Source: Microcella sp.
GTDB lineage: Bacteria > Actinomycetota > Actinomycetes > Actinomycetales > Microbacteriaceae
NCBI RefSeq assembly: GCF_019739195.1
Contig: NZ_JAHHDS010000003.1
Span: 496,001 to 560,000, forward strand
Length of the DNA: 64,000 nt
Direction of reading: 5' to 3'
The notes below the pieces were generated by a model. It did no database searches and was not told the origin of the DNA. It saw only the letters and a list, made by a program, of their open reading frames with translations. Made by a program: the position numbers and the translations under genes. Numbering within the stretch: position 1 is the first letter of the stretch; every line of letters starts with the position of its first letter. Shown in pieces: positions 1-64,000 of this stretch.

Positions 1-1221
1 GGCCTCTCGGGCCTCTTCGTCGTACAGGTCGGTCACGGCCGTGAGCGCCTCGCGGAGGCGGCACGCAAGCAGGCAGAAGAACTCGCGTTCTTCCCGCTCT
101 GGTCTTACGCGCACCCCACGGCGATCGAGCTCGCTGACCGACTTGCCGACTACGCGCCTGGTGACCTCAACCGCGTGTTCTTCACCACCGGTGGTGGCGA
201 GGCCGTCGAGTCTGCCTGGAAGCTCGCGAAGCAGTACTTCAAGCTCACCGGCAAGCCCATGAAACACAAGGTCATCTCGCGCGCCATCGCCTACCACGGC
301 ACGCCGCAGGGCGCCCTCGCGATCACGGGCATCCCCGGCATGAAAGAGATGTTCGAGCCGCTCACCCCCGGTGGCTTCCGCGTGCCGAATACCAACTACT
401 ACCGAGCCGAAGAGATGGGCTTCCACGGCTCGCTCGAAGAGTTCGGGCAGTGGGCCGCGAACCGCATCGAAGAGGCGATCCTGTTCGAGGGCCCCGACAC
501 CGTCGCGGCCGTCTTCCTCGAGCCGGTGCAGAACTCGGGCGGCTGCTTCCCGCCTCCCCCCGGCTACTTCTCCCGAGTGCGCGAGATCTGCGACAAGTAC
601 GACGTGCTGCTGGTGAGCGATGAGGTCATCTGCGCCTACGGCCGCATCGGCGAGATGTTCGCGTGCACGGCCCTCGGCTACGTGCCCGACATCATCACCT
701 CGGCCAAGGGCCTCACGAGCGGCTACTCGCCACTCGGCGCGATGATCGTGAGCGACCGGCTCTACGAGCCCTTCAAGCACGGGCAGACGGCGTTCTATCA
801 CGGCTACACCTTCGCCGGGCATCCGGTGTCGGCCGCCGTCGCCCTCGAGAACCTGAACATCATGGAAGAAGAGGGCATTCTCGAGCACGTGCGCGAGAAC
901 TCGCCCAAGTTCCGTGCGGCTCTCGAGCGACTGAAAGACCTGCCGATCGTCGGCGACGTGCGTGGCGAGGGCTACTTCTTCGGCATCGAGCTCGTCAAGA
1001 ACAAAGAAACGAAAGAGACCTTCAACGAGGCCGAGTCCGAGCGCCTGCTGCGCGGCTTCCTCTCGAAGGCGCTCTTCGACGCCGGGCTCTACTGCCGTGC
1101 CGACGACCGAGGCGACCCCGTCATTCAGCTCGCTCCCCCGTTGACGATCGGGCCGGCCGAGTTCGACGAGATCGAGGGCATTCTGCGTCGCGTGCTGACC
1201 GAAGCGGGAACACTGCTCTGA
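1..1221 (+). CDS. Class III PLP aminotransferase, 5' end cut by window
   Basis: The reading frame is open from base 1, so the N-terminus lies outside the window; 406 residues are visible. It belongs to the class III (omega-amino acid/putrescine-type) aminotransferases, which move an amino group from an amine or omega-amino acid to pyruvate or 2-oxoglutarate using PLP. Seen: FFTTGGGEAVESAWKLA (cofactor phosphate-binding region), LLVSDEVICAYGRIG, and the PLP lysine in TSAKGLTSGYSPLGA (codon 706-708). The stop overlaps the start region of an FAD amine oxidase, a pairing typical of amine or polyamine catabolism. The substrate cannot be told from sequence alone. Confidence 0.9.
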   Translation, partial: GLSGLFVVQVGHGRERLAEAARKQAEELAFFPLWSYAHPTAIELADRLADYAPGDLNRVFFTTGGGEAVESAWKLAKQYFKLTGKPMKHKVISRAIAYHGTPQGALAITGIPGMKEMFEPLTPGGFRVPNTNYYRAEEMGFHGSLEEFGQWAANRIEEAILFEGPDTVAAVFLEPVQNSGGCFPPPPGYFSRVREICDKYDVLLVSDEVICAYGRIGEMFACTALGYVPDIITSAKGLTSGYSPLGAMIVSDRLYEPFKHGQTAFYHGYTFAGHPVSAAVALENLNIMEEEGILEHVRENSPKFRAALERLKDLPIVGDVRGEGYFFGIELVKNKETKETFNEAESERLLRGFLSKALFDAGLYCRADDRGDPVIQLAPPLTIGPAEFDEIEGILRRVLTEAGTLL

Positions 1222-2618
1222 GCACGAACTCCCCTGCCCGCCGCGCTGATGAGAGTAGAAGCATCGACTACCGGGGCCTGAGCTACTGGCACGCCACGGT
1301 CGAGGACGACTTGACGCCCCGCCTTGCCCTCGATGGCGACCTCGACACCGACGTCGCCATCGTGGGCGCAGGTCTCACCGGCCTGTGGACGGCGCACGAA
1401 CTGCTCAAGCGCGATCCCGGCTTGCGCATCACCGTTCTCGAGAAGAACATCGCGGGCTTCGGCGCGTCGGGTCGCAACGGCGGCTGGTGCAGCGCCCTGT
1501 TCCCCGCATCGACGACCGCGCTCGAGAAGAAGCACGGCCGCGAGGCCGCGCTCGCCATGCGGCGCGCGATGGTCTCCACGGTCGACGAGGTCGGCGCGGT
1601 GGCCGCTGCCGCGGGCATCGACTGCGACTACGAGCGCGGCGGCACGATCGTCTTCGCACGCAGCGATGCCCAGTGGCGCGCCGCGCAGCACGAGGTCGAC
1701 GTGGCGCGCGGCTACGGCGTCGATGCCCTCGAGCTCTGGGGCGCCGAGCGCGTCCATGCACGGGATGCCCGGGGTGCGGTCTACGACCCGGCCTGCGCCC
1801 GCCTGCATCCGGCCGCCCTCGTGCGCGGGCTCGCTCGCACTGTCGAGCAGCAGGGTGCGGTCATCCACGAGCAGACGACGGTCGAGAGCTGGCAGCCGGG
1901 CCTGGTGCGCACCGACCGCGGCGCCGTGCGCGCCCGTTACATCATCACCGCGCTCGAGGGCTACGGTGCCACCGTGGCGCAGTCGAAGCGGCGCATCCTG
2001 CCGCTCTACTCGCTTATGGTCGCGACGCAGCCGCTCGATGACGAGGTGTGGCAGGCAATGGGCATCGCGCACGGCCAGACCTTCTCAGACGGGCGGCACC
2101 TCGTCATCTACGGTCAGCGCACCGCCGACAACCGCATCGCTTTCGGCGGGCGCGGCGCTCGGTACCACTGGGGCAGCGCGATCCGCAGCGAGTACGACCG
2201 CGTCGAGCGCGTATTCGAGCACCTCGTCGCCACTCTGCACGAGCTCTTTCCACAGCTGCCGCCGCTCGAGGTCGAGCACGCCTGGGGCGGACCGCTCGGG
2301 GTGCCGCGCGACTGGCACGCGAGCGTGACCTACGACCCCGATTCGGGGCTCGGCGGCGCCGGCGGCTATGTCGGCGATGGGCTGTCGACCACGAACCTCG
2401 CCGGCCGCACCCTCGCCGATCTCGTCACAGGGCGCGATACCGAGCTGACGCGGCTGCCGTGGGTGGGCCATCGCTCGCCATCGTGGGAGCCCGAGCCGCT
2501 GCGCTTCATCGGAGCGAACGCAGGGCTCGTCGCCATGACGGCTGCCGACGCCGAAGAGCGGGCGACCGGACGCGCGTCGCTCATCGCTCGCGCCATGGGC
2601 GGGCTCATCGGGCACTGA
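1218..2618 (+). CDS. FAD-dependent amine oxidoreductase (DAO family)
   Basis: A DAO-superfamily flavoprotein, probably oxidising an amine or amino acid. The FAD-binding Rossmann motif VAIVGAGLTGLWTAHELL sits near the N-terminus, followed by ASGRNGGW, and a C-terminal GGYVGDGLSTTNLAGRTLADL completes the FAD site. The start is uncertain. No ATG, GTG or TTG lies between the upstream stop and TTG 1311, yet the family N-terminus (SYWHATVEDD) begins before 1311. I therefore place the start at CTG 1218, which overlaps the aminotransferase TGA (CTGA) and gives 466 aa; TTG 1311 (435 aa) is the alternative. It is probably cotranscribed and coupled with the aminotransferase, forming a two-step amine-degradation unit. 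Confidence 0.8.
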   Translation: MSTNSPARRADESRSIDYRGLSYWHATVEDDLTPRLALDGDLDTDVAIVGAGLTGLWTAHELLKRDPGLRITVLEKNIAGFGASGRNGGWCSALFPASTTALEKKHGREAALAMRRAMVSTVDEVGAVAAAAGIDCDYERGGTIVFARSDAQWRAAQHEVDVARGYGVDALELWGAERVHARDARGAVYDPACARLHPAALVRGLARTVEQQGAVIHEQTTVESWQPGLVRTDRGAVRARYIITALEGYGATVAQSKRRILPLYSLMVATQPLDDEVWQAMGIAHGQTFSDGRHLVIYGQRTADNRIAFGGRGARYHWGSAIRSEYDRVERVFEHLVATLHELFPQLPPLEVEHAWGGPLGVPRDWHASVTYDPDSGLGGAGGYVGDGLSTTNLAGRTLADLVTGRDTELTRLPWVGHRSPSWEPEPLRFIGANAGLVAMTAADAEERATGRASLIARAMGGLIGH

Positions 2619-2700
2619 TCTCGCTCGCTCGGCTCGCAGTCGACACGCAGGAGGCTCGGAGCATCGGCATCTACTCTCGGCGGAGCGCGAGGGAGGTGCC

Positions 2701-3252
2701 GTGTCTACGACGAGTCGATCGACCATGATCGTGTCGTCGTCGACCGCCCCGACCGGGTCGCGTGCTCACCAGCTGCTCGCCCTCGCCGGGTTCGTCGCCA
2801 TCGTCGCCGCGGTCGCCGCCTTCGGCTCGCTCACCTCTGCCGGTGCGATCTCGGGCTGGTATGAGAGCACGCCGAAGCCCATGTGGAACCCGCCCAACGA
2901 GGTCTTCGGTCCGGTCTGGACCGTGCTCTACCTCACGATGGCCGTGGCCGCGTGGCTCGTGTGGCGTCGACCCGACTCGGTCGAGCGCACGAGAGCATTG
3001 CGGGCCTACATCGTGCAGCTCACGCTCAACGCGCTGTGGAGTCCCGCCTTCTTCGGGCTCGGCGCCCTCATCGGCTCGGCCGGTGTGTGGTTCGCCCTCG
3101 GTGTCATCGTCGCTCTCGACTTCGCGATTCTCGCGGCGATCATCCGGTTCTCCGATGTCAGCCGAGTGGCGGCGTGGATGCTCATTCCGTACTGGTTCTG
3201 GGCGCTGTTCGCCACGACGCTCAACGCGGCGATCGCCGTGCTCGCCCGATAG
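2701..3252 (+). CDS. tspO: TspO/MBR family membrane protein
   Basis: A 183-aa tryptophan-rich sensory protein/translocator family member with five predicted membrane helices. The family signature is clear: GWYESTPKPMWNPPNEVFG followed by PVWTVLYLTMAVAAWLVW, then LTLNALWSPAFFG. Bacterial TspO proteins bind tetrapyrroles and are linked to oxidative stress or porphyrin handling. The N-terminus carries about 20 extra Ser/Thr-rich residues. GTG 2701 is chosen because GGGAGG lies just upstream; a possible -10 (TACTCT, 2672-2677) sits about 23 bases before the start. It appears monocistronic or loosely linked to the next gene, which has its own -10 box. Confidence 0.9.
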   Translation: MSTTSRSTMIVSSSTAPTGSRAHQLLALAGFVAIVAAVAAFGSLTSAGAISGWYESTPKPMWNPPNEVFGPVWTVLYLTMAVAAWLVWRRPDSVERTRALRAYIVQLTLNALWSPAFFGLGALIGSAGVWFALGVIVALDFAILAAIIRFSDVSRVAAWMLIPYWFWALFATTLNAAIAVLAR

Positions 3253-3267
3253 TCGGGTGTCGCCCGA

Positions 3268-3273
3268 TACCGT
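3268..3273 (+). promoter_or_regulatory. -10 box of a probable leaderless transcript
   Basis: TACCGT lies 6 bases before GTG 3280, with no Shine-Dalgarno sequence. In actinobacteria a TANNNT box 6-8 bases before the start codon usually marks a leaderless mRNA. Confidence 0.45.
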
Positions 3274-3279
3274 TGCATC

Positions 3280-4338
3280 GTGACGTTCGCTGACTCTGCC
3301 GCCGTGCCCGCGCGCTCGCGCGGTTCGCGCATCGGGCGCGGCGTGCTCATCGGCCTCGCCGCAGTCGGCATCGTCGCTCAGGGCGCGGTACTCGCGGGCG
3401 CGGGCTGGGCGGCTGCGAACCCGCGACTCGTCGGCGACGCTGTCACCGTGCACCGCTTCGATCCGCCGGTCGCCATCTCGGCCCTCGCGACCGACGCCGA
3501 CATGAGCGAGCGCGGTCGCTTCGTCTTCTACGCGAGCGTTCCCGAGCTGGTGCCAGCCGAAAGCTTCGACCTGTTCTGCTCGCGCGATGAGCCCGGCATC
3601 GGGGTGCTCGGCTGCTTCACGCTCGCCGAGGGGCGCATCTTTCTCTACGACATCACCGATGCCGACCTCGAGCCCTTCGAGGTCGTGGTCGCCGCGCACG
3701 AGATGCTGCATGCGGCGTGGGACAGGCTCAGCGCCGACGAGCAGCTGGCCCTCGCGGCGCCGCTCGAGGCGGTGTTCGCCGAGCTCGGCCCCGACCACGA
3801 GCTGGTCGAGCGCATCGCGTCGTACGAGGCCTTCGACCCGACCTCGCGCGTGCCCGAGCTCTACGCCATCATCGGCACCGAGATCGCCGAGCTTCCTGAG
3901 GCGCTCGAGCTTCACTACGCCGAGTATTTCGACGACCGGTCGGTCGTCGTGGGCGTCTGGAAGCAGATCGAGGCCATCTTCGTCGAGCTCGAGACCGAAC
4001 TCGAGCGGTTGGGCGCCGAACTCGAGGCCCTCGCGGCGCAGATCGACGCCGAGCGCGAGGCCGCCGAGCGCGACGCAACCGCGCTTGAAGCAGACATCAG
4101 TGCCTTCAATGCGCGGGCCGAGCGGCCGGGCGGCTACACCAGCCAGTCGGCGTTCGAGCGCGATCGCGATGCCCTGCTCGCCCGCCAGAAGGCGCTCAAC
4201 GCCCAGATCGACGCGACGAACGCGACAATCGATGCCTACAACGCCTTGCTCGACGAGTTCGATGCGCTCAACGAGCAGGCAGCAGCACTCAACCGCTCGC
4301 TCAACATCGATCCGCAGCCGATCGAGACAAGCGACTAG
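3280..4338 (+). CDS. Membrane-anchored HExxH protein with C-terminal coiled coil
   Basis: A 352-aa protein I cannot assign to a named family. Residues about 17-38 form one membrane anchor after an Arg-rich N-terminus, so the rest is probably outside the cell. The central domain carries HEMLH at 140-144 inside VVVAAHEMLHAAWDRL and a glutamate at about 201 (YAIIGTEIAELP), an arrangement like the HExxH...E zinc site of gluzincin peptidases. Two cysteines (LFCSRDEPGIGVLGCF) could form a disulfide. Residues about 225-345 are Glu/Ala/Leu/Arg-rich heptads, a long coiled coil. The metallopeptidase reading is an inference; an inactive envelope structural protein is also possible. Confidence 0.8.
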   Translation: MTFADSAAVPARSRGSRIGRGVLIGLAAVGIVAQGAVLAGAGWAAANPRLVGDAVTVHRFDPPVAISALATDADMSERGRFVFYASVPELVPAESFDLFCSRDEPGIGVLGCFTLAEGRIFLYDITDADLEPFEVVVAAHEMLHAAWDRLSADEQLALAAPLEAVFAELGPDHELVERIASYEAFDPTSRVPELYAIIGTEIAELPEALELHYAEYFDDRSVVVGVWKQIEAIFVELETELERLGAELEALAAQIDAEREAAERDATALEADISAFNARAERPGGYTSQSAFERDRDALLARQKALNAQIDATNATIDAYNALLDEFDALNEQAAALNRSLNIDPQPIETSD

Positions 4339-4342
4339 CGAT

Positions 4343-5338
4343 TCACGCCTCGTCGTCGAGCGCCGGAGCGGCCACCGGGGGGAAAAGGTCGTCGATCTCG
4401 CCGAGGTCGTCAGCAGTCGGCTGCCACGCTCCGGCAGCCGCCGAGTTCTGGGCGATCTGCTCGACCGTCGTCGCGCCGGCGATGACCGAGCCCATGGCAG
4501 GGCGGCTCAGCAGCCAGCCGATCGTCGCCTCGAGCATCCCGATGCCGCGATCGGCGCAGAAAGCGGCGTAGGCCTCGAGGCGGTCCCACGGCGCGTCGGT
4601 CGCGAGGTGCGGGCGCTGCCGCATGATGCGCGTATCGACGGGGCCGCCGTCGCGTGAGAACTTGCCCGTCAGCAGACCGTTGTAGAGCGGGTAGTACGGC
4701 AGCAGACCGATGCCTGTCTGCGCGGCGGCCGGCAGCAGCTCGGCATCGGCGTCGCGCACGAGCAGGCTGTATTCGTTCTGCGCCGAGATGAATCGCGGAT
4801 GCTCGCTCGTGGTGGCCGTGGCCTCGGCCTCGAGTAGCTGGGCGGCCGAGAAGTTCGAGTGGCCGATGTATCGCACGAGCCCCGCATCGATGAGCTCGTG
4901 CAGGGCAGCGAGTGTCTCGTCGATCGGTGTCTCGGGGTCGGGGGTGTGCAGCTGATAGAGATCGATGTGGTCGGTGCGCAGCCGCCGCAGCGAGCCCTCG
5001 ACCGAGGCGCGAATGTACCGGCGAGAACCGTGAGGAACATCAAGCAGCTCGGGGTTCTTCGCGCCATCGTTGCCGAACTTGGTCGCGAGCACGACCTGGT
5101 CACGGCGCCCGGCCAGCGCCACGCCCATCATGGTCTCGCTGCGGCCGTGGCTGTAGCCGTACATCTCGGCGGTGTCGAGCAGGGTGATGCCGTGGTCGAT
5201 CGCGGCGTGCAGCACGCGCGAGGTGCCAGCCTGCTCCTCGGTCGGGCTGCCGGGGCGGCCGAAGTTGTTGCAGCCGAGTCCCACGGCCGAGACAAGCAGG
5301 TCAGATCGGCCCAGAGGGCGCAGCGGCATCGATGTCAT
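4343..5338 (-). CDS. Aldo/keto reductase
   Basis: A 331-aa NADPH-dependent aldo/keto reductase with the TIM-barrel fold. The catalytic tetrad is visible: Asp and Tyr in TLLDTAEMYGYSHGRSE, Lys in VLATKFG, and His in DLYQLHTPDPETP. The C-terminal cofactor part is SVIAGATTVEQIAQN. The frame is open for another 112 codons upstream, but ATG 5338 is chosen because GGAGGA lies about 7 bases before it and MTSMPLRPLGRSDLLVSAVGLGC is the family N-terminus in two overlapping parts. It is convergent with the preceding gene (4-base gap) and divergent from ogt. The substrate is unknown. Confidence 0.92.
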   Translation of the reverse strand: MTSMPLRPLGRSDLLVSAVGLGCNNFGRPGSPTEEQAGTSRVLHAAIDHGITLLDTAEMYGYSHGRSETMMGVALAGRRDQVVLATKFGNDGAKNPELLDVPHGSRRYIRASVEGSLRRLRTDHIDLYQLHTPDPETPIDETLAALHELIDAGLVRYIGHSNFSAAQLLEAEATATTSEHPRFISAQNEYSLLVRDADAELLPAAAQTGIGLLPYYPLYNGLLTGKFSRDGGPVDTRIMRQRPHLATDAPWDRLEAYAAFCADRGIGMLEATIGWLLSRPAMGSVIAGATTVEQIAQNSAAAGAWQPTADDLGEIDDLFPPVAAPALDDEA

Positions 5339-5419
5339 ATGCCTATCCTCCCCCGCCGCGCCTGAGCGAGGGCTATCCCCGTGTCTCGAAACCGCCAGCG
5401 GCCGGATGCTCGCCAGCGC

Positions 5420-5425
5420 TAGCCT
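5420..5425 (+). promoter_or_regulatory. -10 box of ogt, probable leaderless start
   Basis: TAGCCT (within GCTAGCCT) lies 7 bases before ATG 5433, and there is no ribosome binding site. This fits a leaderless ogt-tag transcript. Confidence 0.5.
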
Positions 5426-5432
5426 GACGTGC

Positions 5433-5936
5433 ATGACTCCCCCCACGACTTCTGCAGCAGGCCTGCTCACGATCGACTCGCCCCTCGGGCGCATTGCCCT
5501 GCACGGCGACGGCGGCGCCGTCACCCGGGTCGAGATCGCCACGCAGGGCGCGCTGTCGAGCGACGGTGCTCCCGATGCGCCCACGCCGGTGCTCACGCGC
5601 GCCGCGAAAGAACTCGCCGAGTACTTCGCCGGTCGACGTCGCTCGTTCACCGTGCCCGTGCGCGTGGTGGGCACGCCGTTTCAACAGGCCATCTGGCAGC
5701 AGTTGCAAGAGATTCCGTTCGGCGCGGTGCGCGGCTACGGCGAGCTCGGGCGCGCCACGGGTCGGCCTACCGCGGGCCGTGCGGTCGGTGGTGCGGTCGG
5801 CGCGAACCCCGTGCCACTGCTGATCCCCTGCCACCGCGTGCTCGCGAGCGATGCCCGCATCACGGGCTACAGCGCGGGCGACGGCATTCCGACGAAGGTC
5901 TGGCTGCTCGACCACGAGGGCATCACGCACCGATGA
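5433..5936 (+). CDS. ogt: Methylated-DNA-protein cysteine methyltransferase
   Basis: A 167-aa suicide DNA-repair protein that takes the alkyl group from O6-alkylguanine onto its own cysteine. The active-site motif PCHRV is at 132-136 (Cys133), preceded by GRAVGGAVGANPVPLLI and followed by ITGYSAGDGIPTKVWLLDHE, all family hallmarks. The DNA-binding helix region is PFGAVRGYGELGRATGRPTA. ATG 5433 fits a leaderless start after TAGCCT. Its stop overlaps the tag start by 4 bases (ATGA), so the two alkylation-repair genes form one translationally coupled operon. There is no AraC-type Ada regulatory domain. Confidence 0.95.
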   Translation: MTPPTTSAAGLLTIDSPLGRIALHGDGGAVTRVEIATQGALSSDGAPDAPTPVLTRAAKELAEYFAGRRRSFTVPVRVVGTPFQQAIWQQLQEIPFGAVRGYGELGRATGRPTAGRAVGGAVGANPVPLLIPCHRVLASDARITGYSAGDGIPTKVWLLDHEGITHR

Positions 5937-6541
5937 CCGACTCGGCCGAACTTGCGCCCCCAGCTACTGACCGGCCGCGCTGCGGCTGGGCGGGCAACGA
6001 CCCGCTCTATCAGCGATATCACGACGATGAGTGGGGCGTGCCACTGCACGGCGACCGCGCCCTGTTCGAGAAGCTTAGCCTCGAGGCTTTTCAGAGCGGC
6101 CTGTCGTGGATCACGATCCTGCGTCGACGCGACGGCTTTCGCGACGCGTTCGCGGGCTTCGAGATCGATCGCGTCGCCGCCTTCGACGACCGTGATGTCG
6201 AGCGTCTGCTCGGCGATGCCGGCATCATTCGCAACGGCGCCAAGGTCGAGGCGACGATCGCGAACGCCCGCGTGCTGAACGAGTGGACGAGTGCTGAGCC
6301 CGGAGCCCTCGATGCGCTCATCTGGTCGTTCCAGCCGCCCGCGCGCGATCGACGGCCCGACTCGCTCAGCGAGATTCCTGCCCAGACCGACGAGTCTCGC
6401 GCACTCGCCCGTGCACTCAAAGATCGCGGGCTGCGGTTCGTGGGCCCGACGACCGCCTACGCCCTCATGCAGTCAGCGGGCCTTGTCGACGACCACGTCA
6501 GCGGGTGCTGGCGCGCGCAGGCAGAGTTCCCGGCACGATGA
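5933..6541 (+). CDS. tag: DNA-3-methyladenine glycosylase I
   Basis: A 202-aa base-excision repair glycosylase removing 3-methyladenine. The Tag family is recognised by RCGWAGNDPLYQRYHDDEWG near the N-terminus, FQSGLSWITILRRRDGFRDA, and VDDHVSGCW near the end. The four zinc ligands known from E. coli Tag have counterparts: Cys17, His30, His188 and Cys192. The gene starts inside the ogt stop (ATGA), so it is coupled to direct alkylation repair. Its last 44 bases overlap the convergent yaaA gene on the other strand, which is unusually deep for two real genes; both frames are well supported by family motifs. Confidence 0.95.
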   Translation: MTDSAELAPPATDRPRCGWAGNDPLYQRYHDDEWGVPLHGDRALFEKLSLEAFQSGLSWITILRRRDGFRDAFAGFEIDRVAAFDDRDVERLLGDAGIIRNGAKVEATIANARVLNEWTSAEPGALDALIWSFQPPARDRRPDSLSEIPAQTDESRALARALKDRGLRFVGPTTAYALMQSAGLVDDHVSGCWRAQAEFPAR

Positions 6542-7277
6542 GCTCGAGCATCCGCTCATCGATGCGGCGCAGCGGCCAGCCGAGCGCGGTCGATCTCGTG
6601 CACAGCGCAGTGATCGTTCTCGGAAGGGCTCCGGCGTTCAGAAGAGCGCGCACCCACTCGCCCTTTCCCTTCTTGTTGAAATGGTTGAGCGCCCGCGCCA
6701 CGCCGTCGTCACCGACCGCGACGACCGAGACCCCAACAGCATTCGCACGCTCGGGGAGAGCCCCCAGGGCCGCGTAGCCGGCCGACCGCAGATCGATGAT
6801 CGGTGTTGGCAACTCGGCGAGTGCCTCTGAAATCACTCCGCCCCACGCACGCTTGAGGGGCCGTGCCGGAAGCCTGCTGTCGTGCGAGAGACGGTACGCC
6901 GGAATCGGGTCGTCGGCCCGCAGAAGGCCGAAGAGCGCCGAATGCACGACGAGTGAGGCCGAGGCCCGTCGACGGGCCGCAGCGGGCAGTGATCGCACAT
7001 CGAGCGCGTCGTAGAGCACTCCGGTGTACCGCTCGATGGCCGGCATGGTGCCGCTCGACAGCAGGGTGCGATTGCGCTCGAGCTCAACAGCGGCCGACGT
7101 AGAGCCGAGCTTGAGGGCCCGGGCCGCTTGCTCGTCATCGGCGCTCAACTCGATGACAGCCGCGACGAGGTCGCGACGAGTGTCGGTAAGCGACGCGAAC
7201 GACAGGGCCTCGAAGACAAGCGGGTGACCCGTTCCGCCCTCTCGCTTGGTCTCCGAGGGCGGCAGCAGAATCTGCAT
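6498..7277 (-). CDS. yaaA: Peroxide stress protein YaaA
   Basis: A 259-aa YaaA/DUF328 protein. In E. coli YaaA lowers free intracellular iron during peroxide stress. The N-terminal signature MQILLPPSETKREGG and the internal FGLLRADDPIPAYRLS, LPARPLKRAWG and NHFNKKGKGEWVRALL blocks are typical. The start codon overlaps the stop of the upstream P-loop gene (ATGA, 7277-7280), so the two are coupled, and both lie directly downstream of the ATP synthase operon. The 3' end runs 44 bases into tag on the opposite strand. Confidence 0.93.
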   Translation of the reverse strand: MQILLPPSETKREGGTGHPLVFEALSFASLTDTRRDLVAAVIELSADDEQAARALKLGSTSAAVELERNRTLLSSGTMPAIERYTGVLYDALDVRSLPAAARRRASASLVVHSALFGLLRADDPIPAYRLSHDSRLPARPLKRAWGGVISEALAELPTPIIDLRSAGYAALGALPERANAVGVSVVAVGDDGVARALNHFNKKGKGEWVRALLNAGALPRTITALCTRSTALGWPLRRIDERMLELIVPGTLPARASTR

Positions 7278-7798
7278 CAGGAGCGCAGGAACGTCGCCGC
7301 GCGTTCGACGAGCTCGGGCAGCGGCGCCATGGTGTCGAGGGTGAGTCGCGGCCGCGCTCCAGCGAGGCCCGACCACGCGTCGTACTCGTCGAGGCTCTGC
7401 TCGACGGCATGCCACGTGGGCTCCGCGAGGTGCACGAGATCTCGGCGACGCTCTTCGAGCCGCTGACGATGCACGGCGGCATCGCTGCAGAAGGTCTCGA
7501 TGAAGCGCACCTCGACGCCGATACGGTCTGCGAGCAACACCCATTGGTCGCGGGCTGGCGCAACGGCGTTCACGGCGTCGACGATGATGCTTTGCCCGGC
7601 GCGCAGCACCGCGTCGGCGATCGTCTCGGCCACGAGGTACGCGGCGAGGCCGGTCGGCTGGTCGTCGTCGATACCGGCGCGAAGAATGGCCGACTCGAGA
7701 GGATCGACCGACACGACGGCGATGCCCCACTGCCGCGCCAGCTGCTCAGCGACCGTGCTCTTGCCCGACCCCGGAAGGCCGGCCATCGCGATGAGCAC
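7277..7798 (-). CDS. P-loop ATP-binding (kinase-like) protein
   Basis: A 173-aa AAA/zeta-toxin-like P-loop protein. The Walker A motif GLPGSGKS is at residues 8-15, directly after the first strand (MLIAMAGLPGSGKSTVAEQL), and VSVDPLESAILRAG resembles the substrate/metal loop of small-molecule kinases. RLEERRRDLVHL could be the lid. The substrate is unknown. It begins 4 bases after atpC ends and overlaps yaaA by 4 bases, so it is probably read from the ATP synthase transcript. It is a chromosomal housekeeping neighbour without a visible antitoxin partner, so I do not call it a toxin. Confidence 0.85.
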   Translation of the reverse strand: MLIAMAGLPGSGKSTVAEQLARQWGIAVVSVDPLESAILRAGIDDDQPTGLAAYLVAETIADAVLRAGQSIIVDAVNAVAPARDQWVLLADRIGVEVRFIETFCSDAAVHRQRLEERRRDLVHLAEPTWHAVEQSLDEYDAWSGLAGARPRLTLDTMAPLPELVERAATFLRS

Positions 7799-7801
7799 GG
7801 A

Positions 7802-8062
7802 CTACGCGAGCGCGGCGGCGCCCGCGACGATCGTGACGGTGTCGTTCTCGACCGAGAGGAAGCCGTCTTCAGCCTGCGCGACGATGACCGCACCTTCGGT
7901 GGGCGTGATGCGCACTTCACCCGCGCTCAGGATTCCGAGCAGCGGCTCGTGGCCCGGCAGAATTCCGATCTCACCCTCGGTGGTGCGCGCCACGATCTGC
8001 TTCGCGCGCCCCGACCAGACCTCTCGGTCGGCCGAGACGACGCTCACCGTGAGCTCGGCCAT
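7802..8062 (-). CDS. atpC: ATP synthase F1 epsilon subunit, short form
   Basis: An 86-aa epsilon subunit, part of the rotor stalk that connects the c-ring to F1. The N-terminal beta-sandwich is complete: MAELTVSVVSADREVWSG, then EGEIGILPGHEPLLGIL and FLSVENDTVTIVAG. It ends there. The C-terminal helical hairpin of full-length epsilon (usually about 130-140 aa in total) is absent, and the next gene starts 4 bases later, so this looks like the natural end. In other bacteria that hairpin inhibits ATP hydrolysis. The start is set at ATG 8062, 2 bases after the atpD stop. Confidence 0.95.
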   Translation of the reverse strand: MAELTVSVVSADREVWSGRAKQIVARTTEGEIGILPGHEPLLGILSAGEVRITPTEGAVIVAQAEDGFLSVENDTVTIVAGAAALA

Positions 8063-8064
8063 GA

Positions 8065-10478
<2,414 letters not shown>

Positions 10479-10555
10479 GGTTGGTTTCCGTTTCTTGGTC
10501 GGTGCTCGAATGATCAGTCGGTCGAGAAGGATGCGGCGCGCTCAGCGCGCCGACG

Positions 10556-12190
<1,635 letters not shown>

Positions 12191-12250
12191 GTTCTTCCCT
12201 TTTCGTTCGAGAACCCGTGCGGGCTCTCGGCTGGTTGTCGTGAGCCGGAC

Positions 12251-13042
12251 CTAGCCGGCCAGCTGAAGCTTCAAGTCGTTGAGTCGTGCGGCGATGCTGC
12301 CGTCGGTGACCTCATCACCGACTTGCACGCGCACGCCGCCGATGAGCGACGGGTCGACGATCTGGTTGATGACGTGCTCGCGACCGTAGCGAGTCGCGAT
12401 CGACTCGGCGACGTTCGTGCGCTGTTCGGCCGTGAGCGGCGCGGCGACCGTGACGGTCGCGATGCCCTTGCCCGCGGTGTCGGCGGCCGTGGTCGCGGCA
12501 CTGCGCACGAGCTCACCGATGCGGCGGCCGCGAGGCTGCTGCACGAGGTGGCCGGCAATTGCGCGGCTGTGCGCCGAGGCACGCGACCCGAGCAGGTCGG
12601 TGACGAGCGCGAGCTTCGAGGCGGCAGTGCCGCGCTTGCTGCCAATCGCGAGCTCGAGCTCAGGGTGTGAGGTGACCGCACGACCGAATTCGAACAGTTC
12701 GGCCTCGATGACGCCGTCGGCGGGCGCATTCGCGGCGATCGCGCGGATGCCGATCTGCTCGATGCCGGCCAGCAGGTCGTCCCCGCTCGACCAGCGGCTC
12801 GCGACCATCGTGTGCAGCAAGCCGCGTGCCGGAGCACCGAGCTCAGAGAACACGGTGTCGACGAGCGCCGTCGTGCCCGCGGAGTTCGCCGAGGGGTTCG
12901 ACAGGGCGTTCAGCAGCTGCGGCGACGAGCCGATCGTGCGCGCGGCGGCGAGCAGCTGCTCTCCGGCAGCGAGGTCGATGCCCTTCGCGGCCGAGAGAGC
13001 TGTGCGCGCCGACTCGAGCGCGCTGCGCGTCGCAGAGCCCAT
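12251..13042 (-). CDS. atpH: ATP synthase delta subunit (long form)
   Basis: A 263-aa delta subunit, the peripheral-stalk cap joining F1 to the b subunits. The C-terminal family signature is IVDPSLIGGVRVQVGDEVTD, followed by DGSIAARLNDLKLQLAG. It is about 80 residues longer than the E. coli protein because of an extended N-terminal part, as in other actinobacteria. It starts 2 bases after the atpF stop, so the two stalk genes are almost certainly cotranslated. Confidence 0.95.
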   Translation of the reverse strand: MGSATRSALESARTALSAAKGIDLAAGEQLLAAARTIGSSPQLLNALSNPSANSAGTTALVDTVFSELGAPARGLLHTMVASRWSSGDDLLAGIEQIGIRAIAANAPADGVIEAELFEFGRAVTSHPELELAIGSKRGTAASKLALVTDLLGSRASAHSRAIAGHLVQQPRGRRIGELVRSAATTAADTAGKGIATVTVAAPLTAEQRTNVAESIATRYGREHVINQIVDPSLIGGVRVQVGDEVTDGSIAARLNDLKLQLAG

Positions 13043-13044
13043 CG

Positions 13045-13602
13045 TTACTTGGCCGCCTTCGTCGATGCGGTCGAGTCGCTCTCGAGGTCGGCCAAGAAGC
13101 GGTCGACGAGCGAGGTAGCACGCTTGTCGTCAGTGAGGCTCTCGCCGATGACACCGCTGGCCAGGTCGAGGGCGAGGGTGCCCACTTCAGCGCGCAGAGA
13201 GACGAGAGCCGCCTGGCGCTCGGCCTCGATCTGCTGCTGAGCCGTCGCCGTGACGCGGGCGGCCTCGGCCTGCGCCTGCTCTTTGAGCTCGGCGAGGATC
13301 ACGCCGCCTTCGGCGCGAGCCTTCTCGCGGATCGTCGCAGCTTCGGCGCGCGCCTCGGCGAGCAGCTTGTTGTACTCCTCGAGCGCAGCCTTCGCCTCGG
13401 CCTGAGCCGACTCGGCCTTCTCGATGCCGCCCTCGATGAGCGCGGCTCGCTCGTCGAGCGTCTTCTGCATGCGCGGCAGCACGACGCGCCAGAACAGCAG
13501 CAGAACGAGGATGAACGGAATGAGCGAGTAGACGATGTCGTACCACGCCGGAAGCAGCGGGTTCGGCGTCTCGTCGGCCGCGATGATGAGCTCTGCGAGC
13601 AT
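13045..13602 (-). CDS. atpF: ATP synthase F0 b subunit
   Basis: A 185-aa stalk subunit: one N-terminal membrane helix (SLIPFILVLLLFWRVVLPRM, about residues 25-45) followed by a long charged Ala/Glu/Arg/Lys coiled coil that dimerises and reaches up to delta. The short N-terminal segment before the helix is Asp/Pro-rich and periplasmic. It lies between atpE (11-base gap) and atpH (2-base gap). Confidence 0.95.
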   Translation of the reverse strand: MLAELIIAADETPNPLLPAWYDIVYSLIPFILVLLLFWRVVLPRMQKTLDERAALIEGGIEKAESAQAEAKAALEEYNKLLAEARAEAATIREKARAEGGVILAELKEQAQAEAARVTATAQQQIEAERQAALVSLRAEVGTLALDLASGVIGESLTDDKRATSLVDRFLADLESDSTASTKAAK

Positions 13603-13613
13603 GAGGGGCTCTC

Positions 13614-14831
<1,218 letters not shown>

Positions 14832-14843
14832 TCAGGCGTCGAA

Positions 14844-14871
14844 GGGCCCGCGAGACCCGGTCGACGGGCCC
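14844..14871 (-). terminator. Hairpin after the AtpI-like gene
   Basis: A 7-bp perfect stem GGGCCCG (14844-14850) / CGGGCCC (14865-14871) with a 14-base loop starts 4 bases past the AtpI-like stop. There is no clear U-tract. It may separate the atpI-wecA-sua5 transcript from the atp operon. Confidence 0.4.
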
Positions 14872-14875
14872 CCGA

Positions 14876-15367
14876 TCACAGGTCGGGAATCTCGTCTTTG
14901 CTCGGCAGGCGCACGTCGCTCACGTAAGGCACGCGCGACCTCGTGACGGCGATGATGTCGGTCACGAGCCCGCCGACGACAGCGACGACGAGCGTCACGA
15001 ACAGCACCGTCGGCTCGACGAAGGGGGCATCGCGCAAAGTGATCACGAGAGCGAGGAACGCGATGAACTTGAGGATCCACGACCCGATCACGATGCCAAA
15101 GTAGGCGGGCGAGAGAAGGTCGCTGCCGGTCACGCGATCAGCGACGAGGATGCTCGCAGCGGTGAGCCCGAGAAACACGAACGCCATTCCGGCGCCGATG
15201 AGGGCGCTCAGCAGACCGGGCAGCTCGGCGACGAGCGCTCCGACCACGCTGCCAATGATCGCGATCGCGAACGTCAGGGCTCCCCCGTAGATGAGCGAGA
15301 GGCGCAGCGCGGGGGCAGCACTCGAGGGGCGCGGGTCTGAGGGGCGGGATGCGGTCGAGCTCGTCAT
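14876..15367 (-). CDS. AtpI-like four-helix membrane protein
   Basis: A 163-aa protein with four membrane helices in two hairpins (SLIYGGALTFAIAIIGSVVG, LLSALIGAGMAFVFLGLTAA, YFGIVIGSWILKFIAFLALV, VLFVTLVVAVVGGLVTDIIA). Its size and position directly before atpB match the poorly conserved AtpI/Atp1 assembly-factor slot in actinobacterial atp loci, which is the main basis for the name. The N-terminal 20 residues are Ser/Pro-rich. The start overlaps the stop of the WecA-like gene (ATGA, 15364-15367), so it is coupled to that gene. Confidence 0.75.
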   Translation of the reverse strand: MTSSTASRPSDPRPSSAAPALRLSLIYGGALTFAIAIIGSVVGALVAELPGLLSALIGAGMAFVFLGLTAASILVADRVTGSDLLSPAYFGIVIGSWILKFIAFLALVITLRDAPFVEPTVLFVTLVVAVVGGLVTDIIAVTRSRVPYVSDVRLPSKDEIPDL

Positions 15368-16599
15368 CGGGTTTCCTCCTGGTGGGGAACGGTCAACTCA
15401 TCGGAGAGTTCGCTGTCATCGAGGGCATCGGGGGCAGCAGCATCCAGCGGGTCGAACCGGGCGAGGGTGATCTCGTTGTCGCGCGCCGACTGCGCAGCCG
15501 CCTCGATGCGCTTGCGGCGGCTGAGGGGCGCGAGGGTGAACGCCGTGCAGACGATGAGCCCGATGACGATCGCCGTGAGCGCCCACCACCAGGCGACGAA
15601 CAGGAACAGCAGAGTGCCGAAGGCCACGACGGTGGTCCAGCCGTAGAAAATCAGCACGGCATGAAAGTGCGAGTGCCCCATGTCGAGAAGTCGGTGATGC
15701 AGGTGCTTGCGGTCGGCGCTGAACGGAGATTTGCCCGCCCGCAGGCGCCGCAGCACGGCGAGCCCGAAGTCGAGCAGCGGCACAACAAGCACGGCGAAGG
15801 GCAGCATGAGCGGCAGGAACGCCGTGACGAGCTGACTGGGGTCGATGTTGGGCGTGATCTGACCGGTGACCGAAATCGTCGACACCGCCATGAGCATGCC
15901 GATGACGAGGGCTCCCCCGTCGCCCATGAAGATCTTCGCGGGGTGCCAGTTGAACGGCAGAAAGCCCGCCGTGGCGCCCAGCAGCACGGCCATGACGAGC
16001 GAGGCGAGGTTGAAGGCGGTCTGCGCCGTGTCGATCGAGAGTAGATAGCTGTAGATGAAGAACACCGTGCCGGCGATGATCGTGACGCCTGCGACGAGAC
16101 CGTCGAGGCCGTCGATGAAGTTGACAGCGTTCATCACGAGCACGACTGCGAGAACCGTAATGAAGAGTGACATCGTCGGCGAGAGCACGGTGATGCCGTT
16201 GTTGGGCCCAATCGGCAACGACGTCAGCTGCAGGCTCGACCAGGCGAGAAACCCAGCGACGAGCAGCTGGCCGGCGAGCTTCGTCATCCAGTTGAGGTCG
16301 TAGAGATCGTCGATGACCCCGATGGTCAGCATGACGAGCGCGGCGAGCACGATCGCGATGACGGGGAACGGATCGGCGAAGACCAGGTTGAACCAGCTGA
16401 TCTGCGAGGCGATCGAGAGGGCGACGACGATGCCGACGACGATCGCGATGCCGCCGAGGCGCGGCGTGGGCGAGGTGTGCACATCGCGATCGCGAATACC
16501 CGGGTACAGCTTGTAGCGGTGACCGAGCCGCAGCACGGCCCACGACGCCGCGAAGCTCACCAGCGCGGCGATGAGCGCGACGAGCAGATAGAAAGTCAC
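15364..16599 (-). CDS. Undecaprenyl-phosphate sugar-1-phosphate transferase (WecA/TagO family)
   Basis: A 411-aa polyprenyl-phosphate N-acetylhexosamine-1-phosphate transferase with about eleven membrane helices. It loads a sugar phosphate from a UDP-sugar onto undecaprenyl phosphate, the first step of wall-polymer or glycan synthesis. The family motifs are present: GVIDDLYDLNWMTKLAGQ, MNAVNFIDGLDGLVAG, IFMGDGGALVIG, and HLHHRLLDMGHSHFHAV. The C-terminal tail (about 50 residues) is charged and cytoplasmic. It overlaps the Sua5 gene stop (ATGA, 16596-16599) and the AtpI-like gene start, so the three genes are coupled. Confidence 0.93.
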   Translation of the reverse strand: MTFYLLVALIAALVSFAASWAVLRLGHRYKLYPGIRDRDVHTSPTPRLGGIAIVVGIVVALSIASQISWFNLVFADPFPVIAIVLAALVMLTIGVIDDLYDLNWMTKLAGQLLVAGFLAWSSLQLTSLPIGPNNGITVLSPTMSLFITVLAVVLVMNAVNFIDGLDGLVAGVTIIAGTVFFIYSYLLSIDTAQTAFNLASLVMAVLLGATAGFLPFNWHPAKIFMGDGGALVIGMLMAVSTISVTGQITPNIDPSQLVTAFLPLMLPFAVLVVPLLDFGLAVLRRLRAGKSPFSADRKHLHHRLLDMGHSHFHAVLIFYGWTTVVAFGTLLFLFVAWWWALTAIVIGLIVCTAFTLAPLSRRKRIEAAAQSARDNEITLARFDPLDAAAPDALDDSELSDELTVPHQEETR

Positions 16600-17273
16600 G
16601 CCACAAGCTCCGCGCCGACGACGCGGGCGATCTCGTCGGCGGGGATAACGCCTTGCCGCACGATGCGCAGTTTGCCCTCGGGCAGATGCAGGTTGGTGGC
16701 GTCGACGATCGTCGAGGCCTGGTCGGCGCCCGGCTCGACCTCGACACCGACCGTGCCGCCGTCGAGGTACACGCTTACCCGGTCGCCGAGCATCGTCAGC
16801 GCGTCAGCCGCGGTGCGGGCGGCGGGCATCCCGCTGATATTGGCGCTTGAGACGGCGAGGGGGCCGGTGTCGGCGAGCAGGTGCAGGGCGTGGCGGTTGT
16901 CGGGCATGCGCAGGGCGACGGTGCCCTTGGTCTCGCCGAGATCCCACAGCAGAGACTCGCGGGCCTCGACGATGACGGTGAGACCGCCCGGCCAGAACTC
17001 TTTCACGAGCTTCTCGACCGCCTCGGGCACGTTCTCGGCGAGTGCGTTGAGGGTCGGGATGCCCGGAATGAGCACGGGCGGCGGTGCATCGCGGCCCCGC
17101 TCTTTCGCATCGAGCAACCTCTGCACGGCCTCGGCGCGGAAGGCATCGGCCGCGAGGCCGTAGACGGTGTCGGTCGGCAGCACGACGAGCTCGCCCCGGC
17201 CGATGGCGCCACGTGCCGCCCGCAGACCCTCGAGCAGCTCGCTCTCGATCGAGCAGTCGTACACGGCGGTCAT
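16596..17273 (-). CDS. tsaC: L-threonylcarbamoyladenylate synthase (YrdC/Sua5 domain)
   Basis: A 225-aa YrdC-domain enzyme making threonylcarbamoyl-AMP from threonine, bicarbonate and ATP, the first step of tRNA t6A37 formation. The family signature is GELVVLPTDTVYGLAADAF followed by KERGRDAPPPVLIPG and GPLAVSSANISGMPAARTA. It is the short form without the C-terminal Sua5 domain. The start is ATG 17273 (MTAVYDCSIESE); a TACGAT -10 (17283-17288, minus strand) lies 9 bases before it. It usually adjoins prmC in this family; here about 3 kb of other genes separate them. Confidence 0.93.
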   Translation of the reverse strand: MTAVYDCSIESELLEGLRAARGAIGRGELVVLPTDTVYGLAADAFRAEAVQRLLDAKERGRDAPPPVLIPGIPTLNALAENVPEAVEKLVKEFWPGGLTVIVEARESLLWDLGETKGTVALRMPDNRHALHLLADTGPLAVSSANISGMPAARTAADALTMLGDRVSVYLDGGTVGVEVEPGADQASTIVDATNLHLPEGKLRIVRQGVIPADEIARVVGAELVA

Positions 17274-17307
17274 GATGCGTTCATCGTACTGGGGCAGACT
17301 GAGGGGC

Positions 17308-17931
17308 GTGACCCTGCTCTTCGTGTTCGACATGGACGACGTTCTCTACGACTACGACTGGCGCGCGCGCATGGCAGAGCTCACCGAGATCACCGGCCAC
17401 GACCTGCACGAGCTGCGCCGACGATGGTGGATCAGCGGCCTGGAGTGGAAGGCCGAAGCCGGCGACCCGAGCGACCCTGACGAATACCTCGCTCGCGTGG
17501 CAGGCGTGATCGGGGCTGAGATCTCGCGCGAGGAGTGGGTGCGCATCCGCTCAGAGGCAACGAACGCGCGGCCCGCCGCCCTCGACGCCGTGCGCCGCGC
17601 AGCCGAGCTCGGGCAAGTCGCTCTTCTCACGAACAACGGCATCCTCATCCACCATCACCTTCACGAGGTGGCGGCTGAGCTCGTACCCATCATGGGGCGC
17701 GAGAACCTGCATGCCTCGGCGTTCTTCGGTGCACGGAAGCCCGACCCGGTCGTCTTCGAGCGCGTGCTCGCCCACTACGGGGCCGCGGCTACTGACACGT
17801 TCTTCGCCGACGATCTCGTCGAGAATGTCGCCGGCGCCGCGTCGATCGGCATCACCGGCCACCTCTACGTGGACGAGGCCTCGCTGCTCGCGGCGATCGA
17901 GGCCTTCGCCGCCGAGGCCCGCGCCGCGTAG
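17308..17931 (+). CDS. HAD-family hydrolase
   Basis: A 207-aa haloacid dehalogenase-superfamily phosphatase with a helical cap (subclass I). Motif I is FVFDMDDVLYDYD with both catalytic aspartates, motif II LLTNNG, motif III lysine in ARKPDPVVFERVL, and motif IV FFADDLVENVAGA. The substrate is unknown. GTG 17308 is taken because MTLLFVFDMDD is a normal HAD N-terminus; GAGGGG lies only 2 bases upstream. It is divergent from tsaC (34 bases between starts) and precedes the carboxyethylornithine-synthase-like gene, which has its own -10. Confidence 0.85.
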   Translation: MTLLFVFDMDDVLYDYDWRARMAELTEITGHDLHELRRRWWISGLEWKAEAGDPSDPDEYLARVAGVIGAEISREEWVRIRSEATNARPAALDAVRRAAELGQVALLTNNGILIHHHLHEVAAELVPIMGRENLHASAFFGARKPDPVVFERVLAHYGAAATDTFFADDLVENVAGAASIGITGHLYVDEASLLAAIEAFAAEARAA

Positions 17932-17962
17932 CCCTGCGAGCGGGCGCCACGACGGCTCGCTC

Positions 17963-17968
17963 TACTGT
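17963..17968 (+). promoter_or_regulatory. -10 box of a probable leaderless transcript
   Basis: TACTGT lies 5 bases before ATG 17974 and no ribosome binding site is present, suggesting a leaderless mRNA for the carboxyethylornithine-synthase-like gene. Confidence 0.4.
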
Positions 17969-17973
17969 GGGGT

Positions 17974-19137
17974 ATGACCTCACCCGACCCTGCACCCGCC
18001 CTGCTGCACCTCGGCGTGATGGCGAACTCGCGCAAACCCGACGAGCGGCGCCTGCCGATCCACCCCGGCCACCTCGAACGCATCTACCCCGATCTGCGCG
18101 CGCACATGACTCTCGAGCGCGGTTACGGTGCGCGGTTCGGCATCGCGGATGCTGAGCTCGAGCCCCTCGTCGCCGGGATAGCCGACCGTGCTGAGGTGAT
18201 CGCCCGTTCTGACGTCGTGCTGCTGCCGAAGCCACAGGCTTCCGATCTGGCTGACCTGCGCGACGGCCAGGTGCTGTGGGGCTGGCCGCACTGCGTGCAA
18301 GACCGTGCGATCACCCAGCTCGCGATCGACAAGGGCCTGACGCTCATCGCGTGGGAGGCCATGAACCACTGGCGGGATGACGGCAGCTTCGGGCTGCACG
18401 TCTTTCACAAGAACAACGAGCTCGCCGGCTACTGCTCCGTGATTCACGGCCTCGAGCTGTGCGGCTCGACGGGCGACTACGGCCGCCGCCTGACCGCGGT
18501 CGTGATCGGGTTCGGCGCGACCGCGCGCGGTGCGGTGACGGCGCTCAATGCGCACGGCATCCACGATGTGCGCGTGCTCACGAATCGCGACATCGCCGCG
18601 GTCAGCGCACCCATCCCCTCCGTCGACATCGTGCAATTCGAGCACGACGACGACCCCGCTATCGGCAGCACGGTCAACACCGACGACGGGCCGGTCGCAC
18701 TCGCGGCCTATCTCGCCGAGAACGACATCGTCGTCAACTGCACGCTGCAAGACCCGAACGCTCCCCTGACCTATCTGGAGCTCGACGACCTCGACGCCTT
18801 CCGGCCGGGCAGCCTCATCATCGACGTGTCGATCGACGAAGGCATGGGGTTCAGCTGGGCACGGCCCACCTCGTTCGCCGATCCGATGTTCACGGTCGGC
18901 GACTCGACGAACTACTACGCCGTCGACCACAGCCCCTCCCTGCTCTGGAACTCGACGACGTGGGAGATCAGCGAAGCGCTCATGCCCTTCTTGCGCGCGG
19001 TCATGGAGGGCCCGGCGTCGTGGGCCGACTCCGACACGATCACGCGTGCGATCGAGATCGAGGATGGCCGGGTGCGCAACGAGGCGATCCTGACGTTCCA
19101 GGGGCGGACTGCGGAGTACCCGTACGAAGTCGCGTAA
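17974..19137 (+). CDS. N5-(carboxyethyl)ornithine synthase-like dehydrogenase
   Basis: A 387-aa member of the alanine dehydrogenase/saccharopine dehydrogenase-like fold. The N-terminal block LGVMANSRKPDERRLPIHPG matches N5-(L-1-carboxyethyl)-L-ornithine synthase, an enzyme known from lactococci that reductively joins pyruvate to ornithine with NADPH. The nucleotide-binding motif is VVIGFGATARGAVTAL, and IIDVSIDEGMGFSWARPT is also conserved in the family. The true substrate here is not proven. It lies beside a HAD hydrolase and, convergently, a toxin-antitoxin-like unit, in a block inserted between tsaC and prmC. Confidence 0.8.
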   Translation: MTSPDPAPALLHLGVMANSRKPDERRLPIHPGHLERIYPDLRAHMTLERGYGARFGIADAELEPLVAGIADRAEVIARSDVVLLPKPQASDLADLRDGQVLWGWPHCVQDRAITQLAIDKGLTLIAWEAMNHWRDDGSFGLHVFHKNNELAGYCSVIHGLELCGSTGDYGRRLTAVVIGFGATARGAVTALNAHGIHDVRVLTNRDIAAVSAPIPSVDIVQFEHDDDPAIGSTVNTDDGPVALAAYLAENDIVVNCTLQDPNAPLTYLELDDLDAFRPGSLIIDVSIDEGMGFSWARPTSFADPMFTVGDSTNYYAVDHSPSLLWNSTTWEISEALMPFLRAVMEGPASWADSDTITRAIEIEDGRVRNEAILTFQGRTAEYPYEVA

Positions 19138-19154
19138 GCATGTAGTCGCCGGTG

Positions 19155-19442
19155 TCAGCCGGAGCCTGCAGCTACGGCGACAATCAGCACTCCAAGGCCA
19201 ACGGTGAAAACCACGAGCACCGAGCCGAGAACGCGCGGAAGCGACGATGGCGTCGGCCCGGAGCCTCGTCGGTTGAACCACATGTCGTGTTTCATCTGGC
19301 TACGGTCCATGTAGCGTCGAGCATCGTCGGGAAACGTGATCACCCACACACCGACAGCACAGAAGCCGACCAAGACAAGTAGCAAGGGAAGGGCCACGGC
19401 CCAATCTCGGACGTCGAGCGTCTGCGCCGCGGCCGCGATCAC
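19155..19442 (-). CDS. Small two-helix membrane protein, unknown function
   Basis: A 95-aa protein with two membrane helices (about residues 15-36, VALPLLLVLVGFCAVGVWVI, and 69-91, LGSVLVVFTVGLGVLIVAVA) joined by a charged loop (DDARRYMDRSQMKHDMWFNR), with no family I recognise. The GTG start overlaps the stop of the HepT-like gene (GTGA, 19439-19442), so it is translationally coupled to that gene and is likely the third member of the module. Alternatively it is an unrelated passenger. The convergent gene on the other side ends 17 bases away. Confidence 0.65.
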   Translation of the reverse strand: MIAAAAQTLDVRDWAVALPLLLVLVGFCAVGVWVITFPDDARRYMDRSQMKHDMWFNRRGSGPTPSSLPRVLGSVLVVFTVGLGVLIVAVAAGSG

Positions 19443-19837
19443 GAGTCTTCTGCCAGGAGCCGGGCAACCATCGCCGGGATGCGGATGGTCACTGCGGCCC
19501 AGAAGAGGTCGTCGTTCATGCCGACGTAGCCGGCGTGCGCGGCGATGTTTCGCGTGGCCTTGATCGCGGTGATCTCGTCAGCCGACAGGTTCTCGGCGAG
19601 TCCAGCAAACTCTGACCGCTCGAGCAGCGCCGCGAGACGGATGACGACCATGCTCGCCACGTCGTAGTGGGGCGCTCCCTCCGCGAAAGACTCGCGACCC
19701 GTCTCGATGACGGAATCGCATCGTTGAACGATGCGCTGCAGCTCGTTCCGGATGTTCTCGGCGTCCGTGTACGCACGTCGATCGCTATCGCTTCGTGGCC
19801 GCGGCTCGAAACGGCGTGTGTCGCCCGACTCGGTCAC
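19439..19837 (-). CDS. HepT-like (DUF86-type) protein, putative RNase toxin
   Basis: A 132-aa all-helical protein resembling HepT toxins, HEPN-type ribonucleases of MntA-HepT (type VII) systems. The catalytic block is KATRNIAAHAGYVGMND: Arg96, His101 and Tyr104. Classic HepT has Rx4HxY, whereas here one extra residue separates His and Tyr (Rx4HxxY). In MntA-HepT the tyrosine is polyadenylylated by the antitoxin, so this spacing matters. It starts 4 bases inside the HTH-nucleotidyltransferase gene and ends 4 bases inside the membrane-protein gene, so all three are coupled. An inactive or substrate-shifted HEPN protein is possible. Confidence 0.75.
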   Translation of the reverse strand: MTESGDTRRFEPRPRSDSDRRAYTDAENIRNELQRIVQRCDSVIETGRESFAEGAPHYDVASMVVIRLAALLERSEFAGLAENLSADEITAIKATRNIAAHAGYVGMNDDLFWAAVTIRIPAMVARLLAEDS

Positions 19838-20304
19838 AGCGCGACCGCCTCGAGTGCTGCCTGTGCGGCCTGCGGAGAGTCGGCGGTGTCCGTGACCACG
19901 TCGACCGGGAACCCGGTCAAGGCGCGCACCTCCTCCGCAAACAGCGCCAGGTCGAAGAGGTCGACCCGCGGGCCGGCCGACACGATGAGATCAATGTCGC
20001 TGTCGAAGTGGTCTTCGCCCCGGACGGTCGAGCCGAACACCCGAACCCGCTCGATCCCCCGATGTGCCGCCAGCGCGGTGATCTGATCGGCGAAATCGGC
20101 AAGCGGCAGCGACGGGCGATAGTCGGCCGCACGCAGCACTCGCTCGAGCATCTCGTCTGAGGCACTGCGCGTGCCCTTCTCCATCTGCGCGAGGCTCGGC
20201 TGGCTGATGCCCGCCCGTCGTGCGAGCTCGCTCTGAGTGAGCCCGGCGTCGAGTCGCGCCCGGCGGATGAGGTCGCCGGGCTGCGTCGTCGAGAAGCGAG
20301 CCAT
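19834..20304 (-). CDS. XRE HTH - MNT nucleotidyltransferase fusion, putative antitoxin
   Basis: A 156-aa protein with two domains. Residues about 10-62 are an XRE helix-turn-helix (IRRARLDAGLTQSELARRAG, ISQPSLAQMEKG). Residues about 75-150 are a minimal nucleotidyltransferase with GSTVRG at 91-96, Asp103/Asp105 in SDIDLIV, and a third Asp at 135 (FPVDVV). MNT proteins act as antitoxins by AMPylating HepT. The fusion suggests the antitoxin also represses its own promoter, and an inverted repeat lies just before the start (20311-20331). It is the first gene of the three-gene unit. Confidence 0.85.
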   Translation of the reverse strand: MARFSTTQPGDLIRRARLDAGLTQSELARRAGISQPSLAQMEKGTRSASDEMLERVLRAADYRPSLPLADFADQITALAAHRGIERVRVFGSTVRGEDHFDSDIDLIVSAGPRVDLFDLALFAEEVRALTGFPVDVVTDTADSPQAAQAALEAVAL

Positions 20305-20310
20305 GCAGTC

Positions 20311-20331
20311 AATATATCACCGCGCTATATT
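20311..20331. promoter_or_regulatory. Inverted-repeat operator/promoter of the TA-like operon
   Basis: AATATA (20311-20316), 9-base spacer, TATATT (20326-20331): perfect 6-bp arms in an AT-rich patch 7 bases before the HTH-MNT start, unlike the GC-rich surroundings. It fits a binding site for the XRE domain overlapping the -10 of its own gene. Confidence 0.55.
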
Positions 20332-20351
20332 CCAGAGAAGGGGATGCGGCG

Positions 20352-21215
20352 TTACCGGGTGGCGGTGGTCGCGCGGTCGCGGCCGAGCAGGTCACGGTGC
20401 GAGGCCACCGCAGTGAAGCCGCCCGCGCGCACAAGGGCCGCGATGGGTTCGGCCTGCAGCTCGCCGTGCTCGATCACGAGGGTGCCGCCGGGTCGCAGCA
20501 GGCGGTGCGCTGTGACGACGAGCGCGCGCACGGCGTCCAGGCCGTCGGCACCCGAGTAGAGAGCGTGCTCGGGGTCGAAGAGGCGCACCTCGGGGTCGCG
20601 AGGAACCGCACCCACGGGGATGTAGGGCGGGTTGGAGGCGACGACGTCGACGGTGCCGTCGAGCTCGGGGAGAGCATCCGCGAGATCGGCGAAGACGAGC
20701 CGCACCCTGTCGTCGCCGTAGCGGCGCACGTTGCGGGTGGTCCAGACGAAGGCCTGCGGAGAGTTCTCGACGGCGACGACCTGGGCATGCGGCACCTCGA
20801 CTGCCATAGCGAGGGCGATCGCTCCGCTGCCGCTGCCGAGGTCGACCGCGAGGGGCTGCGAGCTCGCGACGGCGGCGAGGGCGTCGATCGCGAACTGCAC
20901 GACGAGCTCGGTCTCGGGCCTCGGCACGAAGACGCCCGGGCCGACGGCGAGCTCGAGGGTGCGGAACGGCGCGACGCCGGTGATGTGCTGCACGGGCTCG
21001 CGCAGGGCACGCCGCTCGATGAACTCGGTGACAGTCATGACCTGCTCGGCGTCGACGGGCGCGCCGACGAGAGCCTTGGCCTGCACCTGCCCGCGGCTCA
21101 TGCCGAGCACGTGCCCGATGAGCAGGTCGGCGTCGGCCTCGGGGGTCGGCACGCCAGCCTCGCCGAGCACCCGGATGGCGTGGTCGCGCAGAGCGGCGAG
21201 GTCGGGGATGCTCAC
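20352..21215 (-). CDS. prmC: Release factor glutamine methyltransferase
   Basis: A 287-aa SAM-dependent N5-glutamine methyltransferase that methylates the GGQ glutamine of release factors. The SAM motif is AVDLGSGSGAIALAMA and the catalytic DVVASNPPYIPVG (NPPY) is present; the N-terminal helical substrate domain precedes it. I use GTG 21215 (VSIPDLAALRDHA), 16 bases after the prfA stop; the open frame continues upstream into prfA, but without family similarity. No clear ribosome binding site is seen. It lies downstream of its substrate gene prfA, the usual arrangement. Confidence 0.95.
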   Translation of the reverse strand: MSIPDLAALRDHAIRVLGEAGVPTPEADADLLIGHVLGMSRGQVQAKALVGAPVDAEQVMTVTEFIERRALREPVQHITGVAPFRTLELAVGPGVFVPRPETELVVQFAIDALAAVASSQPLAVDLGSGSGAIALAMAVEVPHAQVVAVENSPQAFVWTTRNVRRYGDDRVRLVFADLADALPELDGTVDVVASNPPYIPVGAVPRDPEVRLFDPEHALYSGADGLDAVRALVVTAHRLLRPGGTLVIEHGELQAEPIAALVRAGGFTAVASHRDLLGRDRATTATR

Positions 21216-21231
21216 GGGAGGGCGGAGCGGG

Positions 21232-22314
21232 TCAGGCTTCGGTGTCGCCGAGGGCGTCGAGACGCGCCTCTTCGTCGGCCTGGATGCACGACTCGACGAC
21301 CGGACCAAGCGCCCCGTTCATGACGGTGTCGAGGTTGTAGGCCTTGTAGCCCGTGCGGTGGTCAGCGATGCGGTTCTCGGGAAAGTTGTAGGTGCGGATG
21401 CGCTCCGAACGGTCCATGCCGCGAATCTGGCTCTTGCGGGCATCGCTGGCGACAGCATCCCGTTCCTCCTGCTGACGCGCGAGAATACGGGCCCGCAGCA
21501 CGCGCATGGCTGCCTCGCGGTTCTGAAGCTGGCTCTTCTCGTTCTGCATCGACACGACGATGCCGGTCGGCAGGTGGGTGATGCGCACGGCCGAGTCGGT
21601 CGTGTTGACCGACTGCCCGCCGGGGCCGCTCGAGCGGTAGACATCGATCTTGAGGTCGTTCTGGTTGATGTCGACCTCTTCGGGCTCGTCGACCTCGGGA
21701 AAGACGAGCACGCCGGTCGTGGAGGTGTGGATGCGCCCCTGCGACTCTGTCGCCGGCACGCGCTGCACGCGGTGCACGCCGCCCTCGTACTTCAGGTTCG
21801 CCCACGGGCCCTGAGCAGGGTCGCTCGAGGTGCCCTTGATAGCGACCTGCACGTCTTTGTAGCCGCCCATGTCGCTGCGCGTCGCGTCGAGCAGCTCGAC
21901 CTTCCAGCCCTTCGACTCGGCGTAGTAGCTGTACATGCGCAGCAGGTCCGCCGCGAACAGCGCCGACTCTTCGCCGCCCTCGCCGCCCTTGATCTCCATG
22001 ATCACGTCGCGCCCGTCGTCGGGGTCGCGCGGAATCAGCAGGCGCCGCAGCTTCTCGGCGCGCTCGGTGAGCGCCTGCTCGAGCGAGGGCACCTCGTCAG
22101 CGAAGGCCTCGTCGTCTTTCGCCAGCTCGCGCGCGGCGATGAGGTCTTCGTCGGCCTGCCGCCAGTTCTCGTAGGCCGCGACGATCTGGCTCAGCTCGGC
22201 ATAGCGCCGGTTGAGCTTCTTGGCGCGCGCGGCATCGGCGTGCACGGCGGGGTCGCCGAGCTGCTCTTGCAGTGCTTCGTGCTCGGCGATGAGTGAGTCG
22301 ACCGACTCGAACAT
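21232..22314 (-). CDS. prfA: Peptide chain release factor 1
   Basis: A 360-aa class I release factor ending translation at UAA and UAG. The GGQ motif is in [18 protein letters not shown], and the codon-recognition PAT tripeptide in [15 protein letters not shown] identifies RF1 rather than RF2 (which has SPF). The N-terminal [19 protein letters not shown] helix is normal. It follows rho (45-base gap) and precedes prmC on the minus strand. Confidence 0.98.
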
Positions 22315-22359
22315 GGAGTACTCCCTCGGGTCACACGCGCCGGAGCGCGCATGACGGCA

Positions 22360-24369
<2,010 letters not shown>

Positions 24370-24540
24370 GGGATGTTTTCCTTTCGGCTCCGGGCGAGAT
24401 GCGCCACGGAGTATGCCCGGTGCTTCTGAATCGATCTGCCGATGTCGTGCGAGAGACCGGTGTCGGTGTCGTGAGCACAGTTGCAGCGAGATGCGGGTGG
24501 AAGCAGCGGAGCTGCTGGTGATGCTCGGGGAGTCTGCGGG

Positions 24541-25509
24541 CTATGCCGCGGCCTCGGCCGGATGCGTGACCACTGTAGCACCCTTGAAATCGACGGCCAG
24601 CATGTGCGATTCCCACGGCGTGGTGGCGTGCTTCTCGATGAGCTCGGCCGCGAGCAGCCGCTGCGAGGGGTCGCTGCAGAGCACGAGCACCGAGGGTCCG
24701 GCCCCGGAGACGACCGCCGCGAGGCCGTGCTCGCGCAGCACCTGGATGAGGGCGTTGGTCTCAGGCATGGCGCTGGCGCGGTAGCTCTGGTGCAGCTTGT
24801 CTTCGGTGGCGGCGTGCAGCAGTTCGGGGCTTTGGATGAGCGCGGCGATGAGCAGCGCCGACCGCGAAACGTTGAAGATCGCATCCTGGTGCGGCACCGA
24901 CTCGGGCTGCAGCGAGCGCGCGAGCGCCGTCGACATCGTGCTCTCGACCGGCACAGCGACGAGCAACGAGACGCCGCGGTGCACGGTCAGCCGCTTGTGC
25001 TGCGGGCCTTCAGTCGTGACCCAGGCGATCGTGAGGCCGCCGAACAACGCGGGAGCAACATTGTCAGGGTGCCCTTCGAGCTCGGTTGCTCGTGCGAGCA
25101 GGTCATCCGGCCCGAGTTCGACGATTCCGTCGAGCAAGCCTTTGGCCGCCATGACCCCGGCGACGATGGCCGCGCCCGACGAGCCCATGCCGCGACCGTG
25201 CGGAATGACGTTGCGGGCGACAAGGTGCAGACCGGGAGCCGTGACGCCGTGCTTCTCGAAGGTGTGCAGAATCGAGCGCACCACGAGGTTCGACGCGTCG
25301 GTGGGCACTTCGCCCTCGCCCACGCCGTGCACCTCGACGAGAGCGCCCGGTTCGTCGCGCACACTCACCTCGAGCTCGTCGTAGACCGACAGGGCAAGCC
25401 CGAGTGTGTCGAAGCCGGGGCCGAGGTTGGCGGTGGTCGCCGGAACCTTCACGAGCACGCGGCGACCAGCGAGGCGCGGGTCGATCGTGGTCGAAGCGGC
25501 GCCGCTCAC
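24541..25509 (-). CDS. thrB: Homoserine kinase
   Basis: A 322-aa GHMP-family kinase phosphorylating homoserine for threonine synthesis. The ATP-binding GHMP motif is [18 protein letters not shown]; the N-terminus [20 protein letters not shown] and the C-terminal [11 protein letters not shown] are typical. Its start overlaps the thrC stop (ATGA, 25506-25509). It is the last gene of lysA-hom-thrC-thrB; a 171-base gap then leads into rho. Confidence 0.97.
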
Positions 25510-26588
25510 GCGCTGACCTTCTTCAGCCCCAGCACCGAGGCGACCTCGGCGGTATCGACCGGTACGACTGTCGGCGACACGTCGACGCCGTCAGCGCCCT
25601 TGAGAGCCCACTGCGGGTCTTTCAGCCCGTGGCCGGTGACCGTGAGCACGACCGTGGAGCCCGCGGGGATCATCCCGGCCTCTGACCGCTCGAGCAGGCC
25701 CGCCACCGAGATCGCCGAAGCGGGCTCGACGAAGATGCCGACCTCCTGCGAGAGCAAGCGGTGGGCGACGAGGATGTGCTCGTCGGAGATGGCGCCGAAG
25801 TAGCCGTTGCTGTCGTCGCGCGCGACGAGCGCGAGCTCCCACGACGCGGGGTTGCCGATGCGGATCGCGCTCGCGATCGTCTCGGGCTTCTTGACCGGCT
25901 CGCCGAGCACGATCGGCGCACTGCCGGCGGCCTGGAAGCCCAGCATGCGCGGCATGCGCGTCGTGGCACCGCGGTCGAGCTCTTCGCGGTAGCCGCGGTG
26001 GTACGCGGTGTAGTTGCCCGCGTTGCCCACGGGCACGATGTGGAAGTCGGGGGCGTCGTGCAGCACCTCGACGATCTCGAAGGCCGCCGTCTTCTGCCCC
26101 TCGATGCGGTCGGGGTTGACCGAGTTGACGAGGTGCACGGGGTAGTTCGACGAGAGGTCGCGCGCGATGTCAAGGCAGTCGTCGAAGTTGCCTTCGATCT
26201 GAATGAGCTCGGCCTTGTGGGCGATGGCCTGGCTCAGCTTGCCGAGCGCGATCTTGCCCTCGGGCACGAGCACGGCCGCGGTGATGCCTGCGTGCGTCGC
26301 GTAGGCGGCGGCCGAGGCCGAGGTGTTGCCGGTCGAGGCGCAGATGACGGCCTTCGCACCGTGCTCGACGGCTTTCGAGATGGCCATCGTCATGCCGCGG
26401 TCTTTGAACGAGCCCGTAGGGTTCATGCCCTCGAACTTGACGAAGACCTTCGCGCCCGTGCGCTCAGAGAGGTAGGGGGCCGGAATGAGCGGCGTGCCGC
26501 CCTCGCCGAGCGTGATGATCGGCGTCGCGTCGGAGACATCGAGGCGATCGGCGTATTCGTGCAGGAGTCCCCGCCATTGCGTGGCCAT
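25506..26588 (-). CDS. thrC: Threonine synthase
   Basis: A 360-aa PLP enzyme converting O-phosphohomoserine to threonine. The PLP lysine is in [20 protein letters not shown] (about residue 62), and the phosphate-binding Gly-rich loop is [12 protein letters not shown]. The short actinobacterial form lacks a large N-terminal domain. It starts directly after hom ends (no gap) and overlaps thrB by 4 bases, so all three genes are coupled. Confidence 0.97.
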
Positions 26589-27920
26589 TCAGAGTCCTTC
26601 TACTCGCAGCACGCTCGTCACCGAGTGGACGACGCTGCTGGTGGTCAGTGCCGCGACCGTTGCGGCGAGGTCGGCCTCCGACGCTGCGTGAGTGCCGATC
26701 ACCAGGGTAGCCGCGTCTGAGGCTTCAGGGTGTCCGGCCGCGTCACGGCTCGCCACCGACTGCTGCACGGTCTCGACCGAGACACCGTGGTTCTGGAAGA
26801 GCGCCGCAATGCCCGCGAGCACGCCCGGCTCGTCGACGACGACGAGCGTGATCTGGTAACGCGTGGTCACGGCGCTCATGGGCAGCACGGGCAGATCAGC
26901 GTGCGTGCTCTCCGCGACGCCCGGGCCGCCGACGACGTGCCGACGCGCTGCCGAGACGACGTCGCCGAGCACGGCCGAAGCGGTCTGGATGCCCCCAGCG
27001 CCTGCGCCGTAGAACATGAGCGGGCCGGCGGCCTCGGCTTCGACGAAGACCGCGTTGTTGGCACCGTGCACCGCGGCGAGAGGGTGCGTGTCAGGAATCA
27101 GGGCGGGGTGCACGCGGGCGCTCACGCCCTCGATACCCGTCGCGGGGTCGGTGAGCCGCTCGCAGATCGCGAGCAGCTTGACGACGTAGCCCGCCTTGCG
27201 TGCCGCGACGACCTGCTCGAGCGTGACCTCGGTGATGCCCTCGCGGTAGACGGCGTCGGCGGGCACAAGAGTGTGGAACGCGAGGCTTGCGAGAATGCCT
27301 GCCTTCTGCGCCGCGTCGTAGCCGCCGATATCGGCCGTCGGGTCGGCCTCGGCATAGCCGAGCTCGGTCGCGATCGCGAGCGCGTTCTCCATGGTCTCGC
27401 CGCGCGTATCCATGAGGTCGAGGATGAAGTTGGTCGTGCCGTTGACGATGCCCAGGATGCGCTCGACTCGGTCGCCGGCGAGCGAATCGCGCAGCGGGCG
27501 GATGATGGGGATCGCCCCGCCGACGGCGGCCTCGTAGTACAGCTGTGCGCCGACCTGCTCGGCCGCCTCGAAGAGTTCAGGACCATGGGTGGCGAGCAGC
27601 GCCTTGTTGGCGGTGATGACATCGGCGCCCGAGTTCAGGGCCTGCAGAATCAGGGTGCGCGCTGGCTCGAGCCCGCCCATGAGCTCGACGACGATGTCGG
27701 AGCCCAGAATGAGCGACTCGGCGTCGGTGGTGAGCAGCTCGCGCGGGAAGACGGTGTCGCGCGGAGCATCCACATCGCGCACCGCGACGCCGACCAGTTC
27801 GATGCCGGCGCCGATGCGGGCGGCGAGCTCGTCGCGGTGCGTGAGCAGCTGATCGGCCACCTGGGCGCCGACGCTACCGGCACCGAGCAGGGCGACGCGG
27901 AGGTTGCGGTACTCGATCAC
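26589..27920 (-). CDS. hom: Homoserine dehydrogenase
   Basis: A 443-aa NAD(P)H-dependent enzyme reducing aspartate semialdehyde to homoserine, the branch to threonine and methionine. The nucleotide-binding motif is VALLGAGSVGAQVADQLL, the catalytic region NGTTNFILDLMDTRGE and GYAEADPTADIGGYDAAQK, and a C-terminal ACT domain (ITLVVVDEPGVLAGIAALF) points to allosteric control, typically by threonine. It overlaps the lysA stop by 4 bases (27917-27920). The product also feeds metX at 58.6 kb. Confidence 0.98.
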   Translation of the reverse strand: MIEYRNLRVALLGAGSVGAQVADQLLTHRDELAARIGAGIELVGVAVRDVDAPRDTVFPRELLTTDAESLILGSDIVVELMGGLEPARTLILQALNSGADVITANKALLATHGPELFEAAEQVGAQLYYEAAVGGAIPIIRPLRDSLAGDRVERILGIVNGTTNFILDLMDTRGETMENALAIATELGYAEADPTADIGGYDAAQKAGILASLAFHTLVPADAVYREGITEVTLEQVVAARKAGYVVKLLAICERLTDPATGIEGVSARVHPALIPDTHPLAAVHGANNAVFVEAEAAGPLMFYGAGAGGIQTASAVLGDVVSAARRHVVGGPGVAESTHADLPVLPMSAVTTRYQITLVVVDEPGVLAGIAALFQNHGVSVETVQQSVASRDAAGHPEASDAATLVIGTHAASEADLAATVAALTTSSVVHSVTSVLRVEGL

Positions 27921-29350
27921 GGGGTGTCTCCTTGGGGGTGAGGATGCAGCACGGCATCTCTGCGCAGCAGGTCGTCGACCGTCTCGCCGTGCACGATGAC
28001 GCGGTGCTCGCCGTCGCGAACGGCGACGACCGCGGGGCGGGTGAGGTAGTTGTAGTTGCTGGCGAGCGAGAAACAGTAAGCGCCCGTCGCGGGCACGGCC
28101 ACGAGGTCATCAGGCGCGACATCGCTCGGCAGGTAGTCGGCCTGCACGACGATGTCGCCGCTCTCGCAGTGCTTGCCGGCGAGGCGCACGAGCACGGGCT
28201 CGGCGCTCGAGACTCGGCCCGCGAGGCGCACGCTGTAGTCGGCGCCGTAGAGCGCCGGCCGCGCGTTGTCGCTCATGCCGCCGTCGACGCTCACGTAGCG
28301 CCGCACGGCCGACTGCTCGCCGCTCTCGTCGAGGCTCACGACGACATCTTTCGTGGTGCCGACCGTGTAGAGCGTGACGCCCGCGGGCCCGATGATCGAC
28401 CGGCCCGGCTCGACCGCCAGGTGCGGCATCGGGATGCCGAGCTCGCGCCGCACCTCGTCGACAGCCGCGACGAGCGCGTCGGCAACCTGCTCGATCGGAG
28501 GCGCCTCATCGCTGTCGACGTAGGCGATGCCGAATCCGCCGCCGAGGTTGAGCTCGGGCACGTCTCCCCCGGCGAGCAGCTCGGCGTGCAGGGCAAGCAG
28601 TCGGCGCGCGGCCTCGAGAAAGCCGTCGACGACGAGAATCTGCGAGCCGATGTGCGAGTGGAGTCCGAGGAAGCTCAGCGAATCGTGGGCGCGGATCTGC
28701 GCCACCGCGGCGGGCGCCTCGGCCAGCGGAATGCCGAACTTCTGGTCTTCGCGCGCTGTCGCGAGGTACTCGTGCGTGTGCGCGTGCACGCCCGAGTTGA
28801 TGCGCAGCCGCACTGGCTGCACTCGGCCGTGCGCGCGGGCCGCCGTCGCCACGCGCTCGATCTCGAGCAGCGAGTCGATGACGATCGCGCCGACGCCTGC
28901 CGAAACGGCCCGATCGATCTCGGCGAGCGACTTGTTGTTGCCGTGCAGTCCGAGGCGGGCGGGGTCGGTGCCCGCGGCAAGGGCGACCGCGAGCTCTCCG
29001 CCGCTGGCCACGTCGATGTTGAGGCCCGCCGCCGTCATCCAGCGGGCCACCTCTGCACTCAAGAACGCCTTGCCCGCGTAATAGACGGTCGCTGTGGTGC
29101 CGTGGCGCTCGGCCGCCGCCCGAAACGCGTTGAGGGTTCGGGATGCTCGCTCGCGAGCATCCCGCTCATCGACGACGTACAGCGGTGTGCCGTAGCGGGC
29201 CGCGAGGTCGAGGGCCGAGACTCTCCCGATGCTGAGCGCCCCCGAGTCGTCGCGTTGCGCCGTCACCGGCCACAACTGCGGCGCGAGGTCGTGCGCGTCG
29301 GCGGGGTCGCCGAGCCACGACGGAGCGAGCGGGTTGACGGACACGAGCAC
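27917..29350 (-). CDS. lysA: Diaminopimelate decarboxylase
   Basis: A 477-aa fold-III PLP enzyme decarboxylating meso-diaminopimelate to lysine. The PLP lysine is in TVYYAGKAFLSAEVARW, with the substrate/PLP motifs LGLHSHIGSQI, NLGGGFGIAY, AVEPGRSIIGPAG and GKHCESGDIV. The start is set at GTG 29350, with GTG 29344 two codons later as an alternative; the open frame continues about 100 codons upstream without family similarity. It heads the aspartate-family operon. A 24-base inverted repeat lies inside the gene (29140-29163). Confidence 0.95.
   Translation of the reverse strand: MLVSVNPLAPSWLGDPADAHDLAPQLWPVTAQRDDSGALSIGRVSALDLAARYGTPLYVVDERDARERASRTLNAFRAAAERHGTTATVYYAGKAFLSAEVARWMTAAGLNIDVASGGELAVALAAGTDPARLGLHGNNKSLAEIDRAVSAGVGAIVIDSLLEIERVATAARAHGRVQPVRLRINSGVHAHTHEYLATAREDQKFGIPLAEAPAAVAQIRAHDSLSFLGLHSHIGSQILVVDGFLEAARRLLALHAELLAGGDVPELNLGGGFGIAYVDSDEAPPIEQVADALVAAVDEVRRELGIPMPHLAVEPGRSIIGPAGVTLYTVGTTKDVVVSLDESGEQSAVRRYVSVDGGMSDNARPALYGADYSVRLAGRVSSAEPVLVRLAGKHCESGDIVVQADYLPSDVAPDDLVAVPATGAYCFSLASNYNYLTRPAVVAVRDGEHRVIVHGETVDDLLRRDAVLHPHPQGDTP
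29140..29163. repeat. Inverted repeat inside lysA built from two GGATGCTC octamers
   Basis: GGGATGCTCG (29140-29149) and CGAGCATCCC (29154-29163) form a perfect 10-bp stem with a 4-base loop, about 190 bases into lysA. Each arm holds one copy of the octamer dispersed over the window. It could fold in the lysA mRNA or be a protein site. Confidence 0.6.
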
Positions 29351-29445
29351 CTCACGGGGGTCTGCAGCAGAGTGAGGCGAGCGAACCCGGATTGGTCCCT
29401 GAAGCCGATTCCAGTGTACCGACGCAGAATCGGGACTCTCGACCC

Positions 29446-29459
29446 TGGTGGCGCCACCA
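29446..29459. promoter_or_regulatory. 14-bp perfect palindrome between lysA and a divergent gene
   Basis: TGGTGGCGCCACCA is a perfect palindrome in the 167-base divergent intergenic region (29351-29517), 96 bases before lysA and 58 before the ribonuclease gene. It may be an operator. A possible minus-strand -10 for lysA (TACACT) is at 29413-29418. No regulator is identified. Confidence 0.4.
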
Positions 29460-29517
29460 TCGTCGCGCGACACTGACGGTGGCGGATTCGTCGACGAGGC
29501 CGCCGAAAAGAGGCGAC

Positions 29518-30900
29518 ATGTCTGAGCCGATGAACGTGCAGTTCTGGGGCGCCGTGGGCACCGTGACCGGGTCGAGAACGATTGTCGAGGTCGACGATCG
29601 TCGCGTGCTGGTCGACTGCGGGCTCTTTCAGGGCTACAAGCAGTTGCGCCTGCGCAACCGCGCACCTTTTCCGGTGCCGCCCGAGAGCATCGATGCTGTC
29701 GTGCTCACCCATGCGCACCTCGATCACACCGGCTACCTACCCGCGCTCGTGCGCGATGGCTTTCACGGTCCGGTGTTCTGCACACCTGGAACGGCAGAAC
29801 TGCTGGGACTGCTGCTGCCCGACTCGGGCTATCTGCTCGAAGAAGAAGCGCGCTTCGCGCAGCGCAAGAAGTACTCGAGGCACGAGAAACCGACACCGCT
29901 GTACACGGTCGCCGATGCCGAACGAGCACTCGAGTCGCTCGTGCCGCGCCCCTTCGACACTGAGATCGACCTCGCCTCCGGCCACGGCAGCGCCGACCTG
30001 ACGGCACGATTCGTCGCGGCGGGTCACATTCTTGGCGCAGCGCAGGCGCGCCTGACCAGTCGCGGGCGCACGGTGCACTTCTCGGGAGACCTCGGACGCG
30101 ACGACGACGCGCTCATGCGTGCGCCTGCCGCTCTCGAACCTGCCCAGCTGGTGGTGGCCGAGTCGACCTACGGCGACCGGCAGCACCCCGATGCGAACCC
30201 CGAAGACGAGCTCGGCGAAGTAGTGGCGCGGGTCGCAAAACGGGGCGGCGTCGTGATCATTCCGGCGTTCGCGGTCGGCCGCGCACAGGCTCTGCTGCTG
30301 CACTTGGCGCGCCTGCGCCGACGGGGCGCGATCGGCGCGGTGCCGATCTACCTCAACAGCCCGATGGCTGTCGACGCCACAGCGCTGTATCGCGCCCACC
30401 CCGAAGAGCACCGCATCGACGATCGCGACTACGCCGAGATGTACGAGCTGGCCACCATGGTGAGCTCGGTCGATGACTCGAAACTGCTCAACCTGCGAGG
30501 CGGACCGATGATCATCATCTCGGCGAGCGGCATGCTCACGGGTGGTCGCGTGCTGCACCACATCGCTGCCTACGGCGACGACCCGCGCAACGCGATTCTG
30601 CTCACGGGGTACCAGGCTCCGGGCACCCGCGGCGGTGCGCTCGCTGGCGGGGCCGACGAACTGCGCATCTTCGGGCGCGACGTGCCGATTCGGGCAGAAG
30701 TCGTGCAGCTACAGAGCATGTCGGCGCACGCTGACGCCGATGGCGTTCTGCGCTGGTTGGCATCAGGAGCATCGCCCGGCACCCGCGTCGCGCTGAACCA
30801 CGGTGAACCAGGGTCGGTCGATGCCTTGAGACTGCGCATCGAGCGTGAGCTCGACCTCACGGTGATCACGCCCGAGCAAGGCCAGCAGATCGAGGTGTGA
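29518..30900 (+). CDS. MBL-fold/beta-CASP RNA metallo-hydrolase
   Basis: A 460-aa metallo-beta-lactamase-fold nuclease of the beta-CASP (CPSF-like) class, predicted to cut RNA. Zinc motif HAHLDHTG is in VVLTHAHLDHTGYLPAL, followed by AAGHILGAAQARL, FSGDLGRDDDALM, VVAESTYGDRQH, the SASGMLTGGRVLHH motif, and a C-terminal RMMBL QSMSAHADADGVLRWL. ATG 29518 follows an AGAGG ribosome binding site. It sits alone on the plus strand between lysA and argS, breaking a minus-strand housekeeping block, so it may have been inserted there. Confidence 0.9.
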   Translation: MSEPMNVQFWGAVGTVTGSRTIVEVDDRRVLVDCGLFQGYKQLRLRNRAPFPVPPESIDAVVLTHAHLDHTGYLPALVRDGFHGPVFCTPGTAELLGLLLPDSGYLLEEEARFAQRKKYSRHEKPTPLYTVADAERALESLVPRPFDTEIDLASGHGSADLTARFVAAGHILGAAQARLTSRGRTVHFSGDLGRDDDALMRAPAALEPAQLVVAESTYGDRQHPDANPEDELGEVVARVAKRGGVVIIPAFAVGRAQALLLHLARLRRRGAIGAVPIYLNSPMAVDATALYRAHPEEHRIDDRDYAEMYELATMVSSVDDSKLLNLRGGPMIIISASGMLTGGRVLHHIAAYGDDPRNAILLTGYQAPGTRGGALAGGADELRIFGRDVPIRAEVVQLQSMSAHADADGVLRWLASGASPGTRVALNHGEPGSVDALRLRIERELDLTVITPEQGQQIEV

Positions 30901-30922
30901 CCTCGCTCGAGAGTCGTCTCTG

Positions 30923-31729
30923 CTAGGGGCAGATTCCGCGGGTCGAGAAGCTCTCGCCGCCTAGGGCGACGTCGTCGGCGGTGAACACGACGAGCAACTG
31001 GTCGTCGCCGACCTGCACCGCGGTGAGCTCGAGAGCTTCGGGAAGATACTGCGCGACGCAGACGCGCTGCGTGGCGAGCAGCGGCTCGACGAGCCCCCCG
31101 AACTGGCTCTGCAGATCGGCGGCGTCGATCACCTGGTCGTTGATGACGATGCTCGAGGGGCTGAAGGCCAGCTGCCCGTTCTCGACGGTCGGAGTAACGC
31201 CGATGCCGATCGAGAACTGCACGCCGAAGATCTCGAAGCCGGTCTCGAACCGCACCTCGCGATCATCGAGCTGCACGTCGGTCACGACGACGCCGGAGAA
31301 GAACCCTGCCAGCGCCGCCACGTCGACCTCGGCCACGCGGTAGACGGCGCTGAGCGAGTCAGTCGGCTGCTGCGGGTCGAGCGGGGTGCCCGTCGCGCGC
31401 AACGACAGGTCGCCGACGAGTTCGCCGAACGCCACGCGCTCGACCTCGATCTGCACTGCTTCGAGCTCACCGCCTGCGGCCTGCCAGAGCACGGGCGGGC
31501 CTTCGATCACAACATCGACGGGATGCTCGGGCTCGAGTGCGAGCGCCTGCCGCACCTGATCGGCGATGAGTGCCGAGGCCTGCTGGCGGGCGAGCGACTC
31601 GGCGATCACGGCAACGATCGCGAGCACAATGACGACGCCCAGCAGCACAAGCCCGACGACGAGGCCGGTGCGACGACGCTTCGGGGCGGGCGTTTCGACG
31701 TAGACGGCTTCCTGCTGCTCGTCGGGCAT
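30923..31729 (-). CDS. DUF2993 (LmeA-like) membrane-anchored protein
   Basis: A 268-aa protein: cytoplasmic N-terminus of about 25 residues ending in KRRRTG, one membrane helix (LVVGLVLLGVVIVLAIVAVI, about 27-46), then an extracytoplasmic domain. The pattern ARQQASALIADQVRQALAL, VVIEGPPVLWQ, and later LAFSPSSIVINDQVIDAADL is that of DUF2993/LmeA proteins, which in mycobacteria help make envelope lipoglycans. ATG 31729 follows AAGGATG. It starts 2 bases after argS ends, so it is probably cotranscribed with argS. Confidence 0.8.
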   Translation of the reverse strand: MPDEQQEAVYVETPAPKRRRTGLVVGLVLLGVVIVLAIVAVIAESLARQQASALIADQVRQALALEPEHPVDVVIEGPPVLWQAAGGELEAVQIEVERVAFGELVGDLSLRATGTPLDPQQPTDSLSAVYRVAEVDVAALAGFFSGVVVTDVQLDDREVRFETGFEIFGVQFSIGIGVTPTVENGQLAFSPSSIVINDQVIDAADLQSQFGGLVEPLLATQRVCVAQYLPEALELTAVQVGDDQLLVVFTADDVALGGESFSTRGICP

Positions 31730-31731
31730 GA

Positions 31732-33390
31732 CTACATCCTTTCGGGTGCCGAGACGCCGATGAGCGTCAGGCCGTTGCGCAGCACTTGCCCGGCGGCATC
31801 GCTGAGCCACAGTCGCGCACTGTGCACGGGCTGCACGGGCTCGTCGCCCTGTGGTGCGACCCTGCAGGTGTCGTACCAGCGGTGGTACGACGCGGCGAGC
31901 TCTTCGAGATAGCGCGCGACGCGGTGGGGCTCGCGCAAAGTCGCGGCCTGTGCCACGATGCGCGGAAACTCAGCGAGAGCGCCGAGCAGCACGCTCTCGG
32001 TCTCGTCGATGAGCTGCGATGCGTCGAACTGCTCACGGGTGACACCCGCAGCCGCCGCATTGCGCGCGACCTGATGGGTGCGGGCGTGGGCGTACTGCAC
32101 ATAGAACACCGGGTTGTCGTTGGTGCGCTTCTGCAGCAGCTCGGGGTCGAGGGTGAGCGGAGAGTCGGCCGGGTAGCGCGCGAGCGAGAACCGCAGAGCG
32201 TCGGTGCCGAGCCACGCGCGCAGGTCGTTGAGCTCGATGATGTTGCCCGCTCGCTTGCTGAGTCGAGCACCGTTGATGCTCACGAGCTGCCCGATGAGCA
32301 CCTCGATGTCGCGGTCGGGGTCGTCTCCCGCGGCTCCGGCGAGCGCCTTGAGGCGGTGCACGTAGCCGTGGTGGTCGGCGCCCAGCAAGTAGATCGTGTG
32401 GCCGAAGCCGCGATCGCGCTTCGACAGGTAGTAGGCCGCGTCGGCCGCGAAGTAGGTGTAGACCCCGTTGCCCCGCTTGATGACGCGGTCTTTGTCGTCG
32501 CCGAAGTCGGTCGTGCGCACCCAGATCGCATCATCGAGGTCGAAGACATGGCCTTGCGCACGCAACCGGTCGACCGCCTGATCGATCGGACTGGAACCCG
32601 CCGGTTCGTGCAGCTGGCGCTCGCTGAACCACACGTCGAAGCTCACGTTAAACGCGGCGAGCGAATCGCGAATCTCGGCGAGTTGCCAGCCGTACGCCAG
32701 TTCGCGCACGAGCTCGACGGCCTGCTCGCGCGGCATCGTCTCGAGATCGGGATGCTCGGTCAGGGCTCGCGCCCCCAGGTCGGCGATGTACTGGCCCGGG
32801 TAGCCGTTCTCGGGCGCGGGCTCGCCGAGCGCCGCGGCGAGCACCGATTCGCCGAAGAGGTCCATCTGCACGCCGGCGTCGTTGATGTAGAACTCGCTCG
32901 CCACTTCAGCACCGCTGGCCTTCAGCACGCGAGCGAGCGAGTCGCCCAGCGCAGCCCAGCGGGTGTGACCGATGTGCAGCGGGCCGGTCGGGTTCGCGGA
33001 GACGAACTCGAGATTGATGGTCTGCCCGGCGAGCGCCTCGGTGTGGCCGTATGCGTCGCCCGCCTCGACGATCGTGCGAGCGAGTTCGCCCGCCGCACCG
33101 GCTTCGAGACGGATGTTCACAAAACCCGGCCCGGCGACGTCGACGGCAGCCACACCGTCAATGGCCAGGATGCCGGGCACGAGCTCGTCCGCGAAAGCAC
33201 GCGGGGGCATCCCGATCGTCTTCGCCGTCTTGAGCGCGACCGACGTCGCCCAGTCGCCGTGGTCACGATTGCGCGGACGCTCGAGCGCGATGTCGGCGAC
33301 CGTCAACCCACCGGCGGCAGCCGCGTCTCGTCGCTCGACCGCGCTGACGACGACGGTGAGCAGAGCGGCGGCGAGCTGGTCGGGATTCAC
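31732..33390 (-). CDS. argS: Arginyl-tRNA synthetase
   Basis: A 552-aa class I aminoacyl-tRNA synthetase. The HIGH motif is in NPTGPLHIGHTRWAALGDSL; the KMSKS-equivalent is the degenerate RLSKRAGN; the N-terminal ArgRS domain (NPDQLAAALLTVVVSAVERR) and the C-terminal anticodon-binding domain (YVQYAHARTHQVARNAAAAG) are present. GTG 33390 lies 8 bases after a minus-strand TAGGCT and lacks a Shine-Dalgarno, so the mRNA is probably leaderless. A tRNA-Arg(CCG) gene lies about 950 bases upstream on the other strand. Confidence 0.97.
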   Translation of the reverse strand: MNPDQLAAALLTVVVSAVERRDAAAAGGLTVADIALERPRNRDHGDWATSVALKTAKTIGMPPRAFADELVPGILAIDGVAAVDVAGPGFVNIRLEAGAAGELARTIVEAGDAYGHTEALAGQTINLEFVSANPTGPLHIGHTRWAALGDSLARVLKASGAEVASEFYINDAGVQMDLFGESVLAAALGEPAPENGYPGQYIADLGARALTEHPDLETMPREQAVELVRELAYGWQLAEIRDSLAAFNVSFDVWFSERQLHEPAGSSPIDQAVDRLRAQGHVFDLDDAIWVRTTDFGDDKDRVIKRGNGVYTYFAADAAYYLSKRDRGFGHTIYLLGADHHGYVHRLKALAGAAGDDPDRDIEVLIGQLVSINGARLSKRAGNIIELNDLRAWLGTDALRFSLARYPADSPLTLDPELLQKRTNDNPVFYVQYAHARTHQVARNAAAAGVTREQFDASQLIDETESVLLGALAEFPRIVAQAATLREPHRVARYLEELAASYHRWYDTCRVAPQGDEPVQPVHSARLWLSDAAGQVLRNGLTLIGVSAPERM

Positions 33391-33398
33391 GATGATCG

Positions 33399-33404
33399 AG
33401 CCTA
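33399..33404 (-). promoter_or_regulatory. -10 box of argS, probable leaderless start
   Basis: On the minus strand TAGGCT lies 8 bases before the argS GTG, with no ribosome binding site between. Confidence 0.45.
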
Positions 33405-33433
33405 CCCGCGCAGCACTGCGAGCCTCGCGCTGC

Positions 33434-34255
33434 TCAACCGAGATGCACGCGCACGCCCGGGTCTTCGACCACGAGCTCGTCTGCATCAGCCGTGACGGTG
33501 ATGCGGATGAGCTCGAGCGCCGAGCCGTCGTTGGCGAGAAACGCGGTGTCAGCGGCATCTCGGCCGGTCGCGATGCGCAGCATGTTTTCGCGCGGGGCGA
33601 GCCCGGTGGCATCGAGCACGACCCACTCGTCGTCGACCACCGCTTCGACGACCGCGTGAAAGTCCATCGGCTCGAGTTGCGGCGCATAAACGGAGACGAT
33701 GCGCGCGGGCAGGTCGGTGGCCCGCAGCACTCCCGCGAGCACGTGGGCGAAGTCGCGGCAGACGCCCTGGCCCGTGGCGAGCACCTCGGGCAGCCCGTCG
33801 GTCGGCTGCGTCGAGCCGATGACGTAGTCGAGGTTCTCGGCGACCCAGTCGCGCGCGGCGATCACGCGCTCGGCATCGGGCAGCTCGGTCAGCCGCTCGA
33901 TGATCTCGGTGTCGATCAGCGGCCCCGCCAACTCGTCGCTCTGCACGTAGCGGCTCGGCCGCACGTAGAGCACGCGGTCGAGCGGCGCCACCGTGTGATC
34001 GCTCGCGCGACCCTCGACCGTAGCCGCGTAGCGCACGCTCAGGATGCCCGCATCGAGCTGCGCGGTGTGCCACCGAGTGCCGCCAGGGCCGCGCACCTCG
34101 TCGAGGGCGACAGGCTCATCGTTGACACGCACCTCGAGCCGCTCGTCGATCGACAGGCCCACGTCGTCAGCGACCGCCACGGCGAGCACGATGCCCGTCG
34201 GCTCGCCGAGCGAGGCGTCGATCTCGCACGCGACACGGCGACGGGTGGAGGACAT
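33434..34255 (-). CDS. Transglutaminase-like cysteine protease-fold protein
   Basis: A 273-aa protein with the transglutaminase-like core and no signal peptide, so it is cytoplasmic. The catalytic triad is visible: Cys in LATGQGVCRDFAHVLAGVLR, His in EPMDFHAVVEAVVDD, and Asp in WVVLDATGLAPRENMLRIAT. The N-terminal half is a beta-rich domain typical of this family. Bacterial members act as peptidases or amidases on unknown substrates. It is divergent from the tRNA-Arg gene and downstream of nothing related. Confidence 0.88.
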   Translation of the reverse strand: MSSTRRRVACEIDASLGEPTGIVLAVAVADDVGLSIDERLEVRVNDEPVALDEVRGPGGTRWHTAQLDAGILSVRYAATVEGRASDHTVAPLDRVLYVRPSRYVQSDELAGPLIDTEIIERLTELPDAERVIAARDWVAENLDYVIGSTQPTDGLPEVLATGQGVCRDFAHVLAGVLRATDLPARIVSVYAPQLEPMDFHAVVEAVVDDEWVVLDATGLAPRENMLRIATGRDAADTAFLANDGSALELIRITVTADADELVVEDPGVRVHLG

Positions 34256-34324
34256 GGAGTCAGCCTGGCACGAGGCTGCCCAGCAGGCGAGACCGTGCTG
34301 GCACGATCTGCCCGACGAGAACCG

Positions 34325-34330
34325 CTAGGC
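34325..34330 (+). promoter_or_regulatory. -10 box of tRNA-Arg
   Basis: TAGGCT lies 7 bases before the first base of the tRNA, the correct distance for initiation at or next to the mature 5' end. No convincing -35 is seen. Confidence 0.5.
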
Positions 34331-34337
34331 TGAGCGA

Positions 34338-34410
34338 GCCTCCGTAGCTCAGGGGATAGAGCATCAGTTTCCGGTACTGAGGGTCGCAGGTTCGAATCCT
34401 GTCGGGGGCG
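34338..34410 (+). tRNA. tRNA-Arg (anticodon CCG)
   Basis: A 73-base cloverleaf: acceptor GCCTCCG/CGGGGGC with one T-G pair, D-stem GCTC/GAGC, anticodon stem TCAGT/ACTGA around the loop TTCCGGT (anticodon CCG, reading CGG), T-stem GCAGG/CCTGT around TTCGAAT, discriminator G. CCA is not encoded. The 3' side runs directly into a strong GC-rich hairpin. Confidence 0.97.
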
Positions 34411-34421
34411 CTGTGCCTATT

Positions 34422-34448
34422 GCTGCGCCGCCGCTCCTGCGGCGCAGC
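34422..34448 (+). terminator. Hairpin directly downstream of tRNA-Arg
   Basis: GCTGCGCCGC (34422-34431) and GCGGCGCAGC (34439-34448) pair perfectly over 10 bp around a 7-base loop, 11 bases after the tRNA. Likely the tRNA terminator, though no U-tract follows. Confidence 0.6.
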
Positions 34449-34532
34449 GCCGCTTCCGCGCGACGAGCGCGGTCGTCGCGCTTCGCGCATTCGACATTTG
34501 TTGCCCGAACCGCTCCTGCGGCGCAGCGCCGC
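34431..34532 (+). repeat. Two copies of a 23-bp GC-rich direct repeat
   Basis: Bases 34431-34453 and 34510-34532 are identical over 23 bp (core CTCCTGCGGCGCAGCGCC). Each copy also contains the self-complementary GCGGCGCAGCGCCGC. The copies bracket a second hairpin. The pattern resembles REP-like intergenic elements; copies elsewhere in the genome cannot be checked here. Confidence 0.7.
34458..34481. terminator. Second GC-rich hairpin after tRNA-Arg
   Basis: GCGCGACGA (34458-34466) and TCGTCGCGC (34473-34481) form a perfect 9-bp stem around a 6-base loop. It may terminate transcription from either side, since the retropepsin gene ends at 34540 on the minus strand. Confidence 0.45.
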
Positions 34533-34539
34533 GTCGCCA

Positions 34540-35016
34540 TCATTTGCCGCGGTTGGTGCGGCGCACCTCTTTGGGGGCACGCCCGCCGAGGAACGACCGC
34601 GACGGGTCGACGATGAATCGTCGGCGCAGCGCTTGACGGCCGATGAGCATCCGGAAGCCCATCGCATCGCGATTGGTCAACGTGACCTCGGCCGCGAACC
34701 GTTGCCCGAGCATGGTGATGTCGAGCATCACCACGATGCGCTCTTCGGTGTGGCCTGACGAGCTGCGCACGGTGCGCCGATCGTGGATGGGGCATTCGAC
34801 TTGCACCGCGTCATCAGACGATTCTTGCCACGGCCTCACCCAGAACCGCACACGCTCCGCGCCGCCCTCGTCGACCACCTCGATGTCGAAGGCGTGCAGT
34901 GACGAGGTGCGCGCTCCCGTGTCGAGTTTGGCCTTGACCCACGGCACGTTCGCGCTGGGAATACCGACCCACTCGCGCCACCCCGCGATGGTGCTTAGAT
35001 GGGCAGGCTCTCTCAC
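34540..35016 (-). CDS. RimB-like ATP-dependent zinc protease/retropepsin family protein
   Basis: A 158-aa protein of the Pfam Zn_protease family, which has a retropepsin (aspartic protease) fold. The motif DTGA is in VKAKLDTGARTSSLHAFDIE, and the C-terminal part ends MGFRMLIGRQALRRRFIVDP. In Pseudomonas the homologous RimB works with the glutamate ligase RimK on ribosomal protein S6. Here the gene is divergent from a rimK homologue with only 24 bases between the starts, supporting a shared role. GTG 35016 is the only start in reach. The C-terminus is basic. Confidence 0.85.
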   Translation of the reverse strand: MREPAHLSTIAGWREWVGIPSANVPWVKAKLDTGARTSSLHAFDIEVVDEGGAERVRFWVRPWQESSDDAVQVECPIHDRRTVRSSSGHTEERIVVMLDITMLGQRFAAEVTLTNRDAMGFRMLIGRQALRRRFIVDPSRSFLGGRAPKEVRRTNRGK

Positions 35017-35040
35017 CTCGCCATCATCTCAGGGCCGCTC

Positions 35041-36231
35041 ATGAAAATCGCCATTCTCTCTCGTGCACCGCGCGCCTACTCGACGCAGCGGCTGCGTGCG
35101 GCCGCCGTCGACCGCGGCCACGAGGTCAAGGTGCTCAACACCCTGCGCTTCGCGATCGACCTCACGGGGCCCGAGCCCGACCTCAACTTCCGCGGCCGAC
35201 CGCTCTCGACCTACGACGCGATCCTGCCGCGCATCGGTAGCTCGATCACCTACTTCGGCACGGCCGTCGTGCGGCAGTTCGAGCAGATGGATGTCTTCAC
35301 TCCGAACACCGCCAACGGCATCAGCAACGCACGCGACAAGCTGCGGGCCACGCAGATTCTCTCGCGGCACAACATCGCCATGCCTGCCACCGCCTTCGTA
35401 CGCAACCGCGCCGACGTGCGGCCCGCGATCGAGCGCGTCGGTGGTGCGCCGGTCGTCATCAAGCTGCTCGAGGGCACCCAGGGCATCGGCGTGATTCTCG
35501 CCCCGCAGGTCAAAGTCGCCGAGGCCATCATCGAGACACTGCACTCGACCAACCAGAACGTGCTCATCCAGCGCTTCATTTCCGAGAGCCGGGGTCGCGA
35601 CATTCGGGCGCTCGTCGTCGGCGACCGGGTCGTGGCCGCGATGCGTCGCACCGCGCTCGGCGACGAGTTCCGCTCGAACGTGCACCGCGGCGGCTCGGTC
35701 GAATCGGTCGACCTGCCCGCCGACTACGCGCGGGTCGCCGTGCGATCGGCCCAGATCATGGGGTTGCGGGTCGCCGGTGTCGACATGCTCGAAAGCGACG
35801 ACGGGCCGCTCGTCATGGAGGTCAACTCCTCCCCCGGCCTGCAGGGCATAGAGACGGCCACCAAGCTCGACGTGGCCGGCGCGATCATCGACTACATCTC
35901 GAACGAGGTGGCGTTTCCGGACATCGACGTTCGCCAGCGTCTCGCCGTGTCGACGGGCTACGGCGTCGCCGAGCTCTTCGTACACGCGGGGGCTGACATC
36001 GTTGGGGGCACGCTGGGCGAGTCGGGCATCCTCGACCGCGACATCACGGTGCTCACACTCAACCGCGGCACCACGGTGATTCCCAACCCGCGCACGAGTC
36101 AGGTTCTGCAGGCTGAAGACCGGCTTCTCTGCTTCGGCAACATGGAAGAGATGCGGTCGCTCATTCCCAGTCGTCGCCGCAGGGCGCGCGTGCGCCGACT
36201 GCCAAAGGCGACGCCCACGACCGCGGACTGA
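35041..36231 (+). CDS. rimK: RimK-family ATP-grasp ligase with C-terminal RCK_C domain
   Basis: A 396-aa protein. Residues 1 to about 290 are a RimK-type ATP-grasp alpha-L-glutamate ligase: MKIAILSRAPRAYSTQRLRA, NGISNARDKLRATQILSRHN, PVVIKLLEGTQGIGVILA, and the metal-binding VMEVNSSPGLQGIE. Residues about 318-385 are an RCK_C/TrkA-C ligand-binding domain: ADIVGGTLGESGILDRDITV, then TSQVLQAEDRLLCFGNMEEM. E. coli RimK (300 aa) lacks this part. RCK_C domains bind small ligands in potassium channels and transporters, so this ligase may be allosterically controlled. ATG 35041 gives the normal RimK N-terminus. Confidence 0.9.
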   Translation: MKIAILSRAPRAYSTQRLRAAAVDRGHEVKVLNTLRFAIDLTGPEPDLNFRGRPLSTYDAILPRIGSSITYFGTAVVRQFEQMDVFTPNTANGISNARDKLRATQILSRHNIAMPATAFVRNRADVRPAIERVGGAPVVIKLLEGTQGIGVILAPQVKVAEAIIETLHSTNQNVLIQRFISESRGRDIRALVVGDRVVAAMRRTALGDEFRSNVHRGGSVESVDLPADYARVAVRSAQIMGLRVAGVDMLESDDGPLVMEVNSSPGLQGIETATKLDVAGAIIDYISNEVAFPDIDVRQRLAVSTGYGVAELFVHAGADIVGGTLGESGILDRDITVLTLNRGTTVIPNPRTSQVLQAEDRLLCFGNMEEMRSLIPSRRRRARVRRLPKATPTTAD

Positions 36232-36258
36232 CGCGCGACCTCCGCGGCCAGGGCAGGG

Positions 36259-37704
36259 TCAGTCGCGGTCAGATGGCGACTGCGCGTGGGCATCCAGGAA
36301 TCGATAGAGCTCTTGATCGTCGACGCCCGGAAACGTGCCGCTCGGCAACGGAGACAGGATGTGCGCGTGCAGCTTCGCGCTCGTCCAGACTTTGCCCTGC
36401 CAGCGATCGGCGAGCTCTCCGTCGGGGCGGCGGCAGCATGACGGGTCGGGGCACGTCGAGCGATGACGGTTGACCGTGTCGCGCCCACGAAACCACTTCG
36501 AGTCGGCGAAGGGCACGCCGACCGTGATCGAGAACTCGTCGGCGGTGCCGGAGCCGATCTGCGTCGACTCCCAGAACGTGCCCTCCGGGGTGTCGGTGTA
36601 TTGGTAGTACTCGGTCGTGCGGTTGGTGCGCGCGAAGGCCGCCCGGGCGCTCCAGCGGCGGCAGACCAACTGACCCTCGGTCGACCCCGTCACGTCGACG
36701 GGCAGCCGTAGACCGTCGTTCTCATAAGCCTTGTAGACGGCGCCGTCGCCGCCGACGCGCATGAAGTGCACGGTGAGATCGAGGTGACGCGACGCGAGGT
36801 TGGTGAACCGCAGTGCCGCCGCCTCGTGGGTGACCCCAAAGGCGTCGCGGAAGTCTTCGACCGCGATGTTTCGCTCGGCCTTCGCCTGGGTGAGGAAGGC
36901 CACTGACTGGTCGCGAGGCATGAGGCAGGCCGCCGCGAAGTAGTTGATCTCGAGGCGCTGCCGCAAGAACTCGGCATAGCTGCGGGGAACCTCGTGGTTC
37001 AGCAGACGGTGGGCGATGGCCTGCAGCGCCATCGAGCGCAGACCGTGCCCGCCCGGAATCGACGCCGGCGGCAAGTAGATGCGGCCGTTGTCGAGGTCGG
37101 TCACCGATCGAGCCGAATGCGGCAGGTCGTTGACGTAGACGAGCTCGAAGCCGAGGGTCTGCGCCATGAGGCCGACCTCGCGATGGGTGAGGGCACCGCT
37201 GACGTGACCCGATTCGGCAACGACCTGCTGCGCGAGCTCTTCAATCTCGGGCAAGTAATTGTCGAGCGTGCGCATCTGCAGGCGCTGCGCCGTGTTCGCG
37301 CGGCGAGCCTCTTCAGGCGTCGCGATCGCCTGGCGCTCGCGGTCGAGCAGAGCACGGTGCAGGCCGACGATCGACTCGAGCACGTCGTCGGGCATCGAAC
37401 GGCCCGCTCGCACCACGGGCAGGCCGAGCGCCGCATAGTGCGCCGCGCGCTGCGCCTTCTCGAGCTCGATCTCGAGCGCCGCACGGGGTGACGGCGGGGC
37501 AGAGTCGAGCAGATCGCCGAGCGCGACGTCGAGAGCATCGGCGATCGATGTCAGCAGGGTGACGCGCGGTTCACGACGGCCGTTCTCCATGAGCGACAGC
37601 TGACTTCCGGCCACGCCGACCCTTTCGCCGAGCTGGTCGAGCGTGAGCCCGGCGGCCGAACGGTAGTGGCGAATGCGCTGACCGAGGGTGACGAGATCGC
37701 TCAT
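36259..37704 (-). CDS. RamB/ScfR-type XRE regulator (short-chain fatty acyl regulator family)
   Basis: A 481-aa regulator. Residues about 8-64 are an XRE helix-turn-helix (LGQRIRHYRSAAGLTLDQLG, QLSLMENGRREPRVTLL). The middle (about 190-330) is an IrrE/ImmA-like domain whose peptidase motif is degenerate (AIAHRLLNHE), and the C-terminus is the family's Cys-rich domain (CPDPSCCRRPD). RamB in Corynebacterium controls acetate and carbon-flux genes, and relatives sense acyl-CoA. It is divergent from pckG (148 bases between starts) and a perfect inverted repeat (37719-37738) lies before its own start, suggesting autoregulation and control of gluconeogenesis. Confidence 0.88.
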   Translation of the reverse strand: MSDLVTLGQRIRHYRSAAGLTLDQLGERVGVAGSQLSLMENGRREPRVTLLTSIADALDVALGDLLDSAPPSPRAALEIELEKAQRAAHYAALGLPVVRAGRSMPDDVLESIVGLHRALLDRERQAIATPEEARRANTAQRLQMRTLDNYLPEIEELAQQVVAESGHVSGALTHREVGLMAQTLGFELVYVNDLPHSARSVTDLDNGRIYLPPASIPGGHGLRSMALQAIAHRLLNHEVPRSYAEFLRQRLEINYFAAACLMPRDQSVAFLTQAKAERNIAVEDFRDAFGVTHEAAALRFTNLASRHLDLTVHFMRVGGDGAVYKAYENDGLRLPVDVTGSTEGQLVCRRWSARAAFARTNRTTEYYQYTDTPEGTFWESTQIGSGTADEFSITVGVPFADSKWFRGRDTVNRHRSTCPDPSCCRRPDGELADRWQGKVWTSAKLHAHILSPLPSGTFPGVDDQELYRFLDAHAQSPSDRD

Positions 37705-37718
37705 GCCTTGACGATAGC

Positions 37719-37738
37719 GAAAGAACACGTTTTCTTTC
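37719..37738. promoter_or_regulatory. Inverted repeat, likely operator of the RamB-like regulator
   Basis: GAAAGAA (37719-37725), 6-base spacer, TTCTTTC (37732-37738): perfect 7-bp arms, AT-rich against the background, 14 bases upstream of the regulator start. Confidence 0.6.
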
Positions 37739-37789
37739 CAGTCGAACTCGCGATAACCACTCCTCTCGCACGCTCATGATGAAGACACA

Positions 37790-37810
37790 GCAGTTTTCTT
37801 CACTGACTGC
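37790..37810. promoter_or_regulatory. Weak inverted repeat upstream of pckG
   Basis: GCAGT (37790-37794) and ACTGC (37806-37810) with an 11-base spacer containing TTTTCTTC, which resembles half of the 37719-37738 repeat. It lies 43 bases before pckG. A second regulator contact is possible but weakly supported. Confidence 0.3.
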
Positions 37811-37852
37811 GGCACTGCACGACCACACGAACCGATGTACTGGGAGACGAGC

Positions 37853-39727
37853 ATGACGCTGATCGATCGACCCGCCCTGGCCACCACGACCGACTCGGAG
37901 ACCGCCGACGCGGCTGCCTCTCGTGCAGAGCGCTCGTACCCCGCCGAGGTGTCGACCTGGGTCGACGGCCTCGTTGAGCACCTGCAGCCCGCCGCCGTGC
38001 ACTGGGTCGACGGTTCGACCCGCGAGCGCCACGACCTGCTGCAACTGCTCGTGACCAACGGCACGATCGAGCAGCTCAATCCTGACCTGCGCCCCTACTC
38101 GTTCCTCGCCAGGTCGGCCGAGAGCGATGTCGCCCGGCTCGAGAGCCGCACCTTCATCTGTACTGACGATCCGGCCGATGCGGGCCCCACCAACAACTGG
38201 CGCGAGCCGGCCGAGATGCGCGCCGAGCTCGAGGGCGTCTTCCGCGGCGCCATGCGCGGCCGCACGATGTACGTCGTGCCGTTCGCCATGGGCCCGATCG
38301 GCTCGCCGATGGCCCGCTTCGGAGTGCAGGTCACCGATTCGCCTTACGTCGTCGTGAGCATCGGGACAATGACCCGCATGGGGGATGCTGCACTCGCGGC
38401 GATCGCGCGCGGAGCATCCTGGGTTCCGGCCGTGCACAGCGTCGGCGCACCGTTGGCTCCCGGTGAGGCCGACGTGCCCTGGCCCTGCAACGACACGAAG
38501 TACATCGTGCAGTTTCCGGCTACTCGTGAGATCTGGTCGTACGGCTCGGCCTACGGCGGCAACGCGATTCTCGCCAAGAAGGCCTACGCCCTGCGCATCG
38601 CCTCGGTCATGGCCCGCGACGAGGGGTGGCTCGCCGAGCACATGCTGCTCATCAAGGTGACTCCCCCTTCGGGCCGCGCGTACCACCTCGCTGCCGCCTT
38701 CCCGAGCGCGTGCGGCAAGACCAACATGGCCATGATGACCCCGAACCTGCCCGGCTGGAAGGTCGAGACCATCGGCGACGACATCGCCTGGCTGTGGATC
38801 GGCAGCGACGGCCGGCTGCGCGCCATCAACCCCGAGGCCGGATTCTTCGGCGTCGCGCCGGGAACCGGCGTGCGCACCAACCCGACCGCCGTCGACGCCC
38901 TCTGGGGCAACACGATCTTCACGAACGTCGCCCGCACCGATGATGGCGACGTGTGGTGGGAGGGCCTGAGTGACGACGCTCCGGCGCACCTCACCGACTG
39001 GCGCGGCGAGTCGTGGACTCCCGGCAGCGGAACCCCTGCCGCGCACCCGAACGCTCGATTCACCGTGTCAGCCCGTCAGTGCCCGAGCATCGCGGACGAC
39101 TGGGATGACCCGGCAGGCGTCGTCATCGACGCCATCATCTTCGGCGGCCGCCGAGCCAGCAACGTGCCCTTGGTGGTAGAGGCGCGCGACTGGGATCACG
39201 GTGTCTTCATGGGCGCCACGATCGCTTCTGAGCAGACGGCGGCCGCCGAGGGCACTGTGGGCGAACTGCGCCGCGACCCGTTCGCGATGCTGCCGTTCGC
39301 CGGGTACAACATGGCCGACTACTTCGGCCACTGGCTCGACTTCGGGCGGCGTCTTCGCCGCTCGGCGCGGGTGCCGCGTGTGTTCCAGGTCAACTGGTTC
39401 CGCAAGGGTGCCGACGGCTCGTTCTTGTGGCCTGGGTTCGGCGACAACGCGCGCGTTCTCGAGTGGATGGTCGGGCGCCTCGACGGCACCCGCACGGCAG
39501 TCGACTCCCCGATAGGGTCGCTGCCTGCTCAGGGCGCGCTCAACGTCGACGGTCTCGACCTCGACGCCGACGCGCTGACCGAGCTCTTCCGGGTTGACCC
39601 CGAGGCGTTCTTGCACGAGGTCGACGACATCGAGTCGTTCTTCGCGACGTTCGGCGACCGCATGCCGAGCGAGCTCAGCCGCCAGCTCGACCTGCTGCGC
39701 ACGCGCCTGCAGGCCGAGCTGGGCTGA
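37853..39727 (+). CDS. pckG: Phosphoenolpyruvate carboxykinase (GTP)
   Basis: A 624-aa GTP-dependent PEPCK converting oxaloacetate to PEP for gluconeogenesis. The P-loop with the reactive cysteine is [14 protein letters not shown] (about residues 282-293), the metal site is [12 protein letters not shown], the PEP/oxaloacetate region [20 protein letters not shown], and the guanine-binding [13 protein letters not shown]. Size is normal for the GTP class. ATG 37853 follows GGAGACG. It is divergent from a RamB-type regulator, which likely controls it. Confidence 0.97.
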
Positions 39728-39740
39728 GGTGAGCTGAGCG

Positions 39741-40295
39741 CTACTTGCGGTTGAGCAGGTAGGCGACGCCCGCGACCGCGAGGGCGAGAGACAGCAGGAT
39801 CACCAGGATGTTGCCGCCGATCGCGACCCAGCCCAGGGTGACGAAGAGCCAGACCACGGCGAGCACGGCAGGCACGAAGAAGATCCAGCGTGCAATGCCT
39901 CGGGCGACGCCCTTCTGGTAGGCCACGATGGCACCGACGATCGCTCCGAGCGCGATCAGCACGATCGCTACCGTCGCGAGAACAGACGGCAGGGTGACGC
40001 CCGCGAAGCCCAACAGGGGTGCGAGCGCAAGCAGCAGGAAGCCGACGCCGAAGGCGACGAACCCGAGCTTGCCGAGCACCGAGCCACCGACGACGCCGTT
40101 CGAGCCGGTCTGACCGAACGCCAGCATGAAGCCGGCGACTGCCAGGGCGAGGTAGGCGATGATCGTCATCCACGTGCCGAGGGCTCCGCCGACCCCGGCG
40201 AGCGCCACGATGAGCCAGAGCACGCCGCCCAGAATGAGGCCTCCTCCGCCGAAGAGTCGCCAGTTTGCAGTGCGTTCGTTCACTCGTCCAGCCAT
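39741..40295 (-). CDS. Multi-pass membrane protein, unknown
   Basis: A 184-aa very hydrophobic protein with about six membrane helices in two or three hairpins (LFGGGGLILGGVLWLIVALA, GFVAFGVGFLLLALAPLLGF, VLATVAIVLIALGAIVGAIV, WIFFVPAVLAVVWLFVTLGW and ILVILLSLALAVAGVAYLLN). I recognise no specific family. ATG 40295 has a strong ribosome binding site (AAAGGAGA). It is divergent from the ECF sigma gene (186-base gap) and could be a regulon member; it ends 13 bases from pckG, convergently. Confidence 0.8.
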   Translation of the reverse strand: MAGRVNERTANWRLFGGGGLILGGVLWLIVALAGVGGALGTWMTIIAYLALAVAGFMLAFGQTGSNGVVGGSVLGKLGFVAFGVGFLLLALAPLLGFAGVTLPSVLATVAIVLIALGAIVGAIVAYQKGVARGIARWIFFVPAVLAVVWLFVTLGWVAIGGNILVILLSLALAVAGVAYLLNRK

Positions 40296-40481
40296 GAGTA
40301 TCTCCTTTAATGGGGGTGGTGGCGCCGACGTCACTGCCGCGGCGTCCGGCCACAGCGTTGCAGGATTCGGCCGAGAAAGAAACCGCGCCACCCCAACGTT
40401 CCGAGAGCGCTCGTCGTCTGAGACAGTGAGAGCAGTGCAGGATTCCGCGCCCCGCGCGGATGACGAGAGAGGATCCACCAC

Positions 40482-41012
40482 GTGGCGCAGACCGCCGGTG
40501 CGGGATGGCAAAACGTGCTCGCGACACTCGTCGCCGAGCGCGGAGACGCCCTCACGCGCTACGCCTACGTGCTGTGCGGAGACCCCGATGATGCTGCCGA
40601 TCTCGTGCAAGCCGGACTCGTCGCGACATTCGGGCGCCTGCGCAACGGCTTCGCGATCGACCGCGCTGAGGCCTACGTGCGTACGGCGATCGCGAGCGCC
40701 TACATCGACCGCGGCCGCCGCGCGTCGCGCTGGCGGGCGACGGCGCACTTGCATGTCGCGAGAGACGCGATCGAGTCGCCCGATGCCAGCGCCGAACGCC
40801 GCATCGATCTCAAGAAGCAACTCGCAGGGCTGAGCCCGCGCGAGCGCGCGTGCGTCGTACTGCGGTACTACGGCGATCAGAAGGTCGACGACATCGCGGC
40901 CGAACTGGGCATCAGCTCGGGGGCGGTCAAGCGCTATCTGAGCGACGGTCTCTCCAAACTTGCCACGGCTCTCACCGAACCCGGAAGGGAGCACCATGGC
41001 CAGCTTCGATGA
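40482..41012 (+). CDS. ECF-type RNA polymerase sigma factor
   Basis: A 176-aa sigma-70-family factor of the small (ECF/SigE) type. Region 2 is LTRYAYVLCGDPDDAADLVQ (core binding and -10 recognition), and region 4 is LSPRERACVVLRYYGDQKVD followed by IAAELGISSGAVKRYLSDGL (helix-turn-helix for the -35). GTG 40482 follows GAGAGGA. Its last 17 bases overlap the next gene, a single-pass membrane protein likely acting as its partner. No Zn-binding anti-sigma is present nearby. Confidence 0.9.
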   Translation: MAQTAGAGWQNVLATLVAERGDALTRYAYVLCGDPDDAADLVQAGLVATFGRLRNGFAIDRAEAYVRTAIASAYIDRGRRASRWRATAHLHVARDAIESPDASAERRIDLKKQLAGLSPRERACVVLRYYGDQKVDDIAAELGISSGAVKRYLSDGLSKLATALTEPGREHHGQLR

Positions 41013-41730
41013 CCTGGGGCAGGCATTGCGCGACGACGCCGCCGCCAACGCACCCCGAGCATCCGCCATCGACGTGGATGCTGTGACGCGCGCCGCCCGC
41101 GCCCGACGTCGACCGCGCCAGTGGGCGGTCGGCACGCTCTCGGTCGTCGCCGTGCTGGGCGTCGGCGGCCTCGCGGTCGCCGCCGTGGCCCCGCCGGTGC
41201 TCATTGCCGCGAGCGAGTCGGCCGACCTCGAGGCGGGCATGGCCGAGGGCGGAGCGGCCCCTCTCGCCGACGGCGCGGACGAGCGGACGACGGGCCCCGA
41301 CCTTGCTGACATCGTGGCCTGCGGCGCGGCACCGCTGCCGCTCGAGATCGACGACTCAGCCCTGGCCCTCGAGCTGCGCATCGCCACGACGGTCGCGGCC
41401 GATGCCGGGCCGATCGACGCGATCGCCGTGCTGGTGAATCGGGGCGACGACGCGATGACCCTGCTGACGGCCGCGACGGCCGTCGCCGTGCTCACACAGA
41501 ACGGCGCGGTCGTCGGAGTCGAGCTGCCCCGAGACGGCGCTGCCCTCGAACTCGACCTCGCGCCGGGCGAGTCGTACGAACTGCCGATGGTGATCTCGAC
41601 GCTCGCCTGCCGAGGCTCCGCGTCTGAGTCGCTTGCCCCGGGCGCCTACGGTGTCGTCGCGGTGCTCGAGATGGTGTCAGGACCGACTGCGCTCGTCGTC
41701 GCGGAACCCGTCGAGATCCGGCTCGACTGA
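40996..41730 (+). CDS. Single-pass membrane protein coupled to ECF sigma factor
   Basis: A 244-aa protein. Residues 1-50 are cytoplasmic with a basic end (RARRRPRQ), residues about 51-73 a membrane helix (GTLSVVAVLGVGGLAVAAVA), and the rest an extracytoplasmic beta-rich domain with two cysteines (IVACGAAPLPLE, STLACRGSAS). It starts 17 bases before the sigma gene ends, so its translation is coupled, as for anti-sigma factors. The short cytoplasmic part lacks the HxxxCxxC zinc anti-sigma motif, so sigma binding is an inference. ATG 40996 follows GGAAGGGAG. Confidence 0.8.
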   Translation: MASFDDLGQALRDDAAANAPRASAIDVDAVTRAARARRRPRQWAVGTLSVVAVLGVGGLAVAAVAPPVLIAASESADLEAGMAEGGAAPLADGADERTTGPDLADIVACGAAPLPLEIDDSALALELRIATTVAADAGPIDAIAVLVNRGDDAMTLLTAATAVAVLTQNGAVVGVELPRDGAALELDLAPGESYELPMVISTLACRGSASESLAPGAYGVVAVLEMVSGPTALVVAEPVEIRLD

Positions 41731-41783
41731 GCTCACCGTGCTCACGAGTCGAGAAACAGTCGACCCGCCGCCACTTCTGCTGG

Positions 41784-41789
41784 CTAGAA
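41784..41789 (+). promoter_or_regulatory. Candidate -10 box of the TPM-PspA cluster
   Basis: TAGAAT, in the context GCTAGAATCGCGGC, lies 70 bases before ATG 41860. A near-identical GCTAGATTCGCGGC precedes the lipoprotein gene at 51593. Confidence 0.4.
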
Positions 41790-41859
41790 TCGCGGCACGA
41801 CGCGCGGCGGAGTGACACTCGGCTCTGCGCGGTCGACCCGATCGACGAAGGGCACCTCG

Positions 41860-43887
41860 ATGGCGGCACGCTGGCACCGTTCGACTTCCACGGCGTCGCG
41901 CGTGCAGCGCAGTGGCGCGATCCTCGCCCTCTCGAGCGCCCTGCTACTCGGCGCCGCGACTCCCGCCCTCGCCGCGCCGCCGGTCGATCTGGCGGGCGCC
42001 TATGTGGTCGACGAGGCCGGAGTGCTCGGCAGCGATCTCTCGCGCGTCGAATCAGCGATCGATCGGCTCTTTGAGGCCTCGGGAGCGGGCCTGTACATCA
42101 TCGTCGTCGATCGTTTCGAGGGATCGGCCGACGCGCTCGCCTGGGCAGACGCGTCGGCCGCGATCTCAGGACTCGGAGATCGGGATGCTCTGCTCGCGAT
42201 TGCCGTCGACGATCGTGAGTACGCCACGAGCGTCGGTGTCACGTTTCCGGCGAGTGACGCACAGCTCGAGACTGCCGAGACGGATGCTCTGATTCCCGAG
42301 CTGCGCAACGACAACTGGGCGGCGGGCATCATCGCCTACGCCGACAGCTTGACGGCAGCGACGGGCGATGGCTCCTCCGGCGGCGATGACAGCAGTAGCA
42401 CCGGCGGCATTCCGATCGTGCCGATCGTGCTGGGCGCGGGCGGCATCGGCGCGGCCTGGTTCTTCATCGCTCGCGCACGGCGCAAGAAGAACCCGGTGAC
42501 GGCGGCCGTCGACGCGCAGTCGACCGCCGAGCTCGACCAGACAGCGTCGCGCCGACTCGTGCAGGTTGACGACGCGCTCACGACGAGCGAGCAGGAGCTC
42601 GGTTTCGCCGAGGCGCAGTTCGGTACTGCGCCGACCGAAGGCTTCCGTTCCGCTCTGACGCAAGCGAAGGCGCTCGTCGCCGATGCCTTCCGCGTGCGCC
42701 GCGAACTCGACGATGAGAACCCCGAGACTGACGAGCAGAAGCGCGAAGCGCTGCTGCGCATCGTCGCGGCGTGCGACGAGGCCGACGACCTGATCGAAGC
42801 GCAAGAAGACGCCTTCGACGCCCTGCGCGACGTCGAGAAAGACTTGCCGGCGGCGCTGGCCGCAGCGACGAGCGCCCGCGATGCGGCGCCCGCCGCTCTC
42901 ACCGCGGCCGAAGCAACCGTGCGGCGGCTCACGGCCGAGTACAGCGCCGCCGCGATCGCGAGCGTGGTCGAGACCCCCGCGCAGGCGAAGCGGCTGCTCG
43001 AGCTCGCCGACACCGAACTCGCCGAGGCGACGGCGCGGCAGCAGGCGGGCGAGTCGAGCGAGGCAGCGGTCGACGTGCGGTCAGCGCAACTCGCGCTCGC
43101 GCAGCTCACGAGCGCCACGGCCGCCGTCGAGCGTCTTGCCGCCGACCTCGGTGAGGCGCGCACCGCGGTGGCCGCGCAGAGCGACGACCTTCGCCAGGGC
43201 ATCGCCAGCGCTGCCGCCCTGCCCGAGAGCGCGACGCTCGCGGGAGCGGTCGCCGCTGCAGAGTCGGCCTTGTCGAGCATCGACACGGGTGACCCGATCG
43301 CTGCCCTCGAACGACTGATCGCCGTCGACCGCGAGCTCGATGCGCAGTTGGCAGGCGCACGCGAAGAGAGTGAGCGGCGGGAGAAGGCTGAGGCGGCGCT
43401 CGACCGCACCCTTGCCTCGGCGCGCAGTCGCATTCTCAGCGCCACGGAGTACGTGACCTCGCACCGCGGAGCAGTCGGAGCCGACGCGCGCTCGAGACTC
43501 GCCGAAGCCCAGGCGCAAGAGCAGGTGGCCGCGAGCACTCGAGCGAGTGACCCCGTAGGCGCGCTCGCGGCTGCCCAGCGTGCTCTCGACCTTGCGGGTC
43601 TCGCCCTGAGCTCTGCCGAGAATGATGTGCGGGGCGCCATGGCCCCGAGCGGTCTCGTCGGCGGCTACGGCGGCGGCGGCCGCGGAGGCGGCGTCAGTGA
43701 CGCGATCATCGGCGGCCTCATCGGCGGCTTGCTGAGTGGCGGCGGAGGATTCGGCGGCGGATCGAGCCGCCCGCGCTTCGGATCCAGCGGCGGATCGAGC
43801 AGCCGTCGCCCCTCCAGCGGCGGCAGCACGCGCCGTTCGTCGTCGTCGCGTTCGTCGGGCCGTCGCGGCGGCGGCGGCCGGTTCTGA
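41860..43887 (+). CDS. TPM-domain (YgcG-like) envelope protein
   Basis: A 675-aa protein. An N-terminal signal peptide ends near APALAAPPVD. Residues about 50-170 are a TPM domain (YVVDEAGVLGSDLSRVESAI, LAIAVDDREYATSVGVTF). A membrane helix follows at about 183-205 (IPIVPIVLGAGGIGAAWFFI), then a long charged Ala/Glu/Arg coiled-coil region to about 590 on the cytoplasmic side, and a Gly/Ser/Arg-rich tail from about 594 (GGYGGGGRGGG). TPM proteins are linked to membrane-protein quality or photosystem repair. A PspA homologue follows 60 bases later, suggesting a joint envelope-stress role. Confidence 0.88.
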   Translation: MAARWHRSTSTASRVQRSGAILALSSALLLGAATPALAAPPVDLAGAYVVDEAGVLGSDLSRVESAIDRLFEASGAGLYIIVVDRFEGSADALAWADASAAISGLGDRDALLAIAVDDREYATSVGVTFPASDAQLETAETDALIPELRNDNWAAGIIAYADSLTAATGDGSSGGDDSSSTGGIPIVPIVLGAGGIGAAWFFIARARRKKNPVTAAVDAQSTAELDQTASRRLVQVDDALTTSEQELGFAEAQFGTAPTEGFRSALTQAKALVADAFRVRRELDDENPETDEQKREALLRIVAACDEADDLIEAQEDAFDALRDVEKDLPAALAAATSARDAAPAALTAAEATVRRLTAEYSAAAIASVVETPAQAKRLLELADTELAEATARQQAGESSEAAVDVRSAQLALAQLTSATAAVERLAADLGEARTAVAAQSDDLRQGIASAAALPESATLAGAVAAAESALSSIDTGDPIAALERLIAVDRELDAQLAGAREESERREKAEAALDRTLASARSRILSATEYVTSHRGAVGADARSRLAEAQAQEQVAASTRASDPVGALAAAQRALDLAGLALSSAENDVRGAMAPSGLVGGYGGGGRGGGVSDAIIGGLIGGLLSGGGGFGGGSSRPRFGSSGGSSSRRPSSGGSTRRSSSSRSSGRRGGGGRF

Positions 43888-43947
43888 CCCGCTGCAGAGA
43901 CCCCCAACGTTCCTCTTCCTGAGTCCACTGAGAGAAAGGCACCACCG

Positions 43948-44682
43948 ATGTCCAAGCAGTCCATCTTCGGCCGCATCGCCCAGCTCGCGAAGGCCAACAT
44001 CCACGCCCTGCTCGACTCGGCTGAAGACCCCGAGAAGATGCTCGACCAGATGGTGCGCGACTACACCTCGAGCATTCAAGAGGCCGAGGCCGCCATCGCC
44101 CAGACCATCGGCAACCTGCGCCTGCTCGAGCAGGACCACGCCGAAGACGTCGCCGCCGCGCAAGACTGGGGCCGCAAGGCTCTCGCCGCGAGCGCCAAGG
44201 CCGACGAACTGCGCACGGCCGGCAACACGGCCGACGCCGACAAGTTCGACAACCTCGCCAAGGTGGCCCTCGGCAAGCAGCTGCAGGCCGAGACCGAGGC
44301 GAAGACCGTCGAGCCGACGATCATCAACCAAAACGCGATCGTCGACCAGCTCAAGAGCGGCCTCGAGGCCATGAAGGGCAAGCTCGACCAGTTGCGGTCG
44401 CAGCGCGACCAGCTGATCGCCCGCGCCAAGATCGCTGATGCGCAGGCTCAGGTCATCGACGCCGTCGGCAGCATCGACATCATGGACCCGACGAGCGAGC
44501 TCGGCCGGTTCGAGGAGAAGATCCGGCGCGAAGAAGCCAAAGTCATGGGCCGTCAAGAGCTCGCCGCGTCGACGCTCGACGCGCAGTTCGAGTCGCTCGA
44601 GAACGTCGGCGTTGAGATCGAGGTCGAAGCGCGCCTCGCTGCGCTGAAGTCAGGGGCGTCGCAGCAGGCGCTCGGTCAGTAG
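43948..44682 (+). CDS. pspA: PspA/IM30 phage-shock protein A family
   Basis: A 244-aa coiled-coil ESCRT-III-like protein that binds and protects the cytoplasmic membrane. The family N-terminus is SIFGRIAQLAKANIHALLDS followed by EDPEKMLDQMVRDYTSSIQE; the remainder is long heptad helices, with SIDIMDPTSELGRFEEKIRR near the end. The ribosome binding site is GAGAAAGG. It stands between a TPM-domain membrane protein and a DUF418-type protein. No PspC or PspF genes are seen, as usual in actinobacteria. Confidence 0.93.
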   Translation: MSKQSIFGRIAQLAKANIHALLDSAEDPEKMLDQMVRDYTSSIQEAEAAIAQTIGNLRLLEQDHAEDVAAAQDWGRKALAASAKADELRTAGNTADADKFDNLAKVALGKQLQAETEAKTVEPTIINQNAIVDQLKSGLEAMKGKLDQLRSQRDQLIARAKIADAQAQVIDAVGSIDIMDPTSELGRFEEKIRREEAKVMGRQELAASTLDAQFESLENVGVEIEVEARLAALKSGASQQALGQ

Positions 44683-44685
44683 TCA

Positions 44686-45753
44686 ATGCCCGTGACGAGG
44701 TCGGGGCAGGCGCCCACCGGCGCGCTCGCCCCGACCGCGTCGGTGCGCTTCAGCGGCATCGATGCCGCTCGGGGGCTCGCCGTCATCGGCATGATGGCGG
44801 CCCACGTCTGGCCGCGTGACGATACCCAGGGTGAGCTTCTGGTCGACGGCCGCCCGTCGATGCTCTTCGCCGTCGTCGCGGGAGTCGCGCTCGGCATCGT
44901 GGCCGGCGGTGCCGACTGTGGGGCGGTGCCGCGCACGACGGCTCGGTGGCGCCTGGTCATTCGCGCCGCACTGCTCTTCACGCTGGGGCTGCTGCTCTGG
45001 ATGCTCCCCAGCGGCATCGCTATCATCCTCGACTACTACGGGCTCATGTTTGCGCTGATGCTCCCCCTGCTCTTCCTGCCTCGACTCGCGCTCATCGGCG
45101 TCGGCGCGGCGCTGCTCGTCTCAGCACCGTTGCTGCGCGATGCCGTCATTGCCGACGGAGCGGCTCTCGACGAGCCCTGGGCGACCGCAAGCGAGTACCT
45201 GTTGACGGGGTACTACCCGGTGCTGCTCTGGTTGCCGCTACTCATCACAGGTCTGCTGTGCGCGCGGTCAGACCTCGCGGCAACGCGCACGCGGCTGCTG
45301 ATGCTCACGCTCGGCGCACTGGCGAGCGTCGCGGGCTATGGAGCAGCCCTGGTGCTTCCCGAGGTGAGCGCCGAGGCCCACAGTTCTACGGTCGCCGAGC
45401 TGCTCGGCTCAGGCGGTCTCGCGGTCGCGGTCATCGCCCTCTCGCTTGTGCTGCTCGATCGACCGGGCACCTCACGGGCCCTCTCGATCGCCGCGCTCCC
45501 CCTCGTCAGCATCGGGCGCATGCCGCTCACGATCTACACCGGGCACGTGCTCGTGATCGCGGGCTTCGCCTCGCTGGGGCCCGCGGGTCTCTTCGAGCCC
45601 GAGGTGGGCATTCCGCTGTTCATGGGCTTGACCATTGCTGCTGTGCTCATTGCCGGGGCGTTCCAAGCGCTGCGCTTGCGAGGCCCCCTTGAGGCGGCGG
45701 TCTCCGGGCTTGCAGGGCTGGCCGGTCGTCGCGGTGCCACAATGGGCGCATGA
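44686..45753 (+). CDS. DUF418/acyltransferase-like multi-pass membrane protein
   Basis: A 355-aa membrane protein with about ten helices. The N-terminal RFSGIDAARGLAVIGMMAAH is the heparan-acetyltransferase/DUF1624-type start, and the C-terminal SIGRMPLTIYTGHVLVIAGF is typical of DUF418 proteins. A transacylase role is suggested by homologues but unproven. It begins 3 bases after pspA stops and overlaps the arginase-family start by 4 bases (ATGA, 45750-45753), so it is read as part of the pspA transcript. Confidence 0.85.
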   Translation: MPVTRSGQAPTGALAPTASVRFSGIDAARGLAVIGMMAAHVWPRDDTQGELLVDGRPSMLFAVVAGVALGIVAGGADCGAVPRTTARWRLVIRAALLFTLGLLLWMLPSGIAIILDYYGLMFALMLPLLFLPRLALIGVGAALLVSAPLLRDAVIADGAALDEPWATASEYLLTGYYPVLLWLPLLITGLLCARSDLAATRTRLLMLTLGALASVAGYGAALVLPEVSAEAHSSTVAELLGSGGLAVAVIALSLVLLDRPGTSRALSIAALPLVSIGRMPLTIYTGHVLVIAGFASLGPAGLFEPEVGIPLFMGLTIAAVLIAGAFQALRLRGPLEAAVSGLAGLAGRRGATMGA

Positions 45754-46595
45754 CCAGCAGCTTCGTCGTCGTTCCGCAGTGGCAGGGCTCGGGGTCGTCG
45801 CGCGCGATGCGTCTCGTCGACGGCGCGGAGAGCATCCGTCGGCAGCTTCCGAAGGCGGCGACGCACCTCGTCGATGCGCCTCTCGAAGCGGGCGATGCGG
45901 AGGGCACCGGCATTCTGCGGTACAGCTCGATCAGACTCGTGCGCGAGCGCCTGCAGCGCCAGCTGTCAGAGCTCGACGGCACCCCCATCGTCGTCGGCGG
46001 CGACTGCGGGGTCGAATACGGTGCGATCGAGCACGCTGCCAGGTCGGGGCGCGTCGTGCTGCTCTGGGCTGATGCGCATGCCGACCTGAACACGCCCGAG
46101 TCGTCGCCGAGCGGGGCTTTTCACGGCATGGTGCTGCGCGCTCTCATCGACGAGGGCATCGTCGATGCCGCCGACGTGCTGCTGCTGGGCGTGCGCGACC
46201 TCGACGATGCCGAGGCCGAGTTCATCGACTCTCGTGCGATGCGGCGCGTGAAGGCACAGGAGGTCGGCGCTGCTGTCGCTGACCGCGCCGCCGCCGCTCG
46301 AGAAAGCGGCCACGAACCGGTGCTCTACGTGCATGTCGACCTCGACGTGCTCGACCCCGCCGTCTTTGCGGGCGTGGGCTTTCCGGCGCCGTTCGGCATT
46401 GACCTCGCCTCGCTGACCCAGGCCGTCACCGATGCCCGTGCTGCTCTCGCGCTCGCGGGCGCTGGTCTCACCGAATATGCGCCGGCCCTCGTCGACGACG
46501 GCGACAGCGACATCGACGACGATGACGACGGGGAGTTCGCCTCTAGCGACGACCTCTCAGCGATTCTGCGCATCGTCGCCGCGCTCAGTCGCTGA
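45750..46595 (+). CDS. Arginase/agmatinase family protein with Cys for one metal His
   Basis: A 281-aa ureohydrolase-fold protein. Metal motifs two and three are intact: DAHADL at 108-113 and VDLDVLDP with Asp197/Asp199. In motif one the usual GGDH is GGDC (Cys86, VVGGDCGVEYGA). Arginase-family enzymes hydrolyse guanidino compounds at a dimanganese site, so the substitution may change metal or substrate. The C-terminal part has an acidic Asp-rich loop (DDGDSDIDDDDDGEFASSDD). Calling it arginase proper would be too specific. Confidence 0.85.
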   Translation: MTSSFVVVPQWQGSGSSRAMRLVDGAESIRRQLPKAATHLVDAPLEAGDAEGTGILRYSSIRLVRERLQRQLSELDGTPIVVGGDCGVEYGAIEHAARSGRVVLLWADAHADLNTPESSPSGAFHGMVLRALIDEGIVDAADVLLLGVRDLDDAEAEFIDSRAMRRVKAQEVGAAVADRAAAARESGHEPVLYVHVDLDVLDPAVFAGVGFPAPFGIDLASLTQAVTDARAALALAGAGLTEYAPALVDDGDSDIDDDDDGEFASSDDLSAILRIVAALSR

Positions 46596-46631
46596 GTCAC
46601 AAACCCGCCGCATGGCCCATGGTCGCGTCGC

Positions 46632-46637
46632 TACGCT
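46632..46637 (+). promoter_or_regulatory. -10 box of a probable leaderless transcript
   Basis: TACGCT (within GCTACGCT) lies 7 bases before ATG 46645; no ribosome binding site is seen. Confidence 0.45.
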
Positions 46638-46644
46638 GTCGGGC

Positions 46645-47442
46645 ATGACCGACACCGAGACACCTGCTCGCATCTCCGTCGAGCGCGACGGGCACGTGCT
46701 GCTCATCGGCCTCGACCGTGCCGACAAGCGCAACGCCGCCGACGTCGCCATGCTCGAGCAGCTGGCCCTGGCCTATGGCGAGCTCGACCGCGACCCCGAC
46801 CTGCGCGTCGGCGTGGTCTTCGCGCACGGCGATCACTTCACGGGCGGGCTCGACCTCGCCGACGTTGTTCCGCGCATCGGCCCGAAGGGCCTCGCCATGG
46901 TGCCCGATGGCGGCATTCACCCCTGGGGCATGGACGGCACGCGCGTGCGCAAGCCCGTCGTGCTCGCGGTGCAGGGCACGTGCCTGACGCTCGGCGTCGA
47001 ACTGGCTCTCGCGAGCGACATCGTCGTCGCCGCGAGCGACACCGTGTTCGCGCAGCTCGAAGTAGCGCGTGCGATTCTTCCGTTCGGCGGGGCGACGACG
47101 CGCTTCGCCGCTGCGGCTGGGTGGGGCAACGCCATGAAGTGGATGCTCACGGGCGACAGGTTCGACGCCGTTGAGGCGCACCGCATGGGCCTCGTGCAGG
47201 AGGTCGTGGCGCCGGGAGAGCAGCTCTCGCGCGCTCGCGAGCTGGCCGGTCGGATCGCGGCGCAGGCTCCCCTGGCCGTGCAGGCGACGCTCGCGAACGC
47301 GCGACTCGCGGTGCGAGACGGCGAGGCGGCCGCCGAGGCTCAGCTGCCGGGCGAGCTCGTGCGCCTCATGCAGACTGAGGATGCGCGCATCGGCATGCAG
47401 GCTTTTCTCACTCGCACCGACCCGGAGTTCGTGGGACGGTAG
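46645..47442 (+). CDS. Enoyl-CoA hydratase/isomerase (crotonase family)
   Basis: A 265-aa crotonase-fold protein acting on acyl-CoA thioesters. The oxyanion-hole segments are FAHGDHFTGGLDLADVVPR and VQGTCLTLGVELALASDIVV. The N-terminal strand (VLLIGLDRADKRNAADVAML) and the helical GWGNAMKWMLTGDRFDA block are conserved. The exact substrate and the acid/base residue are not assignable by eye. It probably starts leaderless at ATG 46645. The following disulfide reductase begins 4 bases after its stop. Confidence 0.9.
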   Translation: MTDTETPARISVERDGHVLLIGLDRADKRNAADVAMLEQLALAYGELDRDPDLRVGVVFAHGDHFTGGLDLADVVPRIGPKGLAMVPDGGIHPWGMDGTRVRKPVVLAVQGTCLTLGVELALASDIVVAASDTVFAQLEVARAILPFGGATTRFAAAAGWGNAMKWMLTGDRFDAVEAHRMGLVQEVVAPGEQLSRARELAGRIAAQAPLAVQATLANARLAVRDGEAAAEAQLPGELVRLMQTEDARIGMQAFLTRTDPEFVGR

Positions 47443-47446
47443 GCGC

Positions 47447-48904
47447 ATGCGCCCGCTTACGACCACCGCCCACACCGAACACGCGCCGCGAGATGAGTAC
47501 GACCTCGTCGTGATCGGGGCCGGGGCGGTCGGCGAGAACGTCGCCGACCGTGCGGTGCAGGGCGGGCTGAGTGTGCTCATCGTCGAGAGCGAGCTCGTCG
47601 GCGGCGAGTGCTCGTACTGGGCCTGCATGCCGTCGAAGGCGCTGCTGCGTGCCGGCAGCGTGCTGCGCGCCGCTCACGCGGTGCCGGGCGTGCGCGCCGC
47701 GATCACAGGCGGCATCGACGCCGAGGCTGTGCTCGCGAGCCGGGACGACGTCGCGAGCCACTGGAACGACGCCGGCCAGGTGCGCTGGCTGCAGAAGGCG
47801 GGCATCGCGCTGGCCCGCGGCCATGCGCGGCTCGACCGCGAGCGCCGCGTCATCATCACCGCTTCCGACGGTGCCACTCGTACGGTGACGGCGACCCACG
47901 CCGTCGCGATCTGCACCGGCAGCACGGCGGCCATGCCGCCCATCGACGGGCTCGAGGCCGCTCGCCCGTGGACCTCGCGCGAGATCACGAGCACCGAGGC
48001 AATTCCCGCGCGCCTCGCCATCATCGGTGGCGGCGTCGTCGGGTGCGAGATGGCGACCGCCTTCACGAGTCTCGGCAGCGCCGTCACCCTGCTGGCCCGC
48101 AGCGGGCTGCTGGCGGGCGTGGAGGAGTTCGCGGGCGAGGCCGTCGCCGAGCGGCTGCGCGCCGACGGAGCCGAGGTGCTGCTCAGCACGAGCCCCGAGC
48201 ACGTCGAGCGCAGGGCCGACGGCACCGTCGCCCTGACTCTGCCGGGCGGCCGCGCGCTCGAGGTCGACGAGGTCGTCGTCGCGACGGGTCGCGCGCCCGT
48301 GACGGGTGACCTCGGGCTCGAGACCATCGGGCTCGAGCCCGGCACGTGGCTCGACGTCGATGACACCCTGCAGGTGCGTGGCTACGACTGGCTCTATGCC
48401 GTCGGCGACGTCAACCACCGGGCACTGCTCACCCACCAGGGCAAGTACCAGGCCCGAGCGGCGGGAGACGTGATCGCGGCGCGCGCGAGCGGAGCATCCG
48501 TCGACGACGCACCGTGGGGTGCGCACGTGGCAACGGCGGACCACGACGCGGTGCCGCAAGTGACCTTCACGAGCCCCGAGGTGGCGAGCGTCGGGCTCAC
48601 GGCGCAGCAGGCCGAGGCGAAGGGCGTGCGCACGCGAGTGGTCGACTACGAGCTCGGCTGGCTCGCCGGGGCGACCGTGCACGGCGACGACTACCGCGGC
48701 ACGGCCCGCATGGTGGTCGACGAAGACCGCGGCGTCATCGTCGGGTTCACCCTCGTCGGCGACGACGTCGGCGAGCTGCTGCACGCCGCCACGATCGCCA
48801 TCGTCGGCGAGGTTCCGATCTCGCGACTGTGGCACGCCGTGCCCTCGTACCCGACGCTCAGCGAGATCTGGTTGCGGCTGCTCGAGGGCTACGGGCGGCC
48901 GTGA
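47447..48904 (+). CDS. Pyridine nucleotide-disulfide oxidoreductase (lipoamide dehydrogenase-like)
   Basis: A 485-aa class I flavoprotein disulfide reductase. The FAD motif is LVVIGAGAVGENVADRAV, the redox pair Cys55/Cys60 in GGECSYWACMPSKALL (CX4C), the NAD(P) motif AIIGGGVVGCEMATAF, the FAD ribityl motif WLYAVGDVN, and the C-terminal His-Glu pair in HAVPSYPTLSE. It is not beside any 2-oxo acid dehydrogenase gene, so it is probably a mercuric-reductase- or quinone-reductase-like paralogue rather than the housekeeping enzyme. It overlaps the next gene by 4 bases (GTGA). Confidence 0.92.
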   Translation: MRPLTTTAHTEHAPRDEYDLVVIGAGAVGENVADRAVQGGLSVLIVESELVGGECSYWACMPSKALLRAGSVLRAAHAVPGVRAAITGGIDAEAVLASRDDVASHWNDAGQVRWLQKAGIALARGHARLDRERRVIITASDGATRTVTATHAVAICTGSTAAMPPIDGLEAARPWTSREITSTEAIPARLAIIGGGVVGCEMATAFTSLGSAVTLLARSGLLAGVEEFAGEAVAERLRADGAEVLLSTSPEHVERRADGTVALTLPGGRALEVDEVVVATGRAPVTGDLGLETIGLEPGTWLDVDDTLQVRGYDWLYAVGDVNHRALLTHQGKYQARAAGDVIAARASGASVDDAPWGAHVATADHDAVPQVTFTSPEVASVGLTAQQAEAKGVRTRVVDYELGWLAGATVHGDDYRGTARMVVDEDRGVIVGFTLVGDDVGELLHAATIAIVGEVPISRLWHAVPSYPTLSEIWLRLLEGYGRP

Positions 48905-49329
48905 CCGCTGCCTCTGCGCCGCGGAAGAGTAGGGCGGCACGTGCTGTCGACCGCCTGGCGCGCAACCGCGTCGTGCGTGCCGTCGGCCTGCACCCGGTGG
49001 TCGCGCGCCCCGGCTATTGGTTCGCGACCGCGGCGGGCGTCTCGTGGGGGGCCCTGCTCGGCGGTTTCAGGGTGTCGAAGCGCGGTGGAGTGATCGTCTG
49101 CGCAGGTCTGCCGCGCTGGGCCTTCGGGCGAGGAGGCACCACCATCGGCGCGGCCTACCTGACGCGCGACAACACCGCCGACACCGTGCTCGAGCACGAG
49201 GCCGTGCATCGTGCGCAGTGGAAGAGATACGGCCTCGCCTTCATTCCGCTCTACCTCGCCGCCGGGCGCGACGCGAAACGCAACCGCTTCGAAGTGGAGG
49301 CCGGACTCGACAAGGGCGGCTATCGCTAG
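48901..49329 (+). CDS. Small HEAVH-motif protein, unknown
   Basis: A 142-aa protein without a recognised family. The N-terminus is basic (PRKSRAARAVDRLARNRVVR), with a hydrophobic stretch (WFATAAGVSWGALLGGFRV). It carries HEAVH at 99-103 in VLEHEAVHRAQWKRYGLAFI and a later NRFEVEAGLDKGG with glutamates, consistent with a small HExxH zinc site. GTG 48901 overlaps the stop of the disulfide reductase (GTGA), so the two are coupled. Whether it is a peptidase is unknown. Confidence 0.78.
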   Translation: MTAASAPRKSRAARAVDRLARNRVVRAVGLHPVVARPGYWFATAAGVSWGALLGGFRVSKRGGVIVCAGLPRWAFGRGGTTIGAAYLTRDNTADTVLEHEAVHRAQWKRYGLAFIPLYLAAGRDAKRNRFEVEAGLDKGGYR

Positions 49330-49352
49330 TGCGCAAAGCCCTCGCGAAGCGC

Positions 49353-49358
49353 TACCCT
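49353..49358 (+). promoter_or_regulatory. -10 box of a probable leaderless transcript
   Basis: TACCCT (within GCTACCCT) lies 6 bases before ATG 49365, without a ribosome binding site. Confidence 0.45.
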
Positions 49359-49364
49359 GCGGGC

Positions 49365-49955
49365 ATGCGCCGATGGATGCTCGTACCTGCCGTGGTCATA
49401 CTTCTCGCGCTCTCCGGGTGCGCGCCCGAGACCGAGCCCGACGCGGAGCCCAGTGCGGAACCAAGTGCGATCGAACCCTCCGCGTCGAGCGAGCCCGCCC
49501 CCGAGCCCATCGTGCTGCCTGGCTGCGATGACATCTACTCGCCTGCCCTGGTAGCAGCACTTGAGGGTGAAGGCCGCACCTCGGAAGGCGACGTGAGCAC
49601 ACCGGGAGGCGGCGGGTGGGGAACCTTTGACGTCGGCATTGAGACGATCCTCGCCGCGATCGACGCTCGCGTGAGTTGCACCTGGATTCTCCCCGCCAGC
49701 GAGAGCGGCTCGACGACGTCGATTGCCGTGCTCGACGGTGTCTCACGCACCGCTCTCATCGCGGCCCTCGCGGGCGCCGGATTCACGGCGTCGACCACTC
49801 CCAGCGGCGATCTCTACACGCTCGCGGTCGAAGAAGAGTTCATCACTTACACCGAGGCTCACCTACTCACCTCAGACCTGTGGTTCGGAAGCGCCTATAG
49901 CTTCGGTGACGCCACGGTGCTGACCCTCGACGCAGCAGCCGAGCTGCTGCCGTAA
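49365..49955 (+). CDS. Putative lipoprotein A
   Basis: A 196-aa lipoprotein: basic start, hydrophobic segment and lipobox LLALSGC (Cys about 19), then a Pro/Glu/Ser-rich linker of about 30 residues and a small folded domain. The domain has conserved-looking cysteines (LPGCDDIY, VSCTWILP) and later TSDLWFGSAYSFGD. It resembles the lipoprotein at 51593 in layout: lipobox, acidic linker, Cys-x-x-Ile start, Ser-Cys strand, and a late Asp-Ser/Leu-Trp strand. The function is unknown. The two genes flank an amidase. Confidence 0.82.
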   Translation: MRRWMLVPAVVILLALSGCAPETEPDAEPSAEPSAIEPSASSEPAPEPIVLPGCDDIYSPALVAALEGEGRTSEGDVSTPGGGGWGTFDVGIETILAAIDARVSCTWILPASESGSTTSIAVLDGVSRTALIAALAGAGFTASTTPSGDLYTLAVEEEFITYTEAHLLTSDLWFGSAYSFGDATVLTLDAAAELLP

Positions 49956-49959
49956 CGAC

Positions 49960-51423
49960 TCACCACTGAGGCGGATGGATGCGCGCCGTTTCCCGCGACC
50001 GCTCCCACTGAGCGCCGAGCGCCAGCAGCGTGGCTTCGCCGCCGGGCCGGCCGATGAGCTGCACGCCCATGGGCAGCCCCGGCTGCTTTGATCCTTCGGG
50101 CGTGAGCCCGACCGGCAGAGTGAGAGCGGGCAGCCCTGCCACGTTCACGAAGCTCGTGAAGGGGGTGTACTGCACCTGCTGCGTGAAGTTGCGTTCAGCA
50201 TCCGTGGCGTCGTACCAGCCGACGGGCCGAGGTGTCATGGCGACCGCGGGTGTCAGCACGGCGTCGAACCGCGAGAGTTGCGCGATGATGCGGCGCTCGA
50301 AGCCCGCGAGCCAGACGAGCGCCTCGGCGAGCGTCTCGGCCGACAGTGCGCGGCCCTGGCCGACGAGCCAGGCGGTGAGCGGTTCGAGCAGGGCGAGCTC
50401 GTCAGGGGTGCGGGCAGGAATGCGGGATGCTCCCGCCATCCACACCGCCCTGAAGTGCTGCGCGTAGTCGGGTTCGGGGTCGAGCACCACGGGCTCAAGG
50501 CCGTGCCCGAGGGCACCGAACCCCGCGACCGCTTCGTCGAGCGCCCACTGAGCTTCGGGGTCGAGCGCGAGGTCGACCGAGGCTTCCCAGGGCGAGCTCG
50601 TGGTGACGCCGAGCTGAAAACGACCCTCACCGCGCACCGCTGCGCCGAGCAGCGGCCCGCTGTGCGGGTGCGGCGCACCCGAGGCCACGGGAGGGTCGAT
50701 CGGCGCACGCGTGGCGAATGGCCAGGTCACCGCCGTCGTCAGCGCGTCGAGCATGAGGGCGGCGTCGGCGACTGTGCGAGCGAGGGGTCCGGCGACGACG
50801 AGGCCCGCGAGATGCTCAAGCCCGCTGCCCGCCGGCACACGACCGCGCGAGGGCTTGAGCCCGACGAGCCCGCATGCCGCGGCGGGAATACGAATGCTGC
50901 CGCCGCCATCGCTGCCGGGCGCGACTGCCAGAAGGCCCGCCGCGACGGCCGCGGCTGCTCCCCCGCTCGAGCCTCCCGCGCCGCGCGTCAGGTCGTAGGG
51001 GGTTCGCGCGGCCGGTGCCACGAGGCTCTCGGTATACGAGGGCAGGCCGAACTCGGGCGCCGCGGTGGCGCCGAGGCTGATGGCGCCCGCGCTATCGAGG
51101 TGGCGCACGAGATCGTCGTCGTCGGTCGGCACGTGGTCGGCGAAGAGGCGCGAGCCGAAGGTCGTGCGCTGCCCTGCGCGACGCACGAGCTCTTTATCGG
51201 CGATCGGGATGCCCCACAGGGGAGCCGTCATCGCCGCGAGTCTCGGCAGCGCGTCGGCCCGGTCGAGCGCGCGATCACCGTCGACGACGGTCAGGGCCCC
51301 GATGCTCGGGTTGAGGCGCTCGATGCGCCGCAGATAGTGCTCGACGAGTTCTCGAGGTGTGATGCGGCCGCTGTGCAGCCACTCCCCTTGCTCGAGGGCG
51401 GTGAGGTGGTGCAATTCGAACAC
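49960..51423 (-). CDS. Amidase signature family protein
   Basis: A 487-aa amidase with the Ser-cisSer-Lys triad: lysine in GIPIADKELVRRAG, and the Gly/Ser-rich signature GAGGSSGGAAAAVAAGLLA followed by SDGGGSIRIPAAACGLVGLK and PSRGRVPAG. The C-terminal VNVAGLPALTLPVGLTPEG and GLPMGVQLIGRPGGEATLL are conserved. No gatB or gatC genes are adjacent and no signal peptide is seen, so this is a stand-alone cytoplasmic amidase of unknown substrate rather than GatA. It is convergent with lipoprotein A (4-base gap). Confidence 0.92.
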   Translation of the reverse strand: MFELHHLTALEQGEWLHSGRITPRELVEHYLRRIERLNPSIGALTVVDGDRALDRADALPRLAAMTAPLWGIPIADKELVRRAGQRTTFGSRLFADHVPTDDDDLVRHLDSAGAISLGATAAPEFGLPSYTESLVAPAARTPYDLTRGAGGSSGGAAAAVAAGLLAVAPGSDGGGSIRIPAAACGLVGLKPSRGRVPAGSGLEHLAGLVVAGPLARTVADAALMLDALTTAVTWPFATRAPIDPPVASGAPHPHSGPLLGAAVRGEGRFQLGVTTSSPWEASVDLALDPEAQWALDEAVAGFGALGHGLEPVVLDPEPDYAQHFRAVWMAGASRIPARTPDELALLEPLTAWLVGQGRALSAETLAEALVWLAGFERRIIAQLSRFDAVLTPAVAMTPRPVGWYDATDAERNFTQQVQYTPFTSFVNVAGLPALTLPVGLTPEGSKQPGLPMGVQLIGRPGGEATLLALGAQWERSRETARIHPPQW

Positions 51424-51592
51424 CTTTCGAGCCTAGGCGCACCTCGATGCCGGGGCCGCTGCCGAGTCGCGCACGGCACCCGCGTATCGATTGCACAACG
51501 AACGCCCCCGTGCCCGCCTGCGGGGCCCAAAACACGACGATTCCGTGACCTTCGACTGCTAGATTCGCGGCATTCACCACCAGAGGAGCACC

Positions 51593-52207
51593 ATGTTCGC
51601 GCACCGCCTGCTCACCGGCTCTGCCGTCGTCGCGCTCGTCATCGCGCTGTCAGCCTGCGCAGCCGAAGAAGAGCCCATGGCCGAGCCCGAGACGCCTGAG
51701 CCGGTGCCCACCGTCGTCGAGTCAGAAACCCCCGAGCCGACCCCGCTCGCGTTCGTCATGCCCTCCGACTGCACGACGATCCTGCCGCAAGAGCGACTCG
51801 ACTCGTTCGCCGAGCAGAACCTCGAGCTGCTGGGAGGCCCGGGCAGCCTCTACGGCGACGACTACTTCTTCGACCCGACGCCCGAGCAATTCGTCGGCGG
51901 CATCAGCTGCGTCTATGCCGAAGACGGCACCGATCTCTCGAGCCTGCTCGTGAGTGTCGCGCCGATCACTGCCGCCACGCGCGCCGGCGTCGTCAACGAC
52001 CTGGCCAACCAGGGTCTCAACGAAAACACGACCGACGAGGGCGCCGTCACCTACAGCCAGTTCGGCGACGAGGCTGCGGCGCCGGCGATCTACAACATCA
52101 TCCGCGACGACAGCTGGATCTCGGTGATCAGCGCCTTCGGCGGCCAGGTGTTCTACGACGAGGCTGTCATGATCGCCGACGAGGTCGCCGGCGAGGTCTA
52201 CCAGTAG
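51593..52207 (+). CDS. Putative lipoprotein B
   Basis: A 204-aa lipoprotein with lipobox IALSAC (Cys about 22), an acidic Pro/Glu/Thr linker (EPETPEPVPTVVESETPEPT) and a folded domain containing PSDCTTILPQERLD, GGISCVYAEDGTD and IRDDSWISVISAFGG. It appears related to lipoprotein A, on the other side of the amidase. A GCTAGATT -10 element lies about 27-34 bases upstream, and the ribosome binding site is AGAGGAG. The function is unknown; a stress- or cell-wall-related surface protein is possible. Confidence 0.82.
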   Translation: MFAHRLLTGSAVVALVIALSACAAEEEPMAEPETPEPVPTVVESETPEPTPLAFVMPSDCTTILPQERLDSFAEQNLELLGGPGSLYGDDYFFDPTPEQFVGGISCVYAEDGTDLSSLLVSVAPITAATRAGVVNDLANQGLNENTTDEGAVTYSQFGDEAAAPAIYNIIRDDSWISVISAFGGQVFYDEAVMIADEVAGEVYQ

Positions 52208-52219
52208 CAGTAGCGCGGC

Positions 52220-52807
52220 TCAGCGCTGTTTCTTGAGTGACTTCTGCATCATCACGACGCCGAGCCAGCGACCGAACTTGAAGCCGACGCGGCCCATCGT
52301 GCCGGTCTGTCGAAAGCCGAAGCGCTCGTGCAGCGCGATCGAGGCCTCGGCGCCCCTGTCGGCGATGACCGCGATCACCTCTTTGACCCCCGCATCGCGC
52401 GATCGATCGAGCAGCTCGCGCATGAGCTCACGCCCGATGCCCTTGCCCGTCGAGGCCGGACCGAGGTAGATCGAGTTCTCGACCGTGAACCGGTACGCCG
52501 CCTTCTCCTTCCACGGATACACGTAGGCGAACCCCAGAATGACGTCGTTGGGCGAGACGGCGACCAGAAACGGATACCCGAGCTCGCGCACTTTCGCGTA
52601 CTTCGCGCGCAGCCCGCGAAGACTCCAGGGCGACTCGTCGAAGGTGACGGTCGAGTTCGCCACATAGTGGTTGTAGATCTCGCGAATGTGGGGAAGATCG
52701 CGGGCTTCGGCTTCACGCACGCGGAAGGCGAAGGGGGTCTCGGGCTCAGGCCTGCGCTGCAGGTGGCGGGGCGGGCGGCGCCGCTCGAGGTACTCGTCTT
52801 CGAGCAT
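52220..52807 (-). CDS. GNAT N-acetyltransferase (phosphinothricin acetyltransferase-like)
   Basis: A 195-aa GNAT-fold enzyme transferring acetyl from acetyl-CoA. The acetyl-CoA P-loop region is PASTGKGIGRELMRELLDRS, preceded by VENSIYLG and followed by ALHERFGFRQTGTMGRVGFK. The IREIYNHYVANSTVTFDESP N-terminal block is the PAT/bar subfamily signature; those enzymes acetylate phosphinothricin or methionine sulfoximine. About 28 extra charged N-terminal residues (EDEYLERRRPPRHLQRRPEP) precede the domain; a later start is possible but none is obviously better. Confidence 0.88.
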   Translation of the reverse strand: MLEDEYLERRRPPRHLQRRPEPETPFAFRVREAEARDLPHIREIYNHYVANSTVTFDESPWSLRGLRAKYAKVRELGYPFLVAVSPNDVILGFAYVYPWKEKAAYRFTVENSIYLGPASTGKGIGRELMRELLDRSRDAGVKEVIAVIADRGAEASIALHERFGFRQTGTMGRVGFKFGRWLGVVMMQKSLKKQR

Positions 52808-52843
52808 CCCGCCTCCTTCTGCGCCTCGCGATCGACCGCCAGT

Positions 52844-53527
52844 CTATGTCGGCAAGCTCCAGTCGATCGGGGGCGCACCTTGTTCGACGAGCAGGGAGTT
52901 GGCGCGGCTGAAAGGGCGCGAGCCGAAGAACCCGGTGCGGGCCGACAGCGGGCTCGGATGCGCACTCGCAATGACCGGAACACCCTGCAGCAGCGGGGCC
53001 GCCGACTGCGCGTCTCGGCCCCAGAGCAGCGCCACGAGCGGCCCGCCGCGCGCGGCCAGCGCCTCGACCGCGCGCGTCGTCACCTCTTCCCACCCCCGGC
53101 CGCGATGCGAGCCGGCGACGCCGGCCTGCACGGTCAGCACGCGGTTGAGCAGCAGCACCCCTTGAGCGGTCCACGCGCTGAGGTCGCCGTGAGCGGGAGT
53201 CTCGATGGCGAGATCATCGCGAAGCTCGCGGTAGATGTTCGCGAGACTGCGCGGAATCGGACGCACCGTGCGCTCGACGGCGAAACTCAGGCCGATCGCG
53301 TGCCCGGGAGTCGGGTAGGGGTCTTGCCCGAGCACGAGCACGCGCACGTCGGCGAGCGGAGTGGTGAACGCTCGCAGCACGTTCGGGCCCGACGGCAGAT
53401 AAGGACGCCCTGCGGCGACCTCGGCACGTAGCCAGTCGCCGAGCTGCTCGATGCGCGGCTGCACGGGCGCGAGGGCCTCGGCCCAGTCGGGCGCGACGAG
53501 GTCGGCGAGCGGACGACGGGCGGTCAT
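52844..53527 (-). CDS. ung: Uracil-DNA glycosylase (family 1)
   Basis: A 227-aa base-excision enzyme removing uracil from DNA. The catalytic water-activating motif is [18 protein letters not shown], the Leu-loop motif [20 protein letters not shown], and the [20 protein letters not shown] block is conserved. It is monocistronic between a GNAT gene on the same strand (36-base gap) and a divergent MFS transporter. No regulatory element is obvious. Confidence 0.97.
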
Positions 53528-53566
53528 GCCAGCACGCTACCGGCCACCGACAGGCCCCCGGCGCGC

Positions 53567-53572
53567 TAGCAT
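53567..53572 (+). promoter_or_regulatory. -10 box of a probable leaderless transcript
   Basis: TAGCAT (within GCTAGCAT) lies 6 bases before ATG 53579, without a ribosome binding site. Confidence 0.45.
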
Positions 53573-53578
53573 CGCGGA

Positions 53579-55063
53579 ATGACTGAGCCCACGGCGGCCT
53601 CTCGGCTGCGCGGCGCCTCCGGCGCCATCACCGTCTCACTGGTCGGCTACCTGTTCTTCGTCGAGTTCGTCAGCGGTGTGCTGCAGGGCTACTACGTGCC
53701 GCTCATCAGCGACCTCGTCGAGTACCTCGGCATTCGCGACGCCGACTTCAACTGGTTCGAGGCAGCGCAGCTGCTGCTGAGCGCGCTCGTCGTGCCCGTG
53801 CTGGCCAAGCTCGGCGACATGGTCGGCCACAAGAAGATTCTGCTGATCTCGACCGTGCTCACCGCGGGCGCCAGTTGGTGGCTCGTCTTCGCCGACTCGT
53901 TCTGGGTCTTCTTGGCGGCGTGGGCGCTGCAGGGCTTCTACGTGGTGTGGCTGCCGCTCGAAGTCGCGCTCATCTTCGATCGCGGCCGCCACACCGGCGT
54001 CGGCGCCTCGCAGACGCGCAAAGCCGCCGGCCTGCTCGTCGTCGGGCTCGAAGCGGGGGCCATCGCCGGCGCCCTCGGCGGCGCGCGCATCTTCTCGGCG
54101 TTCAACGGCGACATCGCGCTCACCCTGACGATTCCGGCCATCGCCGTGACCGTCGCGTTCTTCGTGATTCTCTTCGGCGTGCCCGAGTCGCAGCCCGTCA
54201 CCGGCCGACGGCTCGACACGATCGGCTTCGTGTTGTTGACGCTCGCCCTGCTGACGATCACGTCGGGGCTCACCTTCTTGCGCATCAACGGGCCCGAGAC
54301 GTGGTGGGTGTACGCGCTCATGCTGCTCGGCATCGCGCTGCTCTACCCCTTCGGAAAATGGGTGCTCAAGCATCCCGACCCCGCGATCGACCTGCGCGTG
54401 CTGCGGCAGCCGAACATGTGGCCGGTGCAGTTGACGGCGGGGCTCGTCGGCATCAGCATCCTGGGCGCTCAGGCACCCTTGAGCACGTTCGCCGGAACCG
54501 ACCCCGTCAACGGCTTCGGGCTCGGCCTCGACGCAGCGGAGCGCTCGTACATTATCGGCGCCTACCTCGTGGCGATGATCATCGGGGCGCTGCTGTTCCC
54601 GCTCATCTCGCGCAAGACCACCCCACGCCTCACCCTCATCGGGGCGACGCTCATCGTGGCCGTCGGCTATCTCGCTTTCCTCGTCAACAACACGACGGCC
54701 GTCGGCGTCACGCTCAATATGGTCGTCGCCGGCATCGGCTCGGGCGCACTCGTCGCGGCGCTACCGGCAGCAGCCGCCGCAGCCGCTCCCCTCGGACAGA
54801 CGGGAATCGCCACCGGGCTCACGAACACCACCAAGACCATCGGCGGCGCCTTCGCGAGCGCGATCTTCGCCGTGGTGCTCGTGCTCGCCGCTGGGCAGGC
54901 GGTGACCGAGACGGCCTCGAGCCTGCTCGGTTACCTCGTCGTGTTCGCGATCTGCGGCGGTGCGGCGCTCGTCGCCGCGGTCGCGCTCGTGTTTGTGCCG
55001 AAGCTCGCCTTCAGCGACGCCCCGGCCGAGGAGGGCCTGCAGTCGAGCCCGACGCTGCTCTAG
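53579..55063 (+). CDS. MFS transporter (about 14 helices)
   Basis: A 494-aa major facilitator transporter of the drug/proton antiporter type. The motif A-like loop is PVLAKLGDMVGHKKILLIST after the second helix; many hydrophobic segments follow (for example TIPAIAVTVAFFVILFGVPE, LVGISILGAQAPLSTF, YLVAMIIGALLFPLI), giving about 14 helices. The cargo is unknown. The gene starts leaderless and its last 4 bases overlap the convergent SDR gene. Confidence 0.88.
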   Translation: MTEPTAASRLRGASGAITVSLVGYLFFVEFVSGVLQGYYVPLISDLVEYLGIRDADFNWFEAAQLLLSALVVPVLAKLGDMVGHKKILLISTVLTAGASWWLVFADSFWVFLAAWALQGFYVVWLPLEVALIFDRGRHTGVGASQTRKAAGLLVVGLEAGAIAGALGGARIFSAFNGDIALTLTIPAIAVTVAFFVILFGVPESQPVTGRRLDTIGFVLLTLALLTITSGLTFLRINGPETWWVYALMLLGIALLYPFGKWVLKHPDPAIDLRVLRQPNMWPVQLTAGLVGISILGAQAPLSTFAGTDPVNGFGLGLDAAERSYIIGAYLVAMIIGALLFPLISRKTTPRLTLIGATLIVAVGYLAFLVNNTTAVGVTLNMVVAGIGSGALVAALPAAAAAAAPLGQTGIATGLTNTTKTIGGAFASAIFAVVLVLAAGQAVTETASSLLGYLVVFAICGGAALVAAVALVFVPKLAFSDAPAEEGLQSSPTLL

Positions 55064-55854
55064 TCGCGCAGCTCGAGCGGGCCGCGCACGATTTTGTGCT
55101 GCGCGGCCTGCGCGACCGGGCGCACGGTGATCTCGTCGAGGTTCACGTGGCCGGGCGCCTCGAGGGCGTGCACGATGAGCGCAGCCATGTCGTCGGCCGT
55201 CAGCGGGTGCTCGACCCCCGCGTAGAGCGCGTCGACCTTCTCGCGGTCGCCGCCGAAGCGGTTGAGCGCGAATTCGTCGGTCTTGACCATGCCCGGCGCG
55301 AGCTGCATGACACGAAGCGGTTCGCCCGCGAGCTCGAGGCGCAAGGCGCCCATCATGCCGCGCAAGGCGAACTTGGCGGCGTTGTAGCCTCCCCCGCTCT
55401 CGTATGCCACCTGACCGGCAGTCGACGTCACGGCGAGAATGTCGCCGACGCCGCGCTCTCGGGCACCGTCGCGCAGAGCGGGCAGCAGCGCGCCGATGAC
55501 CCGCTGCGCGCTCAGCACGTTGATGTCGAACATGCGCATCCAGTCGCGGGCGTCGGCGGTCTCGACTGAGTCGGTGCCGATCGCTCCGCCGGCGACGGTC
55601 ACGATGGCGTGAATCGGGCCGGTCGCGGCGATGCGGTCGCGCAGGGCATCCACCGCCGACTGGTCGGTGAGATCGGCGACGACGGTCTCGCACCCACACT
55701 CCGCGGCGAGCGCCGCCAGCCGATCGGCGCGGCGGGCGACGGCGACAATCTGCCATCCGCGCGCGCAGAGGAGACGCACGGTGGCGGCGCCGATGCCTGA
55801 ACTGGCCCCGGTCACGACCGCGCGCAGGGTGAGAGAAGGAGCAGAAGAGATCAT
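55060..55854 (-). CDS. Short-chain dehydrogenase/reductase
   Basis: A 264-aa NAD(P)-dependent SDR. The cofactor motif is VVTGASSGIGAATVRLL, the catalytic Ser is in ILAVTSTAGQVAYESGGG, and YxxxK is in GGGYNAAKFALRG. The usual NNAG structural motif reads TVAGG here, a minor departure. VARRADRLAALA suggests NADP preference because of the arginines after strand 2. The substrate is unknown; the sequence resembles broad-specificity 3-hydroxy acid dehydrogenases. Confidence 0.92.
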   Translation of the reverse strand: MISSAPSLTLRAVVTGASSGIGAATVRLLCARGWQIVAVARRADRLAALAAECGCETVVADLTDQSAVDALRDRIAATGPIHAIVTVAGGAIGTDSVETADARDWMRMFDINVLSAQRVIGALLPALRDGARERGVGDILAVTSTAGQVAYESGGGYNAAKFALRGMMGALRLELAGEPLRVMQLAPGMVKTDEFALNRFGGDREKVDALYAGVEHPLTADDMAALIVHALEAPGHVNLDEITVRPVAQAAQHKIVRGPLELRD

Positions 55855-55885
55855 GCCTTCACGGTACTCGCCCGATCGAATCCGC

Positions 55886-55891
55886 TAACCT
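55886..55891 (+). promoter_or_regulatory. -10 box of a probable leaderless transcript
   Basis: TAACCT (within GCTAACCT) lies 8 bases before ATG 55900, without a ribosome binding site. Confidence 0.45.
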
Positions 55892-55899
55892 CTCTGCTC

Positions 55900-57027
55900 A
55901 TGGACGCACCGGGGGGAGCGACCGCGCCGTCGCGCGCGCGGGTACCTTTCTGGGATACCGCACGATTCGTGGCCATCTCGCTCGTGGTGATCGGGCACGC
56001 GATCCAGCGGCTGACCGCCGACAGCGATGCCGCTCTCGTGGCCTACCTCTTCATCTACGCGTTCCACATGCCGCTGTTCGCGCTCATCAGCGGCTACTTC
56101 TCGCGCTCGGCACCACCGAATGAGCGACGGATGCGGCGCGTGATCACCGACATCGTGCTGCCCTACATCGTCTTCGAGTCAATCTGGAGTGCGGTGCAGT
56201 TTCTTGTCGAGGGGCGCACGTCGATCAACCCCACGACGCCCTCATGGACGCTGTGGTTCTTGCTCGCTCTCGCCATCTTCCGCGTGCTGCTGCCGTACCT
56301 CGCCCTCGTGCGCTGGCCGCTGCTGTGGTCAATCGTCGCCTCGGTCTCGGTCGGCTACTTCACGAACGTCGACTCGACGTTCTCGCTCTCGCGAGCGATC
56401 GGTATCTTGCCTTTCTTCGTGCTCGGCTGGAAGCTTCACGAGTGGGGTGTGCTCGATCGGTGGAGCGGCTTTGCGCGGCCGGGAGCACTCCTCCGAACAG
56501 GTGCCGCCACGGTACTGCTCGGCTGGCTCGCTCTCATCGTGGTGAACATCGACTCGTGGCGGGCGGCCGATCTACGGTTCTGGTTCTTCTACGACGACGC
56601 GTATGGCCGACTGGGAGCCGACGAATGGTGGGCCGGCGGAGTGCGACTCGCTCTCATCGCCCTCGCCGTGTTGCTGAGCTTCTGCGTGCTCGTGCTGGTT
56701 CCGCGCCGCGACACTCCCGTCACGGCGCTCGGTCAGGGCACGATGTACGTCTATCTGCTGCACTCGTTCGTGCTGTACCCCCTGCGCGAGTCGGGCGTGC
56801 TGGAGCCCACTCCGAGAACCGAGTGGGTGTGGCTGCTCGGGCTCGTTGTCATCTCGATCTGCATCGCCGCCTTCCTCGCGAGCGCGCCCGTGCGCCGTGC
56901 CTTCCGCCCGCTCGTCGAGCCTCGGCCGCGCTGGCTCTTCCGTGCCGACGTGGATGCCCGCACCGGGCCGCTCGACCTGCGACCGTCACGCACCGACCCG
57001 ACGGGGTCGCGCCGCTCGGGCCGTTGA
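55900..57027 (+). CDS. Acyltransferase 3 family membrane protein
   Basis: A 375-aa integral membrane acyltransferase with about ten helices, probably O-acetylating a surface or wall glycan. The family start is FWDTARFVAISLVVIGHAIQ (catalytic His in the first helix), followed by YAFHMPLFALISGYFSRS; near the end TMYVYLLHSFVLYPLRE is also typical. The cytoplasmic C-terminal tail (about 40 residues) is Arg/Pro-rich. It is divergent from the SDR gene and upstream of metY, but functionally unrelated to it. Confidence 0.9.
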   Translation: MDAPGGATAPSRARVPFWDTARFVAISLVVIGHAIQRLTADSDAALVAYLFIYAFHMPLFALISGYFSRSAPPNERRMRRVITDIVLPYIVFESIWSAVQFLVEGRTSINPTTPSWTLWFLLALAIFRVLLPYLALVRWPLLWSIVASVSVGYFTNVDSTFSLSRAIGILPFFVLGWKLHEWGVLDRWSGFARPGALLRTGAATVLLGWLALIVVNIDSWRAADLRFWFFYDDAYGRLGADEWWAGGVRLALIALAVLLSFCVLVLVPRRDTPVTALGQGTMYVYLLHSFVLYPLRESGVLEPTPRTEWVWLLGLVVISICIAAFLASAPVRRAFRPLVEPRPRWLFRADVDARTGPLDLRPSRTDPTGSRRSGR

Positions 57028-57142
57028 GCGGGCATCCTCTATCGACGATCTGTCCGCGTTACGGCGCGTGACGCACGGCGTTGACCCGCCGACGGGGGCG
57101 ACGTACCGTCGAGGCGACCCACCCGCGACGCAAGGAGCCCTC

Positions 57143-58459
57143 ATGGCCGACCCCTACAAGTTCGAGACGCTGCAGATTCACGCCGGAGCGCAGCCCGACC
57201 CGGTGACCAACGCGCGGGCGACGCCGATCTACCGCACGACCGCCTACGTCTTCAACGATGCCGAGCACGCCAAGAACCTGTTCGCGCTTGCTGAGTTCGG
57301 CAACATCTACACCCGTATTCAGAACCCGACGCAAGACGTCGCCGAGCAGCGCATCGCTGCGCTCGAGGGCGGCACGGCGGCGCTGCTGCTCGCCTCGGGC
57401 CAGTCGGCGACGACCTACGCGGTGCTCAACATCGCTCAGGCGGGTGACCACATCGTCTCGTCGTCGTCTATCTACGGCGGCACCTACAACCTCTTCACCT
57501 ACACGCTCGCGAAGCTCGGCATCGAGGTCACGTTCGTCGAAGACCAAGACAATGCCGACGAGTGGAAGGCTGCGATCCGCCCGAACACGAAGTTGCTGTT
57601 CGCCGAGACTGTGGGCAACCCCAAGATCAACATTCTCGACATCGAGAAGGTCGCCGGGGTCGCGCACGGCGCCGGCCTGCCGCTCATCGTCGACAACACG
57701 ATCGCCACGCCGTACCTCATCCGCCCGCTCGAGCACGGCGCCGACATCGTCGTGCACTCGGCCACCAAGTTTCTCGGCGGTCACGGCACGGTCATGGGCG
57801 GCTTCATCGTCGATGGCGGAAAGTTCGAGTGGTCGAAGAACGTCGAGAAGTTCCCCGGCCTCACCGAACCCGACCCCTCGTACCACGGGGCGAGCTACAC
57901 GGGCGTGCTCGGCGACGGCATCGCCTACATCATCAAGGCGCGTGTGCAGCTGCTGCGCGACATCGGCGCGGCGGTCTCGCCCGACAATGCGTGGCAGCTC
58001 ATTCAGGGCATCGAGACTCTGAGCCTGCGCATCGAGCGCCACGTGCAGAACGCGCAGACGGTCGCGCAGTGGCTCGAGGCGCACCCCGACGTCGCCTCGG
58101 TCAGCTACAGCGGCCTTCCGTCGAGCCCGTGGCACGCACACGCGCAGAAGTACGCGCCGCGCGGCGTCGGTGCGGTTCTGTCGTTCGAGCTCAAGGGCGG
58201 CGTCGACGCCGGTCGCACGCTCGTCGACTCCGTGAAGCTGTTCAGCCACGTCGCCAACATCGGCGATGTGCGCAGCCTCATCATCCACCCCGCCTCGACG
58301 ACGCACTCGCAACTCACTCCTGAGCAGCAGCTCACCACGGGCGTCACCCCGGGCCTCGTGCGCCTCTCGGTCGGGCTCGAGAACGTCGACGACATCATCG
58401 CCGACCTCGAGACCGGCTTCGCGGCAGCGCGGGCCGTCACGGCGGCGAACGCCGCCTAG
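57143..58459 (+). CDS. metY: O-acetylhomoserine sulfhydrylase
   Basis: A 438-aa PLP enzyme of the Cys/Met metabolism family joining O-acetylhomoserine and sulfide to homocysteine. The PLP lysine is Lys209 in VHSATKFLGGHGTVMGG; the N-terminus KFETLQIHAGAQPDPVTNAR and RIQNPTQDVAEQRIAALEGG are typical of MetY. ATG 57143 follows AAGGAG. metX, which makes its substrate, is 122 bases downstream with a strong hairpin between. The 115-base upstream region shows no SAM-riboswitch core that I can recognise. Confidence 0.96.
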   Translation: MADPYKFETLQIHAGAQPDPVTNARATPIYRTTAYVFNDAEHAKNLFALAEFGNIYTRIQNPTQDVAEQRIAALEGGTAALLLASGQSATTYAVLNIAQAGDHIVSSSSIYGGTYNLFTYTLAKLGIEVTFVEDQDNADEWKAAIRPNTKLLFAETVGNPKINILDIEKVAGVAHGAGLPLIVDNTIATPYLIRPLEHGADIVVHSATKFLGGHGTVMGGFIVDGGKFEWSKNVEKFPGLTEPDPSYHGASYTGVLGDGIAYIIKARVQLLRDIGAAVSPDNAWQLIQGIETLSLRIERHVQNAQTVAQWLEAHPDVASVSYSGLPSSPWHAHAQKYAPRGVGAVLSFELKGGVDAGRTLVDSVKLFSHVANIGDVRSLIIHPASTTHSQLTPEQQLTTGVTPGLVRLSVGLENVDDIIADLETGFAAARAVTAANAA

Positions 58460-58519
58460 CCCTGCAAGACCCCGCCGCGCGACCGAGCGCTCGGCGGTTC
58501 CACCCCATTCACCACAGCA

Positions 58520-58556
58520 CGCGCGACCCCCGTCGTCACACGGCGGGGGTCGCGCG
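58520..58556 (+). terminator. Strong hairpin between metY and metX
   Basis: CGCGCGACCCCCG (58520-58532) pairs perfectly with CGGGGGTCGCGCG (58544-58556) over 13 bp around an 11-base loop. It is probably an intrinsic terminator or attenuator after metY; there is no U-tract. It ends 25 bases before metX. Confidence 0.65.
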
Positions 58557-58581
58557 CATCCTGCGACAGAATGGCCTGAGC

Positions 58582-59781
58582 ATGGACTGGCAGACGAGCG
58601 AAGACACGGTGCCCTCGGCCTTCATCACCGAGGCGAATCGGCGTGCCCTGCTGGGCACTCCGCCCACGAGCGGCGCCTGGCGCGAGGGCGACCCTTCCGG
58701 CGACCGCCGTTTCCAGGCCGTGGGGTCGCTCACGCTCGAATCGGGCCAGTCGTTGCCGCACGCACGACTCGCGTACGAGACCTGGGGCGAGCTCAACGAG
58801 CAACGCGACAACGCCGTGCTCATCATGCACGCGCTCACCGGCGACAGCCACGTCGTCGGCCGCCCCGGCGTCGGCCACGCGACCGCAGGCTGGTGGGGCG
58901 GCATCGTCGGCCCCGGGCTCGCCGTCGACACCGACCGCTGGTTCGTTATCGCGCCCAACATGCTCGGCGGGTGTCAGGGCTCCACTGGGCCCTCTTCGGT
59001 GTCGCCCGACGGCGCCGAGTGGGGCTCGCGCTTTCCGTACCTCACCATCCGCGACCAGGTCGCGGCCCAGGTTGTGCTCGCCGACGCGCTCGGCATCGAG
59101 CGATTCGCGGCCGTCATCGGCGGATCGATGGGCGGCATGCACGCGCTCGAGTGGGCGGTCGAGCATCCCGACCGCGTCGAACGCCTTGCCGTGCTCGCCG
59201 CCCCCGCCGTCTCGAGTGCCGACCAGATCGCCCTCAACTCGGTGCAGATTGAGGCGATCCGCATGGATCCTCTGTTTCGCGACGGCGACTACTACGACGA
59301 GCCCGAGGGCCCGTTCCGCGGGCTCGCGCTCGCGCGGCGCATGGCACTGCTCAACTACCGCTCGCCGAGCGAGCTCAACGAGCGCTTCGAGCGTTCGTGG
59401 CAGGGCATTCTCGACCCGCTCGGTCACGGCGGCCGCTTCGCGGTCGAAAGCTACCTCGATTTCCATGGCAACAAGTTCACCCGCCGCTTCGACGCGGGCA
59501 GCTACATCACGCTCGTCGAGGCCATGAACTCGCATGATGTGGCGCGCGGGCGCGGTTCACTCGCCGACGCGCTCGGCCGGGTGACCGCCCGCAGCCTTGT
59601 GCTCGGCATCGACAGCGACCGGCTGTTCCCGCTCGAACAGCAGCAGGTGATCGCCGCCCACCTGCCGCACTCGGTGCACGGCGACGAGGCGATCGTCATC
59701 TCGTCGCCGTTCGGTCACGACGCCTTCCTCATCGAAGACGACCTCGTCGGACCTCCCCTGGCCCGGCTGCTCGCGAGCTGA
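58582..59781 (+). CDS. metX: Homoserine O-acetyltransferase
   Basis: A 399-aa alpha/beta-hydrolase-fold acyltransferase acetylating homoserine. The nucleophile is Ser182 in AVIGGSMGGMHALEWAVEHP; the acid is in GIDSDRLFPLEQQQ and the base His in SPFGHDAFL. The family blocks TWGELNEQRDNAVLIMHALT and FVIAPNMLGGCQGSTGPSS are intact. It feeds metY upstream. A weak CAGAAT box lies 9 bases before ATG 58582, after the terminator-like hairpin, so it may have its own promoter. Confidence 0.96.
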   Translation: MDWQTSEDTVPSAFITEANRRALLGTPPTSGAWREGDPSGDRRFQAVGSLTLESGQSLPHARLAYETWGELNEQRDNAVLIMHALTGDSHVVGRPGVGHATAGWWGGIVGPGLAVDTDRWFVIAPNMLGGCQGSTGPSSVSPDGAEWGSRFPYLTIRDQVAAQVVLADALGIERFAAVIGGSMGGMHALEWAVEHPDRVERLAVLAAPAVSSADQIALNSVQIEAIRMDPLFRDGDYYDEPEGPFRGLALARRMALLNYRSPSELNERFERSWQGILDPLGHGGRFAVESYLDFHGNKFTRRFDAGSYITLVEAMNSHDVARGRGSLADALGRVTARSLVLGIDSDRLFPLEQQQVIAAHLPHSVHGDEAIVISSPFGHDAFLIEDDLVGPPLARLLAS

Positions 59782-59793
59782 GCGAGCACGACG

Positions 59794-60678
59794 ATGCGCC
59801 GGCCGATCGCGATCGTCACCGCAGTGGCGCTCGTGATGGCGGCGCTGAGCGGATGCTCTCCGCTCGTCGAGCCCGAACCAGCCCCCGTGGTCATCGACGC
59901 CCCGAGCTCGCTCGACGAGGTGTCGGCGACCGCCGAGGTCTACCGCACCCGCAGTGATCCGGCCCGCGGAGGCTTGCAGCTGAGCGTGAGCAACACCGGG
60001 ACGACGCCGCTGACAGTGCTGCACGCCGTACTCGACTCCCCCGCTCTCGCCGAGGCGATCGAGCGCGATCGCACCACCGTGATTCCCCCCGGCGCGACCC
60101 GCGACCTGGCTCTGCTGCTGCCGCCTCCGCGGTGCGACGGCGGGCCGACGCTGCCCGAGGCGGTGCTCACCGTGGCCCTCGCGTCGGGTGCGACCGCCGA
60201 ACTGCGGCTGCCGACCACCGACCGCATCGGGCAGTGGGTCGACTGGCACGAGCGTGCGTGCTTCGCCGAGGCGGCGGCCGCGCAGGTCGACCTTGAAGTG
60301 CGTCGCGCGCCAGCGCTCGATGACCCAGCGGCCGGAACGATCGGTGCTGAACTCGTCGCGACAGCGCGAGTGAGCGGCGTGCGACTCGTCGCGATCGCCG
60401 ACACCGTGCTCTTCGGGTTGCGCACCGGGCCGACCGACTCAGGCCGCGTGTCGACGCTCGCTCTCGATCGGGTGTTGACTGCCGCCGAGACGATGACCGT
60501 GCCGATCTGGCTGGCCGCGGCTCGGTGCGACCCGCACGCGGTCGCTGAAGACAAGCAGGGCACGCTCTTCACCGTGCACCTCGACCTCGACGGCGAGACC
60601 GGAACGACGACCGTCATCGCCGCAGACGAGACGCGCGCTGCCCTCTACGACGCGATTGCCGAGACGTGCGGCTTCTGA
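59794..60678 (+). CDS. Putative lipoprotein with duplicated domain
   Basis: A 294-aa lipoprotein: lipobox MAALSGC, Pro/Glu linker, then two beta-rich repeats of about 120 residues. Each repeat ends with a similar block: PPRCDGGPTLPEAVLTVALA ... ERACF in the first and AARCDPHAVAEDKQGTLFTV ... ETCGF in the second, so each has an RCD cysteine and a terminal Cys that may pair. The function is unknown. It starts 12 bases after metX but belongs more plausibly with the downstream signalling genes or stands alone. Confidence 0.82.
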   Translation: MRRPIAIVTAVALVMAALSGCSPLVEPEPAPVVIDAPSSLDEVSATAEVYRTRSDPARGGLQLSVSNTGTTPLTVLHAVLDSPALAEAIERDRTTVIPPGATRDLALLLPPPRCDGGPTLPEAVLTVALASGATAELRLPTTDRIGQWVDWHERACFAEAAAAQVDLEVRRAPALDDPAAGTIGAELVATARVSGVRLVAIADTVLFGLRTGPTDSGRVSTLALDRVLTAAETMTVPIWLAAARCDPHAVAEDKQGTLFTVHLDLDGETGTTTVIAADETRAALYDAIAETCGF

Positions 60679-60712
60679 GGCTCTCGAGCCCGAAGGTGCC
60701 ACACTGGTCACC

Positions 60713-60754
60713 ATGAGGCGCGGGGGCGGCACACGGCGATCGGCGTCGTCGTGA
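60713..60754 (+). CDS. Possible 13-codon leader peptide
   Basis: ATG 60713 opens a 13-residue, Arg/Gly/Ser-rich frame whose TGA overlaps the histidine kinase start (TGATG, 60752-60756). A GAAGG element lies about 17 bases upstream. It could couple translation to the kinase; chance occurrence is also possible at this size. Confidence 0.25.
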   Translation: MRRGGGTRRSASS

Positions 60755-61911
60755 TGATCGAGAAAGAGCGCCAACGCCTGCTGCGTTCGGCTGCCCGCGC
60801 CTTGGGGTTGAGCGGCGTGATCCTCTCAGCGGTCTGCCTGGCTCTTCCTGGCGTCGTCGATCCCGACATCCTTCCCTCCGTGCTCATCGTGCTCGCGGGG
60901 CAGGCCGGGGCTCTCGTGATGGTCGGGCGCAACGGGCACGTGGGGTGGATCGTGCTCACCATTGTGCTCGGTTGCGGGGCTCTCGCCCTGGCGCAGCTAC
61001 CGTGGGGACAGTCGGGCTCGATCGCCCTGCCGACCGCTCTCTCGCCACTCGGGGTCGCCGGACTCGGTGCCCTCGGCATGGTGCTCAGCGATACGACGCC
61101 GCGCTGGCTGATCTGGGCGGGCGGGGCGCTCGGCAGCAGCCTGCTCATCGCAGCGGCGGGCCCCACCCGCGGCCTCATCTCTACCCCCGCGGTCGCCACT
61201 CTGGCGGGGTGGGTCATCACCCTCATTATCGGTCTCTGGGTGACCGTCGGCGTGCAGCGAGCGCTGCAGCGCATCGAGAGCATCGGGCGCGCGCATCACC
61301 TCGAGCGACAGGCGAGCGAGACCGAGGCGCAGCGCCGACAAGGAGCCCGCTTGCTGCACGACACCGTGCTCGCGACGCTGACGCTGCTGGCCCACTCGGG
61401 CGTGGGAGTCTCAGAGCCCGCGCTGCGCGAGCAGGCCGCTGAAGACTCGCGACTGCTGCGCCAACTGCGACTCGGCTCGACCCCCATGCCCCAGTTCTCG
61501 GGCACTTACAGCCTCGAGCCGGTTGGCGAGACGGCGCTGGGCACGACCCTCGAGTCGGTCAAGCAGCGTTTCTTGCGCATGGGACTCTCGGTGCGCTGGC
61601 ACGGCAGCGGTCAGGTGCTGCTGCCGAGCGACGTGCTCGACGCCTTTCTGCTCGCCCTCGCCGAGTGCCTTGAGAACGTGCGGCGCCACGCCGGGGTCGC
61701 CGAGGCCGACGTCACGATCACGCAGACCGACGATCGCCTCCGCGCTGTCGTGACCGATGCCGGTGTCGGCTTCGACCCCGACACGGTCAGCGCCGAGAGA
61801 CTGGGCTTCACCGAGTCGGTCGTCGCACGCCTGCGCGATGTCGGCGGCGATGCCCGCGTCTTCTCGGTGCCGGGCTCGGGCACCACCGTGTTTCTCGAGG
61901 TACCGCGATGA
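60754..61911 (+). CDS. Membrane sensor histidine kinase (NarL-type system)
   Basis: A 385-aa kinase with five or six N-terminal membrane helices (to about residue 170, e.g. GWVITLIIGLWVTVGVQRAL) and no extracellular sensor domain. The phospho-acceptor His is about residue 202 in ARLLHDTVLATLTLLAHS, and the ATPase domain shows the N box ALAECLENVRRHAGVAEADV and the G1 box VVTDAGVGFDPDTV, with a final GSGTTVFLEVPR. The start is ATG 60754 or GTG 60751. It overlaps the next gene by 4 bases and a LuxR-type response regulator follows, so the three form one operon. Confidence 0.9.
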   Translation: MIEKERQRLLRSAARALGLSGVILSAVCLALPGVVDPDILPSVLIVLAGQAGALVMVGRNGHVGWIVLTIVLGCGALALAQLPWGQSGSIALPTALSPLGVAGLGALGMVLSDTTPRWLIWAGGALGSSLLIAAAGPTRGLISTPAVATLAGWVITLIIGLWVTVGVQRALQRIESIGRAHHLERQASETEAQRRQGARLLHDTVLATLTLLAHSGVGVSEPALREQAAEDSRLLRQLRLGSTPMPQFSGTYSLEPVGETALGTTLESVKQRFLRMGLSVRWHGSGQVLLPSDVLDAFLLALAECLENVRRHAGVAEADVTITQTDDRLRAVVTDAGVGFDPDTVSAERLGFTESVVARLRDVGGDARVFSVPGSGTTVFLEVPR

Positions 61912-63164
61912 CGAGCAGGTATACCCCACCGGAGGAGACCACGCTTGGCGGCCTCGTGCGACCCGCGGGCGCGCGCTCGTCGACACGGCGCGGCACCCCA
62001 ACCTCGACCCACGCCTCGGCCCTCGGGTCGGGCTTTCTCGGCCTCGGCGTTGCGATCATCGCCGCACTGCAGTCGATGCTCGGCATCGCGCTCTTCCTGG
62101 TGCGCGCCCCCGAGTACCCGTCGCTGTTGCCCGTGGTCGCTGCGTGGCTGTTGCTCATGGTCACGTTCCTTGGCCTCACGATCACGATCTCGGCGAGCGG
62201 CGAACGTCTGCCCGACTGGCTCTACGGCGTCTTTCTCTCGTCTCTCGCAGCTGTGGTGTGGCTCGACTTCGTCGCGATCGCTCCGCTCGGCGATGTCGGT
62301 CGCTACGCCACGGCCTCGGTCTCGGCAGGCTTCGTGCTGCTCATCATCGTGACCCTGCGCTCGCGGTGGGAGGTGCTCGTCGCCACGGGCCTGCTCGGCA
62401 TCGCTTTCGTTGTCGCCATCATCGCCACGACCCCGCTCACGCCCGTGACGATCCCCTCGCAACTCGTGACCGTTGCGCTCGCGATCGGCCCCGGCATCAC
62501 CGGCGTGCTTCTGGTGAGCGGCTTCGAGCGGATGCTCAAACGCGAACTCGACCGCGTGCTCGTGCAGTCGACCGTCACCGCGCCGCGTCTCGCGGTCGGC
62601 ATGCTCGCCAGCGAAGAACTCGCCCGGCTCGATCTTGACGCCGAAGAGCTGCTCGACGCGGTGGCGAACGGCGACGCCCCCTTGCCCCTGCCGGCACCCC
62701 TTGCCTCGCGCGCGTCGACGCTCGCGACCGAACTGCGGCTGCATCTCATTGAGGGCCGGCGCGAGACCTGGCTGTTTCACGCCGTGAGCGAGTCTGAGCA
62801 TCTGGGTCGTCGCGTCACGGTGAGCGACTCGGCGACCCTCGCCGGGCTGCTCGACGACGTGCAGCGCGACTCGCTGCTCGCCGCCCTCTGGCTACTGGCC
62901 GCCGACCCGCAGGGTGTTGCCCCGGCCCGAGCGGTCTCGGTGACCCTCGGGCCGCTCGATCCGCAGCGGTCGCCCACAGGTCGGCACCTCACCGTTTCTG
63001 TCGCGATCGAGGCTACGGGTCTGCGGCGCAATCGCGTCGACCCCGGTGTGTGGGAGGCCCTCGACCGGGCCGGGCGATACAGTGACAGCACGGCCGGTGG
63101 CGCAGTGCGCATCGAGCTCGACTGCACGGTCGATAACCCGGTCGACGCGGCTCGGCCGAGCTGA
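61908..63164 (+). CDS. Membrane protein of a two-component operon, possible degenerate kinase
   Basis: A 418-aa protein. The N-terminal half has about six membrane helices (LGVAIIAALQSMLGIALFLV, LLLMVTFLGLTITISASG, SAGFVLLIIVTLRSRW, LGIAFVVAIIATTPLTPV and others). The C-terminal half (about 230-418) is soluble. Its order LLAALWLLAADPQGVAPARA, HLTVSVAIEATGLRRNRVDP, GGAVRIELDCTV parallels the N-box, G-box and final-strand layout of the neighbouring kinase's ATPase domain, but the catalytic Asn and DxGxG residues are absent. This resemblance is my own alignment by eye. It is ATGA-coupled to the kinase, and the response regulator follows after 45 bases. Confidence 0.8.
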   Translation: MTSRYTPPEETTLGGLVRPAGARSSTRRGTPTSTHASALGSGFLGLGVAIIAALQSMLGIALFLVRAPEYPSLLPVVAAWLLLMVTFLGLTITISASGERLPDWLYGVFLSSLAAVVWLDFVAIAPLGDVGRYATASVSAGFVLLIIVTLRSRWEVLVATGLLGIAFVVAIIATTPLTPVTIPSQLVTVALAIGPGITGVLLVSGFERMLKRELDRVLVQSTVTAPRLAVGMLASEELARLDLDAEELLDAVANGDAPLPLPAPLASRASTLATELRLHLIEGRRETWLFHAVSESEHLGRRVTVSDSATLAGLLDDVQRDSLLAALWLLAADPQGVAPARAVSVTLGPLDPQRSPTGRHLTVSVAIEATGLRRNRVDPGVWEALDRAGRYSDSTAGGAVRIELDCTVDNPVDAARPS

Positions 63165-63209
63165 GCACCTGAACCAGCACACCCCGAGCAGAGAACCACG
63201 GAGGACCAG

Positions 63210-63878
63210 ATGGCCGAGACCACGATTCGACTGGCACTGGTCGACGATCACCGCATGCTGCTCGGCGCCCTCACCGAGTGGATTCGCCAGGCCGCCGACG
63301 ACATCGACATGGTGGCCGCCGTGGCCACGTGGCCCGACCTGCTGTCGCACCCGGCGTTCCCCGTCGATGTCGTACTGCTCGACCTCGACCTCAAAGACAA
63401 CATCCCCGTCTCGCTCAAGATTCAGACCCTCAAGTCGATGGGCGTGCGCGTCGTGCTCATGAGCACCTACAGCGAGCCCAACGTCGTGCGCGAGGCCCTC
63501 AGCGCCGGTGCCCTCGGCTATCTCGTCAAGAGCGAAGACGCTGGCATGATCGTCGAGGCGATCCGCGCAGCGCGCAACGGCGAATCGTTCATCTCAGCCG
63601 AGCTCGACCTCGCGCTCAACGCCGCCGACGTCGGTGGCTCCCCTCGCTTGAGCGCGCAAGAGCGCCGCGTCATGGCCCTCTACGGCGCCGGTGAGCCCGT
63701 CAAGACCGTCGCCTACCAGCTCGGCATCTCTGAAGAGACGGCGAAGAGCTACCTCAAGCGCATTCGCGAGAAGTACCGCATCGCGGGCATCGACGTCGGC
63801 ACGAAGGTCGCCTTGCGCAAGCAGGCCATCAGCGACGGCATCCTCGTGGATGCTCCCTCCGGCGGCGGCGGGCTCTGA
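63210..63878 (+). CDS. NarL/LuxR-family response regulator
   Basis: A 222-aa response regulator. The receiver domain (about 1-125) begins RLALVDDHRMLLGALTEW with the acidic pair and has phospho-acceptor Asp58 in VVLLDLDLKDN and the lysine in GYLVKSEDAG. The LuxR-type helix-turn-helix (about 150-212) is RLSAQERRVMALYGAGEPVK followed by QLGISEETAKSYLKRIREKY. The ribosome binding site is GGAGGAC. It is the output gene of the kinase operon; its targets are unknown. The last residues are Gly-rich. Confidence 0.93.
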   Translation: MAETTIRLALVDDHRMLLGALTEWIRQAADDIDMVAAVATWPDLLSHPAFPVDVVLLDLDLKDNIPVSLKIQTLKSMGVRVVLMSTYSEPNVVREALSAGALGYLVKSEDAGMIVEAIRAARNGESFISAELDLALNAADVGGSPRLSAQERRVMALYGAGEPVKTVAYQLGISEETAKSYLKRIREKYRIAGIDVGTKVALRKQAISDGILVDAPSGGGGL

Positions 63879-63892
63879 GTCATTCAGGCTGA

Positions 63893-63917
63893 GTGCGACG
63901 CGCCAATCGGGTCGCAC
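63893..63917. terminator. Bidirectional hairpin between convergent genes
   Basis: GTGCGAC (63893-63899) and GTCGCAC (63911-63917) form a 7-bp stem with an 11-base loop in the 50-base gap between the response regulator and the cupredoxin gene. Confidence 0.45.
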
Positions 63918-63928
63918 ACAGTCTCGAC

Positions 63929-64000
63929 CTAGTTCTCAGCCTCGACTTGGCCGACCGTGAACTCGGCGTGCATGCCAGCGGCGTAGTGGCCCGGAAAGTT
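63929..64000 (-). CDS. Cupredoxin-like protein, C-terminal end only
   Basis: Only the last 23 codons are inside the window; the gene continues past 64000. The visible residues NFPGHYAAGMHAEFTVG match the end of a blue-copper (plastocyanin-like/multicopper oxidase) domain, where His and Met in this segment bind type 1 copper together with a Cys just upstream. Electron transfer or copper handling is likely; the full architecture cannot be seen. Confidence 0.65.
   Translation of the reverse strand, partial: NFPGHYAAGMHAEFTVGQVEAEN

Follow-up and report, generated by a model that had tools for sequence, protein, structure and literature searches.

A predicted MNT-HEPN toxin-antitoxin pair of Microcella in which the nucleotidyltransferase is fused to an XRE-type helix-turn-helix domain, with an exchangeable membrane gene downstream

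The locus described here raises the question of how many of its genes form one system. In a 64 kb stretch of a Microcella sp. contig, which we refer to as the window, three short minus-strand genes are flanked by prmC on one side and by an alanine-dehydrogenase-like (AlaDH) gene on the other. The first-pass annotation read them as a three-part system consisting of an antitoxin that joins a helix-turn-helix (HTH) domain to a minimal nucleotidyltransferase (MNT), a HepT-like toxin and a two-helix membrane protein, with an AT-rich inverted repeat ahead of the genes through which the antitoxin would repress its own expression. The coordinates of the three genes are borne out, with 4-base overlaps at both junctions (gene 1/gene 2 and gene 2/gene 3), and the inverted repeat is indeed present upstream (Table 1). 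An Rfam scan of positions 17000-22500 gave no match.

Table 1. Positions of the module, its putative operator and the neighbouring AlaDH gene in the window
Feature	Position	Strand	Description
Gene 1	20304-19834	minus	156 aa, ATG start; predicted antitoxin and autorepressor
Gene 2	19837-19439	minus	132 aa, GTG start; HepT-like (HEPN) predicted RNase toxin
Gene 3	19442-19155	minus	95 aa, GTG start; membrane protein, 2 or 3 hydrophobic spans
Putative operator dyad AATATA-N9-TATATT	20311-20331	minus	6 nt before the gene 1 start codon
Alanine-dehydrogenase-like (AlaDH) gene	17974-19137		

As had been proposed, gene 1 joins an HTH of the XRE type to a minimal nucleotidyltransferase. Residues 13-63 match HTH_3 (Pfam E 4.6e-13) and residues 81-140 match NTP_transf_2 (E 2e-8), both above the curated cut-offs, and each of the two families matches all 18 members of alignment A2. 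The MNT motif of Class I pairs, GSX10DXD, is present in the window as GS-x10-DID, the MNT gene lies immediately upstream of the HEPN gene as in the Class I order, and HTH_3 gives the antitoxin a DNA-binding domain, as in type II systems. A gene-1 profile match is found directly upstream of gene 2 at 60 of 60 loci (duplicates included here and in the counts that follow), spanning both HTH and MNT in 56 and consisting of the MNT part alone in two (L110 and L114). At L004 and L075, which are one and the same gene, the match is the HTH piece only because gene 1 is broken there; GSX10DXD is present in 58 loci, the remaining two being this broken gene. At this Arenivirga flava locus gene 1 falls into two frames (3634-3998 of L075), whereas gene 2 is open.

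In a wider sample of the phylum, gene-1 matches at E <=1e-15 occur in 39 of 396 genomes, many of them to an MNT alone. Among ten loci chosen from that sample because the match reaches into the HTH, one of which (L123) comes from the same family as the window, nine contain GSX10DXD by our own pattern and five have a gene-2 profile match on the same strand (L121, L124, L125, L126 and L128), weak in L126 and L128. On the suggested role in phage defence, the analysis gave only a resemblance of the MNT domain of gene 1 to the PADLOC candidate PDC-S09 (E 1.2e-19), which serves as a label. Against the Hailong HalB nucleotidyltransferase gene 1 scores 11.8 bits where the cut-off is 190. A plasmid search with gene 1 returned a single match (34%), on a plasmid of Mycobacterium avium where no neighbouring gene is annotated as HEPN. 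The window's own genome has a further MNT domain (L150; contig C2, 168362-168631) that is close to the antitoxins of the HxY branch discussed below; the 2.6 kb read contain neither an HTH match nor a significant match to gene 2.

The reading of genes 1 and 2 as an MNT-HEPN module is likewise supported, with gene 2 as a divergent HepT-like protein. Alone it scores 16.5 bits, under the cut-off of 23.5, against the Pfam HepT-like family PF01934, which with PF08780 makes up the HEPN families of Class I pairs. Of the 22 sequences in alignment A1, 21, that of the window among them, reach E <=0.1 against PF01934 (best 4.4e-13). The motif Rx4HxxY had been numbered correctly as R96, H101 and Y104, and these residues are invariant in the 22 sequences, as are W113 and P121. 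An AlphaFold model of gene 2 built with 11 sequences has five helices (pLDDT 84.6) and places the motif in the later part of the helix spanning residues 86-106, in agreement with PMC3710099, which locates Rx4-6H where helix 3 ends. A search of the PDB with the gene-2 profile found no HEPN structure; it returned 50 sequences by chance, nearly all influenza haemagglutinin (best E 0.09), while a single-sequence search of the PDB gave one chance match and PADLOC, given all 22 A1 sequences, reported one stray match. Carriage of gene 2 by known plasmids or phages was ruled out, as there was no match at E 0.001 or at E 0.01.

The spacing of the tyrosine sets gene 2 apart. The Class I signature Rx4HxY is absent from the window, since one residue is inserted between the histidine and the tyrosine. 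Of the 53 distinct gene-2 sequences placed in a tree, 32 have HxxY, 17 have HxY and four are unscored by the pattern, including L100, which has Rx4HxY with a serine after the arginine. The HxxY sequences make up one side of a branch with support 76/84, recovered in 72% of bootstrap trees. On these alignments HxxY is a one-residue insertion that marks a single branch, although the tree includes the motif columns and so the count of one change leans toward clustering. An invariant glycine precedes the tyrosine in the eight sequences of alignment A4. Rx4H is kept in 51 of the 53 distinct sequences; catalytic residues are missing from L104 and L110. L104 keeps GY but has neither the arginine nor the histidine of Rx4H, and cysteine replaces the target tyrosine in L109 and L110, the latter also lacking the motif histidine. 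A second MNT-HEPN neighbourhood in the window's own genome (L119; contig C1, ~18048-18350) consists of an MNT frame that matches only the MNT half of the profile and a neighbouring HEPN-like gene broken by an in-frame stop inside the Rx4H...Y region.

As a single sequence gene 2 finds matches at E <=1e-3 in 17 of 249 genomes of the family, and as profile A1 at E 1e-5 in 82 of 396 genomes of the order. Thirty places from the order-wide A1 search were taken as loci, and a scan of genome contigs with profile A4 gave ten loci. Among 49 pairs that the first of two motif detectors recognized in 54 loci, 47 offer a start codon for gene 2 that gives a 4-nt overlap with gene 1. The two detectors differ slightly, the first having missed five pairs seen by the second, and the second served for the counts. 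The pairs outside Microcella number 46 that are distinct, 42 of them below 90% identity.

The sequence ahead of gene 1 provides further insight into how the pair may be controlled. AATATA-N9-TATATT is the only match in the 64 kb with two or fewer mismatches, where 0.01 would be expected. We compared 37 upstream regions whose gene 1 products are less than 75% identical to each other, with start codons chosen by rule, and in 28 of them the gap from the best dyad to the start codon is 5-11 nt; the same position was reached in 514 of 3700 mononucleotide shuffles (14%; binomial p 3e-17). Dyad symmetry alone gave a Fisher p of 2e-5 over 17 upstream regions with dinucleotide shuffles, and the window's own dyad a p of 0.065. 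The best dyad lies elsewhere in nine of the 37 regions, including that of the Microcella representative L002, where it is CGGTGATATATTCACCG; this second dyad overlaps AATATA-N9-TATATT, and its arms are perfect in four of seven Microcella genomes, the window not being among them. The inner ATAGC...GATAT of the window dyad and the ATAGC-N5-GCTAT of relatives are about equally far from the start. Upstream dyads of relatives include ATAGCACGTTGCTAT (Gulosibacter), TATAGCATGTAGCTATA (Brevibacterium), GATACCGTGCACGGTATC (L006), ATAGTGCACGCGTGCACTAT (L094) and GATAACACACTTGTTATC (L115), and by eye the letters within their ATA...TAT ends covary on both sides. The right arm of the window dyad overlaps a -10-like TATATT, which suggests that the gene 1 transcript has a near-leaderless start; a consensus promoter scan called no full -35/-10 promoter. 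The earlier suggestion of self-repression gains support from the conserved position of this predicted operator, and it is probable that the antitoxin switches off its own genes.

Type II toxin-antitoxin systems with HTH antitoxins of the HipB/HigA kind have a DNA-binding antitoxin and a dyad that overlaps its own promoter. Gene 1 has a weak NCBIfam likeness to these antitoxins and shares the HTH with them, and its candidate dyad would likewise overlap the promoter. As its neutralizing part is a nucleotidyltransferase, however, neutralization is predicted to be enzymatic, where that of type II systems is by protein binding alone.

There is also a likeness to type VII MntA/HepT and to the Shewanella pair SO_3165/SO_3166, which consist of a GSX10DXD MNT upstream of a HEPN protein, in overlapping genes, the HEPN protein having Rx4H and a nearby conserved tyrosine (PMC7641770, PMC4621449). 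AMPylation of the tyrosine is reported for Class I pairs (PMC7641770). The Shewanella MNT SO_3165 is described as binding and repressing its own promoter, by EMSA and by a 1.6-fold effect on a lacZ fusion, and that promoter has palindromes near -10 and -35 (PMC4621449); the MNT is again called DNA-binding in PMC6929052, and Makarova 2009 had guessed at a DNA-binding component acting in trans (PMC2701414). Autorepression by an MNT as such is not new, being known from SO_3165 (PMC4621449). The differences are that SO_3165 is described as having no predicted DNA-binding domain, whereas here the MNT carries an XRE HTH at its N terminus; that among the relatives of our pair a dyad is repeatedly seen at one position ahead of gene 1; that the spacing here is HxxY rather than HxY; and that Microcella has an additional membrane gene. 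A Legionella HEPN-MNT pair, as presented in PMC11586414, also has an AMPylated tyrosine near Rx4H in the HEPN toxin and an MNT partner but differs in its HxY spacing, and the strings HTH, helix-turn-helix, DNA-binding and palindrom are absent from the main text of that paper. The Geobacillus MNT-HEPN (I) pair is proposed to belong to a three-component system, the third gene of which is a second MNT and not a membrane protein (PMC6929052). The actinobacterial nucleotidyltransferase/HEPN pair AWB99_RS04530/04535 of M. confluentis is reported as toxic and neutralized in M. smegmatis (PMC13284704) and resembles ours by that description. The portions of the literature on HEPN/MNT, HTH fusions and Microcella toxin-antitoxin systems that were covered describe no HTH-MNT antitoxin with a HEPN partner.

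The third gene behaves differently. It matches no Pfam family above cut-off, and its dN/dS of ~0.36 against G263 indicates a real gene. Its description as a two-helix membrane protein holds as regards hydrophobicity, while the number of spans is two or three depending on the threshold (two in the close relative of gene 3 at L069, three in the window gene with another threshold), so that two helices are plausible. A prmC match (E <=1e-60) is found in 24 of 26 Microcella genomes, and the site next to it is occupied by the pair in seven, by gene 3 alone in one (G264), and by a HAD gene following prmC in 11, with an empty prmC-AlaDH junction in five (13-28 bases between matches, stop codons included). 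An AlaDH-like gene adjoins prmC, or the module behind prmC, in 12 of the 24 genomes and lies away from prmC in two further Microcella genomes.

Six of the seven Microcella pairs at this site carry a small hydrophobic or membrane gene in the slot, but not the same one: family A stands behind the pair in the window's genome (G000) and G263, family B (73 aa) in G254 and G260, and family C (82 and 79 aa) in G255 and G256, and in G235 the pair has no third gene. Microcella pacifica (L068) has the same module with a family-C third gene. Strong genus-wide matches are confined to G000, G263 and G264 for family A (plus two weak ones), to G254 and G260 for family B, and to G255 and G256 for family C (plus two weak ones inside long frames). 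The idea of a single detectable family uniting A, B and C was rejected on hhalign probabilities of 0.6, 1.0 and 0.04%, obtained with profiles of two to three sequences, with which remote kinship is possible. Outside the genus we looked for a same-strand frame of 45-150 aa with at least two hydrophobic spans, its start lying between -40 and +100 nt relative to the stop, and found none behind the 46 distinct pairs. The contrast between Microcella and the outside is blurred by a gene of Agromyces italicus (L074) that shares 4 nt with gene 2 and codes for a 401-aa protein with seven predicted spans, a 194-aa six-span frame at +75 behind gene 2 in L014, and a 91-aa one-span frame at +40 in L011. 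A single-sequence search with family A in the 249 family genomes gave only weak matches outside its own genome, the best at E 0.003. At L019 (G090; 1465-2046, minus strand) there is a tandem of two small hydrophobic genes, one of which bears a weak likeness to gene 3 (E 0.003), and 3' of the family-B gene L030 and L024 have in common, by eye, an imperfect inverted repeat of the CAACTCACACTG...GTGTGA type before the next gene. The same membrane gene recurs with the pair in one further genome, G263, and a gene of this kind stands behind none of the 46 pairs outside the genus. The membrane gene as a fixed part of the system was rejected on the swapping of three families without detectable homology in the slot, the empty slot of G235, family A without the pair in G264 and the absence from the 46 outside pairs, and the three-part system is not supported as originally proposed. 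Gene 3 is probably an exchangeable accessory of Microcella, with a putative link to the pair, rather than a core component.

Sequence comparisons suggest movement and exchange at this site. For G000-G263 the dN/dS values are 0.10, 0.21 and 0.36 for genes 1, 2 and 3, and for G254-G260 they are 0.13, 0.21 and 0.28; in G255-G256 genes 2 and 3 share a value of 0.21, so that the rise along the operon is not general. Several of the dS values are above 1. G263 gene 2 is nearest to that of G256 (89%) and its prmC to those of G000 and G260 (95%), and such conflict between the relatedness of genes 1 and 2 and that of prmC, together with the empty junctions, is indicative of mobile behaviour. Identity between G000 and G263 is 95-97% across the end of gene 2 and the start of gene 3 and falls to ~60% at the end of gene 3, a drop that suggests recombination. 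The type of third gene tracks neither prmC identity nor that of genes 1 and 2.

We consider it probable that the locus encodes an autoregulated, type VII-like MNT/HEPN toxin-antitoxin pair with a repressor domain, to which gene 3 is a swappable accessory. In this model gene 2 would be an RNase toxin acting through R96 and H101, and the nucleotidyltransferase of gene 1 would block it by putting AMP on Y104, moved one place along by the one-residue insertion. The HTH of gene 1 would repress the operon by binding to the dyad at the -10 box of a near-leaderless promoter, such that loss of gene 1 would both free the toxin and lift repression, and gene 3 would be a coupled, exchangeable membrane accessory, limited to Microcella in the searches made. 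Because Rx4HxY is absent we do not assign the pair strictly to Class I, but it most likely functions like a Class I member with a dedicated repressor domain. The same components could instead constitute a domesticated regulator, an HTH-MNT transcription factor set by its HEPN partner and devoid of toxicity, for which the HTH fusion, the conserved dyad, the degenerate active sites of L104 and L110 and the stronger constraint on gene 1 (the lower values in two genome pairs, against ~0.21 for gene 2 in three) can be cited. We regard this as quite improbable, given the near-complete retention of Rx4H and the patchy presence of the module, with junctions that lack it. The broken gene 1 beside an open gene 2, seen once (L004/L075), is poorly explained by either reading.

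For gene 3 itself there is a slightly better than even chance that it is a passenger at an insertion hotspot, the prmC junction, and functionally unlinked to the pair: family A occupies the same junction without the pair in G264, the junction is variable across the 24 genomes, and the type of third gene is independent of prmC relatedness, although the slot holds only small hydrophobic genes and four of the six overlap gene 2 by 4 nt. Those two features would be expected of a true three-part system with the membrane protein as effector, anchor or sensor and a slot under diversifying exchange, as would the strong matches to families B and C (two genomes each of 26), all of which stand behind a pair, and the third-gene dN/dS of 0.19-0.36. 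This is unlikely, as pair and membrane gene each occur alone in the genus, none of the 46 pairs outside it has such a gene, the three families lack detectable homology with the small profiles used, and linkage in a single genus could arise by recombination between shared flanks. Its more specific form, a Microcella tripartite system in which an MNT-controlled HEPN RNase is combined with swappable small membrane effectors or sensors drawn from unrelated families of like architecture, we consider improbable.

With the target tyrosine shifted by one residue, scans for the motif Rx4HxY of the kind described in PMC7641770 would miss this toxin branch. It lies within a large actinobacterial branch in which the nucleotidyltransferase is joined to an XRE repressor domain and a dyad recurs at the promoter. 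In the autoregulated pair that we favour, toxin modification and operon control would share one protein, and each would be separately removable by mutation.
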